64,000 bases of DNA from Kutzneria sp. 744. Lineage in GTDB: Bacteria; Actinomycetota; Actinomycetes; Mycobacteriales; Pseudonocardiaceae. Positions within the stretch are counted from its first letter, which is position 1; each line of letters starts with the position of its first letter. Below the pieces are notes generated by a model. It was not told the origin of the DNA, did not search any database, and worked only from the letters and a program-made list of their open reading frames with translations. The stretch covers positions 6,928,975-6,992,974 of the forward strand of contig NZ_KK037166.1 in the NCBI RefSeq assembly GCF_000568255.1, written 5' to 3'. Made by a program: the position numbers and the translations under genes. Of the stretch, positions 1 to 64,000 are shown piece after piece.

Positions 1-83
1 CCGAGCCCCGCCGCGGGACGCGGCGAGACAAGCACAGCACCGGTCACGAGCGGCCTCGCCGCGCTGCCGGAGGCGGCGCCATG

Positions 84-1424
84 TCACTGCTTGACCTGGT
101 CCAGCAGCGTCAAGAACACATCCCGCTCCACCACGGCCGGCTCCTCCGCGAGCCGGGCCCCGACGTGGCGGACGAAGGTCTCCGGGCTGAGCACCTCCAG
201 CGGCATCGAGTCCGGCATCCGGCAGGTCACCAGGCCCGGCTCCTCGGTGTGCACCAGCACGATGCCCTCGACCTGAACCTTCGGCAGCAGCATCTGGTAG
301 GCCGCGACGGTCCGCCCGAGCCGCAGCGACGCGCCGTCGAAGGTCGCGCCGTCGCGAAGCAGGCCGCCGTTGCCGTCGCTGGTGTAATGCCCGGCCGGCC
401 ACGTACGGGACTCGATCAGCAGCAGCTTGCGCCCGCACAGGACGGCGTGATCGACCTCGGCCCGTGAGGAGCCGGGCCAGGCCAGGCCGTGGAAGATGCG
501 CGCGGCCGGGATCTGGCCCAGGTAGCCGGACAGCAGGTCCAGCGTCATCCACTCGCTCTGGGTGCAGTCCTTGACCGGCTCGTCCTCGGACGGCAGCAGC
601 CGCGTGCCCGGCGCGCCGAACAGATTGAACGTGCGGAACTCGTGCGTGAAGATCCGCTCGGTCACGCGCGAGGACAGGTACCAGCGGGCCAGCGGCGGCA
701 GCGCGAACACGCCGGCCGCCAGCAGCACCACGGCGATGCCGGACAGCGCTCCGGTGGTGATCGCGTAGCCGCCGAGCGCGGCCATGCCGGCGGCCCAGAT
801 GTAGGTGATCACCGCCAGGAACTTCGGCGTCGCCTTGCCCGCGATCGTCACCGCCACGTAGGCGATGGGCACGATCACGATCACCGCGACGAAGGAGAAC
901 CCGCTGGCCAGCATCGGCACCACGGTGGCCACCAGCAGCGCCGTCCACACCGCCGCGACGGTGAAGAACCAGCGCTGGGCCCAGCCGAAGCCGGGCCGCC
1001 AGTGCACCCGCGCGTCCGGGTTGACCCGCTGCCACCACGGGATCGAGTCGGTCGGGATGGTCCGCAGGCCGGACGGGAAGCCCGCCGGCTTGGGCGGGGG
1101 TTCGGGCGGCCGCTCCTCGCGCTCGGCGTCGGCGGCCTCCTCCTGGTACTCCTCCCACGTCTCCCACTCCGGCGTCGCCGGCCGCGGCCGGCGCTGCTCG
1201 GGCACGCCTCGGGCCCGGCGCTGGTCGTAGGCGGCGCGCCGGGCCGGGTCGGACAGCGTCTCGTACGCCTCCTGGACCAGCCGGAACATGATCTGGCTGC
1301 CGCCGGCGTCCGGATGCAGCACCTTCACCAGCGAACGGTGGGCAGACTTGATCTCGGCCTGGGAGGCGCCAGGCTTGATCTCCAGCAACTCGTAGTAGTC
1401 GACTCCGCCCACGGCCCTTCCCAT
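84..1424 (-). CDS. Membrane J-domain protein with C-terminal NERD-like domain
   Basis: 446 aa. Residues about 8-66 form a DnaJ J-domain with the HPD motif at 37-39, the element that stimulates Hsp70 ATPase. A charged, proline-rich linker (about 67-130) follows, then a hydrophobic block of about four membrane segments (about 150-250). The C-terminal part (about 290-420) contains the pattern AEVDHAVLCGRKLLLIESR, which resembles nuclease-related NERD domains. There are no zinc-finger or substrate-binding DnaJ domains, so this is not a general DnaJ chaperone. The start is the ATG just before GRAVGGVDYYELL. It is divergent from tmk across 113 bp. The NERD call is by motif resemblance only; the real function is unknown. 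Confidence 0.8.
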   Translation of the reverse strand: MGRAVGGVDYYELLEIKPGASQAEIKSAHRSLVKVLHPDAGGSQIMFRLVQEAYETLSDPARRAAYDQRRARGVPEQRRPRPATPEWETWEEYQEEAADAEREERPPEPPPKPAGFPSGLRTIPTDSIPWWQRVNPDARVHWRPGFGWAQRWFFTVAAVWTALLVATVVPMLASGFSFVAVIVIVPIAYVAVTIAGKATPKFLAVITYIWAAGMAALGGYAITTGALSGIAVVLLAAGVFALPPLARWYLSSRVTERIFTHEFRTFNLFGAPGTRLLPSEDEPVKDCTQSEWMTLDLLSGYLGQIPAARIFHGLAWPGSSRAEVDHAVLCGRKLLLIESRTWPAGHYTSDGNGGLLRDGATFDGASLRLGRTVAAYQMLLPKVQVEGIVLVHTEEPGLVTCRMPDSMPLEVLSPETFVRHVGARLAEEPAVVERDVFLTLLDQVKQ

Positions 1425-1537
1425 CTGCGGCTACGTCTGGCGCGGGTACGAACACGATAGGTTGCCCAGCCGTCAGAGTCCCGTCCAACCAGGGCCGTTT
1501 CATCACCCGATCGGTTAAGTCCGTAGCGTGGACGCCC

Positions 1538-2173
1538 ATGGCGAGGCTTGTCGTGATCGAAGGACTGGACGGCGCGGGCAAGCGGACGCTGTCCGACGCG
1601 CTGACCGCGGAGCTGGACAAGCGGGGTGCGACGGCGACCCGGATCGCCTTCCCCCGCTACGGCGAGGACGTGCACGCCGACCTCGTGCGCGACGCCATGT
1701 ACCTGCGCCTGGGCGACCTGGTGAAGTCCGTGCACGGCATGGCCGTGCTGTTCGCCCTCGACCGCCAGGCGGCCGCGCCGGTGATCGCCAAGGCGCTCGC
1801 CGAGCACGACGTCGTGCTGCTGGATCGCTACATCGCGTCCAACGCGGCATACGGGGCGGCGCGGCTCCATGAGGATGTAAACGGCGATTTCGTGCGCTGG
1901 GTTCATGACCTTGAGGTCGAGCGCTTCCAGCTCCCGCTGCCCGACCGCCAGCTGCTGCTTCGTGTTCCCGTCGAGGTCGCCGCCGCCCGCGCCGCGGGCC
2001 GGGAGCAGACCGAGCGCGAGCGGGACAGCTACGAGACCGACGACGGCCTCCAGGCCCGCTGCGCCGTGGTCTACGACCAGTTCGTCGAGACGGGATGGCT
2101 CGCCCCGTGGACCGTGGTCGACGGGGTCGGCGGCGCCGACTTCGCGGCGCTCGCCGACCAGCTCCTGGGCTAG
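1538..2173 (+). CDS. tmk: Thymidylate kinase
   Basis: 211 aa, the usual length for bacterial dTMP kinase, which phosphorylates dTMP to dTDP for DNA synthesis in the cytosol. The N-terminus has the P-loop GLDGAGKRTL (residues about 8-17); the Lys-Arg pair after the glycines is typical of actinobacterial Tmk. The DR(Y/H)-type motif appears as LLDRYIASNAAYG. Tmk directly upstream of mtrA matches the M. tuberculosis order, although here a VOC gene on the opposite strand lies between them. Confidence 0.93.
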   Translation: MARLVVIEGLDGAGKRTLSDALTAELDKRGATATRIAFPRYGEDVHADLVRDAMYLRLGDLVKSVHGMAVLFALDRQAAAPVIAKALAEHDVVLLDRYIASNAAYGAARLHEDVNGDFVRWVHDLEVERFQLPLPDRQLLLRVPVEVAAARAAGREQTERERDSYETDDGLQARCAVVYDQFVETGWLAPWTVVDGVGGADFAALADQLLG

Positions 2174-2186
2174 ATCGGCTTCTGGG

Positions 2187-2675
2187 TCAGAGCGCGCCGA
2201 CCAGGTCGGCGCCCCAGCGCTCGATCTCGGCGTCGATGTCGAGCGGACCCGTGCCGGTCGTGTCCCGCATCGCGTCGGTGACCCGGTCCAGCGGCACCAG
2301 CCAGGACACCTCGAACTCGATGCCGTCGGGGTCCTTGGCGTACAGGGCCTTCGTGGTCACGTGGTCGGAGGCGCCGACGAGGGCGCCCGCCTCGCGCAGC
2401 CGGTCGGCGTGCGCGGCCAGGTCGGTGAGCGTGGTGACCGACCAGGCCAGGTGGTACAGGCCGACGGTCTCCTTGCCGGCGCCCGACGGCTTGGCGTCCG
2501 GGCCGACCTGGAACAGGCCGAGGTCGTGGTCGTTGTCCGAGTCCGGCGCCTGGAGGAACGCGGCGCCGGGGAACTGGTGCACCACCCGGAAGCCGAGCAC
2601 CTCCGTGTAGAAGGCGACGCTGCGACCGGTGTCGCGCACGTACAGCACCGCGTGGTTGAGCCGGCGGATCGCCAT
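2187..2675 (-). CDS. VOC family protein (glyoxalase/extradiol dioxygenase fold)
   Basis: 162 aa. It begins with the typical VOC beta-strand LNHAVLYVRDTGRSVAFYTEVLGF. Metal-ligand candidates are the early His (LNHAVLYV), the His in GLYHLAWSV and the Glu in GIEFEVSW, matching the H-H-E layout of ring-cleavage dioxygenases of the catechol-2,3-dioxygenase type. The substrate cannot be told from sequence. It converges with tmk with a 13-bp gap and is divergent from mtrA. Confidence 0.82.
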   Translation of the reverse strand: MAIRRLNHAVLYVRDTGRSVAFYTEVLGFRVVHQFPGAAFLQAPDSDNDHDLGLFQVGPDAKPSGAGKETVGLYHLAWSVTTLTDLAAHADRLREAGALVGASDHVTTKALYAKDPDGIEFEVSWLVPLDRVTDAMRDTTGTGPLDIDAEIERWGADLVGAL

Positions 2676-2892
2676 CGCTGCCTCCCGAGGCTTGTTTAAG
2701 CTTCAACTATAACCTCGGTAACGAACCGTGAGCGTTACACGCTGTAGCTCGTGAACCCGACGGGGACGAGGGTGGTGATGGCTCATGACCGACCGCTGGA
2801 GCACCACGGCGGAGCGCAACGGACCGATCGCAGCCGGTGGTGATCGCTGGGGTGCGCGCGGCCGCCCGGCCAGCAGTGCGACGATGGTAGGC

Positions 2893-3570
2893 ATGAAGGC
2901 ACGCGTCCTGGTGGTCGATGACGACCCGGCCCTGGCGGAGATGCTCACCATCGTGCTTCGCGGTGAGGGCTTCGACACCGCCGTCGTGGCCGACGGCGCC
3001 CGAGCGCTGCCGGCGCTCCGTGAGCTCAAACCCGACATCGTGCTGCTCGACCTGATGCTGCCCGGGATGAACGGCATCGACGTGTGCAAGGCGATCCGCG
3101 CCGAGTCCGGCGTGCCGATCGTCATGCTCACCGCCAAGAGCGACACCGTGGACATCGTGCTGGGGCTGGAGTCCGGCGCCGACGACTACGTGGTGAAGCC
3201 GTTCAAGCCCAAGGAGCTGGTCGCGCGCATCCGCACCCGGCTGCGGCGCACCGAGTCCGAGCCGGCCGAGGTGCTGGCCATCGGCGACCTGGCGATCGAC
3301 GTGCCCGGTCACGAGGTCACCCGGGAGGGGCAGGCCATCCAGCTCACGCCGCTGGAGTTCGACCTGCTGGTGGCCCTGGCCCGCAAGCCCCGCCAGGTGT
3401 TCACCCGCGAGGTCCTGCTCGAGCAGGTGTGGGGCTACCGGCACGCGGCCGACACCCGGCTGGTCAACGTGCACGTGCAGCGGCTGCGCTCCAAGGTCGA
3501 GAAGGATCCGGAGCACCCCGAGGTGGTGCTCACGGTCCGTGGTGTCGGATACAAGGCCGGTCCTCCGTGA
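2893..3570 (+). CDS. mtrA: DNA-binding response regulator MtrA
   Basis: 225 aa OmpR/PhoB-type regulator. The receiver domain (about 4-115) has the acidic pocket VVDDDP, the phospho-acceptor Asp53 in VLLDLMLPGMNG, and the KPF lysine near residue 100. The C-terminal winged helix contains LTPLEFDLL and the recognition region TRLVNVHVQRLRSKVE. The frame stays open for another 36 codons upstream, but the ATG before KARVLVVDDDP matches the family start. In actinobacteria MtrA with MtrB and LpqB controls cell division, wall turnover and oriC-linked genes, and it is essential in mycobacteria. Confidence 0.95.
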   Translation: MKARVLVVDDDPALAEMLTIVLRGEGFDTAVVADGARALPALRELKPDIVLLDLMLPGMNGIDVCKAIRAESGVPIVMLTAKSDTVDIVLGLESGADDYVVKPFKPKELVARIRTRLRRTESEPAEVLAIGDLAIDVPGHEVTREGQAIQLTPLEFDLLVALARKPRQVFTREVLLEQVWGYRHAADTRLVNVHVQRLRSKVEKDPEHPEVVLTVRGVGYKAGPP

Positions 3571-3584
3571 TCGGGGCCTGACGG

Positions 3585-5765
3585 ATGCGGGTCGACACCA
3601 GGCCGGTGACCCGGTGGCTGCAGGAGGCACCGGCCCTGGTGCGGGAGCGCTGGCAACGGGCCAGTGAGCTGTGGCGGCGGTCGTTGCAGCTGCGGGTGGT
3701 GGTGAGCACACTCGCGCTGTCCTCGGCCGTCGTCTTCGTGCTGGGTATGGTGCTGCAGTCGCAGATCACCGACCAGATGCTCAGCAGCAAGACGCAGGCC
3801 GCGACCGTGCAGATCAAGGCCAGCGTCAAGGCCGTGCAGCACCAGCTGGTCGGCGTCAGCCCCGGCCCGGACAGCCTGGGCAGCCGCTTCAACGCCGCCC
3901 TCAACTCCCTGACCAGCAGCGGCTCGGCCAACGTCGACGGCTCCTCGGCCGGCGCGTTCGAGCCCATCCTGGCCGACGCCCGCACCACCGATGCCGCCGG
4001 CAACGTCACCGCGACCACGCACTACGCGGACATCCCCGACGATCTCAAACGCTTCGTGCTCAACGACGAGATCGCCAGCCGGATCCACACCGTCATGCGC
4101 GACAACGTGCCGACCACGATGCTCATGGTCGGCGCCCAGGTCCCCAGCACCAACCACCCCGTGCAGCTGTACCTGCTGTTCCCGCTCACCCCCGAGCAGC
4201 ACACCACCGAGGTCGTGCAGAACACCCTGATCGTCGGCGGCATCGCCCTGCTGCTGTTGCTGGCCGGCATCACCAACCTGGTCACCCGGCAGGTGGTCCG
4301 CCCCGTGCGGCAGGCCGCCGAGGTGGCCGAGCGGTTCGCCGACGGCAAGCTCGACGACCGGATGCCCGTGGTCGGCGAGGACGACGTGGCCCGGCTGGCC
4401 GAGTCGTACAACGAGATGGCCGAGAGCATCCAGGCCCAGATCCGTCAGCTGGAGGAGTTCGGGCTGTTGCAGCGCCGGTTCACCTCCGACGTGTCGCACG
4501 AACTTCGTACCCCGCTCACCACCGTCCGCATGGCCGCCGACGTGCTGCATGCCTCCCGCGAGCAGTTCCCCGCCGGTCTCGCCCGCTCCACCGAGCTGCT
4601 CGTCGACGAGCTCGACCGCTTCGAGGCCCTGCTCGGCGACCTGTTGGAGATCAGCCGCCTCGACGCCGGCGTCGACGAGCTCGCTGCCGACCTCGTCGAC
4701 GTGCGCGGCGTCGTCGAGCGCGCCGTCCTCGCCGTCGGCCCCGTCGCCGCCAGCTCCGGCAGCCCCGTCGAGATGTACCTGCCCGACGTCGAGGTGCCCG
4801 CCGAGGTCGACGCCCGCCGCGTCGAACGCGTGCTCCGCAACCTGCTCAACAACGCCGTCGACCACGGCGAGGGCCTCCCCGTCCGTGTCCGCGTCGCCGC
4901 CGACGAGAACGCTGTGGCCATCGTCGTCCGCGACTTCGGCGTCGGCCTCCGCGACGGTGAGGCCGAGCTCGTGTTCAACCGCTTCTGGCGGGCCGACCCC
5001 TCCCGCAACCGCCGCACCGGCGGCACCGGTCTGGGGCTGGCCATCAGCGTCGAGGACGCCCGCCTGCACGGCGGCTGGCTTGAGGCCTGGGGCGCGCTCG
5101 GCCAGGGCGCCTGCTTCCGCCTCACCCTGCCCCGCCGCCAGGGCGCCGAGCTCACCGACAGCCCCCTGCCGCTGCCGCCCGACGAGGTCCGCCCCGTCCG
5201 CGAGGGCGAGGAGGACGAGGTCAGCCCCCTCGTCGTCACCGAGGTCGACGCCGAGGCCCAGGTCGAGGATATCGCCTGGCAGTCCGCCGACTCCGTCGAA
5301 CTCGACGAGGCCACCCCCGACCTCCCCATCGCTTGGCACTCCGCCTCCGCGGAGCCCGCGTCGCCCGCCCCCGACCACGGCGAAATCGGCCCCGACCCCG
5401 AACTCGACGACGTGCACCGCCCGCCGCCCACCGGCGTGCCCGATCGGGCCGACTCGGCCGTCGTCGGCCACGACCCCGAGTTCGACGACGTGCCCACCTC
5501 CGCGCCCATCGGCGTTCCCACGCTGTCGGATCCGTCGGCGGTCGGTCATGATCCTGAGTTCGATGATGTGCCCAGCTCTGCGCCCGAGTCCGGGGATGTG
5601 CCCGATCGGGCCGGTTCGGCGGTGATCGGGCATGACCCCGAGTTCGATGACGTGCCTGGCCCGGCATCCGCGTCGGCGGGGGTTGGGCACGATCCGGAGT
5701 TCGACGATGTGCCGGGAGGCGGCGGGAGCGAGTTGGCCTCGAAGTCGGCGGGGGAGGCCCGGTGA
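3585..5765 (+). CDS. mtrB: Sensor histidine kinase MtrB with a repeated acidic C-terminal tail
   Basis: 726 aa; most MtrB proteins are about 550-570 aa. The order is TM1 (about 35-55), extracytoplasmic sensor, TM2 (about 210-230), HAMP (about 233-285), DHp domain with phospho-acceptor His305 in SDVSHELRTPLT, then HATPase with the N box LLNNAVDHG and G boxes DFGVGL and GGTGLGLAIS. From about residue 520 a low-complexity Asp/Glu/Pro/Ser tail begins. It ends with five copies of a (V/I)GHDPEFDDVP motif near residues 602, 626, 653, 680 and 700; the first copy is the variant IGPDPELDDV. The gene starts 14 bp after mtrA and overlaps lpqB by 4 bp. Confidence 0.94.
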   Translation: MRVDTRPVTRWLQEAPALVRERWQRASELWRRSLQLRVVVSTLALSSAVVFVLGMVLQSQITDQMLSSKTQAATVQIKASVKAVQHQLVGVSPGPDSLGSRFNAALNSLTSSGSANVDGSSAGAFEPILADARTTDAAGNVTATTHYADIPDDLKRFVLNDEIASRIHTVMRDNVPTTMLMVGAQVPSTNHPVQLYLLFPLTPEQHTTEVVQNTLIVGGIALLLLLAGITNLVTRQVVRPVRQAAEVAERFADGKLDDRMPVVGEDDVARLAESYNEMAESIQAQIRQLEEFGLLQRRFTSDVSHELRTPLTTVRMAADVLHASREQFPAGLARSTELLVDELDRFEALLGDLLEISRLDAGVDELAADLVDVRGVVERAVLAVGPVAASSGSPVEMYLPDVEVPAEVDARRVERVLRNLLNNAVDHGEGLPVRVRVAADENAVAIVVRDFGVGLRDGEAELVFNRFWRADPSRNRRTGGTGLGLAISVEDARLHGGWLEAWGALGQGACFRLTLPRRQGAELTDSPLPLPPDEVRPVREGEEDEVSPLVVTEVDAEAQVEDIAWQSADSVELDEATPDLPIAWHSASAEPASPAPDHGEIGPDPELDDVHRPPPTGVPDRADSAVVGHDPEFDDVPTSAPIGVPTLSDPSAVGHDPEFDDVPSSAPESGDVPDRAGSAVIGHDPEFDDVPGPASASAGVGHDPEFDDVPGGGGSELASKSAGEAR

Positions 5766-7519
5766 TCCGCAGGTGGCGGCCGGCCGCGGCGGTGATGGCG
5801 CTGCTGATGGCACTGGTCGTGGTGGCGGGGTGCGCGGCGATTCCGGACGAGACACCGGCGCAGGGCATAGCGGCGGGCGACGGGGGCGGCAAGGCAGCGC
5901 CGGTGCCGGATCCGCCGTCGGGACTGGCGCCGGCGGATCTGGTGCGGGCGTTCCTGGACGCCAACGCGGATTCGACAAGCAGCTACGCCGCCGGCCGTCC
6001 GTACCTGACCAAGGCGGCGCAGGGGCGGTGGCAGCCGGCCTCCTCGATCACGATCATCCAGAACACGTACAACACGCTGCCCGAGCAGACCAAGCCCGAC
6101 CAGGCCAAAGTCCTGTTGACGGCCCAGATCATCGGCCGCCTGGGCTCGGACTTCGCGTTCGTGCCGGCCTCCACGCCCACCACGCTGACCATCGAGCTGG
6201 ACAAGCAGGACGGCCAGTGGCGGATCAGCTCGCCGCCGCCGGGCGTGTTCATGACGCTCGACCGGTTCAACGAGGTGTACCGGCAGACCCGCGTGTACTT
6301 CCTGGACCCGCAGAAGCGCGTGCTCGTGCCCGACCTGCGCTACATCGTGGCCCAGCCGGCCAGCGGTCTGCCGGGGCGCGTGATCGACCGGCTGCTGGCC
6401 GGACCGTCCGACGCCATGCAGGGCGCGGTGACCAGCGCGCTCAGCCCCGAGGCGGTGCTGGCGACCGGGGTCACCGAGACCGGTGACGGCGCGGTGCTGG
6501 TCAACCTCAGCCATCCCGGCGACACGGGTTCGGCCGGCAACGTGAAGCTGATGATCGCCCAGATCGTGCAGTCGCTGGCCGGTGTGACCAACAACCGCAT
6601 CCGCGTCGAGGTGGAGGGCGCCGCCCTGTCGTCGGAGCGCCTGGACTGGCGCATCGGCGACCTGCCGGCCTACGACATCGGCACCAGCCCCGGACCCGAC
6701 CTGACCGGCCTGCTCGTGCACGACGGCCGGGTCAAGCAGCTCGCCGACGGCAAGCCGATCAACGGGCCGGCCGGCAACGGCAGCTACACCGTGCTGACCG
6801 CCGCCCAGTCGATCGACGGCACCGAGCTGGCCACGATCAGCAAGCCGGGCGCCAACGCCGAGCTCAGGGTGGGTGGCCTCACCCAGGCCGCGTCCGTGGT
6901 CGACCTGACCGCGGGCACCCTGACCCGGCCCACCTGGGTCTCCGCCGACTCGGCCACCGACCCCAGCAACGAGGTCTGGACCGTGGCCGACGGCAGCCGG
7001 GTGGCCCGCGTGGTCAAGTCGGCCGACGGCACCTGGGTGGCGCGGTCGGTCAACAGCAACGATCTGAGCCAGCTCGGCACCATCACCGACCTGAGGCTGT
7101 CCCGGGACGGCACTCGCGCGGCGGTGATCGCCAACTCGCAGCTGATCGTCTGCGCGGTCGTCCGCACGCCCAACTCGGACACGGTGGCGCTGCGCTCGCC
7201 ACGGCCGCTGCTGCCGGACGCGCTCACCAGCGTCGTGGGCGTCGACTGGCTGCTCCAGGACCAGCTGGTGGTCGCGACCTCGTCGCCGGAGTCGCCGATC
7301 GTGCAGGTCGCCGCCGACGGCGACCCGGTGTTCTCCCGCTACAACGCGGCCAACCTGACCGCGCCGGTCACGGCCGTCACGGCGGCGCCGAGCCGTTCGG
7401 TGATCGTGGTGGACGCCGGGGGTATGTGGACCTCCTCGGACTCGGGATCGGTGTGGCGGGTGCAGGGCGGCGTCAACGTCGGCCGCGGATCCTCGGCCGT
7501 ACCCTTCTACCCGGGCTAA
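5762..7519 (+). CDS. lpqB: Lipoprotein LpqB (MtrB accessory)
   Basis: 585 aa. GTG start inside the overlap GTGA with the mtrB stop. The signal peptide ends in the lipobox VVAGC (Cys24), so a membrane-anchored lipoprotein is expected. The N-terminal half fits the GerMN sporulation/germination domain, and the C-terminal half fits the beta-propeller-like domain of LpqB. In mycobacteria LpqB binds the extracytoplasmic domain of MtrB and modulates MtrA phosphorylation. Its stop codon overlaps the stop of the convergent comF remnant by 2 bp (7517-7518). Confidence 0.93.
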   Translation: MIRRWRPAAAVMALLMALVVVAGCAAIPDETPAQGIAAGDGGGKAAPVPDPPSGLAPADLVRAFLDANADSTSSYAAGRPYLTKAAQGRWQPASSITIIQNTYNTLPEQTKPDQAKVLLTAQIIGRLGSDFAFVPASTPTTLTIELDKQDGQWRISSPPPGVFMTLDRFNEVYRQTRVYFLDPQKRVLVPDLRYIVAQPASGLPGRVIDRLLAGPSDAMQGAVTSALSPEAVLATGVTETGDGAVLVNLSHPGDTGSAGNVKLMIAQIVQSLAGVTNNRIRVEVEGAALSSERLDWRIGDLPAYDIGTSPGPDLTGLLVHDGRVKQLADGKPINGPAGNGSYTVLTAAQSIDGTELATISKPGANAELRVGGLTQAASVVDLTAGTLTRPTWVSADSATDPSNEVWTVADGSRVARVVKSADGTWVARSVNSNDLSQLGTITDLRLSRDGTRAAVIANSQLIVCAVVRTPNSDTVALRSPRPLLPDALTSVVGVDWLLQDQLVVATSSPESPIVQVAADGDPVFSRYNAANLTAPVTAVTAAPSRSVIVVDAGGMWTSSDSGSVWRVQGGVNVGRGSSAVPFYPG

Positions 7520-8162
7520 CACGTGCTGGTCAGTGCGACTACGGCGGTCACCTCCAGCCCGGCCTCGGTGAGCACCTGGTAGCACGCGGCGGCCGTGGCC
7601 CCGGTGGTGATGACGTCGTCGAGCAGCACGACCGGGCTGCCGCGGGGCGGCGTCGCCCGCGGCCGGATCCGCACCCGTCCGGCCAGGTTGGCCTATGGAG
7701 AACAGAAAAGCCGAAGTTTCCAACCCGTCTATGATCACTGAAATACGCCGATTTGCTTGCATTAACCCCGGATGCTTTACTCACTTTCGGCTTCGGATGA
7801 GTGCGCTGGCGGGACGTCCGCCGGCGCGACGGGGCCGGCACCAGCCACCACACGCCGTCCGGATCCGGCCCCGGTCGTGGCATCCACGGCAGGGCTCGGC
7901 CCACCGCCGCTCCCAGCGGCTCGGCCAATTCCCGTCGGCCGCGCTCCTTGTAGGCCAGGACCGCGTCACGGGCCGGGCCGCGATACGCCGCGAGCGCATA
8001 GGCCGGCGGCCCGCCGTCCAGGGCCGGCCGCCGCACCGGAATGAGCGCTCCGAATTCGGCCGCGCAGGCGTCGCACCACAGCCGACCATTCGTTCGGCAA
8101 CCGACGCACCGGACCGGCAGGACAAGATCGAGCAGTTTCGTCGTCACGGGTCGAGCATGCAC
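7516..8162 (-). pseudogene. comF: comF, disrupted (phosphoribosyltransferase-like DNA-uptake/repair protein)
   Basis: The 5' part (8162 down to about 7803) encodes the ComF zinc-finger-like start (CVGCRTNGRLWCDAC), the middle YRGPARDAVLAYKERGR, and the turn VPAPSRRR. The 3' part (7692 down to 7516) encodes ANLAGRVRI and the PRPP-binding motif VVLLDDVITTGAT, then the true stop. Between them, roughly 40-50 expected codons are replaced by about 110 bp of AT-rich DNA and the two halves are in different frames. Reading straight through gives a 204-residue product that loses the PRPP motif. The position between lpqB and hpf matches the conserved actinobacterial order. Confidence 0.85.
7693..7802. 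mobile_element. AT-rich insert inside comF with imperfect inverted ends
   Basis: About 110 bp with a base composition unlike anything around it (runs such as GAAATACGCCGATTTGCTTG). Near its ends lie AAGCCGAAGT (7708-7717) and ACTTTCGGCTT (7783-7793), which are inverted copies differing by one base. It replaces the central codons of comF. Size and inverted ends are consistent with a MITE-like or IS remnant, but no target duplication is visible and part of the gene is missing, so the origin is uncertain. Confidence 0.5.
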
Positions 8163-8894
8163 CTCGAACCTGGCAGTTCCGGGCGGTTGTGTTTATTACC
8201 GACGGGTTCGGGTACCGCCCCAAACCTGAAGAGGTTTCGCATGAGTGAGAGAACCTCACACCGACACCTGGGGGTGGACGTGAAGCGAATGTCGGGTTTT
8301 TGGCCACGACCTTCGGTGGGACTGACCGGGAGATACCACCCAGTCGGGTGAACTTGAAACCAGGGTCTCGATCACTGTCCCCGGTTCCGGCCGGTCGGGC
8401 CAAGATCGGCGCCGCCGCCCGGTCGCGCACCGCGACTACCACCATCGGGGCGACCCGAATCGGTGGCGGCAGATCGCACACGTGACCGGGAACCCCTGAG
8501 TGGACTGGCACGTTGCCCCGATATGAGGCCCTTGCTCAGCCCGTTCGCCGCAGTGCCACGGCGAGTGCGGTCGATCGGGGTCCTGCGCCGTCGGAGTGAA
8601 GCGGGCTCCACCCGTTCGGTGCGCCCCGTGGGGCGGGCGCGTTCCCGACGCGCGCCCACGACATGTTCGGTCACGCAACGTGGTGGCTTGAACTCCCCTG
8701 CAACGGGGTCTGTCGCTACGGCGAATCCGGGGCTAACGTGCTCCGCTATCAGCAATCCCGGCCCGCGGGGAGGAGGCGAACAGCCCATGACCCTGGCGCC
8801 GGCGAGCAGCGGCATCTGAGCCGCCTCGGTCACCACCCGGCGCCGAACTCCGTCCCCAGCATTGATGTTCTCGCAGCAGCGAGGGAGGTCGTGT
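8163..8894 (+). promoter_or_regulatory. Long non-coding upstream region of hpf with stress-sigma-like promoter motifs
   Basis: 730 bp without a convincing gene. Two motifs point toward hpf. GTTT (8191-8194)-N15-GGGTAC (8210-8215) resembles the SigB/SigF-type stress promoter. GGAAC (8489-8493)-N18-GTT (8512-8514) matches the SigR/SigH consensus with correct spacing. A small hairpin AAACCT-GAAG-AGGTTT lies at about 8221-8236. The motifs are 380-700 bp from the hpf start, so a long leader RNA or an unseen small RNA would be implied. Inference only. Confidence 0.35.
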
Positions 8895-9563
8895 ATGGAC
8901 ATCGTCGTGAAGGGCCGCAACGTCGAGGTGCCCGATCACTACCGGGTGCACGTGGCCGACAAGCTGGCCCGTCTTGAGCGCTACGACAAGAAGGTCATCC
9001 GATTCGACGTGGAACTGTTCCACGAACCCAACCGCCGTCAGTCCAAGAACTGCCAGCGGGTCGAGATCACAGCCAAGGGGCGGGGCCCCGTGGTGCGTGC
9101 CGAGGCATGCGCCGGCGACTTCTACGGAGCGCTCGACTGCGCGGTGACCAAGCTGGAGAACCGGCTGCGCAAGATGCATGATCGTCGCCGTGTGCACTAC
9201 GGCCGTCGCAGTCCCGCGTCGGTCGCCGAGGCCACTGGCGCTGTCGGCGCCCTGGCTTCCCCCATGGAGGACGGCGCCCAGATGGCCGCGACGGCCGTGC
9301 TGGAGATGGCCCCGGCCTACGACCCGGGCCTGGCCGACGTGCCTGCCCAGCGCTGGGACGCCGACGCCGTCGACGAATCGCTCCCCGGACAGGTCGTCCG
9401 CGAGAAGGAGCACCCCGCCAAACCGATGACCGTCGACCAGGCCCTCTACGAGATGGAACTGGTCGGACACGACTTCTACCTCTTCCACGACGCCGACAAG
9501 CAGTGCGCGAGCGTCGTCTACCGCAGGAAGGGCTTCGATTACGGCGTGATCAGGCTGGGCTGA
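8895..9563 (+). CDS. hpf: Long-form ribosome hibernation promoting factor
   Basis: 222 aa. The N-terminal S30AE domain (about 1-100; MDIVVKGRNVEVPDHYRVHV) binds the decoding centre. The C-terminal domain (about 165-222; KPMTVDQALYEMELVGHDFY) is the dimerisation part that makes 100S ribosomes in long HPFs. The frame is open 11 codons further up, but the ATG at 8895 is preceded by the good ribosome-binding site GAGGGAGG and matches family N-termini. It lies directly upstream of secA, as in mycobacteria. Confidence 0.93.
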   Translation: MDIVVKGRNVEVPDHYRVHVADKLARLERYDKKVIRFDVELFHEPNRRQSKNCQRVEITAKGRGPVVRAEACAGDFYGALDCAVTKLENRLRKMHDRRRVHYGRRSPASVAEATGAVGALASPMEDGAQMAATAVLEMAPAYDPGLADVPAQRWDADAVDESLPGQVVREKEHPAKPMTVDQALYEMELVGHDFYLFHDADKQCASVVYRRKGFDYGVIRLG

Positions 9564-9707
9564 CGCGCACGGGAACCTTGACGGCCGGCTTCCACGTTGT
9601 AGTGGGGGCCGGCCGTTACCTGCTGACGGTCGCGCCGCCTACGATGACGGAAAAGGGCGTCCGCACCCAGGGCGCGTGACGAGAACCCGACGAGCGAGGT
9701 CCCCCGG

Positions 9708-12514
<2,807 letters not shown>

Positions 12515-12539
12515 GGTTTTGTCGCGGAACGAGCGGTGA

Positions 12540-12661
12540 CCCCGAATGGTAACTTTATCCAACACTCCCGTGAAGGCTCGGCACGACGGAATGCGTGGCG
12601 GGTCGTATATCAGTATCAGGCGCGGTCTAGGATAATGACAACTTGTAGGTCGTCAGGGCTG
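12540..12661. other. Intergenic gap between secA and the Rv3235-like gene
   Basis: About 120 bp, less GC-rich than its surroundings, between two convergent genes. No strong palindrome, terminator or open frame was seen. Confidence 0.4.
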
Positions 12662-13186
12662 CTACTCCTTACTTGTCCATTTTCCGCGTTCCAGCACTCG
12701 GAACACCATGCACCGCACCCTTTCCCGCAGCTCGAAGCGAGCCGCGATCGCCCTCGGCCTGGCGTCGATCTCCGCCAGGCCGCACGTCTCCAGCACACCC
12801 TCCGACGGCTGGCGCACGTGCAGGCTGAGCAGCCGGCTCCGGCTCGGCGCCGCTCGTCCCCGTGACCTCGTCTCGATCGCGGCGAACGCCTGCGGCGTGC
12901 AGTGCGGCCTGAGCTGGCCCACCGGCCGCCGCCCGTCGATCGCCTCCAGCACCTGGTTGACCAGGTGTCGGATCCGGTCCCGCAGCGCCGCCGGCAGCTC
13001 CTCCACCGCCGGCGGTGTCCGCGGTGGATCCTCAACCAGCCGCAGCCGCCGCCTTGCCAGCCCGATCGCCGGTCGGCCCGGCTCCGGTTCGTAGCTGGGC
13101 AGCGCCCGCACGACTATCGGCGTTTCGATCGTGGTCACGCGCCATGGCTGACCCACTGTTGCCCCCGTCTTCTCGTTCCCCCACAC
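12662..13186 (-). CDS. Rv3235 family protein
   Basis: 174 aa from a GTG start; a second GTG 17 codons in (VTTIETPIVVRALPSYEPEPG) is an equally good candidate. It matches the small actinobacterial family that sits beside secA1 (Rv3235 in M. tuberculosis): a basic Pro/Arg-rich N-terminus, then a conserved C-terminal domain with the pattern LVNQVLEAIDGRRPVGQLRPH and, later, GLAEIDARPRAIAARFE. No catalytic motif, signal peptide or membrane helix is visible. The role is unknown; conservation of position is the only functional hint. Confidence 0.8.
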   Translation of the reverse strand: MWGNEKTGATVGQPWRVTTIETPIVVRALPSYEPEPGRPAIGLARRRLRLVEDPPRTPPAVEELPAALRDRIRHLVNQVLEAIDGRRPVGQLRPHCTPQAFAAIETRSRGRAAPSRSRLLSLHVRQPSEGVLETCGLAEIDARPRAIAARFELRERVRCMVFRVLERGKWTSKE

Positions 13187-13235
13187 GAGACAGAGCAGCG
13201 GGCGCGCGATTTACGGACACCTATAGCCTGATCGG

Positions 13236-13637
13236 GTGATGAAGGGACTCATCGTCGACTTCGGCGGCGTGCTCACCGACCGCGGTCCCGACGGCGTCGG
13301 CGAGCCCCCGCTCATCGGCGCCGTCCGCTCCGCCCGGGCCGCCGGCATCCGCACCGCCCTGCTGTCCAATGCCGACGGTCCCGGCGAGCCCATCCCCTGG
13401 CTGGACGCCCTGTTCGACGTCCTCGTCTTCTCCGGCGACGTCGGCGTGGCCAAGCCCGACCCGGCCATCTACCGCCTCACCGTCGAGCGCCTCGGCCTTC
13501 AGCCGGGGGAGTGCGCCTTCGTCGACGACCTCGCCGTCAACATCCGCGGCGCCGCCGCGACCGGGCTGGTCGGCATCCACCACACCTCGGTGGCGTCCAC
13601 CCTGGCCGAGCTCTCCGCCCTGTTCGGCGATTGGTGA
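13236..13637 (+). CDS. HAD family hydrolase (small)
   Basis: 133 aa. It has the HAD layout: motif I DFGGVLTDRG (nucleophile Asp10 or so), motif II LLSNADG, Lys in GVAKPDPAIY (motif III), and motif IV VDDLAVNIRGA. The cap domain is minimal and motif I has G-G rather than the DxD pair, so phosphatase activity is plausible but not assured. Start is GTG 13236 or the adjacent ATG 13239. The neighbours do not suggest a substrate. Confidence 0.83.
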   Translation: MMKGLIVDFGGVLTDRGPDGVGEPPLIGAVRSARAAGIRTALLSNADGPGEPIPWLDALFDVLVFSGDVGVAKPDPAIYRLTVERLGLQPGECAFVDDLAVNIRGAAATGLVGIHHTSVASTLAELSALFGDW

Positions 13638-14052
13638 CCTCGGCTCAGGAGAGTGGGTGGGCTGAGCCTTCAGCGCCACTCGTGGCGAGGGGTGGGCGGG
13701 ACCTCTGACCGAGGGACGGCTTTGTCGGCGTCCTCGGTTCGGCCATCGTCCAGAGCGCTTTCACCGGGTGAACTACGACGGACTGCCCGAGCCGGGTGAA
13801 GACGGTCCGGCCTCGCGGCCACCACGCGACACGGCCGACAAAACAGCCCCAACCACGCAGCTGCCCCCTATGGAGCCGACAAAGACCGCCGCCCACCACT
13901 CCCGGGGTGGCGTGCCCTGGACCATCGTACCTGCGGTGGGGCGCGGGTGATCTTGAACAAGGGGGCGCCTGTGGATAACTGGGTCGCTCGGTCGGGGGAA
14001 CGAGGGCGGAGTGGGGGATGGGCGGGAGGGGGCGGAGCTAGCGTCCGGGGGT
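13638..14052. other. Non-coding gap with one stem-loop
   Basis: About 415 bp with only short, unconvincing open frames. An imperfect stem-loop pairs ACCGAGGGACG (13708-13718) with CGTCCTCGGT (13729-13738) and could end HAD-gene transcription, although no T-run follows. The rest is a GC-rich stretch with several GGGG runs. Confidence 0.35.
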
Positions 14053-14280
14053 ATGGACATAGCGGCGCTGGCCTGCGTTTTCACGTTTGCGACCACTGCT
14101 CACGGCCAAGCGGTGACGGCTGTGTGCCCGATGCCGGTGTACCGGGTGATCGCGAAGTGCGGGGATGTGGACAGACCGGAGGGCGGGTGGGTGGTGCGGG
14201 GGCCGCTGGCCGGGAAGCACGGGTCGACGGCCCGGTGCGAGAACAGCGGGATCATCGACTACGTGGTGCAGACCGCCTGA
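14053..14280 (+). CDS. Possible small secreted protein, unknown
   Basis: 75 aa from ATG 14053. A short hydrophobic N-terminus (MDIAALACVFTFATTAHG) could be a signal sequence. The remainder has four Cys residues and ends GIIDYVVQTA. No family is recognised. It overlaps the end of the convergent TrmH gene by 29 bp and lacks a strong ribosome-binding site, so it may not be real. Confidence 0.3.
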   Translation: MDIAALACVFTFATTAHGQAVTAVCPMPVYRVIAKCGDVDRPEGGWVVRGPLAGKHGSTARCENSGIIDYVVQTA

Positions 14281-15025
14281 CGAGTTCGAAGCAGAGGACG
14301 GCGGCGGCGCTGGCGACGTTGAGGGACTCGACGCCGCCGGACATGGGGATGGACACCCAGCGGTTGATGAGGGGCCGCACGCCGTCGGTGATGCCGGAGG
14401 TCTCGCTGCCCATGACGAAGGCGACCTTGGCGGGGAACTCGGCGGTGAAGACGGTGTTGCGCGCGCCGGCGTCCATGGCGATGAGGGTGTAGCCGGCGTC
14501 CCGCAACGACGCGGCGGCCTCCTCGGCGGTGAAGCAGCGCAGCACGGGGGCGGTGAAGGCGACACCGGCGGAGGCCTTGACGACGAGGGGGTCGATGGTC
14601 GCGACGCCCTTGCGCGGAACCACGATGCCTTCGAGCCCGGCGGCGGTGGCGGTGCGAAGGATCATGCCGACGTTCGCGGGGGTGGTGATGCCGTCGAGCA
14701 GCAGCACGGAAGCGGGCGGGCGGCGGTCGCCGAGAGCGGACGCCAGGGTCCGCATGCGAGGGGCGACGACGTCGGCCAAGACGCCCTGGTCCTGCTTGCC
14801 GTTGCCGGCGAGCACCTTGACCCGCTGGGCGGACGCCCGCTGGACCTGGACGCCACGGGCCCGCGCGGCGTCGAGGATCTCCCGGGCGGCGGGACCGCGC
14901 GCGGTGTCGGCCAGCACGACCTTGTCGACGGACAGCCCGTCGTCGGCCAGGGCCTCCAACACCGGCTTGCGCCCGTACACCGTGACGAAGCGATCCTTCG
15001 GGGACACATCGGAGACCTCACGCAC
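14252..15025 (-). CDS. TrmH/SpoU-family RNA 2'-O-methyltransferase
   Basis: About 257 aa from GTG 15025 (GTG 15007 before SPKDRFVTVYGRKPVLEALA is also possible). The N-terminal part is the RNA-binding SpoU substrate domain. The SPOUT knot has the three family motifs: LLLDGITTPANVGMILRTA, VAFVMGSETSGIT, and the C-terminal IPMSGGVESLNVASAAAVLCF with the conserved Asn. It transfers methyl from SAM to a ribose 2'-OH in rRNA or tRNA; the target is not predictable. It is divergent from the wax-ester synthase with only about 45 bp between starts. Confidence 0.87.
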   Translation of the reverse strand: MREVSDVSPKDRFVTVYGRKPVLEALADDGLSVDKVVLADTARGPAAREILDAARARGVQVQRASAQRVKVLAGNGKQDQGVLADVVAPRMRTLASALGDRRPPASVLLLDGITTPANVGMILRTATAAGLEGIVVPRKGVATIDPLVVKASAGVAFTAPVLRCFTAEEAAASLRDAGYTLIAMDAGARNTVFTAEFPAKVAFVMGSETSGITDGVRPLINRWVSIPMSGGVESLNVASAAAVLCFELVRRSAPRSR

Positions 15026-15070
15026 GTCGAGCAGGATGGCACAGCGGTACGGATGTGCCAGGATCGGCAT

Positions 15071-16468
15071 ATGCCGGACCGCCTCTCGGCGCTGGACGCG
15101 TCGTTCCTGTACCTGGAAGACCAGACGACCCCGATGCACGTCGGCGGGATCGCGGTCTTCCGCAAGCCCCGGGCCGGCTTCGACTACGACGGGCTGGTCG
15201 CGCTGATCGAGCAGCGCCTGTCGCTGGTCCCCCGCTACCGGCAGAAGGTGGTCCAGGTGCCGGGCCGGCTGGCCCGCCCGGTCTGGGCCGACGACCCCGA
15301 CTTCGACGTCACCTACCACGTGCGCCGCTCGGCCCTGCCCAAGCCGGGCAGCGACGAGCAGCTCAACGACCTGGCGGCGCGGCTGATGTCCCGGCCGCTG
15401 GACCACAGCCGGCCGCTGTGGGAGACGTACCTGGTCGAGGGCCTGGAGCGGAACCGGATCGCGGTGATCACCAAGACCCATCACGCGATGGTCGACGGCA
15501 TCGGCGCGGTCGAGCTCGGCCAGGTGATCCTGGACGTGTCGGCGACGCCGCGCCCGCCGACCGAGAGCCTGTGGATGCCGCAGCCGGAGCCGGGCATGCC
15601 GCAGCTGGTGTTCGACGCGGTGGCCGAGATGGTGCAGCGGCCCGGCGAGCTGGTGGAGAACGCCCGCTCGGCGGCGCTGGACGTGGCGGCGACGGTGCAG
15701 AAGGTGGCGGAGGCGGTCACGGGCATCGTGTCGGCGGCGAAGGCGGCGGCCCGGCCGGCGCCGGGCAGCCCGCTGAACGTCCGGATCTCGCACCAGCGCC
15801 GCTTCGCCACGACGCGCACCAAGCTGGACGACTTCCGCGCGGTCCGAAAGACGCACGGTGGCACGGTCAACGACGCGGTGCTGGCGACGGTCTCGGGCGC
15901 CCTCAGGACGTGGCTGCTCTCCCGCGGCGAGGCGGTGAACTCGTATCACACGATCCGAGCGCTGGTGCCGCTGTCGGTGCGGGACACCGCGTCGGAGAAC
16001 GGCGTCGGCAGCAAGGTGCAGGCGTACCTGGTGGACCTGCCGGTCGGCGAGCCGAACCCGGTGGTCCGGCTGCACCACATCAGTCACGCCATGCGCGCGC
16101 ACAAGGAGTCGGGTCAGTCGGTGGCCGCGGACACGCTGGTCCGGGTCGGCGGCATCACACCGCCGACACTGCATGCGTTAGGCGCACGGGCGGCAAGCTC
16201 GTTCTCCCGCCGCATCTTCAACGTCGTGGTGACCAACGTGCCGGGCCCGCAGGTCCCGCTGTACGCGGCCGGTGCGAAGATGATCGAGATGTTCCCGATC
16301 GTCCCGCTCGCCAAGAACCAGGCGCTGTCCATCGGGGTCACCTCCTACGACGGCGGCGTCTACTTCGGACTGAACGCCGACCGGGACGCGATGTCCGATG
16401 TGGACGTCGTGGCGGGAATGGTCGAGGAATCGTTGGAAGAACTCGTGGGAACGGTGGCCACGTCATGA
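15071..16468 (+). CDS. Wax ester synthase / diacylglycerol acyltransferase
   Basis: 465 aa, normal for bacterial WS/DGAT enzymes, which join acyl-CoA to diacylglycerol or long alcohols to make storage lipid. The catalytic motif HHAMVDG appears in ITKTHHAMVDGIG (about residue 139). Other family blocks are the start LSALDASFLYLED, the NDVVL-like block (here VNDAVLATVSGAL) and a C-terminal VPGPQVPLYAAGA. The ATG at 15071 is used because family members begin at this point. It corresponds to the tgs3 (Rv3234c) position of M. tuberculosis. It overlaps the next gene by 4 bp (ATGA). Confidence 0.92.
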   Translation: MPDRLSALDASFLYLEDQTTPMHVGGIAVFRKPRAGFDYDGLVALIEQRLSLVPRYRQKVVQVPGRLARPVWADDPDFDVTYHVRRSALPKPGSDEQLNDLAARLMSRPLDHSRPLWETYLVEGLERNRIAVITKTHHAMVDGIGAVELGQVILDVSATPRPPTESLWMPQPEPGMPQLVFDAVAEMVQRPGELVENARSAALDVAATVQKVAEAVTGIVSAAKAAARPAPGSPLNVRISHQRRFATTRTKLDDFRAVRKTHGGTVNDAVLATVSGALRTWLLSRGEAVNSYHTIRALVPLSVRDTASENGVGSKVQAYLVDLPVGEPNPVVRLHHISHAMRAHKESGQSVAADTLVRVGGITPPTLHALGARAASSFSRRIFNVVVTNVPGPQVPLYAAGAKMIEMFPIVPLAKNQALSIGVTSYDGGVYFGLNADRDAMSDVDVVAGMVEESLEELVGTVATS

Positions 16469-16968
16469 GGGTGTACCTGCCCGCCACGCTCGGCATGCTG
16501 CACCAGTTGGTGGCCGACGAGGAGTTTCGGCCGGTCGGCGGCACGGCGTTCGCGCTGACGCCGGCGCTGCGCGAGTCCTACGCCTCGGGCGACGCCGAGG
16601 ACATGGAGTACATCGCGATGCTGGACGCGGCCCGTGCCTCGCTGCGGCTGCTGGCCGCGGACCTGTCGGAGAATCCGGAGGCGCTGCCGCGGCGCGCGGT
16701 GATCGCCGCGGACGTCGACGACGTGAAGCTGCGGCCGGATCTGGACTACTCGGTGGTCAAGGTGCCCGGCATGGTGACGATGAAGATGATCGCCGCCGTG
16801 CACGTGGACACGGCCGAGGCGGAGCCGGCGGTCCGGGCGGCCTCGGCCGTGGTCGACGCGGCCGATCTCGGCGACCCGGACGCGGAGTTCACGGTCGGCA
16901 GCGCCGAGGATCACGCCCTGGCCTGGTATGCCCCGCAGGAGTTGCCATTCCTGCTGGAGCTGATGTGA
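16465..16968 (+). CDS. Conserved hypothetical protein (DUF6912-like)
   Basis: 167 aa, starting MRVYLPATLGMLHQLV and containing ESYASGDAEDMEYIAMLDAA. It resembles an actinobacterial family annotated as DUF6912, always small and soluble. No signal, membrane helix or catalytic motif is apparent. It is translationally coupled to the wax-ester synthase (ATGA overlap), so the two are probably co-expressed; whether it acts in lipid storage is unknown. Confidence 0.75.
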   Translation: MRVYLPATLGMLHQLVADEEFRPVGGTAFALTPALRESYASGDAEDMEYIAMLDAARASLRLLAADLSENPEALPRRAVIAADVDDVKLRPDLDYSVVKVPGMVTMKMIAAVHVDTAEAEPAVRAASAVVDAADLGDPDAEFTVGSAEDHALAWYAPQELPFLLELM

Positions 16969-16975
16969 TGGGGGC

Positions 16976-18604
<1,629 letters not shown>

Positions 18605-18609
18605 GGCCG

Positions 18610-18699
18610 ATGCAGGGAAGGACGCCTTACCCTCGTTGTACGCAGTGAAGGACGCCTTACCTGCATCCGGCCATGCAGGTAAGGCGTCCTTCCCTGCAT
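18610..18699. repeat. Three-armed palindromic repeat in a convergent gap
   Basis: Two direct copies of a core GAAGGACGCCTTACC (in arms 18610-18631 and 18645-18666) are followed by one inverted copy (18673-18699, GGTAAGGCGTCCTTC). The inverted arm can pair perfectly with either upstream arm: about 22 bp with the first, ending GCAGGGAAGGACGCCTTACC, or about 21 bp with the second. It lies between the convergent pruA and the lipoprotein gene, so a bidirectional terminator is a sensible role. The same element recurs at 48136-48192. Confidence 0.85.
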
Positions 18700-18711
18700 A
18701 ACGGGACGGGG

Positions 18712-19542
18712 CTAGCCGCCCTTGGGGGCCGGGGAGAGCTGGCTGTCGGGGGGCACCGGCACGTCGACCGGCTGGCCCCAGCCGGAGTAGGTGCGGCTGA
18801 CGGTCAGGGTGCCCTTGGTGGCGGGGATGTCCAGCTTGGACTCGGAGCGCAGCGGCACGTTGCCGTTGCCGACCCACAGCTCCTCGACCATGCCGCCGAG
18901 CTTGGCCTCCAACAACGTCGTGTCCTTCAACGGCCCGTCGGGCAGGGTCTTGGCCATGGCGGCGAGGTCGGTGCGGAACGCGTAGTGCCGGGCGGGAATC
19001 AGGCCCACGGGCTGGATCTCGGAGCCGATGAGGGTGGTCGACGAGCCGTCAAGGGGCATGGCCAGCGGCGACAGCGTGGTCTGCTTCAACGACGCGAACA
19101 GCGGCGCGAACTCCTTCGAGAAGTCGTCGGTGCCATCGGAGGTGGCCCGCACCCACGGCTTGTCGGCCGGCAGCTTCTGGTCGGCCGGCGGCCGCACATA
19201 GACGGCGGCGGGCGTGAGCACGAACGACAGGGTGGTGGCGTCAGGCGACTTCACGGTCATCGTCGCCGTCATCCACAGGCCCTGGTCGTCGCGGCGGAAC
19301 GCGCCGGTCACCGATGTGACGGAGTGCGCGGCGAGCAGCTCGGTGGTGGAGTCCACGGTGAACTTCGCCGAGCCCTTGCCGGACAGCCTGGCGGTCACCG
19401 CCGCCGACAACGCCGAGAGCTCGGCCTGCGCGGGCGGCACGACAGCGGGATCGGACGAGCCGGAACCGTCGACGGCCGACGTGCAGGACGTCAGCGCCAA
19501 CACCGCGACCGCGGCGACGGTCAGCCCGGCGACACGGCTCAC
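18712..19542 (-). CDS. Secreted lipoprotein, LppX/LprG-like
   Basis: 276 aa from GTG 19542, which overlaps the upstream methyltransferase stop by 4 bp (GTGA). The signal peptide ends in the lipobox ALTSC (about Cys20). The mature part has the features of LppX/LprAFG-type lipid-carrying lipoproteins: an N-terminal helix LSALSAAVTARLSGKGSAKF, then alternating strands including GAFRRDDQGLWMTATMTV. The assignment is by pattern, not a firm family match. It is co-transcribed with the rRNA methyltransferase. Confidence 0.72.
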   Translation of the reverse strand: MSRVAGLTVAAVAVLALTSCTSAVDGSGSSDPAVVPPAQAELSALSAAVTARLSGKGSAKFTVDSTTELLAAHSVTSVTGAFRRDDQGLWMTATMTVKSPDATTLSFVLTPAAVYVRPPADQKLPADKPWVRATSDGTDDFSKEFAPLFASLKQTTLSPLAMPLDGSSTTLIGSEIQPVGLIPARHYAFRTDLAAMAKTLPDGPLKDTTLLEAKLGGMVEELWVGNGNVPLRSESKLDIPATKGTLTVSRTYSGWGQPVDVPVPPDSQLSPAPKGG

Positions 19543-20345
19543 TTCTGAACCACGTAGACCAGCTCGTTGCCGAACTCCAGCTCCTCGACCTGCCACGGCC
19601 GCCCCTCGGCGTGCGCGGCGAAGCCGCTGGAATACGTCCGGTACATGCCCTTGGACTTCTGCCCCAGCGTCTTCGTCGGGAAGCTGACCACCACGACCGG
19701 CGAGTTGATGGCGTCGATCAGCCCCCACCCGAGCTTCTTCTGCTGCGTCTCGATGCACGGCACGGCCTTGAGCAGCAGCGTCACGTCCGCGGGCTTGGGG
19801 TCCGGGCCGGTCAGCAGGTCGTGCACGGCGACCTCGTGCGGCACACCCAGCACGGTCAGCGCCTCGTCCAGGAAGGCCATCAGCCGGCTGTCGATGTCCG
19901 ATGCCCGGTACAGCACGTCCTCGCCGACCGGCATCCACTCGACGGTCAGCGGGTTCATGCCGCAGGCCAGGTCGGCGATCACCCGCGGCGGCTGCGGCAG
20001 CCGCTCGAAGACCGCCGCGTAGAACTCCGTCAGGATGGGCAGGCGCTCCTTGGTGGAGGCGTGCGAGGACATCGTCCGCGACAGGACGTCCCGCCGTTCC
20101 TCGACGCTCTGGGCCTCCCGCAGCAGACCGAGCAGCTTGTCGTACCGGGGCGTGCTCGGCAGGTACGCGCCGAAGATCTCGTGCAGCCCGCGCTTGGTGC
20201 GCTTGACCGCGTCGTTGACGTCGCCGCGCGCCGCGCTCAGCGAAGCCGTCGCGATGCGGCGCACGGTGTCGTCGGCGACGCTGGCGTAGCGCGAGCTGTC
20301 CCGCACCGCCACCAGCACCTTGGCCAGCTTCTCGTCTTCCACCAC
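19539..20345 (-). CDS. 16S rRNA (guanine-1405-N7)-methyltransferase, FmrO/Rmt family
   Basis: 268 aa, the normal length for the Sgm/Kgm/FmrO group of aminoglycoside-resistance methyltransferases. The helical N-terminal region contains ARYLP-like YLPSTPRYDKLL and MSSHASTKERLP. The SAM site is VIADLACGMNPLTVEWM, with the hallmark CGMNPL, and later blocks YRASDIDSRLMAFLDE and VVVSFPTKTLGQKSKGM also match the family. These enzymes methylate N7 of G1405 and block 4,6-disubstituted deoxystreptamine aminoglycosides. It is followed without gap by a lipoprotein and preceded by rsgA. No aminoglycoside biosynthesis gene is nearby. Confidence 0.86.
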   Translation of the reverse strand: MVEDEKLAKVLVAVRDSSRYASVADDTVRRIATASLSAARGDVNDAVKRTKRGLHEIFGAYLPSTPRYDKLLGLLREAQSVEERRDVLSRTMSSHASTKERLPILTEFYAAVFERLPQPPRVIADLACGMNPLTVEWMPVGEDVLYRASDIDSRLMAFLDEALTVLGVPHEVAVHDLLTGPDPKPADVTLLLKAVPCIETQQKKLGWGLIDAINSPVVVVSFPTKTLGQKSKGMYRTYSSGFAAHAEGRPWQVEELEFGNELVYVVQK

Positions 20346-20348
20346 TGC

Positions 20349-21356
20349 CTACTCCTCGACCAGCCCCGCCCGCGAGGCCAGCAGCCTACGCAGCGAGCGC
20401 AGCCTGCCCTCGGTCGCCAGCCCCTCGGCGACGACCGTGTCCAGCATGCAGTCCGGATCCTCGGGCGGCCCGAGGTGCCCGCAGCCCGACGGGCACTCCT
20501 CGGCGGCCTCGGCCATGCCGGGGAACGCCGCCACGATGTCGTCCGGCGTGATGTGCGCCAGGCCGAACGACCGGATGCCGGGGGTGTCCACCACCCAGCC
20601 GCCGGCCGGCAGCGGGAACGCCACCGCCGAGCTGGACGTGTGCCGGCCCTTGCCGACGCCGCTCACCGCGCCGGTCGCCCGCTCCGCCGCCGGCACCAGC
20701 TTGTTGACCAGCGTCGACTTGCCGACGCCGGAGTGCCCGACCAGCGCGGACACCCGGCCGTCCAGGCGTTCGGCGAGCACCGTCGGCTCCCGGTCCGACC
20801 GGGTCACCACGACCACGAGGTCCAGTTCGGCGTACACCCCGAGCAGCTCGTCGGGGCTGGCCAGGTCGGACTTGGTCAGGCACAGCACCGGCGTCAGACC
20901 GCCGGCGTAGGCGGCGACCAGACACCGGTCGATGAAGCCGGTCCGCGGCTGCGGATCGGCCAGCGCCGTCACGATTATCAGCTGTTCGGCGTTGGCGACC
21001 ACGACCCGTTCGAAGGGATCGGTGTCGTCGGCGGTGCGGCGCAGCACGCTGCTGCGCGGCGAGCGCCGCACGATCCGGGACAGCGTGTCGGGGGTGCCCG
21101 AGGTGTCGCCGACGATGTCCACCAGGTCGCCGATGACCACCGACGTGCGGCCCATCTCCCTGGCCCGCATCGCGGTCACGAGGTGCTCGGGGTCGCCGTC
21201 GACCGCGCAGGTCCACCGGCCGCGGTCGACCGCGACGACCATGCCCGACTCGGCGTCGGAGTGCTCGGGCCGCTTCTTGCTGCGGGGGCGGGAGCCCTTG
21301 CCCGGCCGGACCTTGACGTCGGACTCGTCGAGCCGACGCCAGTCGCCGCGCGTCAC
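20349..21356 (-). CDS. rsgA: Ribosome small-subunit maturation GTPase RsgA
   Basis: 335 aa from GTG 21356, which overlaps the aroA stop (GTGA). A basic N-terminal extension precedes an OB-fold. The circularly permuted GTPase has G4 LTKSD before G1 [12 protein letters not shown] and G3 DTPG in [14 protein letters not shown]. The C-terminal zinc knuckle is [16 protein letters not shown]. It assists late 30S assembly. It corresponds to Rv3228, and the aroA-rsgA pair is conserved. Confidence 0.93.
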
Positions 21357-22627
21357 ACCCGCTCCGCCAGCTGCAGCATGGCGTCCCACATGCCCGGGAA
21401 GTCCGGGATGGTCTTGGTCGTGGTCTTGATGTCGTCCACGGAGATGCCCGGCACCTTGAGGCCGATGATCGCGCCGGCGGTGGCCATCCGGTGGTCGTGG
21501 TAGGCGTGCCAGAGGCCGCCGGTGAGCTTGGCCGGCCGGATGACCAGGCCGTCCTCGGTCTCGTCGGCGTCGCCGCCGATGCCGCGGATCTCCGTGGTCA
21601 GCGCGGCGAGGCGGTCCGTCTCGTGGCCACGGATGTGCGCGACGCCGCGGATGTGGGTGGGGCTGTCGGCCAGCACGGCCATCGCCGCCACGGTCGGCGT
21701 CAGCTCGGAGGCCTCGTGCAGGTCGACGTCGATGCCGTCGAGGCGCTCCGGCCCGGTGACGGTCAGGCCGTTGTCCGACAGGGACACCTGGCAGCCCATC
21801 CGCTCCAGGACGTCGCGCATCTCGTCACCGGGCTGCGTGGTGACCAGCGGCCAGTCCGGAACGATGATCGAGCCGCCGGTGACGGCGCCCGCGGCCAGGA
21901 ACGCCGCCGCGTTGGACAGGTCCGGCTCGATGTGCCAGTCCCGGGCGCGGATCGGGCCCGGTGCGACGTGCCAGCGGTTGGGCTCGCTGTCGTCCACCTG
22001 GACGCCGACGGCCCGCAGCATCTCGATGGTCATCTCGATGTGCGGCAGCGACGGCACCGGCTTGCCGTCGTGCAGCACGGTGACGCCCCGCTCGTAGCGC
22101 GCGCCGGACAGCAGCAGCGCCGAGACGAACTGCGAGGAGCCGGAGGCGTCGATCGTGACCTCGCCGCCCCGCACCGCGCCGTTGCCGTGCAGCGTGAACG
22201 GCAGCGAGTCGCCGTCGATCGTCACGCCGAGCGAGCGCAGCGCGTCCAGCACCGTGTTCATCGGGCGGACCCGGGCCTGCTCGTCGCCGTCGAAGCGGAC
22301 GTCCCCGTCGGCCAGCGCCGCGGCCGGCGGCACGAAGCGCATCACCGTGCCCGCGAGGCCGCAGTCCAGGTCGGCGTCGCCCCGCAGCGGACCCGGCGTG
22401 ACCTCCCACGATCCCTGCCGGCCGTCGGCCACGCGCACGCCCAGCGAGCGCAGCGCCGCGGCCATCAGCTGGGTGTCGCGGCTGCGCAGCGGGAGGTGCA
22501 CGGTGGAGGGGCCGTCGGCCAGCGCGGCGAGCAACAGGGCACGATTGGTGATCGACTTGGAACCGGGCACGGGCACGGTCGCGCGCACGGGCTGGGTGAC
22601 GGACGGAGTGGGCCACGGCTGCGTCAT
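21353..22627 (-). CDS. aroA: 3-phosphoshikimate 1-carboxyvinyltransferase (EPSP synthase)
   Basis: 424 aa. Sixth step of the shikimate pathway, joining shikimate-3-phosphate and PEP. Family signatures are present: [17 protein letters not shown] near the N-terminus, the [12 protein letters not shown] loop with a Leu-Asp-Cys start, and the C-terminal [17 protein letters not shown] and YHDHRMA. The strand order and 4-bp overlap with rsgA show an operon. Confidence 0.95.
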
Positions 22628-22711
22628 GGGGGTGATGATTCCCTACTCGGCCGCTTTGCCTCCTCCTCGGGGGCCGTGACGTGCGACGATGGAATTCGGA
22701 GGTGGTCAGGG

Positions 22712-23464
22712 GTGTGCGGCAGGTATGCCTCCACGAAGGATCCGGCGCAGCTGGCCGTCGAGTTCGACGCGCTGGACGCGTGCGGCTCGGACGCGCCCGG
22801 CGCCGACTACAACGTGGCGCCGACCAAACCCGTGCTGGCCATCGTGGCCCGCCATCCGCGTGATGGCGACGGGCAGCCGGACGTGGAGCGGGTCGAGCGC
22901 ACCATCCGGGTCATGCGCTGGGGACTCATCCCGACCTGGTCGCCGGACCGCAACGTCGGCGTGAAGATGATCAACGCCAGGTCCGAGACCGCCGCGGTCA
23001 AGCCGGCCTACCGGGACTCCATGGCCCGCCGGCGCTGCATCCTCCCGGCCGACGGCTGGTTCGAGTGGCGGCGCGAGGCCGGGGCCAAGGAACCCTTCTA
23101 CGTCACCAGTCCCGACTCCTCCAGCCTGGCCATGGCCGGGTTGTGGACCGCGTGGCGCGACCCCAACGAGCCCCAGTCGCCGTGGCTGGTCACCTGCGCC
23201 GTGCTGACCGCCGACGCCTTCGGGCCGTTGGCGTCGATCCACGAGCGCATGCCCATCGTGCTGCCGCGGGAGTCCTACGAGCAGTGGTTGGCCCCCGACC
23301 AGGGCAGCGACGACGTCATGGACCTGCTCAAGCCGTCCTCCGACATCGTGTCTCGCTTCGAGATCCGGCCGGTGTCGACGGCCGTGAACAGCATTCGCAA
23401 CAACGGGCCCTCGCTGTTGGAGCCGCCCGTGCCCGAGCCCGTCGAGCTGGACCTGTTCTCGTGA
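22712..23464 (+). CDS. SRAP-family abasic-site protease/crosslinker (HMCES/YedK)
   Basis: 250 aa from GTG 22712, so the second residue is the catalytic Cys (CGRYAS). SRAP proteins shield abasic sites in single-stranded DNA by a Cys2 thiazolidine crosslink. Other active-site residues are visible: Asn in NVAPTKP, the NARSET block, Glu in WFEW, and His in ASIHERMP. The open frame extends far upstream, but only this start exposes Cys2. It corresponds to Rv3226c. It is divergent from aroA and overlaps the next gene by 4 bp. Confidence 0.92.
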   Translation: MCGRYASTKDPAQLAVEFDALDACGSDAPGADYNVAPTKPVLAIVARHPRDGDGQPDVERVERTIRVMRWGLIPTWSPDRNVGVKMINARSETAAVKPAYRDSMARRRCILPADGWFEWRREAGAKEPFYVTSPDSSSLAMAGLWTAWRDPNEPQSPWLVTCAVLTADAFGPLASIHERMPIVLPRESYEQWLAPDQGSDDVMDLLKPSSDIVSRFEIRPVSTAVNSIRNNGPSLLEPPVPEPVELDLFS

Positions 23465-24075
23465 CCAGGACCCAGATCGAAACGCCTTTCGGCCCCGCTC
23501 GGGCCGAGCTCCACTGCGCCGCCGAGAGCCGCGCCGCCCTGCTCCTCGGGCACGGCGCCGGCGGTGGCATCGAGGCCCCCGACCTCGTCGCCGCCACCCG
23601 TGCCGCCACCGCTGCCGGGGTGCATGTGGCGTTGGTCGAGCAGCCCTACCGCGTCGCCGGTCGCCGTGCCCCTGCCCCCGCCAAGCAGCTCGACACCGCT
23701 TGGCTCGCCGTCGTCGAGGACCTCGGCGAGCGCTGGTTCGAAGGCCTGCCGCTGCTGTTCGGCGGCCGCTCTTCCGGTGCTCGGGTGGCCTGCCGGACCG
23801 CCGGCGACGGTCAGGCCGTTGCCGTGCTGTGCCTGGCGTTTCCCGTGCATCCGCCCGGCAAGCCGGAGAAGACGCGGCTGCCGGAGCTGGACGGCGTCGA
23901 GGTGCCCACCCTGGTCGTGCAGGGGTCTCGGGATCCCTTCGGGATGCCCGGGTCCGCGCATCACCGTGAGGTCGTGGCGCTGGCCGGGGACCATTCGTTG
24001 AAGGCCGACGTCAACGGGGTGACCAAGGCCGTCGAGGAGTGGTTGAACCGGGTGCTGCACACCTTGGACGCTTAG
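23461..24075 (+). CDS. Alpha/beta hydrolase, KANL3/Tex30-like
   Basis: 204 aa from GTG 23461 (GTGA overlap). Short alpha/beta hydrolase with the oxyanion block LLLGHGAGGGIEAPDL, nucleophile elbow GGRSSGARVACR, a late Asp in VQGSRDPFG, and His in AGDHSLKAD, giving the Ser-Asp-His triad. The family corresponds to Rv3225-adjacent actinobacterial hydrolases of unknown substrate. Coupling with SRAP is conserved in relatives (general knowledge), but a shared function is not established. Confidence 0.84.
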   Translation: MTRTQIETPFGPARAELHCAAESRAALLLGHGAGGGIEAPDLVAATRAATAAGVHVALVEQPYRVAGRRAPAPAKQLDTAWLAVVEDLGERWFEGLPLLFGGRSSGARVACRTAGDGQAVAVLCLAFPVHPPGKPEKTRLPELDGVEVPTLVVQGSRDPFGMPGSAHHREVVALAGDHSLKADVNGVTKAVEEWLNRVLHTLDA

Positions 24076-24117
24076 TTGCTTCGCCACATGGGCTTCCCAT
24101 TTGCCGCCTGACGCCGC

Positions 24118-24160
24118 ATGCGCTTCCTATGTGGCATTCGACGCCACATAGGAAGCGCAT
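24118..24160. repeat. Perfect 18-bp palindrome (likely bidirectional terminator)
   Basis: Left arm ATGCGCTTCCTATGTGGC (24118-24135) and exact reverse complement at 24143-24160, with the 7-nt loop ATTCGAC. Degenerate pieces of the same arm occur just upstream (CCACATGGGCTTCCCAT, from about 24084) and just downstream (GCATGTGGC). It follows the hydrolase gene and, ignoring the insertion sequence, lies in the gap between that gene and the convergent ybaK. Confidence 0.8.
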
Positions 24161-24215
24161 GTGGCAGTTGTCCACAAGACTTGCCGCCGTCATCCGGTTG
24201 TCCACAGCCCAGCCT

Positions 24216-25570
24216 GTTGCCTCATGTCAAGATGCCCGCTTGGGGGTAGTCGTTGCCTCACGAAGAATGCCCGCGTGGGCGAGGGCGGTGGCGAGGTGGG
24301 TGAGGTCGGGGGCGAGGACTTCGTGGGCCAGGGCGTCACACAGTGCGACGATCTCGCGGCGGAGGGCGGCGGGGTTGAGGCGCTGGTAGTGCTCGCGCAG
24401 GGCGTCGGTGTCGACGATGTCGACGGTGGTGTGGGTCAGGGTGCGTTGGTAGGGGGTTTGGGCGGTGTCGTGTTTCTTGTGGACGGTGGCGCCGTGGCGG
24501 GTTTTGGAGATCAGTTTCTGTTGCGGGGTGAAGAAGTTGATCTGGTCGCGGAGTAGGGCGTAGACGCCGTTGAGTAGGTCGAGTTGGGTCTCGCCGGTGT
24601 GGCGGTGGTAGCCGACGGTCTGGCGCACGACTGACCAGTTCTTCTGTTCGACGTGGGCGCCGTCGTTTTTGTGGCCGGGGCGGGCTCGGGTGAAGGTGAT
24701 CTCGTGGTCGCGGCAGTAGGTCAGTAGGTGGGCGTTGATGAACTCGCTGCCGTTGTCGGAGTCGATGCCCAGCACGGGGAACGGGAACCCGGCCACGATC
24801 TGGTCGAGGGCGGCTAGGACCCAGACCTCGGCCTTGTTGCGCACGGCGCGGTTTTCGGTCCAGCCGGTGGCGATGTCGGTGACGGTCAGGGTCCAGGCGT
24901 GTTCGCCGGTGGCGTTGCCGCCGTCGTGGCTGACCAGGTCGATCTCCACGAAGCCGGGGTGGTCCTCGTCCCAGTCGGCCCAGGTGCGGATGGGAATCTG
25001 GGATTTGAGCAGGCTGCCGGGTTTGGTTCGGGCGCGGCCGTGGGGTTGCCAGCGGGCGCGGTCGGGGGCTAGGCGGCGGTCGATGGTGGCCGCGGACATG
25101 CGCGCCAGCTGGTAGCGGATCTCGTCGCTGATCGACAGCTCGCCGCAGGCCAGGAGGCGGTCGACGATGTCGGGGAGGAACGGGGCCAGGCGTTTGCCGC
25201 AGGGCGCGTCCAGGATCGCCCAGACCTTGCGTAGTGCCGTGATCACCTCGGGGCTGTACACGGGCTCGCGGGTTTTTCGTTGCGGAACACTGGGTTTCGG
25301 TCTGGGTGTGGTGCGCAGGGCTTTGCGGGCGTGGTCGCGGTGCCAGCCGGTCAACACGCACAATTCGTCCAAGATCCTGGCTTTGTCGGTCTTGGACGCT
25401 GATCGGTAGCGCCGGGCCAGCTGCCTGGTCACGGCCTCGCGTTCGCTCATCGTCAACCCCATCGATCACGATGAGTCACCGCTGCTGGTCAAGGTGAGAT
25501 GCCACGCCGCCCGCGGGCATTCCTTCGTGAGGCAACGACTCATCCTCCCGGGCATTTTCAATGAGTCAAC
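24216..25570. mobile_element. Insertion sequence with doubled terminal inverted repeats
   Basis: About 1355 bp around one DDE transposase. Each end carries two related ~24-bp repeats. Left outer 24216-24239 (GTTGCCTCATGTCAAGATGC) and left inner 24252-24275 (GTTGCCTCACGAAGAATGCC). Right inner 25512-25536 and right outer 25547-25570 are the inverted counterparts; inner copies match at all but one inserted base. Copies within an end are 34-36 bp apart. No clear target duplication is visible beyond the outer repeats. It lies in the hydrolase-ybaK convergent gap. Confidence 0.82.
24227..25462 (-). CDS. DDE-type (integrase-core) transposase
   Basis: 411 aa. An N-terminal helix-turn-helix region (about 10-60, RQLARRYRSASKTDKARILDE) is followed by an rve integrase core. 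The acidic triad is likely Asp in FVEIDLVSHDGG, Asp in GIDSDNGSEF, and Glu in DGAHVEQKNW. The layout resembles IS481/ISNCY-type elements. The frame is intact, so the element may be active. Its stop lies inside the left terminal repeat zone. Confidence 0.88.
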   Translation of the reverse strand: MGLTMSEREAVTRQLARRYRSASKTDKARILDELCVLTGWHRDHARKALRTTPRPKPSVPQRKTREPVYSPEVITALRKVWAILDAPCGKRLAPFLPDIVDRLLACGELSISDEIRYQLARMSAATIDRRLAPDRARWQPHGRARTKPGSLLKSQIPIRTWADWDEDHPGFVEIDLVSHDGGNATGEHAWTLTVTDIATGWTENRAVRNKAEVWVLAALDQIVAGFPFPVLGIDSDNGSEFINAHLLTYCRDHEITFTRARPGHKNDGAHVEQKNWSVVRQTVGYHRHTGETQLDLLNGVYALLRDQINFFTPQQKLISKTRHGATVHKKHDTAQTPYQRTLTHTTVDIVDTDALREHYQRLNPAALRREIVALCDALAHEVLAPDLTHLATALAHAGILREATTTPKRAS

Positions 25571-25646
25571 GCGCCCAGACCGTTTCAAGATCGACTACGG
25601 GTTTGCGCTGGTAGAATGGGCTGGGGGACGCCCCCTGGGATTGGGT

Positions 25647-25706
25647 GGGCCATGGTTGGGCGGCCATGGCCGGGGCGGGCCATGGTCGGGTGGCGATGGG
25701 GCCGGT
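25647..25706. repeat. Short GGGCCATGG direct repeats
   Basis: GGGCCATGGTTGGGCGG (25647-25663) recurs 30 bp later as GGGCCATGGTCGGGTGG (25677-25693), with a related CGGCCATGGC in between. This sits in the roughly 285-bp gap between the insertion sequence and ybaK, which has no gene. Possibly just a small tandem duplication. Confidence 0.5.
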
Positions 25707-25855
25707 TGCGGGCGGTGAGTGTGCCTGCCGAGGGGCTGGGACTTCGCCGCTGGCACTGGGGCGGTCCGACAGCAGAGAAGTGGGTGGGCGGAGCCGCCAG
25801 GACCACCCATGGCAGCAGGCGGGCCGGGACCGCCGGCCCACGCCGAGCAGCTGCG

Positions 25856-26332
25856 TCAGCCGGCGATGGGGGCGACGACGGCGCCGGTGAGGTCGGCCAG
25901 GGCGGCGGGGGAGAGCTCGACCTCAAGCCCGCGGCGGCCGGCGGAGCAGAAGACGGTGTCGAAGGCGGAGGCGGAGGCGTCGATGACGATGGGGAGCCGC
26001 TTGCGCTGGCCCAGCGGGGAGATGCCGCCGGCGACGTAGCCGGTGGCGCGCTCGGCGGCGGCGACCTCGGCCATGCGGGCCTTCTTGCCCTTGAGGGCGG
26101 CGGCGAGGGCCTTGAGGTCGAGCTGTCCGGTGACGGGGACGACACCGACCGCGAGTTGGCCGTCGACCTCGGCGACGAGGGTCTTGAAGACCCGGGCGGG
26201 GTCGAGGCCGAGCACCTCGGCGGCCTCCAGGCCGAAGGAGTCGTGCCGGGGGTCGTGGTCGTAGCTGTGCAGCGTGTACGGCACCTTGCGCTTGGCCAGC
26301 AGCGCGGTCGCCGGGGTTCCCTGTCCTGCCAC
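25856..26332 (-). CDS. ybaK: Cys-tRNA(Pro)/Cys-tRNA deacylase YbaK
   Basis: 158 aa. It has the editing-domain layout of YbaK/EbsC: start [21 protein letters not shown], then [21 protein letters not shown] with the key Lys, the [24 protein letters not shown] block and a C-terminal [14 protein letters not shown]. It hydrolyses Cys mischarged on tRNA(Pro). It is divergent from sigR with about 195 bp between, which holds the SigR promoter. Confidence 0.9.
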
Positions 26333-26361
26333 GGGAAGACCCTATGACGCGGATCTCACCA

Positions 26362-26387
26362 GGAATGCGCACGGGGGCAGTCGTGTT
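26362..26387 (+). promoter_or_regulatory. SigR-dependent autoregulatory promoter
   Basis: GGAAT (26362-26366), exactly 18 bp, then GTT (26385-26387): a full match to the SigR/SigH consensus GGAA(T/C)-N18-GTT known from Streptomyces and mycobacteria. It lies about 140 bp before the sigR GTG on the coding strand, as expected for positive autoregulation. Confidence 0.8.
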
Positions 26388-26528
26388 GAACCCCACGTGG
26401 CTACTTCAAGCGCTGTGCTCGGCCGCTCCACGGCCCGACGCGTATCCTCAGGGGCGAACGACACGCTTCCCGCACGGGGAGCGTCGACAGCGTCCGCCCG
26501 GCTCGCGCGCCGGCGGGGAGGGAGCCAG

Positions 26529-27170
26529 GTGCCGGGTAGTTCCGCCCAGGTCAACGACAACAACATCGTCGAGCAGGAGACTGCCGAGCAGCGGGCCGCG
26601 CGCTTCGAGCGCGACGCCATGCCGCTGCTCGACCAGCTGTACTCGGCCGCGCTGCGCATGACGCGCAACCCCGCGGACGCCGAGGACCTGGTTCAGGAGA
26701 CCTACTTGAAGGCCTACAGCGCCTTCGAGTCGTTCACGAGCGGGACGAACCTCAAGGCCTGGCTGTACCGCATCCTGACGAACACCTACATCAACGGCTA
26801 CCGGCGCAAGCAGCGGCAGCCGATCCAGACCTCCGCGGACGAGATCACCGACTGGCAGATCGCCGCCGCCGAGAGCCACACCTCGCAGGGCCTGCGCTCG
26901 GCCGAGGTGGAGGCGATGGACCGGCTCCCCGACGACGACGTCAAGCAGGCGTTGCAGCAGCTGCCCGAGGAGTTCCGCATCGCGGTCTACCTCGCCGACG
27001 TCGAGGGCTTCGCGTACAAGGAGATCGCCGAGATCATGGGCACCCCGATCGGGACCGTGATGTCCCGCCTGCATCGTGGCCGCCGCCAGCTCAAGGACCT
27101 GCTCACCGACGTCGCCCGGGACCGCGGCTTTCTGCGCTCGGCCCGCGAGCGGGAGGTGACCGGGTCGTGA
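26529..27170 (+). CDS. sigR: ECF sigma factor SigR (thiol-oxidative stress)
   Basis: 213 aa from GTG 26529, preceded by the purine-rich GGGGAGGGA. Region 2 is [20 protein letters not shown] with the usual [17 protein letters not shown] block; region 4 is [19 protein letters not shown] followed by [20 protein letters not shown]. Identity as SigR/SigH follows from the adjacent RsrA and the consensus promoter. The open frame continues upstream, where starts could give a longer, less stable isoform as described for Streptomyces SigR (inference). It overlaps rsrA by 4 bp. Confidence 0.93.
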
Positions 27171-27463
27171 GCTCCGACGAACTGCACGGCGGCGACTCCG
27201 TCAAGGCGGGCTGCCGCGAGGTGCTGGCCGAGGTCTGGGCCTTCCTGGACAACGAGTGCGACCAGAACCAGCGCGAGATCCTGCGCCATCACCTGGACGA
27301 GTGCAGCCCGTGCCTTGAGCAGTACGGCATCGAGGAGCACCTGAAGATCCTGTTGGCCCGCAAGTGCGGCGGCGACCACGCCTCGGCCGAGTTCAAGGAC
27401 CGGCTGCGGGCGTGCATCAAGGAGAAGGTGCTGGAGCGCACGCAGGCGAAGGTCGAGCCCTAG
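27167..27463 (+). CDS. rsrA: Zinc anti-sigma factor RsrA
   Basis: 98 aa from GTG 27167 (GTGA overlap). It contains the ZAS redox motif HxxxCxxC as HHLDECSPC, with an earlier Cys in GCREVLAEV and ECD. In this family the zinc-bound thiols hold SigR under reducing conditions and form disulfides on diamide-type stress, releasing the sigma factor. Adjacent to sigR as in all known systems, and transcribed from the same autoregulated promoter. Confidence 0.93.
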
Positions 27464-27498
27464 CGCGCAGCTGTCATGCATTGGCCTGAAGACGTTTG

Positions 27499-27529
27499 AA
27501 GGCCCCGGTGACCAGGTCACCGGGGCCTT
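27499..27529. terminator. Bidirectional terminator between rsrA and bL37
   Basis: Perfect 15-bp stem AAGGCCCCGGTGACC / GGTCACCGGGGCCTT with a single-base loop. It sits in the convergent gap, 36 bp after the rsrA stop and 22 bp after the bL37 stop on the other strand. Confidence 0.85.
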
Positions 27530-27550
27530 CGTGCGTCACACGCACGGGTC

Positions 27551-27625
27551 TCAGGCGTTGGGCCGCTTCCCGTGGTTGGCGCCGCCCTTCTTGCGGTCGC
27601 GGCGCTTGCGAGCACGCTTCGACAT
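27551..27625 (-). CDS. 50S ribosomal protein bL37 (24 residues)
   Basis: 24 aa, starting MSKRARKRRDRKKGG and ending NHGKRPNA. This matches the tiny, very basic actinobacterial protein found in mycobacterial 50S structures as bL37. It is below the usual gene-calling limit. Its place next to the sigR-rsrA/biotin-carrier block is a conserved spot in relatives as far as I recall. An upstream AGGGAGA gives a ribosome-binding site. Confidence 0.85.
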   Translation of the reverse strand: MSKRARKRRDRKKGGANHGKRPNA

Positions 27626-27728
27626 AGCTGTCTCCCTCATGGCAGTGCCAGATTTTTGGCAGGTATAACTGTCCCCCGATTGTCTCACGTCGGTGGCGGG
27701 CTCCCGAATCCGTGGTTCCATGACGGGC

Positions 27729-27944
27729 ATGACCGAGGAGATCCGGGCCGAGATGGTGGCCAACGTGAGCAAGGTCGTGGCGCACGAGGGCGACTCCGTG
27801 ACCGACGGGGCGGAGATCGTCATCCTGGAGTCGATGAAGATGGAGATTCCGGCGGTCGCCCACCACGCGGGCCGAGTGACCAAGGTCGCGGTCGCCGAGG
27901 GTGACGTCGTGCAGGAAGGCGACCTCATCGCCGTCGTCGAGTAA
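27729..27944 (+). CDS. Biotin/lipoyl carrier protein (TB7.3-like)
   Basis: 71 aa from ATG 27729; ATG 27720 is also possible. It is a stand-alone biotinyl domain with the attachment motif ESMKMEIP, where the central Lys is biotinylated. The best known relative is Rv3221c (TB7.3) next to sigH and pdtaS, and the same neighbours are seen here. It would serve an acyl-CoA carboxylase elsewhere in the genome; no carboxylase gene lies in the window. Confidence 0.9.
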   Translation: MTEEIRAEMVANVSKVVAHEGDSVTDGAEIVILESMKMEIPAVAHHAGRVTKVAVAEGDVVQEGDLIAVVE

Positions 27945-27967
27945 GCGGACCGACTAGCGTCGGCACC

Positions 27968-29460
27968 GTGTCAACACTCACCGACCTGCTGGCCGAGCAC
28001 ACCGGCCTGCCCGGCGCCGCGGTCGACCACCTCCAGATGGTGGCGGCCGAGTGGCAGTTGCTGTCGGACCTGTCCTTCGCCGACTTCGTGCTCTGGGTCC
28101 CGCTGGACGACGACGAGCCGGCCGGCAAGTTCCTGTGCGCCGCGCAGGCCAGGCCGACGACCGGGCCGACGGCCCACCCCGACGACATGGTGGGCAGCAC
28201 GGTCACCGCGGACGACCATCCGCAGGTGCGCCGAGCCCTGGTCGAGGGCCGGATCTGCCGCGAGGAGGACCCGCGCTGGCACCTGGGCGTGCCGGTGCGC
28301 CGCGAGACGATCCCGGTGCGCTTCAACGGCGACACGATCGCGGTGCTGTCCCGGGACACCAACCTGGCGGTGCCGCGGGTGCCGAGCCCGCTGGAGATCG
28401 CCTACCTGGGCAGCGCCGCCGACCTGTGCCAGATGATCTCGGACGGCACGTTCCCGGCCATCGAGCCGTCGGCCCGACGTGCACACGAGCCCCCGCGTGG
28501 GTGACGGCCTGATCCGCATCGACAGCTCGGGCGCGGTGGTGTTCGCCAGCCCCAACGCGCTGTCGGCGTATCACCGCATGGGTCATGCGGCCGATCTTGT
28601 CGGCGTGCACCCTGGCCCCGCTGACCAGGTCGCTCGTGGCGGATCCGTTCGACGCGACGGAGGTGGCGCAGCGGATCCGGACCGCGCTGGACGGCAACCC
28701 GAGCATGCGCATCGAGGCGGAGTCCCGGCGCGGCGCGGCGGTGCTGTTCCGTGCGCTGCCGCTGCGGCCATTGGGCAAGGCCGCGGGCGCATTGGTGCTG
28801 GTCCGCGACGTCACGGAGGTGAAGCGCCGGGACCGGGCACTGTTGTCCAAGGACGCCACGATCCGCGAGATCCACCACCGCGTGAAGAACAATCTCCAGA
28901 CAGTGGCGGCGCTGCTGCGGCTGCAGGCCCGGCGGACTAACAATGCCGAGGCCCGGGACGTGCTCCAGGAATCGGTGCGCCGGGTGACCTCGATCGCCCT
29001 CGTGCACGAGACGCTGTCCATGTCGGTGGATGAGCGGGCCAATCTGGACGACGTGCTGGACCAGGTGTTCCCGATGCTCTCGGACGTGGCGACGGCGGAG
29101 ACCGGCGTCAACGTGCGCAAGGAGGGCAAGCTCGGCGTGGTGTCGGCCGAATTGGCGACGCCGCTGGTCATGGTGCTCACCGAGCTCGTGCAGAACGCCC
29201 TTGAGCACGCCTATCCGGCTGGTGATTCGGGCGAGGTCGTGGTGCGTGCGGAACGCTCGGCCAAGTATCTGGACGTGGTGGTGTCCGACGAGGGCCGCGG
29301 CCTGCCGCCGGGCTTCTCGCTGGAGCGCACCGAGCGCCTGGGCCTGCAGATCGTGCGCACGCTGGTGGAGTCCGAGCTGCGCGGCTCGCTGTCGCTGCGG
29401 CGGCGGGACCCGCGCGGGACCGAAGCGATCCTGCGGGTTCCCCTCCGCCGTAGTCGATAG
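27968..29460 (+). pseudogene. pdtaS: Sensor histidine kinase PdtaS, broken by two frameshifts in this sequence
   Basis: Together the pieces encode a normal-length (about 495 aa) PdtaS: GAF-like domain (STLTDLLAEHTGLPGAAVDH), PAS domain, and HisKA_2/HATPase with the phospho-acceptor His in IREIHHRVKNNLQTVAALL. Frame 1 stops at 28504. The correct continuation (TSPRVGDGLIRIDSSGAVVF) begins after one extra C near 28473-28475 (GGCCCGACG). A second extra base near 28608 (GGCGTGCACC) moves it to the third frame, which runs cleanly to 29460. Known partners respond through the antiterminator PdtaR. All domains are otherwise well conserved, so sequencing error is more likely than decay. Confidence 0.85.
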
Positions 29461-29516
29461 GTCGACAGATGTCTGGCGTAGCGCCGGTATCGATGAGTTA
29501 AATGGTCAACAACGTA

Positions 29517-29558
29517 CAAGAGGCCTGGAAACCTCGGGGGAAGGTTCCAGGCCTCTTG
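29517..29558. terminator. Bidirectional terminator between pdtaS and whiB1
   Basis: Stem CAAGAGGCCTGGAAACCT (29517-29534) pairs with AGGTTCCAGGCCTCTTG (29542-29558), one bulge, short loop. It is in the convergent gap, 32 bp before the whiB1 stop. Confidence 0.82.
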
Positions 29559-29590
29559 CGCGATGAGAAATTGTAAAAGAAATGCTCTCG

Positions 29591-29845
29591 TCAGGCGTTG
29601 CTACGAGCGCGGGTACGAGCGTTGCGACGCTTCAGCGCACGCCTCTCGTCCTCACTCATACCGCCCCACACGCCGGCGTCCTGCCCGCTCTCCAGCGCCC
29701 ACGACAGGCAACCGGACACAACCGGGCAGCGGCGGCAGACGGTCTTCGCCTCGGCGATCTGCAGCAACGCGGGACCGCTGTTCCCAACGGGGAAGAACAG
29801 CTCGGGGTCCTCGTCACGGCAGGCCGCGCGGTGGCGCCAGTCCAT
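29591..29845 (-). CDS. whiB1: Iron-sulfur transcription factor WhiB1
   Basis: 84 aa. It has the four cluster cysteines (about residues 9, 37, 40, 46) in the C-x(n)-C-x2-C-x5-C pattern, shown by AKTVCRRCPVVSGCLSW, then the turn GVWGG and a basic C-terminus (ERRALKRRNARTRARS). WhiB1 is essential in M. tuberculosis, binds sigma factor region 4 and senses nitric oxide. Position after pdtaS matches Rv3219. Two Crp-type sites lie upstream. Confidence 0.94.
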   Translation of the reverse strand: MDWRHRAACRDEDPELFFPVGNSGPALLQIAEAKTVCRRCPVVSGCLSWALESGQDAGVWGGMSEDERRALKRRNARTRARSNA

Positions 29846-29909
29846 TTCTCTAGCTCCTCGCTAAGCGCGCTACGAGCGCACTGTTGTCGTCAGCGGTCGT
29901 CGGGGTGCT

Positions 29910-29925
29910 TGTGAATGCTTTCACG
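29910..29925 (-). promoter_or_regulatory. Crp/FNR-type site upstream of whiB1 (proximal)
   Basis: TGTGA-ATGCTT-TCACG: the cAMP receptor protein consensus half-sites with N6 spacing. It lies about 65 bp above the whiB1 ATG. In M. tuberculosis the whiB1 promoter is controlled by Crp (Rv3676). Confidence 0.7.
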
Positions 29926-29959
29926 AACTTCGGGGATGTCAAGAGGTCGGCCTCGACTC

Positions 29960-29975
29960 GGTGAGAGAACTCACC
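29960..29975 (-). promoter_or_regulatory. Crp/FNR-type site upstream of whiB1 (distal)
   Basis: GGTGA-GAGAAC-TCACC, a fully symmetric GTGA-N6-TCAC site, 50 bp further from the gene than the first site. The rest of this 250-bp intergenic region (29846-30097) shows nothing else definite. Confidence 0.65.
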
Positions 29976-30097
29976 CGAAAGATCGGCGCGTTTGACCCCT
30001 GGTGCCGGTCCGTGACCAGCCATGATGCCGTACGTCTCGGCCTCGCGACCAGTCTATTACGCTCCGGTCACGAACGCAGCATGACGCCACGGGCACT

Positions 30098-31096
30098 TCA
30101 CACGGCCACCCTCAGCGCCTTCGGCACTGACGTGAACTTTACCTGACGGTGTTCACCGAGGTCGTCGCCGTCCACCTGAAGGCGCACGGGCCGGTCCGCG
30201 GTCACCCTGATCTGGGCGACATCGTCGAGTCGCAGCAGGTTCCCCCCGGAGGGTGGGCCCAGCGGCAGCAGGATCTGCGACAGGGTGCGCGCGATGACCG
30301 GCGGGGCCAGGCTCTGCAGCGCGAACAGGCCGAGACCGCCGTCGAACGAGCAGTCCGGGTTCATGTGGATCGGCTTGGCGCCCAGGTAGGTCCACGGATC
30401 GGTGTTGGAGACGAACGCCAGCCGCGACTTCTGCGTCGTGCCGTCCGGCAGCTCGATCACCAGGTCGGTGGCGGTGAGCATCTGCCTGACGTAGTTGGCC
30501 AGCGCGATCGAGGCGTACAGCAGGGGGCTGGCCGTCTTGTCCCGGCGGCGCTCGACCTCGGCCACCACGTCGGCGTCCCAGCCGAGGCCGGCATTGAACG
30601 TGAACCAGCGGCTGTCGGCGTCGGCCGGCTCAGCCAGGCCCAGGCCCACCTCGCGGCGGCTGCCCGACTCGATGGCCATCAGCAACCGGTGGGTGGCCTC
30701 GACCGGGTCCCTCGGCAGCCCCAGCGCCCGTGCGAACACGTTCGCCGAGCCTCCGGGCACCACACCCAGGGCGGGCGTGTCCGCCGGATCCGGGCACTTC
30801 GAGAGCAGCCCGTTGACCACCTCGTTGACGGTGCCGTCACCGCCGTGGGCGACCACCAGGTCCACCCCGTCCGCCACGGCACGCGCGGCGGCGTCGGCCG
30901 CGTGCCCCCGGTAGCTGGTCTCCACGATCTCCAGCTGCACGTCGCTGGCCAGCGCGTGGGCCAGCACGTCCCGCCCGGCGGCGGACGTCGCCGTCGCCTG
31001 CGGGTTGACCACGAGAAGGGCACGCACACCAGCAGCGTAGGACAGACCGTGACCGGCGACCGGTCCTCCGTCCCCGTACGGGTGGCTGTCGCTCAT
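30098..31096 (-). CDS. Diacylglycerol/lipid kinase family protein
   Basis: 332 aa. DAGK catalytic domain with VVNPQATA at the nucleotide fold and the glycine-rich loop VVAHGGDGTVNEVVNG, then PGGSANVFARALGL. The C-terminal beta domain of YegS/DgkB-type kinases follows. It corresponds to Rv3218. The start may instead be the GTG before RALLVVNPQ; the extra 23 N-terminal residues are not conserved in type. The substrate is probably a diacylglycerol or related lipid. Confidence 0.87.
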   Translation of the reverse strand: MSDSHPYGDGGPVAGHGLSYAAGVRALLVVNPQATATSAAGRDVLAHALASDVQLEIVETSYRGHAADAAARAVADGVDLVVAHGGDGTVNEVVNGLLSKCPDPADTPALGVVPGGSANVFARALGLPRDPVEATHRLLMAIESGSRREVGLGLAEPADADSRWFTFNAGLGWDADVVAEVERRRDKTASPLLYASIALANYVRQMLTATDLVIELPDGTTQKSRLAFVSNTDPWTYLGAKPIHMNPDCSFDGGLGLFALQSLAPPVIARTLSQILLPLGPPSGGNLLRLDDVAQIRVTADRPVRLQVDGDDLGEHRQVKFTSVPKALRVAV

Positions 31097-31104
31097 CGAA
31101 AGTG

Positions 31105-31118
31105 AGGGAGCTCTCCCT
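31105..31118. promoter_or_regulatory. Small palindrome in divergent promoter region
   Basis: AGGGAG-CT-CTCCCT, a perfect 6-bp inverted repeat 8 bp upstream of the lipid-kinase start, in the 209-bp divergent gap with the membrane-protein gene. It could be an operator; weak evidence. Confidence 0.3.
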
Positions 31119-31305
31119 TCCGTGCCGACGACGCTTCGGACCCTGCGTTGTCGGCGAGTGCACCCAGACGACCGTCTGCTCTACGACAACACCGGAATCC
31201 TCCCCCCTGCGTCGGCGCCGCGGGACCGGCCGTCCGGGTGGCCTACGATCGATCCGTGCGCACGGATCGTGATGTGCGCAGGTAGCAGGTCGAGGAAGGT
31301 GTCCG

Positions 31306-31731
31306 TTGTCACGCGAAATCGCCGCCCCCGGACCCGTTCGCGCTGCCGGCGCGCTGGTCACCGTGCAGGGAATCGCCGCCGTGGTGGTCGCGATCGTCAC
31401 GGTTGTGCTCGGTCTGTCCGGCGGAGCCCCGGCACTCGTCGCTTTCGGTGAGGCCGGCGTCTATGTGGTGATCGCCGCCGCGTTCCTGGTGCCCGGCATC
31501 CTGCTGTGGCGCGGCACGCGCGGCGCCCGCAACGGCGCGGTCTTCCTCCAGCTGCTGGTGCTGGGCGGCATCTGGTGGGGATTCGACCCCATTGACTCGC
31601 TGGCCGTGGACATCCTGTTCACGGCCTACTGCCTGGCCGTGCTCGTCCTGCTGCTGTTCCTCGCGTCCTCACGGGCCTGGGCGATGGGCATCACCGAGGA
31701 GGACGGGGCTACGCCCGAGCCGCGGCCTTGA
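31306..31731 (+). CDS. Four-helix integral membrane protein (Rv3217c-like)
   Basis: 141 aa from TTG 31306, preceded by GAGGAAGG at good spacing. Four hydrophobic segments lie at about 12-38, 45-68, 78-95 and 100-122. The arrangement and position beside the lipid kinase and GNAT genes match Rv3217c in M. tuberculosis. No functional motif is visible. It overlaps the convergent GNAT gene by 23 bp. Confidence 0.8.
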   Translation: MSREIAAPGPVRAAGALVTVQGIAAVVVAIVTVVLGLSGGAPALVAFGEAGVYVVIAAAFLVPGILLWRGTRGARNGAVFLQLLVLGGIWWGFDPIDSLAVDILFTAYCLAVLVLLLFLASSRAWAMGITEEDGATPEPRP

Positions 31732-32182
31732 GCAGCGGCTCGTCGGCCAGCCGATAGCGGTACCAGTCGTTGACGCGGGCCGCGCCCATCGCCTCGTAGA
31801 AGTCGATGGCCGGCTGGTTCCAGTCCAGCACCGACCACTCGAAACGGCCGAGGCCGCGGTCGGCGCATTCCTTGGCCAGGGCCAGGAACAGCGCCCGGCC
31901 GAGGCCGCTGCCGCGGTGCTCCGGGCGGACGAACAGGTCCTCCAGGTAGATGCCGTGCGTGCCGGTCCAGGTGGAGAAGCTGAGGAACCACAGGGACATG
32001 CCCACGACCTCGCCGTCCACCTCGGCCACGTGGCCGAACAGGGCGGGCGACGGGCCGAACAGGGCCGTGCGCAGCTGCTCGGACGTGAGGTGACACTCCT
32101 GCGGCGCCCGTTCGTACTCCGCCAGGTCGTACACGAGTTGCACAACCGCGTCGACATCGGACTCACGGACGCCGCGGATCAT
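31709..32182 (-). CDS. GNAT-family N-acetyltransferase
   Basis: 157 aa. GNAT motif A is LEDLFVRPEHRGSGLGRALF, with the acetyl-CoA loop RGSGLG, and motif B ends WNQPAIDFYEAMGA. The overall pattern is like diamine/spermidine acetyltransferases, and it corresponds to Rv3216. It overlaps the upstream phosphatase stop by 1 bp, so the two are translated together. Confidence 0.88.
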   Translation of the reverse strand: MIRGVRESDVDAVVQLVYDLAEYERAPQECHLTSEQLRTALFGPSPALFGHVAEVDGEVVGMSLWFLSFSTWTGTHGIYLEDLFVRPEHRGSGLGRALFLALAKECADRGLGRFEWSVLDWNQPAIDFYEAMGAARVNDWYRYRLADEPLLKAAARA

Positions 32183-32778
32183 CAGATCTCCCCCAGGGGC
32201 GGCACGTTCAGGCGTCGGATCTGCGCCTGGCCTCGCTCGTCACCCAACACCGAAATGCCCGCGGGGTCCAACCCGATCCGCACGCCGGCCGCGGGGTCCA
32301 GCCCCAGCCAGCGGACCACCAGCACGCGGCTGAAGTGGCCGTGGCCGATCAGCACCACGTCGCCGCGCTCCAGCCCCTTGCGGGCCCGGGCCAGCACCGC
32401 GTCCGCGCGGTCGCCGACCTCCTTGGCGGTCTCGCCGTTGGGGATCTCGTGCGTCCACACCGTCCAGTCCGGCGCCGACGCACGGATCTGTTCCGTGGTA
32501 AGGCCTTCGTAGTCGCCGTAGTCCCACTCGGCGAGGTCCTCGGTCACCTCGTCCACGGTCAGACCGGCCAGCTGCGCCGTGCGCCCGGCGCGGGAGCGCG
32601 GGCTGGCGAGCACGAGTCTGGGTGGGACGGTGGTGCCTCGGAGTTCGGCCAGTACGGCGCCGGCCTTGCGGGCCTGCTGCTCGCCGTGAGCCGTGAGGGG
32701 GACGTCCGTGCTGCCGGTGTGCTTGCCGGTCAGCGACCACTCGGTTTCCCCGTGCCTGATGACGTACACGTCTGCCAC
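32182..32778 (-). CDS. Histidine phosphatase family protein (Rv3214/GpgP-like)
   Basis: 198 aa. It begins with the catalytic RHG box in VIRHGETEW and has the second His in LIGHGHFSRVLVVRW. The acid/base Glu lies in LAEWDYGDYEGLT. In mycobacteria the homologue at this position (Rv3214) acts as acid phosphatase and glucosyl-3-phosphoglycerate phosphatase. It is the first gene of the pair with the GNAT gene. Confidence 0.88.
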   Translation of the reverse strand: MADVYVIRHGETEWSLTGKHTGSTDVPLTAHGEQQARKAGAVLAELRGTTVPPRLVLASPRSRAGRTAQLAGLTVDEVTEDLAEWDYGDYEGLTTEQIRASAPDWTVWTHEIPNGETAKEVGDRADAVLARARKGLERGDVVLIGHGHFSRVLVVRWLGLDPAAGVRIGLDPAGISVLGDERGQAQIRRLNVPPLGEI

Positions 32779-32904
32779 CCAGCGGATCGTAGCCCCGCGG
32801 TGCGCTCACGGCCGGTCGTGTGATCCAACGCACTGCATCGAACAGGCGATCGAACAATTGGGCTGGATGAGGTAAAATTTGGAGGTAGTCCAGGGGGGAG
32901 GACG

Positions 32905-33528
32905 GTGTCGTCGGTGCGTCATCCAAAACTCGGGGTTGTGGTGGACTTCGCCAACTGCGGGCCCGGCTCGCAGACCAGGATCGTGTCCGACCAGCGGCGC
33001 ATGTATCTCGACGAGGGCCGCCAGCCGTGGGCCTACTACGGTCCTATGGTCGCGGCCATCCGCCGCGCGCTGGCCGATCCGTCGCCGCAGATCGCGTTGG
33101 AGCTGGCCGTGGCCAAGGTCGAGGACTCGGCCAAGCGCGGGCACTTCGTCGAGCTGCAGAAGGGTTTCCAGCGCTGGCACGAGGGTTTCCGCGGCACGCT
33201 GGTGCCGGTCGGCACGGGCACCTGGGTCGGGTCCGACGCCGTGTTCGACGTCGCCCCGCAGCTCGGCCTGCGGCCGGCCAAGGGCCCCAAGCTGGCCGTC
33301 CAGCTCTACATGAAGGAGCCGGAGCTGCGGCCCGAGGCCGCCGCCGTCCCGCTGCACATGATGCGATCCGTGATGGACCAGGTCCTCCCGGACGGCGTGC
33401 CGGCGATTCTCGATGTGCGGCGCGGAAAACTCCTGCTCCCCTCCCGCCGCCGCAGCGACAGGCGTCTCGACGCGGACGTCGCCGGCGTCGTCGCCCACTG
33501 GTCGGCGATCTGGCGCGCCATCGCGTGA
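32905..33528 (+). CDS. Hypothetical protein, unknown family
   Basis: 207 aa from GTG 32905 with a strong purine-rich site GGGGGGAGG just upstream. Soluble, basic C-terminus, no signal peptide or membrane helix. Recognisable features are limited: an N-terminal VVVDFANCGPGSQ, a central GFQRWHEGFRGT, and the C-terminal VAGVVAHWSAIWRAIA. The upstream 125 bp are unusually AT-rich and hold a direct repeat ATCGAACA (32837 and 32849) and a TAAAAT box (32873), possible promoter parts. I do not recognise a function. Confidence 0.72.
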   Translation: MSSVRHPKLGVVVDFANCGPGSQTRIVSDQRRMYLDEGRQPWAYYGPMVAAIRRALADPSPQIALELAVAKVEDSAKRGHFVELQKGFQRWHEGFRGTLVPVGTGTWVGSDAVFDVAPQLGLRPAKGPKLAVQLYMKEPELRPEAAAVPLHMMRSVMDQVLPDGVPAILDVRRGKLLLPSRRRSDRRLDADVAGVVAHWSAIWRAIA

Positions 33529-33529
33529 G

Positions 33530-33907
33530 TCAGTGGTTCTGGGTGAGGAAGGCGATGCCGTTGCGGTCGCAGCCGACCTGGGGGGCGTTGTGGGAATCGG
33601 TGTCGGACTCGCAGGTCCAGCCGTTGACGACGAGGCGGCGGGCCGTGCCCTGGGCCTTGCGCGGGGCGTCGCGGTAGTAGGAGCTGAGCACGGAGATGGC
33701 CTCGGGGCAGGCGGCGGTGCCGGCGGGAAAGGCAGGGGAGATGAGGGAGCGCTTGCCGGCGGGGCCGCTCACGGGGCCGCAGTCGACCGGTGGCGTGTAG
33801 CCGGAGTCGGCGGGCGGCTGGGCGTGGGTGGGGCCGGCGCCGCAGGCAGTGAGCAGGGCAAGGCCGAGCAGTGTCACGACAAGCCGGGCCGGCAGCCAAC
33901 GCCCCAT
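33530..33907 (-). CDS. Small lipoprotein, unknown function
   Basis: 125 aa from ATG 33907; a start 20 codons further upstream is also open. The signal peptide ends in the lipobox LLTAC (about Cys22). The mature part has four further Cys residues (VDCGP, AACPE, WTCESD, VGCDR), suggesting two disulfides. It starts 57 bp after the ammonia-lyase homologue stop on the same strand and might be co-transcribed. Confidence 0.7.
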   Translation of the reverse strand: MGRWLPARLVVTLLGLALLTACGAGPTHAQPPADSGYTPPVDCGPVSGPAGKRSLISPAFPAGTAACPEAISVLSSYYRDAPRKAQGTARRLVVNGWTCESDTDSHNAPQVGCDRNGIAFLTQNH

Positions 33908-33963
33908 CGTTCCTCCGTCCGAGTGAACTCGCTGCCCATTGGACGCACGTGGGGTGGCGCGGT

Positions 33964-35382
33964 TCACTCGTCGGCGAATTTGGCCCGCAGGCGTGCGATG
34001 TCGGGCCCGAGGGGGCGGTCGACCAGGACGGGGGGAACGGTCTCGGCGATCCAGGCGTAGGCGCCGCGCAGGCGGGGAGCGCCGGGCAGGCCGCGGAGGT
34101 GGTGCGCCTGGGCGATGCCGATGAGCTCGCAGGCGGTGATCGACAACAGGTGGTCGGTCACCTGCCGGAGCTGCTCGCCGGCGGCCCAGGCGTGCGCCTG
34201 CACGTCCTCCTGGCCGGCGGAGGTGTCGAGGGAGCCGAGCGTGGCCGGGGCGGCCAGCCGGCGGATCTCGTGCAGCTCGCCGGCGGCCCGTTTGTGGATG
34301 GGCGACAGGCCGGCCTGGGGGCCGGGATCGACGGCGAGCTGGGCGTTCAGGCCGGTGAACTGCGTGTCCATGAAGCGGTGCAGCCGCTGCACGCTGATCT
34401 CGGCGAGATGGGTCAGCGCGGCGGTGACGGCGTCGAGGCGCAGGCCGATGGTGACGGCGTGGTAGCCGGCGGTGGAGGTGAAGCGCCCATCCAGGAAGGA
34501 GGGGGAATCCGTCGGCGCGGCAAGGAGAAGGCCCCGCGCGGCGGTCAGGTCGTCGAGGGTGCGCTGCGCGTGGGCGATGGCCTGCGGGGCGACGCGGAAC
34601 GACACCGGCGCCTGCACGAGATCGGAGCGGGTGGCGGAATCCGTTGTGCGGGAACGGATGTCATCGAGGACGGCGGCGAGCACGGTGTCGGGGCCGGCCA
34701 GCGCGGGGTGGTAGATCGAGCGGGGCGCACCGAGCACGTCGATGGCCATGGCGGCGGCGAGGGTCTGGAGTTCCAGCGCCTGGGCGGCGTCGGCGCCGCG
34801 CATGTAGGCGTGCGCCAGGGCCAGCGGGGAACCCTGGATCAGGCTCGCGCCTTCCTTGGGGCCCAAGGCAAACGGCTTCGCCTTGCGGCGCTTCAACGCC
34901 TCGGCGGCCGGCTTCTCGACGCCGTCCTCCAGGACCGTGCCGATGCCCACGAAGGTCTGGAAGGCATGGGACAGCGGGATGATCTCGCCGGCGCTGCCCA
35001 GCGCGGAGCGTGGCACGGCCGGCACGAAGTTGTCGTTCAGGCGGTCGGCCAGGAACTTGACGAGCTCGGGGCCGGCGGCGGTGGTGGGCGCGAGCAGGCC
35101 TTGGAGCTTCACCGCCAGCAGGGCACGGACATCCGGCTCGGGCAGCCACGGCGGTCCGCCGACGGCCCGCCCGATGAGCAGATTCCGTTGGTGCGCGGCC
35201 TGTTGCTCGGCGTCGAGGGCGACGCCGGCCAGCCGGCCCATGCCGGTGTTGACGCCGTACACGGGCTTGTCGGCCGCCTCCAGCGCCGCCAGCATGGCCC
35301 GCCGGTTGGCGGCGACGTCGTCCAGCGGGCCCAGTTCGACCCGCTGTCCCCTGGCCACGGCCAGGATGTCCAGGTCCCTCAC
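33964..35382 (-). CDS. Aromatic ammonia-lyase homologue lacking the MIO-forming serine
   Basis: 472 aa, GTG start overlapping the previous gene by 4 bp. It keeps much of the HAL/PAL fold: the Tyr loop VYGVNTGMGRLAG, QRNLLIGRAVGG, IPLSHAF, an Arg in APVSFRVAP, and TSAGQEDVQAH. The MIO-forming Ala-Ser-Gly triad aligns with Ser-Ala-Gly in SALGSAGEIIPLSH. The central residue that becomes dehydroalanine is therefore Ala, and the canonical cofactor cannot form. QDxYSxR is also degenerate. It may be a non-lyase, a different chemistry, or a partner protein. The genuine HutH is elsewhere in the window. Confidence 0.82.
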   Translation of the reverse strand: MRDLDILAVARGQRVELGPLDDVAANRRAMLAALEAADKPVYGVNTGMGRLAGVALDAEQQAAHQRNLLIGRAVGGPPWLPEPDVRALLAVKLQGLLAPTTAAGPELVKFLADRLNDNFVPAVPRSALGSAGEIIPLSHAFQTFVGIGTVLEDGVEKPAAEALKRRKAKPFALGPKEGASLIQGSPLALAHAYMRGADAAQALELQTLAAAMAIDVLGAPRSIYHPALAGPDTVLAAVLDDIRSRTTDSATRSDLVQAPVSFRVAPQAIAHAQRTLDDLTAARGLLLAAPTDSPSFLDGRFTSTAGYHAVTIGLRLDAVTAALTHLAEISVQRLHRFMDTQFTGLNAQLAVDPGPQAGLSPIHKRAAGELHEIRRLAAPATLGSLDTSAGQEDVQAHAWAAGEQLRQVTDHLLSITACELIGIAQAHHLRGLPGAPRLRGAYAWIAETVPPVLVDRPLGPDIARLRAKFADE

Positions 35383-36386
35383 CGGTACGGCAGCATCGTG
35401 CCGACGTCGTTCGCCTCGGCCCGGTGCAGGATCATGTTCGCCACCGCGAGGTCCGTTGTGGACAGTCCGCGATGCCAGAACAGGGTGCGTTCCTTGTCGT
35501 TCTCGCGGCCGGGCCGGTGGCCGGCCACGATCTGGCCGATCTCGGCGTGAATGCGGTCCTCGGTCAGCAGGCCCGCGTTCAGGTGCGGCCGCAGCGCGCC
35601 GAACCTGGGGTTGCCCGACTGCGATTCCCGCCAGTTGTCCACGACGATCTTGTCCACGTCGTCGAGCAGGTCAAGGGCCAGCGCGCTGATCGTCCCGTAC
35701 GGCACGAGGAAGCTCCCCGGCCGGAGGAACTCCTTGCGCAGCAACGGCTCCGGCTCGTTCAGCCGGGACGCCTCGACCAGCACGTCGGCCCCGTCGAGCG
35801 TCTCTTCCCAGGTCGTGGCCACCGTGACCGGCTTGCCCAGATGCTCGCTCAGCCGTTCGGCGAACGGCTCCCGGGACTCCGGCCGGCGGCTGGTCACCCG
35901 GATCTCGTCGAAGTCGAAGACCGAGTCCAGCAGCACCACGTTCCACCAGGCCGTGCCGCGGGCTCCCACGTGCCCCAGCACCTTGGCGTCGGCGCGGGCC
36001 AGGTACTTCGCCCCCACCGCGGTCATCGCCCCGGTCCGCGCCTCGGTGATCATCGTGCCGTCCACGATCGCCTTGGGCATGCCCGTCTCCGGGTCGAACA
36101 GGCTGATCAGCGCCATCTCGCTGGGCAGGCCCCGCTCGTAGTTGGCGACGAAGTCGCCCACCACCTTCACCCCGGCGACGCCCTTGTCGGTCAGGCTGCC
36201 CCGGAGCACGTTGAAATGCCCCCGGCCGCCGTTGTCCGGCACCAGGTGGGTCCGTGGCTCGAACACCACGCGGTCGTTGCCGTGGTCGGCCAGCACGTCC
36301 TCCACCGCCGCCACGATCTCGGCATCCGTGATGCCCAGCGAGTCGATGTCGGCGCCGGACAGGTAGCGCATCCAGACCGTTGTCAC
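35379..36386 (-). CDS. Ornithine cyclodeaminase / mu-crystallin family protein
   Basis: 335 aa from GTG 36386; ATG 36371 before RYLSGADIDSLG is an alternative. The family pattern is visible: an N-terminal substrate domain with GVAGVKVVGDF and FDPETGMPKAIVDGTMITEARTGA, then a Rossmann domain LGHVGARGTAWWNVVLLDSV. Such proteins act on amino- or imino-acids with NAD(P); the substrate is open. Some databases name close relatives a tyramine oxidase subunit. It is coupled (4-bp overlap) to the MIO-less lyase homologue, implying a joint task. Confidence 0.84.
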   Translation of the reverse strand: MTTVWMRYLSGADIDSLGITDAEIVAAVEDVLADHGNDRVVFEPRTHLVPDNGGRGHFNVLRGSLTDKGVAGVKVVGDFVANYERGLPSEMALISLFDPETGMPKAIVDGTMITEARTGAMTAVGAKYLARADAKVLGHVGARGTAWWNVVLLDSVFDFDEIRVTSRRPESREPFAERLSEHLGKPVTVATTWEETLDGADVLVEASRLNEPEPLLRKEFLRPGSFLVPYGTISALALDLLDDVDKIVVDNWRESQSGNPRFGALRPHLNAGLLTEDRIHAEIGQIVAGHRPGRENDKERTLFWHRGLSTTDLAVANMILHRAEANDVGTMLPYR

Positions 36387-36395
36387 AGGGCCAGC

Positions 36396-36761
36396 CTAGA
36401 TCGTCTGCCCCGTCCAGGCCGTGCCGTTCCAGTACCGCTGCATCCCCGACGCGTCCGGGTACCAGCCGGCTGGCGGCGTCGCGTTCATGACGTTGACCTG
36501 CACCGATGGCGCCACGGCCAGCGCCATCTGGTCGGCCGAGCAGGCCATCACCAGCGCGATGATCCAGCCGACGAACGTCCAGCCCAGCAGCAGGTTGATC
36601 ACCGCGACCGACGCCGTGTTGGACTTGCGTCCGCTCGCCGCGATCGCCCACGGCAGCATGTAGCCGACCGTCAGCACCGTCACCACCCAGGCGAACACCA
36701 CGTGCCCGTCCGAGACGGCCGGCGGCTGGACTGCGGCCCGATAGGGCATCTGATACGTCAT
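36396..36761 (-). CDS. Superinfection-immunity-type membrane protein with DUF2510 tail
   Basis: 121 aa from ATG 36761. Two membrane helices (about 20-40 and 52-75) are arranged as in the Imm_superinfect family (VVTVLTVGYMLPWAIAA, LLLGWTFVGWIIAL). The C-terminus, PPAGWYPDASGMQRYWNGTA, is a DUF2510 Trp-rich motif common on actinobacterial membrane proteins. It ends 9 bp before the cyclodeaminase-family gene, so it is probably the first gene of that operon. Phage exclusion is only suggested by the domain name. Confidence 0.78.
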   Translation of the reverse strand: MTYQMPYRAAVQPPAVSDGHVVFAWVVTVLTVGYMLPWAIAASGRKSNTASVAVINLLLGWTFVGWIIALVMACSADQMALAVAPSVQVNVMNATPPAGWYPDASGMQRYWNGTAWTGQTI

Positions 36762-36845
36762 GACGGCTCCCCTGCGGCTCGACCGAATGGCCGTACGGCA
36801 GAGCATTCGTCCCCGACCGGGTGATCGTTAGCCGGGAACGACAAA

Positions 36846-36888
36846 ACGGCGCCGACCGGCGGAACGCGTCTCCGCTGGTCGGCGCCGT
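36846..36888 (-). terminator. Intrinsic terminator of sodN
   Basis: Stem ACGGCGCCGACCGGCGGA / TCCGCTGGTCGGCGCCGT with a 7-nt loop. Read on the minus strand it is followed by TTTTGT, a proper U-tract. It lies 16 bp past the sodN stop. Confidence 0.85.
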
Positions 36889-36904
36889 CAGCAGGCGATG
36901 GTGC

Positions 36905-37312
36905 TCAGGCCGCCTTGGTCTCCCAGAAAATCTTGTCGATCTCGGCGATCAGGTCCAGCAGCTCCTGGCCCTTGGCCGGGTCCATGGAGCCCTTGGCGCC
37001 CGAGGCGCCGGCCGCCTTGGTGGCCTTGTTGAACAAGGTGTGCAGCTCCGGGTACTTCTCGAAGTGCGGCGCCTTGAAGTAGTCGGTCCACAGCACCCAG
37101 AGGTGGTGCTTGACCAGCTCGGCGCGCTGCTCCTTGATCTGGATCGCCCGGGTGCGGAACTCGGGGTCCTCGTTGCCCTGGTACTTCTCCTGGATCGCCT
37201 TGACCGACTCGGCCTCGATCCGGGCCTGGGCGGGGTCGTAAACGCCGCACGGAAGGTCGCAGTGCGCCGTCGCCTCGAGGCGTGGGCCGAGGATGCGCGA
37301 CAGCAGTCGCAT
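36905..37312 (-). CDS. sodN: Nickel-containing superoxide dismutase
   Basis: 135 aa from ATG 37312 (MRLLSRILG). The nickel hook HCDLPCGVYDPAQARIEA follows a short propeptide of about 17 residues that must be removed to expose His1 for metal binding. The four-helix remainder (KHHLWVLWTDYFKAPHFE) is typical. It disproportionates superoxide in the cytosol of actinomycetes. Its maturation protease is encoded divergently 78 bp away. Confidence 0.95.
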   Translation of the reverse strand: MRLLSRILGPRLEATAHCDLPCGVYDPAQARIEAESVKAIQEKYQGNEDPEFRTRAIQIKEQRAELVKHHLWVLWTDYFKAPHFEKYPELHTLFNKATKAAGASGAKGSMDPAKGQELLDLIAEIDKIFWETKAA

Positions 37313-37390
37313 GGGTCCTCCCAAACAGTGGATGCTCCGACGTGCGGAACCCTACTCCGGACGGCCGGAGCGGGCAGGTGGAGGTGATCG

Positions 37391-37711
37391 TTGGCACCGG
37401 TGGGAATAGATCTTTGGCCGCTGCGCCGACTGCGGGTGCGCGGCCCGTCGATGGCGCCGACCCTCAAGGACGGGGACGTGCTGCTGGTCAACTTCCGCAG
37501 ACGGCCGACGGCGGGCGCGATCGTGCTGGTCCGGTGGCGGCAGAGACCGGAGCAGCTGTCGGTGAAGCGCGCGGTCGACCAGCGCGGGGAGCAGTGGTTC
37601 GTGGTGGGCGACAACCAGTTCGGCTCGACGGACTCCCGCGACCTGGGACCGGCGGACGTGCTGGGCGTGGCCACCTGGCGACTGTGGCCACGCCCGGGAA
37701 GGCTCAGCTGA
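37391..37711 (+). CDS. sodX: Nickel-SOD maturation protease (S26-type)
   Basis: 106 aa from TTG 37391, with GGAGG upstream. Small signal-peptidase-like S26 protein: catalytic Ser in RGPSMAPTLKDGD, catalytic Lys in SVKRAVD, and box E GDNQFGSTDSRDLGP. There is no membrane anchor, as expected for the soluble enzyme that trims the SodN propeptide. Side-by-side divergent placement with sodN is the usual arrangement. Confidence 0.9.
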   Translation: MAPVGIDLWPLRRLRVRGPSMAPTLKDGDVLLVNFRRRPTAGAIVLVRWRQRPEQLSVKRAVDQRGEQWFVVGDNQFGSTDSRDLGPADVLGVATWRLWPRPGRLS

Positions 37712-38309
37712 GGCCGCGCAGCTTGTCCCGGTAGGCGACGCAGTCGTCGTAGCTGGGCAGCAGGCCCGCGGCCTCGGCCTCGGCCAGGGTCGGGGCGTCG
37801 CGGTCCTTGTCGGACAGGATCGGCTCGATGTCCGACGGCCAGGGCAGCCCCAGCGCCGGGTCCATCGGCGTGATGCCGTGCTCGGCGCCGGGGTTGAAGC
37901 CCTCGGAGCAGATGTAGGCCATGGCGGTGTTCTCGGCCAGCGCGATGAACGCGTGGCCGAGGCCCTCCGACACGTACACGGCGTTGAGCTTCTCGGATTC
38001 GAGCAGCACGGAGGTCCACTGCCCGAAGGTCGGGGAGCCGACGCGGATGTCGACGATCACGTCCAGCAGCGAGCCGGCCGGGCAGTAGACGTACTTGGCC
38101 TGGCTGGGCGGCACGTCGGCGAAGTGCACGCCGCGGATGGTGCCCAGGCGGGAGACGCTGTGGTTGGTCTGCGCGAGACGCAGCGGGTGGCCGACGGCCT
38201 CGGTGAACGCCTGCCCCTGGAACGGGGCGGCGAACCGGCCCCGGTGGTCCGGAAAGGCCGGTGGAGTGAATTCCCAAGAACCTGCGATGTCGAGCTCGCG
38301 AACCTGCAT
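37704..38309 (-). CDS. rmlC: dTDP-4-dehydrorhamnose 3,5-epimerase-like protein (RmlC family)
   Basis: 201 aa from ATG 38309. RmlC cupin with FPDHRGRFAAPFQ, the catalytic His in RGVHFADVPPSQAKYV, and the late Tyr block EGLGHAFIALAENTAMAYICSE. It epimerises C3/C5 of dTDP-4-keto sugars for rhamnose or a modified deoxysugar. It is a lone gene: no rmlA, rmlB or rmlD lies nearby. It overlaps the sodX end by 8 bp. It may serve wall rhamnose or a secondary metabolite. Confidence 0.86.
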   Translation of the reverse strand: MQVRELDIAGSWEFTPPAFPDHRGRFAAPFQGQAFTEAVGHPLRLAQTNHSVSRLGTIRGVHFADVPPSQAKYVYCPAGSLLDVIVDIRVGSPTFGQWTSVLLESEKLNAVYVSEGLGHAFIALAENTAMAYICSEGFNPGAEHGITPMDPALGLPWPSDIEPILSDKDRDAPTLAEAEAAGLLPSYDDCVAYRDKLRGLS

Positions 38310-38603
38310 GGCGTCGGAGGTTAGCCGCTTGACCGATCGTGAACCGAACTGCCTGCGGAAACTGACCGGTCGGTGCAAGCAATTCGTACGGTCGTCTTGC
38401 TGAACCGCCTCTGAGCTGGGCAAAGAATGTGATCCCCGCCGCAGACAGACCGGTGATCGGCTGTCACACTGTGCCAACCCCAGCGTCGTCCGACCACAGT
38501 TTCGATACCCGGAACGCGGTGTTCGGACCGACTGCACGACGCGCAGTGATCGACGCGACAGCGTCGATCGCGACCACGCGCGCCCGCCACGCCGCCGTGT
38601 CTG
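38310..38603. promoter_or_regulatory. Divergent promoter region rmlC / malic enzyme
   Basis: About 295 bp without a gene and less GC-rich than flanks. It has a perfect 9-bp stem-loop GATCGACGC-GACA-GCGTCGATC (38548-38569) some 35 bp upstream of the malic-enzyme start, a possible operator or leader hairpin. Confidence 0.4.
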
Positions 38604-39796
38604 ATGAGGGACGCCGTGACTGCTGTGAACGAATCCGCCACCGAACTGACCGACACCGAGATATTCGCCGCCCATGAGGGAGGCAAGCTGGGCACCGCCG
38701 TGACGGCCCCGCTGGCCGACCCCAAGGCGCTCTCGATCGCCTACACGCCCGGAGTGGCGCGCGTCAGTCGTGCCATCGCCGAGGACCCCTCCCTGGCCGC
38801 GAAGTACACCTGGGCGCACCGCCTGGTCGCGGTCGTGAGCGACGGGACCGCGGTGCTCGGCCTCGGCGACATCGGTCCGAGCGCGTCGCTGCCCGTGATG
38901 GAGGGTAAGTCCGCGCTGTTCAAGAAGTTCGGCGGCCTTGACTCCATCCCGCTGGTGCTGAGCACCACCGACGTCGACGAGATCGTGGAGACGCTGGTCC
39001 GCCTGCGCCCGTCGTTCGGCGCGGTGAACCTGGAGGACATCTCCGCCCCGCGCTGCTTCGAGCTGGAGGCGAAGCTGATCGAGGCGCTGGACTGCCCGGT
39101 CATGCACGACGACCAGCACGGCACCGCGATCGTGGTGCTGGCCGCGCTGCGCGGCGCCACCACGGTGCTGAGGCGCGACTTCGCCGACCTGCGGGTGGTC
39201 GTGGCCGGCGCCGGCGCGTCCGGCGTGGCCTGCGCGAACATCCTGATGGCCGGCGGCGTGGGCGAGGTGACGATGCTCGACTCGCGCGGCATCGTGCACA
39301 CCGACCGGGACGACCTGAACCCGATCAAGCGGGAGCTGGCCGGCCGCACCAACGCCTCGGGCCTGCGCGGTGGCGTCGCCGAGGCGCTCAAGGGCGCGGA
39401 CATGTTCCTCGGCCTGTCCGGCTCGACGGGTGGCGGAGGGACCTGATCGCGACCATGGCCCCGCAGGGCATCGTGTTCGCGCTGTCCAATCCGGACCCGG
39501 AGATCCACCCGGTCGTCGCCGCCCGGCACGCCGCGGTGGTGGCCACCGGCCGCAGCGACTTCCCCAACCAGATCAACAACGTGCTGGCGTTCCCGGGCGT
39601 GTTCCGCGGCGCGCTGGACGCGGGGGCCCGCCGGATCACCGAGAACATGAAGCTGGCCGCGGCCGACGCGATCTTCCAGGTCGCCACGGACGAGCTGGCG
39701 GTGGACCGCATCGTGCCCAGCGCCCTGGACCCGCGGGTGTCCGTCGAGGTCGCGCGGGCCGTCGCCGCGGCCGCTGCGGCGGATGGAGTAGCGTAG
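38604..39796 (+). pseudogene. NAD-dependent malic enzyme, frameshifted in this sequence
   Basis: Short-form malic enzyme (about 395 aa) that oxidatively decarboxylates malate to pyruvate. The first part (to 39428) has YTPGVARVSRAI, VLGLGDIG, the metal-site MHDDQHGTA and the NAD loop VVAGAGASGVACANI. It then stops at 39446. The rest (ATMAPQGIVFALSNPDPEIH onward) is in another frame, ending at 39796. The join around 39428-39442 (ACGGGTGGCGGAGGGACC) is G-rich: one extra G and two missing bases would give the expected STVAEGDLIATM. Both parts are fully conserved in type, so an artefact is likely. Confidence 0.88.
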
Positions 39797-40018
39797 TCGC
39801 GAACGCGGACCCGCTCGGCCGGCCGATCCGCTTTTTTCATACGTCGCCAGGATATTGGCGGGGACGGCTGTGAGTTCGTCGGTGGACGCGATACCGTCGC
39901 TCGCGTCAGGTGCTCCCCCGCCGCGCGTCGTGACCGACGCGCCCCCGGCGCACTGTGATGCAGTCGCCGGCTTGGCCCACCCATGCCGCCCCGGTGGCCG
40001 ACGCGGAAGGGCGGAGCC
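39797..40018. other. Intergenic region before the PAS-GGDEF-EAL gene
   Basis: 220 bp. It contains a CTTTTTTCATAC stretch and no palindrome or coding potential that I can support. Probably the promoter region of the large signalling gene. Confidence 0.35.
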
Positions 40019-43000
40019 GTGGCTGAGCGCAGCGGGCAGGCGGGACGCGCACCTGTCACGCTCGGTGGTGCCCGGCTGCCGAACGCCCGCCGTGGCCCGA
40101 TCGAGTTGGGCGGGCTGACGCTGTCCGAGCCGCCGACCCTTCGTGTCGACGCGAAGGGCGTGGTCATGCAGGCCAACGCCGCCGCGGCCGCGATGATCGG
40201 CGCAACGGACCCCGACCGGCTGGGCGGCGTCGCGCTGCGCGACCTGTTCGCCGGGCAGGAGCCCGATCTCCGGCTCCGTCGTGTGGACGGCAGCGAACTG
40301 CCGGTCCGTGTGGTTCAGACGCCGGTGCCCGGCACCGGGTTGCATGCCATCGTGCTGGTCGATGTCTCCGACCTCGCCTCCGCCGCGGCCGAGCTGCGCG
40401 AGGAGCAGCGGCGGCTGACCGACGTGCAGCACGTTGCGGGCATCGCCTCCTGGGAGTTCGACCCGGCGACCGGTAAGACGGTGTGGTCGGACAGCCACTA
40501 CGAGATCCTCGGCATCGAACGCGGCTCCGTGGAGCCGGGCGCGGAGGCCGTGCTGGACCTGGTCCACCCCGACGACGTCGAGATGGTGCGGGACTACTGG
40601 AGCAACCACCAGTTCTCGGGCGAGGCCATCGACATCGAGTACCGCATCGTGCGCCCGGACGGGGACGTGCGCTGGCTGCGCGGCGAGGCCCGGTCCACGG
40701 TCGGCGTGGACGGCCGGCTCGGCCTGGTCACCGGCTACATCAGGGACATCACCGAGCGGAACCGCACCAACGACGAGCTGGCCCACGAGCGGGCCCGGCT
40801 GGTCGAGGCCCAGCGGATGGCCCGCATCGGCAGCTGGACCCTGGACGTGAACACCGGCTACACCTACCGCAGCGAGGTGCTGTGGGAGATGTACGAGCTG
40901 GTGGGCGGCTCGGCGACGGACGCGTCGCTGATGCCGGGCGTGCATCCCGACGACCAGCTGCTGATCACCGAGATGCGGGACAAGCTGCTCGCGGCCCAGA
41001 CCACCGAGCCGCTGGAGGTGGAGATCCGCGACGTCCGCGAGCGCGTGTACATCTGCCGCGCCCGGGCCCAGCTGTCCTCCAACGGCAAGGTCGAACAGCT
41101 GCTGGGCACCATCCAGGACGTCACCGAGCAGCGTGCGCTGGAGCGCGAGCTGCGCGACGAGCGCCGCCGGCTCTCCGACGCGCAGCGGGTGGCGAGCCTG
41201 GGCACCTGGGAGTGGAACACCGGCACCGACGACTGCAACTGGTCGGGCATGATGCGCGAGCTGCTCGGCGTGGACGAGCAGGAACGCGCCACCTACCAGC
41301 GTTATATGAGCCTGGTGCACCCGGACGACCGCGGCTGGGTGGACGAGCTGTGGCAGCAGTTGGCGGTCAATCGCGAGCCGGTGGAGTGCGAGCACCGCAT
41401 CGTCCGCCCGGACGGCCTGGTCCGCGTGCTGCGCTGTCACGGCGCTTCGGTGCAGGGCGTCGGTCCGGTGCTGGTCGGCACGGCGCAGGACGTCACCGCG
41501 CAGCGCACGGCCGAGGCGCGAATGAAGCTGTCCAGCCAGCGTTTCACCGACCTGGTCGCGGTGACGCCGGTCGGCATCGGCCTGTTCGACGAGGCCGAGC
41601 GCCTGGTCGACGCCAACGACGCGCTGTGCGACCTGCTCGGTATCGAACTGGAGCAGCTGCGCGGCATGACCGCGAGCAGCATCACGCACCCGGACGAGCC
41701 GGTGGGCTGGCTGTCCGCGGCGGCCCGCCTCACGTCCGAGCGCGAGGGCGGATTCAAGGTGCCGCAACGCATTCTGCTCCGTCCGGACGGCGAGCTGGTG
41801 TACTGCGAGCTGCACATCGCGATCTCCGTGCAGGACGACGGCCGCCGGTTCTGGCTGGTCGTGTTCCAGGACATCACCGAGCGCCGCCGCGTCGCGGAAT
41901 CCTTGCGGCATCAGGCCCATCACGACGAGCTCACCGGCCTGCCCAACCGCGCCGCGGTCAAGGAGACGCTGACCCGGCTGCTGGCCGGCGAGGGCGCCGA
42001 GAAGATCGCGGTGCTGTTCTGCGACATCGACAACTTCAAGCGGGTCAACGACTCCCTCGGCCACGACGCCGGTGACGAGCTGCTGGTGGCGCTGGCCCGG
42101 CGGCTGGAGGGCGGCCTGCCGTCCGGCTGCACGGCGGCGCGCATGTCCGGCGACGAGTACGTGATCATCTGCGACGACATCGACGCGGCCGGCGGGGTCG
42201 AGGCCCTCGGCACGCGGGTGGCCAGCCTGCTGCGGGCCGCGGTGCCGGTGCACGGTCAGCTGGTGCGGGTGTCGGCGTCGATCGGCGCCGCGATCCCCAA
42301 CGGCTCCCGGACCAGCGGGGCCGACCTGCTGCGCTTCGCCGACGCCGCGATGTTCGAGGCCAAGCGGCGTGGCGCCGGGCGGGTGTCGCTGGCCTCGGCG
42401 GCGTTGATCGCGTCGGCCGACCGGCAGGTGCACCTGGAGGGGCAGCTGCGTGAGGCGCTGGCCAAGGACGGGCTGACGCTGCACTTCCAGCCGGTGGTCG
42501 GCGTGGACGGCACCGTGCAGACGGCCGAGGCGCTGGTCCGCTGGCCGCACCCGGACCGCGGGCTGCTCGCGCCGGACGCGTTCCTGCCGGTGGCCGAGCA
42601 GGCCGACATGATGCGTGAGCTGGACAGATGGGTGCTCCGCACCGCGCTGCGCGAGGCTTCGACATGGCCGGTGCCGAACGGCAAGCCCGTCGCCGTCGCT
42701 GTAAACCTTTCCGGGCTTGTTCCAGGCGACCCGGACTTCGTGGACGCGGTGTCCAACGCCGTGGCCGAGTCCGGCATCGCGTGGGACCGGGTGGTGCTGG
42801 AGCTGGTCGAGACTGCGCTGGTCGACCTGCCGTGCAAGACCATGCAGCAGATGGACATCCTGGTGGCCAAGGGTGTCCGGTTCGCCGTGGACGACTTCGG
42901 CACCGGCTACTCCTCGCTGGCCCGGCTCAAGGACCTGCCGGCGCAGATCATCAAGGTGGACCGGCGGTTCGTGTCCGGCGTGGGGAACGACCCGTCCGAC

Positions 43001-43210
43001 TTCGCGGTCGCCCGCGCGGTGGTGGACATGGCCCGCGCGATGGGCCGCAGCTGCGTCGCCGAGGGTGTGGAGACCGCGACCCAGTTCCACGTGCTGCACG
43101 GCGTCGGCGTCGACGCCTACCAGGGCTGGCTCTTCTCCCGCCCCGTCCCCCCACGCGAGTTCCGCGCCGTCCTGGCCCTTGGCCCCCTCCACGTCCCCCG
43201 CGCCGGCTGA
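40019..43210 (+). CDS. Four-PAS, GGDEF-EAL cyclic-di-GMP protein
   Basis: 1063 aa from GTG 40019 (VAERSGQ), preceded by GAAGGGCGGAG. PAS-type domains occupy about 30-120, 130-250, 260-370 and 380-500, with a further PAS at about 510-620; each ends in a DVTE/DITER tail. The GGDEF domain (about 635-795) has the degenerate motif SGDEY and no obvious RxxD inhibitory site. The EAL domain (about 810-1055) looks complete: EALVRW, ELVET, DDFGTGYSSL, KVDRRF and AEGVET. Net phosphodiesterase activity is therefore more likely than synthesis. It has no membrane segment, so it senses cytosolic signals. It converges on the next gene with a 5-bp gap. Confidence 0.92.
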   Translation: MAERSGQAGRAPVTLGGARLPNARRGPIELGGLTLSEPPTLRVDAKGVVMQANAAAAAMIGATDPDRLGGVALRDLFAGQEPDLRLRRVDGSELPVRVVQTPVPGTGLHAIVLVDVSDLASAAAELREEQRRLTDVQHVAGIASWEFDPATGKTVWSDSHYEILGIERGSVEPGAEAVLDLVHPDDVEMVRDYWSNHQFSGEAIDIEYRIVRPDGDVRWLRGEARSTVGVDGRLGLVTGYIRDITERNRTNDELAHERARLVEAQRMARIGSWTLDVNTGYTYRSEVLWEMYELVGGSATDASLMPGVHPDDQLLITEMRDKLLAAQTTEPLEVEIRDVRERVYICRARAQLSSNGKVEQLLGTIQDVTEQRALERELRDERRRLSDAQRVASLGTWEWNTGTDDCNWSGMMRELLGVDEQERATYQRYMSLVHPDDRGWVDELWQQLAVNREPVECEHRIVRPDGLVRVLRCHGASVQGVGPVLVGTAQDVTAQRTAEARMKLSSQRFTDLVAVTPVGIGLFDEAERLVDANDALCDLLGIELEQLRGMTASSITHPDEPVGWLSAAARLTSEREGGFKVPQRILLRPDGELVYCELHIAISVQDDGRRFWLVVFQDITERRRVAESLRHQAHHDELTGLPNRAAVKETLTRLLAGEGAEKIAVLFCDIDNFKRVNDSLGHDAGDELLVALARRLEGGLPSGCTAARMSGDEYVIICDDIDAAGGVEALGTRVASLLRAAVPVHGQLVRVSASIGAAIPNGSRTSGADLLRFADAAMFEAKRRGAGRVSLASAALIASADRQVHLEGQLREALAKDGLTLHFQPVVGVDGTVQTAEALVRWPHPDRGLLAPDAFLPVAEQADMMRELDRWVLRTALREASTWPVPNGKPVAVAVNLSGLVPGDPDFVDAVSNAVAESGIAWDRVVLELVETALVDLPCKTMQQMDILVAKGVRFAVDDFGTGYSSLARLKDLPAQIIKVDRRFVSGVGNDPSDFAVARAVVDMARAMGRSCVAEGVETATQFHVLHGVGVDAYQGWLFSRPVPPREFRAVLALGPLHVPRAG

Positions 43211-43215
43211 CCCTC

Positions 43216-44655
43216 TCAGGCGACCAGAGCCTCGATCCGGTGCCGCGGCAGGTCGATCAGCCGGAGGTCCGTCTCGCCCGGGATCCTGGCCGCCACGAGC
43301 TCCTTGGCCTCACGCTTCGTCAACGTGCCGCCGGACTCGGTGATCATGGCCTCCCGCATCATGTTGCCGAGCTTGCCGTGCACCCGGTCCAACAACCCGG
43401 CGCCGCTGCGCGTGGCCACCACGACCGCGTGCTTGCCGTCGGGGGTGCTGCGATGGAACCGCAGCCGGTACTTCGAGGCGACCACAGTGGACAGTGACTT
43501 CTGCCCCCGCTCGTCGCGGACGTCCACATGGTTGTTGGGCACCAGCACCGACAGCTTCTCCGCGTTGCAGGCCAACAGAATTCGCAGCAGCCACGGGCCG
43601 GGGTCGGCCGAGGCGTCGACCGTGAGGGCACGTCCGGTGATCGGTTGGGTCCAATCCGGTTGCTGCACAACGGAATCCCCGGTGAACGCCAGCAGCGCCG
43701 AGTTGTCCATAGTGGACGTGGCCTCGATGGACTGCGGGCCGTGGGTGTAGATGCCGGTGCGCTGCGCCGCCTTGCGGCCGCGAGAGGTCGCCTGGCACAC
43801 ATAGAGATCGGCGGCGCTGCCGATGGCCTGCGCCCCGTCGAACCGGTGGAAGCCCGGCAGGATCGCTTCGAACGCCAGCCCGATGCCGAGCAGTTCCTGC
43901 TGCACCTTCTGGCCCAGCGCGGGCGTCCGGTCGCTGAAGCCGTAGGCCAGCAGCAGCCGTCCGGAAGCGGTGTCGCGCAGCGCCTCGATGCCGCGGCCGG
44001 CGAACAGCGCCATGCCTTCCGGCGTATAGGGCGGGTCGCTGAAGACCAGATCTGACGATTCCGTTACGGCAGGCGGCAGTCCGAAGCGGAGATCCGCGTG
44101 CAGGCAGCGGATGTTGAGGCCCCGCTCCCGCGCGCGGGTGTCGATGTGGGCCAGCACACGGTCGTCCAGGTCGACGACGATCACCGCGGCGGCCGGGTTG
44201 ACCGCGGCCACCGCCAGCGAGGTCAGGTCGTGGTCGCCGAGGCAGAGCACGGTACGCCCGGACAGTTCATACTGCTCGTTCAGCCACTTCGCCCGCCGCG
44301 CCACGGTGTCCGGCGTGGCCTGCACATGGTCGAGCGCGGCCAGCGGCGGCGGCACGGAGTCCACATCGGAACGGATCATGGCGAGATCCGGCTCAACGAT
44401 CGGGGGAACCGCGAAAGCCTCGGTGTACGAGGCTCTGGCCGAGGCCCGGATCTCGTACGTGTCACGGTTTCGCACCAGGTCACCGTCCAGCGCGGACAGC
44501 AACTCCTCGACCCCGCGCCGTGGCAGGGCCGAGTCGCGCACCAGCTCAGCCAGCGAATGCGGGCGCCGGCACAGCATGTCGATCACGCGCCGTGCCGGCC
44601 CGGTGCGCGCTCCGTGGCCGGAAATGACCGCGCGGGCCTGGTCGAGTGGGGTCAC
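43216..44655 (-). CDS. Bis(aminopropyl)spermidine-synthase-like protein
   Basis: 479 aa. The N-terminal winged helix (PHSLAELVRDSALPRRGVEELL) and Rossmann domain resemble the branched-chain polyamine synthase BpsA (PF01861). Key blocks are VLCLGDHDLTSLAVA (family GDDD-like motif, second D replaced by H) and DLVFSDPPYTPEGM (DPPYT). After about residue 290 there is an extra C-terminal domain (ADPGPWLLRILLACNAEKL) not needed by thermophile BpsA. Polyamine branching is typical of thermophiles, so the reaction here may differ. It stands alone between unrelated genes. Confidence 0.75.
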   Translation of the reverse strand: MTPLDQARAVISGHGARTGPARRVIDMLCRRPHSLAELVRDSALPRRGVEELLSALDGDLVRNRDTYEIRASARASYTEAFAVPPIVEPDLAMIRSDVDSVPPPLAALDHVQATPDTVARRAKWLNEQYELSGRTVLCLGDHDLTSLAVAAVNPAAAVIVVDLDDRVLAHIDTRARERGLNIRCLHADLRFGLPPAVTESSDLVFSDPPYTPEGMALFAGRGIEALRDTASGRLLLAYGFSDRTPALGQKVQQELLGIGLAFEAILPGFHRFDGAQAIGSAADLYVCQATSRGRKAAQRTGIYTHGPQSIEATSTMDNSALLAFTGDSVVQQPDWTQPITGRALTVDASADPGPWLLRILLACNAEKLSVLVPNNHVDVRDERGQKSLSTVVASKYRLRFHRSTPDGKHAVVVATRSGAGLLDRVHGKLGNMMREAMITESGGTLTKREAKELVAARIPGETDLRLIDLPRHRIEALVA

Positions 44656-44759
44656 AATCGGGTAAGCCTACTGGTTCGCACATCGTGGAACGGAGTGCCG
44701 CTGTCAGAGCATGCGGCTACTGTCGTCCGCACTACCGCAACGACCGGAAGGACCTCGGG

Positions 44760-45884
44760 GTGATCGAGTTCCAGGCCGTGACCAAGCGGTTCGATGACGG
44801 CACCGTCGCCGTCGACGAACTGAACCTGACCGTGGATCCAGGACGGATCACGGTGTTCGTCGGACCATCGGGCTGCGGGAAGACGACCTCCCTGCGCATG
44901 ATCAACCGGATGATCGACGCCACCTCGGGCGCCATCCTGGTCGACGGAAAAGACGTGCGCCAGTCGGACCCGCCGCTGCTGCGGCGGGGCATCGGCTACG
45001 TGATCCAGCAGGCTGGGCTGTTCCCGCACCGCACGGTGCTGGACAACGTCGCCACCGTGCCGGTGCTGGCCGGCTGGAGCCGGGCCAAGGCCCGCAAGCG
45101 GGCCGCGGAGCTGCTGGAGACGGTGGGCCTGCCGGCCACCATGGCCGGCCGCTACCCGGCTCAGCTGTCCGGCGGCCAGCAGCAGCGCGTCGGCGTGGCC
45201 CGCGCGCTGGCGGTCGACCCGCCGGTGCTGCTGATGGACGAGCCGTTCAGCGCGGTCGACCCGGTGGTCCGCGAGGACCTCCAGAACGAGCTGCTGCGGC
45301 TGCAGGGCGAGCTGGACAAGACGATCGTCTTCGTCACGCACGACATCGACGAGGCCATCAAGCTGGGCGACAAGGTCGCGGTGTTCCGCACCGGCGGCAT
45401 CCTGGCCCAGTACGACAAGCCCTCGGAGCTGCTGGCCCGCCCGGCCGACGACTTCGTGAGCAACTTCGTCGGGCGCGACCGCGGCTACCGGGCGCTGGGC
45501 TTCCTCACCGCGTCCGGGTTGACGGTCGGCGAGATCGCCAGCGTGCAGCTCGGCGACACGGCCGGCGACGCGCGGCGGAAGCTGAGCGACGGCTGGATTG
45601 TCGTCGTCGACGAGCGCCGGCACCCGTGCGGCTGGCTGTCGGCCGACCGTCTGTCCGGTGTGGACGAGAACGCCACCGTCGACGCGGATCTGGTGATGTC
45701 GGGCGGATCCCTGTACGACACCGAGCACGGCTCACTGCGCAGCGCCCTCGACTCGGCCCTGAGTTCCCCGTCCGCACACGGCGTCGCCGTCAACGGCGGC
45801 GGCGAGCTCGTCGGCTCGATCACGGCCGACGAGGTGCTCCGGGCGCTGGCCGCCGCGCGCACCTCCGGCGAGGTCCCGCAATGA
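44760..45884 (+). CDS. opuCA: Glycine betaine/carnitine/choline ABC transporter ATPase
   Basis: 374 aa from GTG 44760. ABC ATPase of the OpuCA/ProV type: Walker A GPSGCGKTT, the Q-loop GYVIQQAGLFPH, signature LSGGQQQRVG, Walker B VLLMDEPFSAVD, and switch His in FVTHDIDEA. A C-terminal tandem CBS-like region (about 255-365) is the ionic-strength sensor in this family. First gene of a four-gene operon with 1-4 bp overlaps or short gaps. Confidence 0.93.
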   Translation: MIEFQAVTKRFDDGTVAVDELNLTVDPGRITVFVGPSGCGKTTSLRMINRMIDATSGAILVDGKDVRQSDPPLLRRGIGYVIQQAGLFPHRTVLDNVATVPVLAGWSRAKARKRAAELLETVGLPATMAGRYPAQLSGGQQQRVGVARALAVDPPVLLMDEPFSAVDPVVREDLQNELLRLQGELDKTIVFVTHDIDEAIKLGDKVAVFRTGGILAQYDKPSELLARPADDFVSNFVGRDRGYRALGFLTASGLTVGEIASVQLGDTAGDARRKLSDGWIVVVDERRHPCGWLSADRLSGVDENATVDADLVMSGGSLYDTEHGSLRSALDSALSSPSAHGVAVNGGGELVGSITADEVLRALAAARTSGEVPQ

Positions 45885-46519
45885 CGTGGGTGTTCGACCA
45901 CCTGGGGTTGCTCGGCGACCTCACGGTGACGCACGTCTACCTGTCGGTGCTGCCGGTGGTGATCGGCCTGATCATCGCGATCCCGCTGGGCTGGGCGGCC
46001 AGCCGCTGGCGGCCCGCGCGGGCGATTCTGCTGACGGTCAGCGGCCTGCTCTACACGATCCCGTCGCTGGCGTTGATCGTCATCCTGCCCGCGCTGATCA
46101 GCACCAAGACGCTCGACCCGGTCAACGTGATCATCACGCTGACCGTGTACACCATCGCGCTGCTGGTCCGGTCCATCGCCGACGCGCTGTCGTCGGTGCC
46201 GCCGACCATCGTCGCGGCGGCCACGGCCATCGGCTACCGGCCGCTCAAGCGCTTCGTGGGCGTCGAGTTCCCGCTGGCCATCCCGGTCGTCGTGGCCGGC
46301 CTGCGGGTGGCCATGGTGTCCAACATCAGCCTGGTCAGCGTGGGCGCGCTGATCGGCATCGCGGGCTACGGGCAGCTGTTCACCAACGGCTTCCAGCTCC
46401 AGTTCGTCACCGAGATCGTCACCGGCATCGTCGCGACGCTGGTGCTGGCCCTGATCGCGGACCTGGTGCTGCAGCTGATCGGGCGGCTCGTGACGCCCTG
46501 GACCAGGGTGGGGAGGTAG
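45881..46519 (+). CDS. opuCB: Osmoprotectant ABC transporter permease (first)
   Basis: 212 aa, ATGA overlap with the ATPase gene. Five to six membrane helices and the EAA-like loop AATAIGYRPLKRFVGVEFPLAIP that contacts the ATPase. Typical OpuCB length. It forms the channel with the second permease. Confidence 0.91.
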   Translation: MTWVFDHLGLLGDLTVTHVYLSVLPVVIGLIIAIPLGWAASRWRPARAILLTVSGLLYTIPSLALIVILPALISTKTLDPVNVIITLTVYTIALLVRSIADALSSVPPTIVAAATAIGYRPLKRFVGVEFPLAIPVVVAGLRVAMVSNISLVSVGALIGIAGYGQLFTNGFQLQFVTEIVTGIVATLVLALIADLVLQLIGRLVTPWTRVGR

Positions 46520-46522
46520 GCC

Positions 46523-47203
46523 GTGAACCTGTTGACGAGCTGGCTGTTCGACCCCGCCAACTGGAGCGGCTCGACCGGCGTGCCGGCACGGCTGGTGGAG
46601 CACCTCTGGTACACCGCGCTGGCCCTGGTCATCGCCGTCGTGATCGGCTTCCCGCTGGGCGCGATGGTCGGGCACACCAAGCGCGGCGGCTTCGTGCTGG
46701 TCGGCGCGGCCAACGTGCTGCGGGCGCTGCCCACCGTCGGCGTGCTGACGCTGGTGGTGCTGCTGGCCGGCATCGGCCTGATCCCGCCGATCGCCGCGCT
46801 GACCCTGCTGGCCATCCCGCCGATCATGGCCGGTGCCTACGCCGGCATCGGCGCCGTCGAGCCGGTCGTGGTCGACGCGGCCCGCGGCGTGGGCATGACC
46901 GAGCGGGAGATCCTGTTCCAGGTCGAGATCCCCAACGCGATGCCGCTGATCTTCGGCGGCGTGCGCAGCGCCGCCCTGCAGGTGGTGGCCACCGCGACCA
47001 TCGCCGCCTACGTGGGACTCGGCGGTTTCGGACGGTACGTGTTCGACGGCCTGGCGCTGCACGACTATCCCCAGATGGCGGGCGGCGCGATCCTGGTCGC
47101 CGTGCTCGCGGTGCTGGTCGAGCTGGTGCTCACCGGCGTGCAACGGCTGGTTGTCTCACCCGGGTTGCGCCCGGTGAGGACGAGTGGAGGAATCCAGAGA
47201 TGA
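46523..47203 (+). CDS. opuCD: Osmoprotectant ABC transporter permease (second)
   Basis: 226 aa from GTG 46523, 3 bp after the first permease. Same fold, with the coupling loop DAARGVGMTEREILFQVEIPN. An N-terminal stretch (LLTSWLFDPANWSG) precedes the helices. It overlaps the binding-protein start by 4 bp. Confidence 0.91.
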   Translation: MNLLTSWLFDPANWSGSTGVPARLVEHLWYTALALVIAVVIGFPLGAMVGHTKRGGFVLVGAANVLRALPTVGVLTLVVLLAGIGLIPPIAALTLLAIPPIMAGAYAGIGAVEPVVVDAARGVGMTEREILFQVEIPNAMPLIFGGVRSAALQVVATATIAAYVGLGGFGRYVFDGLALHDYPQMAGGAILVAVLAVLVELVLTGVQRLVVSPGLRPVRTSGGIQR

Positions 47204-48123
47204 AGCGAACCGTAGCCGGCCTGGTCACCGTCCTGGTGGCGGCGCTGGGCCTGACCGCGTGCGGTGGGGGCGGCGGTGGCGACCCGCTCGCCGGCGGCAA
47301 CAGCGGCTCCCAGTCCCCGTCGGACACGATCACCGTCGGGTCGGCCAACTTCCCGGAGAGCCAGCTGCTCGCCGAGATCTACGCCGCCGCGCTGACCAAG
47401 GCCGGCGTGAAGGTCAGCAAGAAGCTGAACATCGGCAGCCGGGAGACCTACATCCCGGCGCTCAAGGACGGCTCCATCGACCTGATCCCGGAGTACAGCG
47501 GCGTGCTGCTGCAGTACTTCGACAAGAGCGCCACCGCCACCAGCGCCGAGGACGTGTACACGGCGCTGGGCAAGGCGCTGCCCAGCGGTCTGTCCGTGTT
47601 GGACAAGTCGGCGGCCGAGGACAAGGACGCCATCGTCGTCACCAAGGAGACGGCCGACAAGTACAACGCGAAGTCGCTGTCCGACCTCGCGCCGCACTGC
47701 GGCGACCTGATCCTCGGCTCCGCGCCGGAGTTCCAGAAGCGCCCCGACGGCGTCCCGGGCCTGCAGAAGACCTACAACTGCACGTTCAAGGACTTCAAGT
47801 CGCTGGACGCCGACGGCCCGCTGACCGTGGCCGCCCTGACCCAGGGCACCATCCAGGCCGCCGACATGTTCACCACCGACAGCACCATCGAGAAGAACGG
47901 CTGGGTCGTGCTGGAGGACCCGAAGTTCAACTTCGCCGCGCAGAACGTACTGCCGCTGATCAACACCAGCAAGGCCAGCGACACGGTGAAGAAGACGCTC
48001 AACGCCATCGCCACCAAGCTCGACACGAAGACGCTGACCGAGCTGAACACCAAGCTCGGTGCCCCCGACAAGCCCGACGCCTCCAAGATCGCCACCGACT
48101 GGCTGGCCAGCGCCGGCCTGTAA
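47200..48123 (+). CDS. opuCC: Osmoprotectant-binding lipoprotein
   Basis: 307 aa from ATG 47200. The lipobox is GLTAC (about Cys21), then a glycine-rich linker. The OpuAC/OpuCC-type binding domain follows: ITVGSANFPESQLLAEIYA, NIGSRETYIPALKDGSIDL, and PEYSGVLLQYF. The ligand is probably glycine betaine, carnitine or choline. Last gene of the operon; a strong palindrome follows 12 bp later. Confidence 0.92.
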   Translation: MKRTVAGLVTVLVAALGLTACGGGGGGDPLAGGNSGSQSPSDTITVGSANFPESQLLAEIYAAALTKAGVKVSKKLNIGSRETYIPALKDGSIDLIPEYSGVLLQYFDKSATATSAEDVYTALGKALPSGLSVLDKSAAEDKDAIVVTKETADKYNAKSLSDLAPHCGDLILGSAPEFQKRPDGVPGLQKTYNCTFKDFKSLDADGPLTVAALTQGTIQAADMFTTDSTIEKNGWVVLEDPKFNFAAQNVLPLINTSKASDTVKKTLNAIATKLDTKTLTELNTKLGAPDKPDASKIATDWLASAGL

Positions 48124-48135
48124 AAGCTGCACCTG

Positions 48136-48192
48136 ATGCAGGGAAGGACGCCTTACCCTCGTTCAACGCGGGTAAGGCGTCCTTCCCTGCAT
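48136..48192. repeat. Perfect 22-bp palindrome, second copy of the dispersed repeat
   Basis: Arm at 48136-48157 (core GCAGGGAAGGACGCCTTACC) and its exact reverse complement at 48171-48192, loop CTCGTTCAACGCG. The arm and most of the loop are shared with the 18610-18699 element. It lies between the convergent opuCC and iclR genes, so it can end both transcripts. Confidence 0.88.
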
Positions 48193-48200
48193 TGGGGGGC

Positions 48201-48983
48201 CTACCTGTGGCCGCCGATTCTGAGGGTCAGTTCTTCGGCGGTTCGCCGGACTTCCGCCGCCACCTCAGGCCAGTCGGTGCCGCAAGCGCTTGCATCGGGG
48301 CAGACGTGGCGGAAGGTGGTGCTGATGGCGGCGATGGGGCGGCCGCCGTGGTCGAAGACGGGGGCCGCGACCGAGGCGAAATCCGCCGTCACGAAGCCGT
48401 CCTCGACGAACCAGCCGCGCTGGCGTTCCGACGACAGGAGCCGACGCAGCGAGGGCAGATCCCGGGGGCCGCGGCCGGTGCGGTCGACGAAGCTGCCCAC
48501 TCCCGGGAACAGGGCCCTGACCTGGGCGGGGAGCAGAAAAGCCAGCATGGCCCGGCCGGAGGCGGGGAGATGGGCCGGTAGGCGCACACCGACGTCGGAG
48601 ACGAGGGTGTTGGGCTGCCGGGGCTGCTCCCGCAGCAGGTAGAGCGCCTCGGCCCCGTGCAGGACCCCGAGATGGGCGGTGGCCCCCACTCGGTCGACCA
48701 GCCGCCGCAGCAGGGGCCGGGCCAGCCGCTCCAACGGGTCGTGGCGCAGGTACGCCGACCCCAGCTCGAAGGCCGCCACCCCGAGCCCGTAGCGGCGTTC
48801 CTCGGGCAGGTGCGTCACGAAGCCCGCGTCGGCCAGCTCGGCCAGCAGGTGGTAGGCCGTCGACCTGGGCAGATCCAACTCGCGGGCGATCGTCGCGGCG
48901 GACATCGGCCCCGGCCGGGTGGACAACAGGCGCAGCACGGCCAGTCCTCGGCGCAATGCCGGCACGTCACTGCTGCTACCCAC
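48201..48983 (-). CDS. IclR-family regulator of histidine utilisation
   Basis: 260 aa, GTG start. N-terminal winged helix (LRRGLAVLRLLSTRPGPMSA; DLPRSTAYHLLAELADAGFV) and a C-terminal IclR effector domain. It is divergent from hutH with an 86-bp gap that holds a HutR-like operator. By analogy with HutR of corynebacteria it should control the hut operon, with histidine or urocanate as effector. That role is inferred from position and operator. Confidence 0.86.
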   Translation of the reverse strand: MGSSSDVPALRRGLAVLRLLSTRPGPMSAATIARELDLPRSTAYHLLAELADAGFVTHLPEERRYGLGVAAFELGSAYLRHDPLERLARPLLRRLVDRVGATAHLGVLHGAEALYLLREQPRQPNTLVSDVGVRLPAHLPASGRAMLAFLLPAQVRALFPGVGSFVDRTGRGPRDLPSLRRLLSSERQRGWFVEDGFVTADFASVAAPVFDHGGRPIAAISTTFRHVCPDASACGTDWPEVAAEVRRTAEELTLRIGGHR

Positions 48984-48998
48984 GGGTACACCTCGCGT

Positions 48999-49016
48999 TG
49001 TCTGGTATCTCAGACA
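48999..49016. promoter_or_regulatory. HutR-type operator
   Basis: TGTCTG-GTATCT-CAGACA, a perfect 6-bp inverted repeat with N6. On the minus strand it reads TCTGAGATACCAGA, one base off the HutR motif reported for corynebacteria (TCTGwwATwCCAGA). It lies 16 bp from the iclR start and 54 bp from hutH. Confidence 0.75.
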
Positions 49017-49069
49017 CTGTCACCCGCCTTGGACTCGTGCAACCGCCCGCCACCAGCTGTGATGAACCC

Positions 49070-50604
49070 ATGGCACACCCGGAGGCAGTGCAGCTCGGCG
49101 CGAAGCCGCTGCGGCGTGACGAGGTCGTCGCGGTCGCCCGCGACGGCGTGGCGGTCGAGCTGGAACCGGCCGCGGTCGAGGCCGTCACCACGGCCCGGGC
49201 GCACATCGAGGAGCTGGCCAACGCGACGACGCCCACCTACGGCGTGTCGACCGGCTTCGGGGCGCTGGCCGTCCGGCACATCCCGCCGGACCGCCGCGCG
49301 CAGCTGCAACGCTCGCTGATCCGCTCGCACGCGGCCGGTGCCGGCCCCGAGGTGGAGCGAGAGGTGATCCGTGCGCTGGCCCTGCTGCGGCTGCGCACGC
49401 TCGCCACCGGCCACACCGGCGTCCGGCCGTCCACTGTGGACACGATGGCCCGCATGCTCAACGCCGGCATCACGCCGATCGTGCACGAGTACGGCTCCCT
49501 CGGCTGCTCCGGCGACCTGGCCCCGCTGTCCTCGGTCGCGCTGGCCCTGATCGGCGAAGGTCAGGTCCGGGATGCTCAAGGCGAGCTGCGAGACGCCGCC
49601 GACGCCCTGGCCGAGGCCGGCATCGAGCCGGTGGCGCTGGCCGAGAAGGAGGGCCTGGCCATGATCAACGGCACCGACGGCATGCTCGGCATGCTGGTGC
49701 TGGCGATCACCGACCTGGCCCGCCTGCTGGACATCGCCGACCTCACCGCGGCGATGAGCGTGGAGGCCCTGCTGGGCACCGACCGCGTCTTCGCCGCCGA
49801 CCTCCAGGCCCTGCGCCCGCATCCCGGGCAGGCCCGGTCGGCCGCCCGCATGACCAAGATCCTGGCCGGCTCCGAGATCATGGAGAGCCACCGCGGCCCG
49901 GACTGCACCCGCGTGCAGGACGCGTACTCGCTGCGCTGCTCCCCGCAGGTGCACGGCGCCGCCCGCGACACCCTGGCCCACGCCGAGCTGGTCGCCGACC
50001 GCGAGCTGGACTCCGCGATCGACAACCCGGCCGTGCTGGCCGACGGCCGTGTGGAGTCCAACGGCAACTTCCACGGCGCGCCCGTGGCGTACGTGCTGGA
50101 CTTCCTGGCCATCCCGGTCGCCGACGTGGCCAGCATGGCCGAGCGCCGCACCGACCGGATGCTGGATGTGGCCCGCTCGCACGGCCTGCCGCCGTTCCTG
50201 GCCGACGACCCGGGCGTGGACTCCGGCCACATGATCGCCCACTACACGCAGGCGGCCATCGTCTCCGAGCTGAAGCGCCTGGCGGTGCCGGCCAGTGTGG
50301 ACTCGATCCCGTCCAGTGCCATGCAGGAAGACCACGTGTCGATGGGCTGGTCGGCGGCGCGCAAGCTGCGCAAGGCCGTCGACGGCCTGACCACCGTGCT
50401 GTCCATCGAACTTCTCACCGCGGCCCGCGCGCTCGACCTGCGTGCCCCGCTCAAGCCGGCGCCGGCCACCGCCGCCGTCGTCGCGCTGCTCCGGGAGCAC
50501 GTCCAGGGTCCCGGACCCGACCGTCACCTGGCCCCGGAGATCGCGGCCACCGAAGCGCTCGTCCGAAGTGGACTGATCGCGCGCACCGTCGAGGAGAACT
50601 CCTG

Positions 50605-50605
<1 letters not shown>
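49070..50605 (+). CDS. hutH: Histidine ammonia-lyase
   Basis: 511 aa from ATG 49070 ([10 protein letters not shown]). It converts histidine to urocanate and ammonia. Active-site blocks are intact: [13 protein letters not shown], the MIO region [14 protein letters not shown] (Cys-Ser-Gly triad, the reactive Ser present), [19 protein letters not shown] and [13 protein letters not shown]. Cys in place of the usual Ala at the first triad position still allows the MIO ring. Overlaps hutU by 1 bp. Confidence 0.95.
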
Positions 50606-52250
<1,645 letters not shown>

Positions 52251-52251
<1 letters not shown>

Positions 52252-53441
52252 TGGCGGCTACGGCTACCGGCCTGCTGGCCGCGATTGCCGACGTCGGCGC
52301 GGATCGCGCCCGGGGCGGGTACTCCCGCCACGGGTTCGACCGGGTCGAGCTGGAACTGCGGGAGTGGTTCGTCGCCGAGGCCGCCCAGCGGGGCCTGGCC
52401 GTGGAGACCGACCGCAACGGCAACATCTGGGCGTGGTGGGGAAACCCCGGCCCGGACGCCGTGATCACCGGCAGCCACCTCGACTCCGTGCCGGGTGGCG
52501 GGGCCTTCGACGGCCCGCTGGGCGTGGTGTCGTCGTTGGCGGCGGTGGATGTGTTGCAGGCCAAGGGATTCAAGCCTCGCAAGCCGCTGGCCGTCGTGGT
52601 GTTCGTCGAGGAGGAGGGCGGCCGGTTCGGCGTGCCCTGCCTCGGATCCCGACTGATGACCGGGGCCATCGGCGCCGACCAGGCACGGTCGCTGCTCGAT
52701 CCGGACGGGGTGTCGTTGGCCGACGCGATCGCCAAGGCCGGCGCTGACCCGACGACGCTCGGGCCGGACGAGGAAGCGCTGGCACGCATCGGATGTTTCG
52801 TCGAGCTGCACGTGGAGCAGGGCCGTGGCCTCACGGTTCCGGTCGGCGTGGCCTCGTCGATCCTGGCCCACGGCCGGTGGCGGTTCACCTTCACCGGCGA
52901 GGGAAACCACGCCGGGGCAACGCTGATGTCCGACCGGCGTGACCCGATGGTACCGGCGGCGTCACTGGTGTTGGCCGCTCGCAAGGCGGCCGTCGGCGAC
53001 GCGCGGGCGACCGTGGGCCGGATCGTGCCGGTTCCGGGTGGCACCAACGTGATCGCGTCCGAGGTCAACGTCTGGCTGGACGCTCGGGCTTCGGACGATG
53101 CCACCACGAAGTCGGTGGTGGCCGAGATCCAAGCCCTGGCAAGACAAGCCGCCGCCGACGAAGGCTGCGGAGTTCGCGTCACGCAGGAGTCGTACGGCGA
53201 CACCGTGGTGTTCGACCCGGTGCTGCGGGACGATCTGTCCACTGTGCTCGGTGGCGTGCCGGCATTGCCGACCGGTGCCGGGCACGACGCCGGCATCCTG
53301 GCCAACCGCGTGCCGACGGCGATGTTGTTCGTGCGCAACCCGACCGGCGTCAGCCATGCGCCGCAGGAGTATGCGGAGCCGGACGACTGCGAGGCCGGGG
53401 TCGCCGCGCTGGCCACGACGCTGGAGCACCTGGCGTCGTGA
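52251..53441 (+). CDS. M20-family amidohydrolase in the hut operon
   Basis: 396 aa. M20 peptidase/carbamoylase (allantoate amidohydrolase type): metal-site GSHLDSVPGGGAFDGPLG, EEEGGRFGVPCLGSR, the ELHVEQGRGL block, and His in PTGVSHAPQEYAEP. Coupled to hutU (1-bp overlap) and hutF (4-bp overlap). HutF yields N-formylglutamate and no HutG-type gene is present, so this enzyme probably releases formate from N-formylglutamate; sequence similarity alone would say allantoate or carbamoyl-amino acid. Confidence 0.86.
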
Positions 53442-54742
53442 ACTACTGGTGTGAGCGGGCCTGGCTGCCCGAAGGTGTGGTCGCCGGCGTGCTGGTGCAC
53501 GTCGGCGACGACGGCCGGATAACCGAAGTGTCCACTTCGGACTCACCGCCGTTCGGTGCGCAGCGCCTGAACGGCATTGTGTTGCCAGGCTTCGCCAATG
53601 CGCATTCGCACGCCTTTCATCGGGCGCTTCGCGGCCGCACCCACGCCGATGGCGGCACGTTCTGGACGTGGCGGCAGGCGATGTACCAGTTGGCCGAGCG
53701 GCTGACGCCGGACAGCTACCTCAAGCTGGCGACCGCCGTCTTCGCGGAGATGGCCGTCACCGGCATCTCGTGTGTCGGCGAGTTCCACTACCTGCACCAC
53801 GGTCCCGGCGGAACCCCGTATGCCGACCCGAACGAGATGGGCCATGTGCTGCGGGAAGCTGCCGCTACGGCAGGTATTCGCATCACGCTGCTCGACACCT
53901 GTTACGTGGCCGGGGGAATCGGCACGGAACTCGAAGGAACCCAGCTCCGGTTCAGCGACGGCGACGCGACCCGTTGGGCGGCCCGGGTTTCCGGGCTGAA
54001 GTCGGACAACGTGATGCGCGTCGGCGCGGCCATCCACTCGGTGCGTGGCGTGCCCCGCGAGCAGCTGGCCGAGGTCGCCGCGATCGGTGGGCCGCTGCAC
54101 GTCCACCTTTCCGAACAGCCGGCCGAGAACGAGGCTTGCCTTGCGGCGTACGGAATGACGCCGACCGCGCTGCTGGCCGAGGCCGGCGTGCTGTCGCCGC
54201 GGACCACCGCCGTGCACGCCACCCATCTCACCGAGCACGACCGCGCGCTGCTCGGTGGGTCCACCACCACCGCCTGTTTCTGTCCGACCACGGAGGCCGA
54301 CCTCGCCGACGGCATCGGCCCGGCGCGCGAGCTGTTCGACGCCGGCAGCCCGATTTCCCTTGGCAGCGACCAACATGTCGTGATCGACCCGCTGGCCGAA
54401 GCCCGGGCCCTCGAACACGGCGAGCGGCTGCGCACCGGGCAGCGCGGGCGGTTCAGCCCCGAGGAGCTGCTTGCTGCGGCAACCGCGGCCGGCCACGCCT
54501 GCCTGGGCTGGCCCGAAGCCGGGCGGATCGCCGTCGGCGCGCCGGCCGATCTCGTCGCGGTCGGCCTGGATTCACTACGAACGGCGGGTAGCCGACCGGA
54601 ACAGGTTCTGCTGTCCGCGAATTCGTCCGATGTGGACTCGGTAATAGTCGAAGGGCGGGTTGTGGCCACCCGGGGACGTCATGCGACGCTAGGGGAGGTA
54701 GGACCTCTTCTCGCGGACGTGATGGGGGAACTGTGGCGGTAG
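53438..54742 (+). CDS. hutF: Formimidoylglutamate deiminase
   Basis: 434 aa from GTG 53438. Amidohydrolase-superfamily enzyme converting formimidoylglutamate to N-formylglutamate plus ammonia. Zn-site blocks: [39 protein letters not shown], and [11 protein letters not shown]. This makes the pathway the five-step, two-ammonia version. It overlaps hutI by 10 bp. Confidence 0.93.
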
Positions 54743-55878
54743 TTATCACCGGCATCGCCGAGCTGACCACCAACGACGCCGAACTGGGCAAGCTGCGCGA
54801 CGCGGCCGTGGTGCTCGACGGCGACCGGGTGGCCTGGGTCGGGGCCGCCGCCGACGCCCCGGCCGCCGACGAGCGCGTCGACGTCGAGGGTCGCGCGGTG
54901 CTGCCGGGCTGGGTGGACAGCCATACCCACCTGGTCTTCGCCGGCGACCGCACCGCCGAGTTCGGGGCCCGCATGTCCGGCCAGCCCTACGCCGCCGGCG
55001 GCATCGCCGTCACCGACGATGCCACGCGCGCGGCCAGCGACGAGCAACTCGCCGCGGGGCTGCGCAAGCACGTCGACGAGGCTGTTTCCCAAGGCACCAC
55101 GTACATCGAGACCAAGACCGGGTACGGGCTGACGGTCGCCGACGAGCTCCGGTCGGCCACGCTGGCCGGCCGGTACGCCGACGAGGTGACCTTCCTCGGC
55201 GCGCACCTCGTGCCGCCGGGCACCGACGCCGACGAGTACGTGGACCTGGTGTGCGGGCCCATGCTCGACGCCGTGGCCCCGCACGTGACCTGGGCCGACG
55301 TGTTCTGCGAGACCGGGGCCTTCGACGAGGAGCAGTCCCGGGCCGTGCTGACCGCCGCCGGCAAGAAGGGCCTCGGCCTTCGCGTGCACGGCAACCAGCT
55401 CGGCCCCGGCCCCGGTGTGCGGCTGGCCGTGGAAATGGACGCCGCCAGCGTCGACCACTGCACCTACCTAACGCCCGCCGACGTCGCCGCGCTGGCCGAT
55501 TCCGACACCGTCGCCACGCTGCTGCCGGCCTGCGACCTGTCCACCCGGCAGCCGCTGCCCGAGGTCCGCGCCCTGCTCGACGCCGGCGTCACCGTCGCGC
55601 TGGCGTCCAACTGCAACCCCGGCTCCTCGTACACGTCCTCGATGGCCTTCTGCGTGACCACGGCCGTGCTCCAGATGCGGATGACCGTGGAGGAGGCCGT
55701 GCGCGCCGCCACGCTCGGCGGCGCGCAGGCCCTGCGTCGGGACGACATCGGCGTGCTGCGGCCCGGTTCGCGGGCGGACGTGCACGTGCTCAACGCGCCG
55801 TCCACCACGCACCTCGCCTACCGGCCCGGCGTGCCGCTCACCTGGGCGGTGTGGCGCGCGGGCGCTCGACAGCGCTGA
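54733..55878 (+). CDS. hutI: Imidazolonepropionase
   Basis: 381 aa from GTG 54733. It opens imidazolone propionate to formimidoylglutamate. Metal and substrate blocks include [39 protein letters not shown], and [16 protein letters not shown]. Last gene of the hut operon. It overlaps the convergent surE by 41 bp. Confidence 0.94.
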
Positions 55879-56593
55879 CCGACCGCAGCTCGGTGACGGT
55901 GGCGTAGCCCTGCTCCAGCAGTGCCGCGTCCGAACCCGGCTCCACCTCGTCGTCCAGGATCACCGTGGCCAGCTCGATCCGGTCCTCGTGCTGCTGCACC
56001 ACCCGGCTCTGCACCCGGCCGTACCGGGTGAGCGTGGCCCAGCGCAGCGGGCCCGGGTCCGGGCGGTTGGGCACGTTCAGGTTGAGCACCGTGCCCGGCT
56101 CGATGAGGCCGAGCACGTCCTTCACGTAAGGGTCGACCACGTCCCACAGCGCTGTGCCCGGCGGGTCCCAGGGCACGTCCAGCGACACCGCCAGCGCCGT
56201 CACCCCGTTCACGTGCGCCGTCAGCGCCGCGCCCACCGTGCCGGAGTGGATCAGCGCGCGGCCGATGTTCGCGCCGAAGTTGATGCCCGACAGCACCAGG
56301 TCCGGCCGGTCCCCGAATGCCCCTCGGCAGGCCAGCAGCGCGATCAGCCCCGGGTGGGAGTCCACGGCGTACGCGGGCACGTCCGGCAGCTCTTCGACGA
56401 TCCGCCGCGACACCCCCACGCTCCGGTGTCCGCCCGAGGCCGTCAGCCCCGCCCCCGTCCCGCTCGCTTCGACGCTGGGCGCCGCGATGATCGTGTCGTG
56501 CCCCAGCTCCACCGCACACCGCGCCAGGGCGATCAGTCCGGGGGAGTCGATGCCGTCGTCATTGGTGACCAGCACGCGCAGAGGAGAGTTCAC
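55838..56593 (-). CDS. surE: 5'-nucleotidase SurE
   Basis: 251 aa. SurE phosphatase removes phosphate from nucleoside monophosphates and similar compounds. Metal-site Asp-Asp in [14 protein letters not shown], the [12 protein letters not shown] loop with the catalytic Ser, and [13 protein letters not shown] with Asn are present. Start is ATG 56593. A large nested palindrome lies upstream. Confidence 0.92.
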
Positions 56594-56635
56594 CCCTCTG
56601 TCCTACCGGCGGGAGGGGTCGGATGCCAGCGAGTC

Positions 56636-56736
56636 GCGGGTTCGCGCCACTGCCTGGACCGCAGGCTCGCGACGATCGAGTCTTTTCATCGATCGTCGCG
56701 AGACAAGGGAAGGCAGTGGCTTAGAGGCGAACCCGC
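56636..56736. repeat. Nested long palindrome upstream of surE
   Basis: Three concentric pairs: GCGGGTTCGC (56636-56645)/GCGAACCCGC (56727-56736), CCACTGCC (56647-56654)/GGCAGTGG (56712-56719), and the inner CTCGCGACGATCGA (56666-56679)/TCGATCGTCGCGAG (56689-56702). A separate small stem CCGCGCG/CGCGCGG follows (about 56738-56754). It lies between the DUF6104-like gene and surE, both on the minus strand, so it could end or attenuate read-through. Confidence 0.8.
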
Positions 56737-56761
56737 CCCGCGCGGAACGCGCGGCAAAAAC

Positions 56762-56941
56762 TCAGTCGATGTCGTCGGTGTCGTCGCGGGCCAGGAAGGT
56801 GGCCAGGCGCTCGACGGGGGTTTCGAACTCGGGGTTGAGGTCGACGAAGGCCCGCAGGCGGTCGGCCACCCAGGCCAGGGTGACCTCCTCCTCGCCCCGG
56901 CGCTGCTCCAGCTCCTCGATGCCACGGTCGGTGAAGTACAA
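56762..56941 (-). CDS. DUF6104-like small protein (59 aa)
   Basis: 59 aa from TTG 56941, preceded by AGGAGGAAAGCC, a very strong ribosome-binding site that decides this start. The sequence begins YFTDRGIEELEQRRGEEEVT and ends FLARDDTDDID, matching a small actinobacterial family (DUF6104) with unknown role. Acidic, soluble, with a helical N-terminal half. It is separated from kgd by a terminator. Confidence 0.85.
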   Translation of the reverse strand: MYFTDRGIEELEQRRGEEEVTLAWVADRLRAFVDLNPEFETPVERLATFLARDDTDDID

Positions 56942-56958
56942 GGCTTTCCTCCTACGAA

Positions 56959-57001
56959 CAACGGCCGGGTTCCCGCCAGAAGGCGCTGAACCCGGCCGTT
57001 G
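56959..57001 (-). terminator. Terminator downstream of kgd
   Basis: Perfect 14-bp stem CAACGGCCGGGTTC / GAACCCGGCCGTTG with a 15-nt loop, 13 bp after the kgd stop and 17 bp before the DUF6104-like start. Confidence 0.8.
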
Positions 57002-57013
57002 GAAACTACAACG

Positions 57014-60000
57014 TCAGCTGAAGGCCTTGGTGACCACGGCGCGCTGCTCGACCTCGTGCACCTTGCTGAAGCCCGAGGCCGGGGCGGCCATGGGGCGGCG
57101 GGACACGCGGGTGAGCTTGCCCTGCACCTGCGGCAGCGCCTCCGGGATGACCAGGCCCAGGTGCGGCCACGCGCCCTGGTTGGCCGGCTCCTCCTGGACC
57201 CAGCGGATGTCGGTGAGGTTGGGGTAGCGGTCCAGCACGGCCTTCAGCTTGCGCTCGGGCAGCGGGTAGAGCTGCTCGATGCGGGCCACGGCCACGTTGG
57301 TGGCGCCCAGCTTCTCCTTCTCGGCGGCCAGCTCGTAGTAGATCTTGCCGCTGCACAGCAGCAGCCGGTCGACCTGCTCGGGCGAGGGCTGCGTCGGGTC
57401 GTCGATGACCGACATGAACCGCCCGTTGGTGAAGTCCTCCACCGGGCTGGCGGCGGCCTTGAGGCGCAGCATGGACTTCGGCGTGAACACGACCATGGGC
57501 CGCTTCACCCCGTCCAACGCGTGCCGGCGCAGCAGGTGGAAGTAGTTGGCCGGGGTGGACGGCACGGCGACGGTCATCGAGCCCTCGGCGCACAGCTGGA
57601 GGAACCGTTCGATGCGGCCGGAGCTGTGGTCGGGGCCCTGACCCTCCAGGCCGTGCGGCAGCAGCAGCACGACGTTGCCGCGCTGGCCCCACTTGGCCTC
57701 GCCGGAGGAGATGAACTCGTCGATGATCGACTGGGCGCCGTTGACGAAGTCGCCGAACTGCGCCTCCCACAGCACCAGCGCGTCCGGGTTGGCCACCGAG
57801 TAGCCGTACTCGAAGCCCACGGCGGCGAACTCGGACAGCGCCGAGTCGTAGACCATGAACTTGCCCTGGCCCTCGGCCAGGTTCTGCAGCGGCGTGTACT
57901 CGGCGCTGGTCTTGCGGTCGATGACGACCGAGTGCCGCTGGCCGAAGGTGCCGCGCTGGGAGTCCTGGCCGGACAGGCGGACCGTCTTGCCCTCCATGAC
58001 CAGCGAGCCGAACGCCAGCAGCTCGCCGAAGCCCCAGTCGATGCCGCCGTCGCGGGCCATCGCGGCCCGTCGCTCCAGCACCGGCTTGACCCGCGGGTGG
58101 GCGTTGAAGCCCTCGGGCAGGTCGACCTGGGCCTGGCCGATGTGGGCCACCGTCTCGGCACTGACCGCGGTCGGCACCTTGGCCGGCACCTGCTGCTCGG
58201 ACTCGACCGAGTTGGTCGGCTTGACCGGGTGCTTCTCCAGCTCGCGCACCTCGTTGAAGACGTGCTCCAGCTGGCTGGCGTAGTCGCGCAGCGCCTTCTC
58301 GGCCTCGTCCACGGAGATGTCGCCGCGGCCGATCAGCGACTCGGTGTAGGTCTTTCGCACCGAGCGCTTGGTGTCGATGATGTCGTACATCGCCGGCTGG
58401 GTCATCGAGGGGTCGTCGCCCTCGTTGTGGCCGCGGCGGCGGTAGCAGATCATGTCGATGACGACGTCCTTGTGGAACGTCTCGCGGTAGTCGACGGCCA
58501 GCTTGGCCACCCAGTAGCAGGCCTCGGGGTCGTCGCCGTTGACGTGGAAGATCGGCGCGCCGATCATCTTGGCCACGTCGGTGCAGTACTTGGACGAGCG
58601 CGAGTGCTCCGGGTTGGTGGTGAAGCCGACCTGGTTGTTCACCACGACGTGCACGGTGCCGCCGGTGCGGTAGCCGCGCAGCAGCGCCAGGTTCAGCGTC
58701 TCGGCCACCACGCCCTGGCCGGCGAACGCGGCGTCGCCGTGCATCGCCACGGGCAGCACGGTGTAGCCCTCGCCGCCCTTGTCCAGCAGGTCCTGCTTGG
58801 CCCGGACCACGCCTTCCAGCACGGGGTCGACGGCTTCGAGGTGGGACGGGTTGGAGGCCAGCGACACCTTGGTCTCGCCGTCGCCGAACATCCGGAAGTA
58901 CTTGCCCTCGGCGCCGAGGTGGTACTTCACGTCGCCGGAGCCGTGGGCCTGGCCCGGGTCGAGGTTGCCCTCGAACTCGCGGAAGATCTGCGAGATCGGC
59001 TTGCCCACGATGTTGGCCAGCACGTTGAGGCGGCCGCGGTGCGGCATGCCGATGACGACCTCGTCCAGCTCGTGCTCGGCCGCCTTGTCCAGCACGGCGT
59101 CCAGCAGCGGGATCAGAGTCTCGCCGCCTTCGAGGGAGAACCGACGCTGACCGACGTACTTGGTCTGCAGGAAGGTCTCGAAGGCCTCGGCCGCGTTGAG
59201 CTTGGACAGGATGTACTTCTGCACGGTGGCCGGCGGCTTGTCGTGCACGACCTCGACGCGCTCCTGCAGCCAGCGCCGCTCGGCGGGCTCCAGGATGTGC
59301 GTGTACTCGACGCCGACGGTGCGGCAGTAGGAGTTGCGCAGCACCCCGAGGATGTCGCGCAGCTTCATCTTCTCCTGGCCGGCGAAGCCGCCGACGGCGA
59401 ACTCGCGGTCCAGGTCCCACAGGGTCAGGCCGTGCGAGAGCACGTCCAGGTCCTCGTGGCGGCGCTGCCGGTAGTTCAGCGGGTCGGTGTCGGCCATCAG
59501 GTGGCCGCGCGAGCGGAACGCGTCGATCAGCTCGATCACCCGGGCGGTCTTGTCGACCGCGCCCTCGGGCAGGTCCTCGACCCAGCGGATCGGCTCGTAG
59601 GGCAGCCGCAGCGAGGTGAAGATGTCGTCGTAGAAGCCGTTCTCGCCCAGCAGCAGCTGGTGGATGCGGCGCAGGAACTCACCGGACTCGGCGCCCTGGA
59701 TGATGCGGTGGTCGTAGGTCGAGGTGAGCGTCATGATCTTGCTGACGCCCATCTCGATCAGGGCCTTCTCGCTGGTGCCCTGGAAGTGCGCGGGGTACTC
59801 CATGGCGCCGACGCCGAGGATCGCGCCCTGGCCCGCGGTCAGCCGCGGCACCGAGTGGTTGGTGCCGATGGTGCCCGGGTTGGTCAGCTGGATGGTGCTG
59901 CCGGCGAAGTCGTCGGCGGTCAGGCCGCCGCCGCGGGCCTTGCGGATCAGGTCCTCGTAGGCCTGCCAGAACTGCGTGAACGTCATCGTCTCGCAGTGCT

Positions 60001-60706
60001 TGATGGACGCGACCACGAGCGTGCGCTGGCCGTTCTTGCCGGGCAGGTCGATGGCCAGGCCCAGGTTCACGTGCTCCGGCGTGATGATCGAGGGCTTGCC
60101 GTCGACCACGCCGTAGTTGTTGTTCATGTTCGGGTACGACTCGAGCGCCTTGACCAGCGCGTACCCGATGATGTGGGTGAAGGAGACCTTGCCGCCGCGG
60201 GTCCGCTTCAGGTGGTTGTTGATGACGATGCGGTTGTCGGCCAGCAGCTTCGCCGGGACCGCGCGCACGGATGTGGCGGTCGGCACGGTGAGCGAGGCGT
60301 CCATGTTGCGGGCGATCGCCGCGGCGGCGCCGCGCAGGACCTTCACCTCGGAGCCCGCGGCCGGCTTCACGGGCGCGGCGGTGGCCGCGGCGGCCGGAGT
60401 CGGCTTGGTGCTCGGCAGGGTGGTCTGGGCCGGCGTCGGGGTCGCGGCCGGGGCCGGCGGGGCGGCGACGTGGCCGTTGGCCGGCGCGGCCGGGGGCGCG
60501 GTGGTCGTCGTCGCGGTCGCGGTGGCGGCGGTGGTGCCGTTGACGGCGGTGGCGCCGGCGGTCGTGCGCTGCGTCGCCTTGTAGTCGGCGAAGAAGTCAT
60601 GCCACGCCGGGTCGACGGATGACGGGTCGGCGAGGAACTGGTCGTACATCTCCTCGACCAGCCACTCGTTCGGGCCGAACTGCGACGCAGAGCTGGAGCT
60701 GGACAC
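57014..60706 (-). CDS. kgd: Multifunctional 2-oxoglutarate decarboxylase/dehydrogenase (E1 + E2-like)
   Basis: 1230 aa, the full length of Kgd/SucA. Order: E1 N-terminal helix ([19 protein letters not shown]), Ala/Pro/Thr-rich linker (about 45-115), succinyltransferase-like catalytic domain with [15 protein letters not shown] and no lipoyl domain, then thiamine-diphosphate E1 with [12 protein letters not shown] and [18 protein letters not shown], and the C-terminal transketolase part. It makes succinyl-CoA or succinic semialdehyde in the TCA cycle, and in actinobacteria is held back by the FHA protein GarA/OdhI. Monocistronic. Confidence 0.95.
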
Positions 60707-61122
60707 GGCTGGCGCTCGCCTCTATCTATCTCGCTATTTGTACTGACTCACTCCGCCAGCAAGGCTAGTACTCCACGCAGGTCGCTTCACACACAGCCGA
60801 GCCGGCACAACGTCAGGTGGATCACATGATCAATCCAGATCATCCCACCAGTTCGGGCTTCTGACCGGGGCTGTTGAGGATGGCTTAGGGTACTTGATCG
60901 TTCAAGCCATGCACTTGCACCAGTAACGATTGTGTCCGGAACCACGTTTACATGCCGCGCGTCCCGCGCGGGGCTCGGCCCCCGGGTAGCCGATGCCTCG
61001 CCCTTGCCGGATTTCGCCCGCCGCATCGGCCCAGGTGGGTGGGCGCGTCGGGTGGCGGCGGGCGAAATCCAGCAACCGGACGAAGCACCGGCGGGGCCTC
61101 GCGTTCTCCTGTGTTGGCGGGT
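60707..61122. promoter_or_regulatory. kgd promoter region with a long stem-loop
   Basis: About 415 bp, no gene. AT-richer stretches next to kgd (ATCTATCTCGCTATTTGTACTG, around 60724) look like promoter DNA. A perfect 16-bp pair GGATTTCGCCCGCCGC (61009-61024)/GCGGCGGGCGAAATCC (61055-61070) with a 30-nt loop lies 53 bp downstream of the ABC-exporter stop and may terminate it. Confidence 0.55.
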
Positions 61123-64000
61123 TCAGGCGGCTTCCTCATTGAGGTGAGTGCCGGTGCGCCACATGTCGGCGTAGTGGCCGCCGGCCTCCAGCAGCTCGGC
61201 GTGGGTGCCCTGCTCGACGATGCGGCCCTGCTCCAGCACCACGATCCGGTCCGCGCGGGCCGCCGTCGCCAGGCGGTGGGCGACGACTAAGGTGGTGCGG
61301 CGACCGGCCAGGTGCTCGCTGGCGGCCAGCACGGCGGACTCGGTGGCCGGGTCCAGCGCCGCGGTCGCCTCGTCGAGCAGCAGCACTGCCGGATCCACGA
61401 GCTCGGCGCGGGCCAGCGCGACCAGTTGCCGCTGCCCGGCCGACAGGGACTGACCGCGTTCGCCGACCTGTTGGTGCATGGCCTGCGGCAGACCGGCGAC
61501 CTGCCGCAGCGCCCCGACCGACCGCACCGCCGCCGTCACCTCATCGCGTGACGCCGAAGGCCGGCCGTAGCGGACGTTGTCGGCCACGTCGCCGACGAAC
61601 AGGTGCGCCTCCTGCGGCACGACGCCGAGTCGGCCGCGGTAGCCGTCCAGGTCGTAGTCACGCACGTCGACACCGTCCACGAGCACGCAACCATCGGTCA
61701 CGTCGTAGAACCGGGCGACGAGCTTCACCAGCGTCGACTTGGCCGCGCCGGTGCGGCCGACCAGACCAGCGCCCAGGTTCTTCGCCGGGCGCGGACGTGC
61801 AGGCTCACACGATCGAGCGCCGGCGTCGCGGCGCCCTCGTAGCGGAAGGTCACGTCACGCAGCTCGATCTCGCCTCGCAGCGTCGACGGCACGGCCACGG
61901 GCGCGGACGGCGGCACGATCGACGACCGTGTGGTCAGCAGCTCGCCGATGCGCTTCAGACCGACCATGGCCTGCTGGTAGCCGTCGAACACGCCGGACAG
62001 CTGCTGCACCGGCGCGAAGAACAGCCCCAGGTACAGCTGGAACGCCAGCAGCGCGCCGGCGCTCAGGTCGCCGTTGGCCACGCGGTACGCGCCGACCGCC
62101 AGCACCGCCGCCTGCGCCACGCCGGAAAGCAGCGCCACGAACGGGAAGTACGTGGCGATGTAGCGCTGCGCGCGCAGCCGCGAGCTCCGGTAGGCCAGAC
62201 TGCGCTCCCCGAACTCCCGCGCCGAGTGCTGCTCACGCGTGAACGCCTGCGTGACACGCAGCCCGGACACGTTCTCCTGGAGGTCGGCGTTGACCACGCT
62301 GACCCGCTCACGCGCCTGGGCGTACGCCTCCGAGGACGCCTTGCGGAAGAAGTAGGTCGCCACGGCCAGGAACGGGATCGCCGTCATCGCCACCAGCGCG
62401 AGACCGATGTCGGTGACCAGCAGCGCCACCGCGATGCCCACGATGGTCAGCGCGCTCACCGCCGCCGTCACGAGTCCGGTCTGGAGGAATGTGGACAGGG
62501 CGTCGACGTCCGTGGTCATCCGGGTCATGATCCGGCCGGCCAGTTCACGCTCGTAGTAGTCGAGGCCGAGCCGCTGGAGGTGCGTGAAGCTCCGTACGCG
62601 CAGCGCGTAGAGCAGGCGCTCGCCCACGCGGGCCGTGAGCACCGTTTCCAGGCGCGCGTTGATCCAGTTCACGACCACGATGCCCGCGCCGAGCCCCGTC
62701 GCCACCCACAGCGCGCCCAGTGCGCCACGCGTGACACCGTCGTCGACGCCGAAGCGCACGAGCGCCGGCAGCGCCATCGAGCTGAGGGCGTCGACCGTCA
62801 CCAGCGCGCCCACGAGCACCAGCGCCCAGCGCACCGGCCGCAGCAGGGACGCCAAGCCGAACTTGCGGCCCGTGCCAATGGTGTCGGGGCTCAGGTCGGG
62901 CTGTTCCGTCGCCTCGGACAGCGGCACGAGGTTCGGCACGTCCGGCTCCTCGGGCGCGACCTCGGGCCACAGCTCCGCCGACGCCAAATCGACCGGTGCG
63001 GTGTCCTCGATCGCCTCACCGGGGCCGGCCAGCAGCTCACGGAACAGCGCGCAGCGCTCGTTCAGCTCCGCCTCGGTGCCGACGTCGACCACGCCACCGC
63101 CGTCCAGCACCGCGATGCGGTCGGCCAGCGCGAGCGTGGAACGCCTGTGCGCCACCAGGAGCGTGGTGCGCTGCGCCGTGACGGCCTTGAGCGTGTCGTG
63201 GATCGCCGCCTCGGTGACGGCGTCGACCGCCGATGTCGCGTCGTCCAGCACGAGCACGCGCGGCGCCGACAGCAGCGCGCGGGCCAACGCGATGCGCTGG
63301 CGCTGACCGCCGGACAGCGTGAGGCCGCGCTCGCCGACTGTCGTCTCGTAGCCGTCAGGCAGCGCCTGGATGAACTCGTGGGCCTCGGCCGCGCGCGCCG
63401 CCTCCTCGACCTCCGCCTCGGTGGCATCCGGTCGCCCGTAGGCGATGTTGCCTCGGATGGTCTCGGAGAACAGGAACGCTTCCTCGAACACCACGCCCAC
63501 GGCGTTGCGCAGCGAGTGCAGCTTCAGCTGCCGCACATCCACGCCGCCGACCCGGATCGCGCCGTTGTGCACGTCGTAGAAGCGGGGCAGCAGCAGGGAC
63601 ACGGTCGATTTCCCGGATCCGGCCGTGCCCACGAGCGCGAGGGTCTCGCCCGGTTCGACGCTCAGGCTCACGTGAGCCAGCACCGGCTCGCTGCGCGCGT
63701 ACCCGAAGGTGATGTCGTCCAGCTCCACCGCCAGCGGGCCCTCCGGCACGTCCTCGCCGCCGTCCCGCACATCGGGCTGCGAGTCGATCAGCTCGTCGAC
63801 CCGGTTCACGCTCGCCTTCGTCACCTGCGCCGTGACCATCGCCGACGCCAGGAACCGGGCCGGGCCCAGCAGACCCGTCACGTAGCTGGCGAACGCGAGG
63901 AAGGTGCCCAGCGTGACCTGGCCGTTCATGGCCAGCCAGCCGCCGAGGCCCAGCACCGCGATCTGCCCGAACAACGGCATCGCGCCCAGCGTCGCCGTCG
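61123..64000 (-). CDS. Fused double ABC exporter (TMD-NBD-TMD-NBD), partial, frameshifted
   Basis: The start lies beyond the window end. The sequence shows the end of TMD1, NBD1 (Walker A GTAGSGKST, signature LSGGQRQRIALARAL, Walker B LVLDDATSAVD), a linker, full TMD2, and NBD2 (Walker A GRTGAAKST, signature LSAGQRQLVALARAEL, Walker B VLLLDEATAALD). NBD1 has Asp where the catalytic Glu belongs, so only one site should hydrolyse ATP fully. The fusion resembles Rv0194-type multidrug exporters. Just before NBD2's Walker A, at about 61750-61800, the frame shifts and the upstream part stops at 61725; NBD2 continues in another frame from 61123 to 61728. Two extra C residues would explain it. Confidence 0.88.

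Follow-up and report, generated by a model that had tools for sequence, protein, structure and literature searches.

The locus described here raises the question of what a homologue of histidine ammonia-lyase (HAL) can do once the MIO serine is missing, and what it shares with the gene that overlaps its own. The window, the whole stretch of 64,000 nucleotides from Kutzneria sp. 744 that was analysed, contains this lyase homologue next to a protein of the ornithine-cyclodeaminase (OCD)/mu-crystallin family (Table 1). A preliminary description had reported three tightly packed minus-strand genes with no frame break, and the coordinates bear this out: 9 bp separate the superinfection-immunity gene from the OCD gene, the OCD and lyase genes overlap by 4 bp (GTGA), and all three reading frames are open. 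The superinfection-immunity gene, which the same description had counted in the operon, lies near the OCD-lyase pair in only 1 of 4 Kutzneria relatives and was ruled out as part of the system.

Table 1. Features of the window and codons discussed in the text
Feature	Position	Strand	Details
Imm_superinfect/DUF2510 protein	36396-36761	(-)	121 aa; PF14373 + PF10708
OCD (ornithine-cyclodeaminase)/mu-crystallin family protein	35379..36386	(-)	335 aa; PF02423, E 2.9e-56
Lyase homologue (clade X, MIO-less)	33964..35382	(-)	472 aa; PF00221, E 1.5e-83
S130-A131-G132 codons, MIO triad place, followed by Glu133	34987..34995	(-)	
Arg72 codon, at HAL ring-recognition His (H83)	35167..35169	(-)	
Lys364 codon, common to ergothionase	34291..34293	(-)	
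Glu392 codon, equivalent to HAL Glu414 and Glu411 of chain 6s7j	34207..34209	(-)	
GARGTA codons of OCD, altered dinucleotide loop (relatives: GxGxxA)	35949..35966	(-)	
Betaine-type ABC importer: ATPase, two permeases, OpuAC-type binding protein	44760..48123	(+)	
Genuine hutH of the Kutzneria genome, within the window	49070-50605		Cys-Ser-Gly, QDAYSLR

The window lyase matches PF00221 over residues 5-444 of 472 with 281.5 bits against a curated cut-off of 27.3, and a chance family match is ruled out (E 1.5e-83). In an ungapped reading, S130-A131-G132, with Glu next, stands at the place of the Ala-Ser-Gly of MIO enzymes, and its QDxYSxR block is VQAPVSFR, both as previously claimed. In addition, the triad loop (between window residues 119 and 137) counts 19 residues against 20 in canonical HAL, which weakens a plain Ser/Ala swap as the defining change. 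Whether the MIO serine is best called replaced by Ala or deleted would depend on where the gap is placed in this loop; under either placement, the alignment puts no Ser at the MIO-serine position. Substitution of Ala for this serine in RxPAL abolishes both MIO and PAL activity, according to the accessible text of PMC3903478. The MIO family is marked by an x-Ser-Gly triad carried on a canonical-length loop and by an Asn at N195; the window lyase has neither.

We compared the active-site columns of clade X, the group containing the window lyase (82 proteins), with ergothionase-like proteins (E, 11, including Klebsiella L142, which the tree places on the HAL side), a second MIO-less lyase type (E2, 8), HALs (21, including one triad-less Priestia protein) and aminomutases (2). 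Residues are given in HAL numbering, in which H83 is the ring-recognition residue. The short loop of 19 residues occurs in 81/82 clade X proteins, 10/11 E and 8/8 E2, against a length of 20 in 20/21 HALs and 2/2 aminomutases. The ring-recognition His is Arg in all 82 members of clade X (Arg72 in the window) and is present in 4 of the 11 E proteins. At the N195 place the window lyase has Gln183, and clade X as a whole has Q in 50, A in 19, E in 12 and N in 1. Lys364 is found in 81/82 clade X proteins, 9/11 E proteins and the ergothionase structure 6s7j, and in none of the 21 HALs (Tyr in 20) or the 8 E2 proteins. Three HAL residues, Tyr53, Arg283 and Glu414, are retained in 82/82 as Tyr42, Arg263 and Glu392. 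The residue after the triad Gly is Glu in 82/82 (Glu133; Asp elsewhere, and Asp in one further relative, L161).

Purifying selection acts on the window lyase, which is conserved across genomes. Orthologues occur in 13 of 150 genomes of the family, 80 loci come from named genomes (the best 80 of 125 relatives, the base of all counts out of 80 below), and dN/dS lies at 0.09-0.18 across six pairs from four Kutzneria genomes; a decaying lyase is therefore ruled out. A fifth Kutzneria copy (G057), whose frame breaks near residue 437, was excluded from the dN/dS estimate, and its out-of-frame tail is included in the alignment (A1) underlying the PDB profile search and the named-genome scan. The altered triad is not confined to a lone copy: mid-triad Ala occurs in 66/80 loci, ranging over Kutzneria, Kribbella, Actinoplanes, Streptomyces, a Rubrobacter and a Chloroflexi MAG. 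As a family trait, mid-triad Ala holds for the window lyase and most relatives and fails for the remainder, since mid-triad Ser is present in 14/80 loci (SSG 13, NSG 1) and in 3 of 10 relatives of a second sample (one each of ASG, SSG and TSG).

These serine-bearing copies, one of them exactly ASG, are what favours the reading that the family consists of MIO enzymes after all, with MIO formed from the triad in SSG, NSG, TSG and ASG members and the SAG copies as variants. MIO may form in that part of the family; for the reading as a whole, however, mid-triad Ala in 66/80 copies across many genera, a loop one residue short in 81/82 proteins and loss of Asn195 in 81/82 make it improbable.

A MIO-free precedent exists on the same fold. 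Ergothionase has the HAL fold and "lacks the MIO" cofactor, as stated in the accessible text of PMC13405746, and clade X shares its short loop, Lys and Glu; the earlier view that the known chemistry of the fold cannot be kept was therefore too strong. The spacing from Lys to Glu is 28 residues, gapless and identical, in the window lyase and 6s7j (Lys383, Glu411). Ergothionase, a MIO-free trimethylamine lyase, is the best mechanistic model, though not the nearest relative by score: 6s7j ranks 13th of 37 by sequence and 14th of 39 by profile, behind MIO enzymes. The ergothionase paper reportedly names the catalytic residues.

Phylogenetic reconstruction with 45 of the 74 aligned proteins recovered clade X as one group (support 100*) on a long stem of 1.01 changes per column. 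When the loop columns were left out, clade X, E (without L142) and E2, 33 rows together, fell on one side of a branch with 12 rows of HAL, aminomutase and triad-deleted proteins on the other (support 91, unstarred). This placement would favour an ergothionase-like reading; the missing star on the branch and the long stem of clade X count against it. E2 is MIO-less by its loop yet has no Lys at the Lys364 place, an observation that also counts against that reading.

The OCD-lyase pairing is recurrent, and by the test that the preliminary description had set the lyase does not count as a decaying copy. By tblastn, used for all neighbour counts (a simple gene caller had missed the lyase in 7/80 loci), an OCD gene adjoins the lyase in 49/80 loci; the 31 loci scored without one include two (L093, L118) whose contig begins too near the lyase. 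Across 396 genomes of the phylum, picked independently of the lyase, the two genes share 8 genomes (own genome excluded) against 0.30 expected, a statistic that ignores genome kinship. In two of four OCD-only genomes (G177, G349), no lyase was found within 1.5 kb of the OCD gene.

This co-occurrence far above chance, together with a 4-bp overlap that other genera share with the window, would fit an enzyme that needs both proteins, with an active site or channel common to OCD and lyase. The OCD (E<=1e-60) was not found, however, in 6 of the 13 genomes of the family sample that have the lyase, Amycolatopsis species among them; one such genome (G085) is a single contig of 100% completeness, and on plasmids the OCD stands beside a different lyase type. 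Because of the six lyase genomes without OCD, we consider an obligate form of the two-protein enzyme raised earlier very improbable.

Tight coupling to the OCD gene and the loss of MIO and several HAL active-site residues could also point to a pseudoenzyme, the lyase homologue serving as a structural or regulatory partner such as a scaffold or ligand sensor for OCD or the importer. Retention of Tyr42, Arg263 and Glu392 in every clade X protein, the newly fixed Lys364 and the same absence of OCD from 6/13 genomes speak against this, and we regard it as rather improbable.

A second recurrent neighbour is an importer. An OpuAC-type binding protein is encoded near the lyase in 45/80 loci; OCD or a betaine-type binding protein is present in 73/80, both together in only 23/80 and neither in 7/80. 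Streptomyces sulfonofaciens (L110) and a Pseudonocardiaceae MAG (L068) each have the consecutive order ATPase, permease, permease, binding protein, OCD and lyase; in a Rubrobacter MAG (L090) the order is OCD-lyase-importer. The window importer finds its best matches, at 46-64% identity, among importers that neighbour the lyase in other genera, and we tentatively place it in the same pathway as the pair. The specific link between the two is only moderate, because this importer sits beside the hut operon.

In Kutzneria the importer lies 8 kb from the pair and could simply serve hut; HutXWV of S. meliloti is an Opu-type importer. As for the second MIO-less lyase type, E2 occurs in 11/13 lyase genomes but also in 56/150 genomes of the family, and neighbours the clade X lyase in 10/80 loci; given that background, its link as a genome-level partner is weak outside those loci.

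The OCD partner matches PF02423 with 191.2 bits against a cut-off of 24 (the Pfam scan omitted its first six residues), and its best PDB relatives are pyrroline-2-carboxylate reductase 6t3e and alanine dehydrogenase 1omo. The Arg, Lys, Arg and Asp of the family substrate-site columns are kept in all 48 OCDs compared. The dinucleotide loop departs from GxGxxA, reading GARGTA in 46 and GSRGTA in 2 of the 48; at the altered place 6t3e has GAG and 1omo GCG. The next strand ends in T-S-[KR]-R in 48/48, which looks NADP-type.

The same OCD gene also accompanies ergothionase-like lyases on proteobacterial plasmids. Nine plasmid OCD loci were read, two (L131, L132) reached through the lyase search and seven picked by OCD alone. 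An ergothionase-like lyase lies within the plasmid stretch in six of these seven, and no lyase was found within 9 kb in the other (L136). In Rhizobium L131 the lyase overlaps OCD by 4 bp and has ergothionase as its best PDB match (E 3.6e-81); on some plasmids, the neighbours of such ergothionase-like relatives include betaine-type importers. CoA-transferase, MaoC and SDR genes occur in two near-identical Rhizobium clusters and fit an unsaturated acid product. Annotations on the plasmids call the two genes histidine ammonia-lyase and ornithine cyclodeaminase; for such genes both names are probably wrong.

Both the importers and the plasmid loci bear on whether amine elimination is the reaction at all. 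The HAL Asn313 place holds Ser in 82/82 clade X proteins and Asn in 11/11 E proteins, and with Glu133 in place of Asp in 82/82 this active site is unlike that of ergothionase-like proteins too. A MIO-free HAL-fold enzyme might thus hydrate an unsaturated acid or make another addition to it, isomerise its substrate or carry out an aminomutase-like shift, OCD then supplying or consuming the other substrate. Quaternary-amine-type binding proteins in 45/80 loci and ergothionase-like lyases beside the same OCD on plasmids nevertheless favour amine elimination, leaving such a reaction unlikely, if by no means negligible.

Our preferred reading, to which we give an even chance, is that the window lyase is a working HAL-fold enzyme that removes an amine, without MIO, from an imported betaine in an ergothionase-like manner. 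Conservation, selection, the residue signature and the link with OCD and importer are what the data establish; the reaction, leaving group, substrate class and OCD role that follow are our inference. The substrate would be an imported quaternary-ammonium amino acid. MIO would be dispensable because a tertiary amine leaves readily as it is; acid/base catalysis would fall to the retained Tyr, Arg and Glu and to Lys364, and the reaction would yield an alpha,beta-unsaturated acid and set free the amine, probably trimethylamine. Arg72, which takes the ring-recognition place, points to a substrate with an anionic side chain (carboxylate, sulfinate or sulfonate) and not simply an imidazole or phenyl group. 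Arg72 also speaks against an ergothionase-type ring contact, though ergothioneine itself may be a substrate. The OCD partner most likely works in the same pathway as an enzyme in its own right, before or after the elimination step.

A broader proposal can be offered only tentatively, and we think it less likely to be right than wrong: a widespread, unrecognised actinobacterial branch of MIO-free HAL-fold lyases may act on betaines with anionic side chains and expel their tertiary amine, coupled to an OCD-family enzyme whose cofactor loop is rebuilt and which performs new chemistry on that substrate or product. This OCD would be a recurring core, joined by an actinobacterial clade of MIO-free lyases in one setting and by a mainly proteobacterial clade in the other. 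Among the matches listed from a literature that omits most subscription journals, no description of clade X or of the OCD-lyase pair was found. If the proposal is true, soil and plant-associated bacteria own a betaine-degrading lyase set relevant to trimethylamine release, to the turnover of ergothioneine or other betaines, and to the question of how a fold keeps eliminating amines after surrendering its defining cofactor. The clade X signature (short loop, Arg72, Lys364 and Glu133, with a GARGTA partner) gives annotators a direct test, while the SSG and ASG members provide a series, found in nature, in which to ask what MIO needs in order to form.

Compared with known systems, the window lyase resembles HutH and other MIO enzymes in its PF00221 fold family and in the equivalents of Tyr53, Arg283 and Glu414; it differs in lacking Ala-Ser-Gly, in its shortened loop, in the replaced Asn195, in VQAPVSFR for QDxYSxR and in its score against the HutH equivalog TIGR01225 (245.8 bits, below the 539.15 cut-off). 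With ergothionase (Treponema denticola 6s7j/6s7q; Burkholderia sp. HME13) it shares membership of the HAL family by sequence, the absence of MIO as given in the accessible text on that enzyme, the short triad loop, the equally spaced Lys and Glu and the kept HAL Tyr and Arg, whereas its clade differs in Arg for the ring-recognition His, Glu for Asp after the triad Gly and Ser for Asn at HAL N313, and by score MIO enzymes lie nearer to the window lyase. The OCD partner is like the OCD/mu-crystallin family (6t3e; the archaeal alanine dehydrogenase 1omo) in PF02423 and the substrate-site columns and unlike it in GARGTA/GSRGTA for GxGxxA. The importers near the lyase resemble EgtU, whose specificity residues are treated in the accessible text of PMC9732360, and other OpuAC-type quaternary-amine importers through the PF04069 binding protein, which is OsmF-like by NCBIfam but far below the cut-off, and which accompanies the lyase in more than half of the loci.

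The minus-strand row of three genes, with the gap and the overlap given in the preliminary description, is present in full. The 11.6-Mb genome, a single contig, also carries a genuine hutH gene about 14 kb from the lyase, followed by genes that resemble the remainder of a hut cluster (names assigned by inspection). Immediately downstream of the lyase lies a small lipoprotein-like gene, which retains 69–84% identity in four Kutzneria relatives and gave no match in a Pfam search.

Coordinates of features in the window, in the Kutzneria sp. 744 genome (G000) and in individual loci (L-handles, own coordinates)
Feature	Sequence	Position	Strand	Remarks
Imm_superinfect/DUF2510 protein	window	36396-36761	minus	121 aa
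OCD (ornithine-cyclodeaminase-family protein)	window	35379-36386	minus	starts 9 bp after preceding gene
Lyase homologue	window	33964-35382	minus	472 aa; 4-bp overlap with OCD gene
Lipoprotein-like gene	window	33530-33907		
hutH	window	49070-50605		triad Cys-Ser-Gly; QDAYSLR
Importer	window	44760-48123		
Malic-enzyme-like gene	window	38604-39796		two frames, break ~39446/39455
Sensor-kinase-like gene	window	27968-29460		split, 27968-28504 + 28585-29460
E2-type HAL homologue	G000:C1 (L002, L004)	5662139-5663531		IGTGDL; frame broken
Ergothionase-like protein	L127, Sinorhizobium meliloti pSymA	5893-7533		best PDB match 6s7j, E 4.1e-89
Triad-less lyase	L142, Klebsiella pneumoniae plasmid	6001-7533		GSVGY---L
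Triad-less lyase	L130, Priestia megaterium plasmid	5947-7485		GSLGY---L
PF04073 gene	L049, Amycolatopsis	6425-6982		aminoacyl-tRNA-editing domain

At a threshold of 1e-40, the lyase found matches in 127 of 150 genomes of the bacterial family. Orthologues (55–100% identity) occurred in 13 of the 150, own genome included, and were cleanly split from the remaining matches, which reached 29–37% among the matches listed. A scan of named genomes yielded 125 relatives, the nearest being Kutzneria (93 and 89% lyase identity); the best 80 of these 125, hereafter the 80 loci, include Kutzneria, Amycolatopsis, Kribbella, Actinoplanes, Streptomyces, Nocardioides, Arthrobacter and Catenulispora, a Rubrobacter MAG, a Chloroflexi MAG and others. 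Among Kutzneria copies, dN/dS was 0.09–0.18 for the lyase (6 pairs, four copies; the G057 copy, whose reading frame is interrupted near residue 437, was excluded) and 0.085–0.163 for OCD (10 pairs, five copies). The orthologues and the lyase dN/dS values together rule out a decayed copy; as judged from sequence, the lyase is a member of a family.

Broken frames are seen elsewhere in this genome sequence. In three Kutzneria relatives (L035, L036, L038), the malic-enzyme-like gene (named by inspection) runs uninterrupted over 396–399 aa, so its split here may reflect an indel of the assembly or of the strain. The sensor-kinase-like gene, also named by inspection, forms one 497-aa frame in four relatives, and a HAL homologue of a second MIO-less type (E2), adjoining a rhodanese-like gene, is uninterrupted in four other Kutzneria. 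Since all three genes are broken here, the pattern hints at several frame breaks in the assembly.

The pairing of lyase and OCD, on which the preliminary description had placed weight, recurs among relatives. OCD lies immediately upstream of the lyase in 49 of the 80 loci and anywhere within the stretch in 51, and joint occurrence exceeds expectation in 396 genomes of the phylum selected independently of the lyase (threshold 1e-70). OCD was found in 13 of these, the lyase in 11 and both in nine; with the own genome excluded, eight genomes carry both versus 0.30 expected (hypergeometric p 1.6e-12, ignoring genome kinship). The two genes lie within 4 kb of each other in six of the nine and on separate contigs in three. 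Among the four OCD-only genomes, OCD adjoins an ergothionase-like lyase in G310 and a distant relative of our lyase in G260, while G177 and G349 have no lyase within 1.5 kb of OCD and do have a binding protein. No OCD occurred within 1.5 kb of 17 canonical-HAL loci, and at 1e-60 it was absent from six of the 13 lyase-bearing genomes of the family sample; one genome with the lyase and no OCD, G085, is a single contig of 100% completeness.

The dinucleotide loop of OCD reads GARGTA in 46 and GSRGTA in 2 of 48 sequences in place of GxGxxA, and all 48 carry T-S-[KR]-R at the end of the next strand and retain the substrate-site Arg, Lys, Arg and Asp. OCD, its cofactor loop altered, is likely a second enzyme in the same pathway as the lyase.

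An OpuAC-type (quaternary-amine) binding protein accompanies the lyase in 45 of the 80 loci; OCD or the binding protein is present in 73, both in 23 and neither in seven. Streptomyces sulfonofaciens and a Pseudonocardiaceae MAG show the consecutive order ATPase-permease-permease-binding protein-OCD-lyase, and the Rubrobacter MAG shows OCD-lyase-importer. The best matches of the window importer, at 46–64% identity, are among importers near the lyase in other genera, and it is the genome's best match to the Streptomyces binding protein, the two halves aligning in swapped order; its position adjacent to the hut operon, however, leaves room for a different role. Ten of the 80 loci (Actinoplanes and kin, Arthrobacter, Labedella, Nocardioides) additionally encode E2, a cysteine-dioxygenase-like protein (PF05995) and an amidohydrolase-like protein, the last labelled by inspection, with no Pfam match. 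The PF04073 gene stands at the end of a recurring gene row in many Amycolatopsis loci, where it shares 4 bp with either OCD or the lyase.

OCD also occurs on plasmids of Proteobacteria and Streptomyces chartreusis, 56–60% identical to the window OCD among the 30 matches listed of 821. An ergothionase-like lyase accompanies it in eight of nine plasmid loci examined, the exception being Cupriavidus (L136); two loci had been found through the lyase, and of the seven picked by OCD alone, six carry it. A putative YeiH-kind sulfate exporter is encoded in Polaromonas (L133), whose binding proteins are of other kinds than betaine-type, and in two near-identical Rhizobium loci (L132, L135), which also have CoA-transferase, SDR and MaoC genes. 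The pSymA protein is possibly exported, given an N-terminus that looks signal-peptide-like by inspection. The Klebsiella and Priestia plasmids each encode a lyase that lacks the entire triad and is labelled ammonia-lyase or hutH; one lies near hutU plus an ABC importer, the other near hutU plus hutI, and both are possible histidine-betaine lyases supplying the hut pathway.

We compared active sites among 82 clade X proteins (the 80 loci, the window lyase and the distant L154 copy), a group E of 11 plasmid and genome proteins that are ergothionase-like or unplaced (Klebsiella L142 among them), eight E2, 21 HALs (one, from Priestia, without triad) and two aminomutases. In HAL numbering, the equivalents of Tyr53, Arg283 and Glu414 are retained in 82/82 X. 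The His83 place holds His in 21/21 HALs and Arg in 82/82 X and 7/11 E, all seven with OCD in the same stretch. Asn313 is replaced by Ser in every X protein, and Asn195 by Gln (50), Ala (19) or Glu (12), with Asn in one. Glu replaces the Asp after the triad Gly in 82/82 X; a further relative, L161, has Asp. Lys364 (numbering of the window lyase) is found in 81/82 X, 9/11 E and 0/21 HALs, of which 20 have Tyr. All eight E2 proteins have a 19-residue triad loop, as do 81/82 X and 10/11 E; the loop is 20 residues long in 20/21 HALs and 2/2 aminomutases.

Ser-to-Ala exchange at the MIO serine abolishes both MIO and activity in RxPAL (PMC3903478), and the equivalent PbPAL variant is reported to lose hydroamination activity (PMC12535398). 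The earlier claim that this serine is missing applies to the window lyase and to the majority of its relatives, though not to every member of the family: read without gaps, the triad has Ala at its centre in 66 of the 80 loci and Ser in 14 (13 Amycolatopsis SSG, one Catenulispora NSG), and a separate sample has Ser in three of ten relatives (window excluded), one reading ASG.

The most economical account of the system is MIO-free elimination, by which an imported betaine would lose its tertiary amine. Arg at the ring place (HAL His83) points to an anionic substrate side chain. Neighbours with a link to sulfur, namely the dioxygenase-like protein and the putative sulfate exporter, suggest an oxidised ergothioneine as one unproven candidate; a dicarboxylic betaine is another.

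On a tree of 45 of 74 aligned proteins, loop columns excluded, clade X forms a single group (support 100) on a long stem, and X, E (without L142) and E2 share one side of a branch whose support of 91 is not decisive. By plain score, the window lyase is closer to MIO enzymes than to 6s7j, the Treponema denticola ergothionase. According to PMC13405746, ergothionase has no MIO, and in alignments 6s7j has the short loop (SSIGEGDI), the Lys and the Glu, all as in clade X. Most plausibly, the window lyase acts in the manner of ergothionase, which does not imply that it is one.
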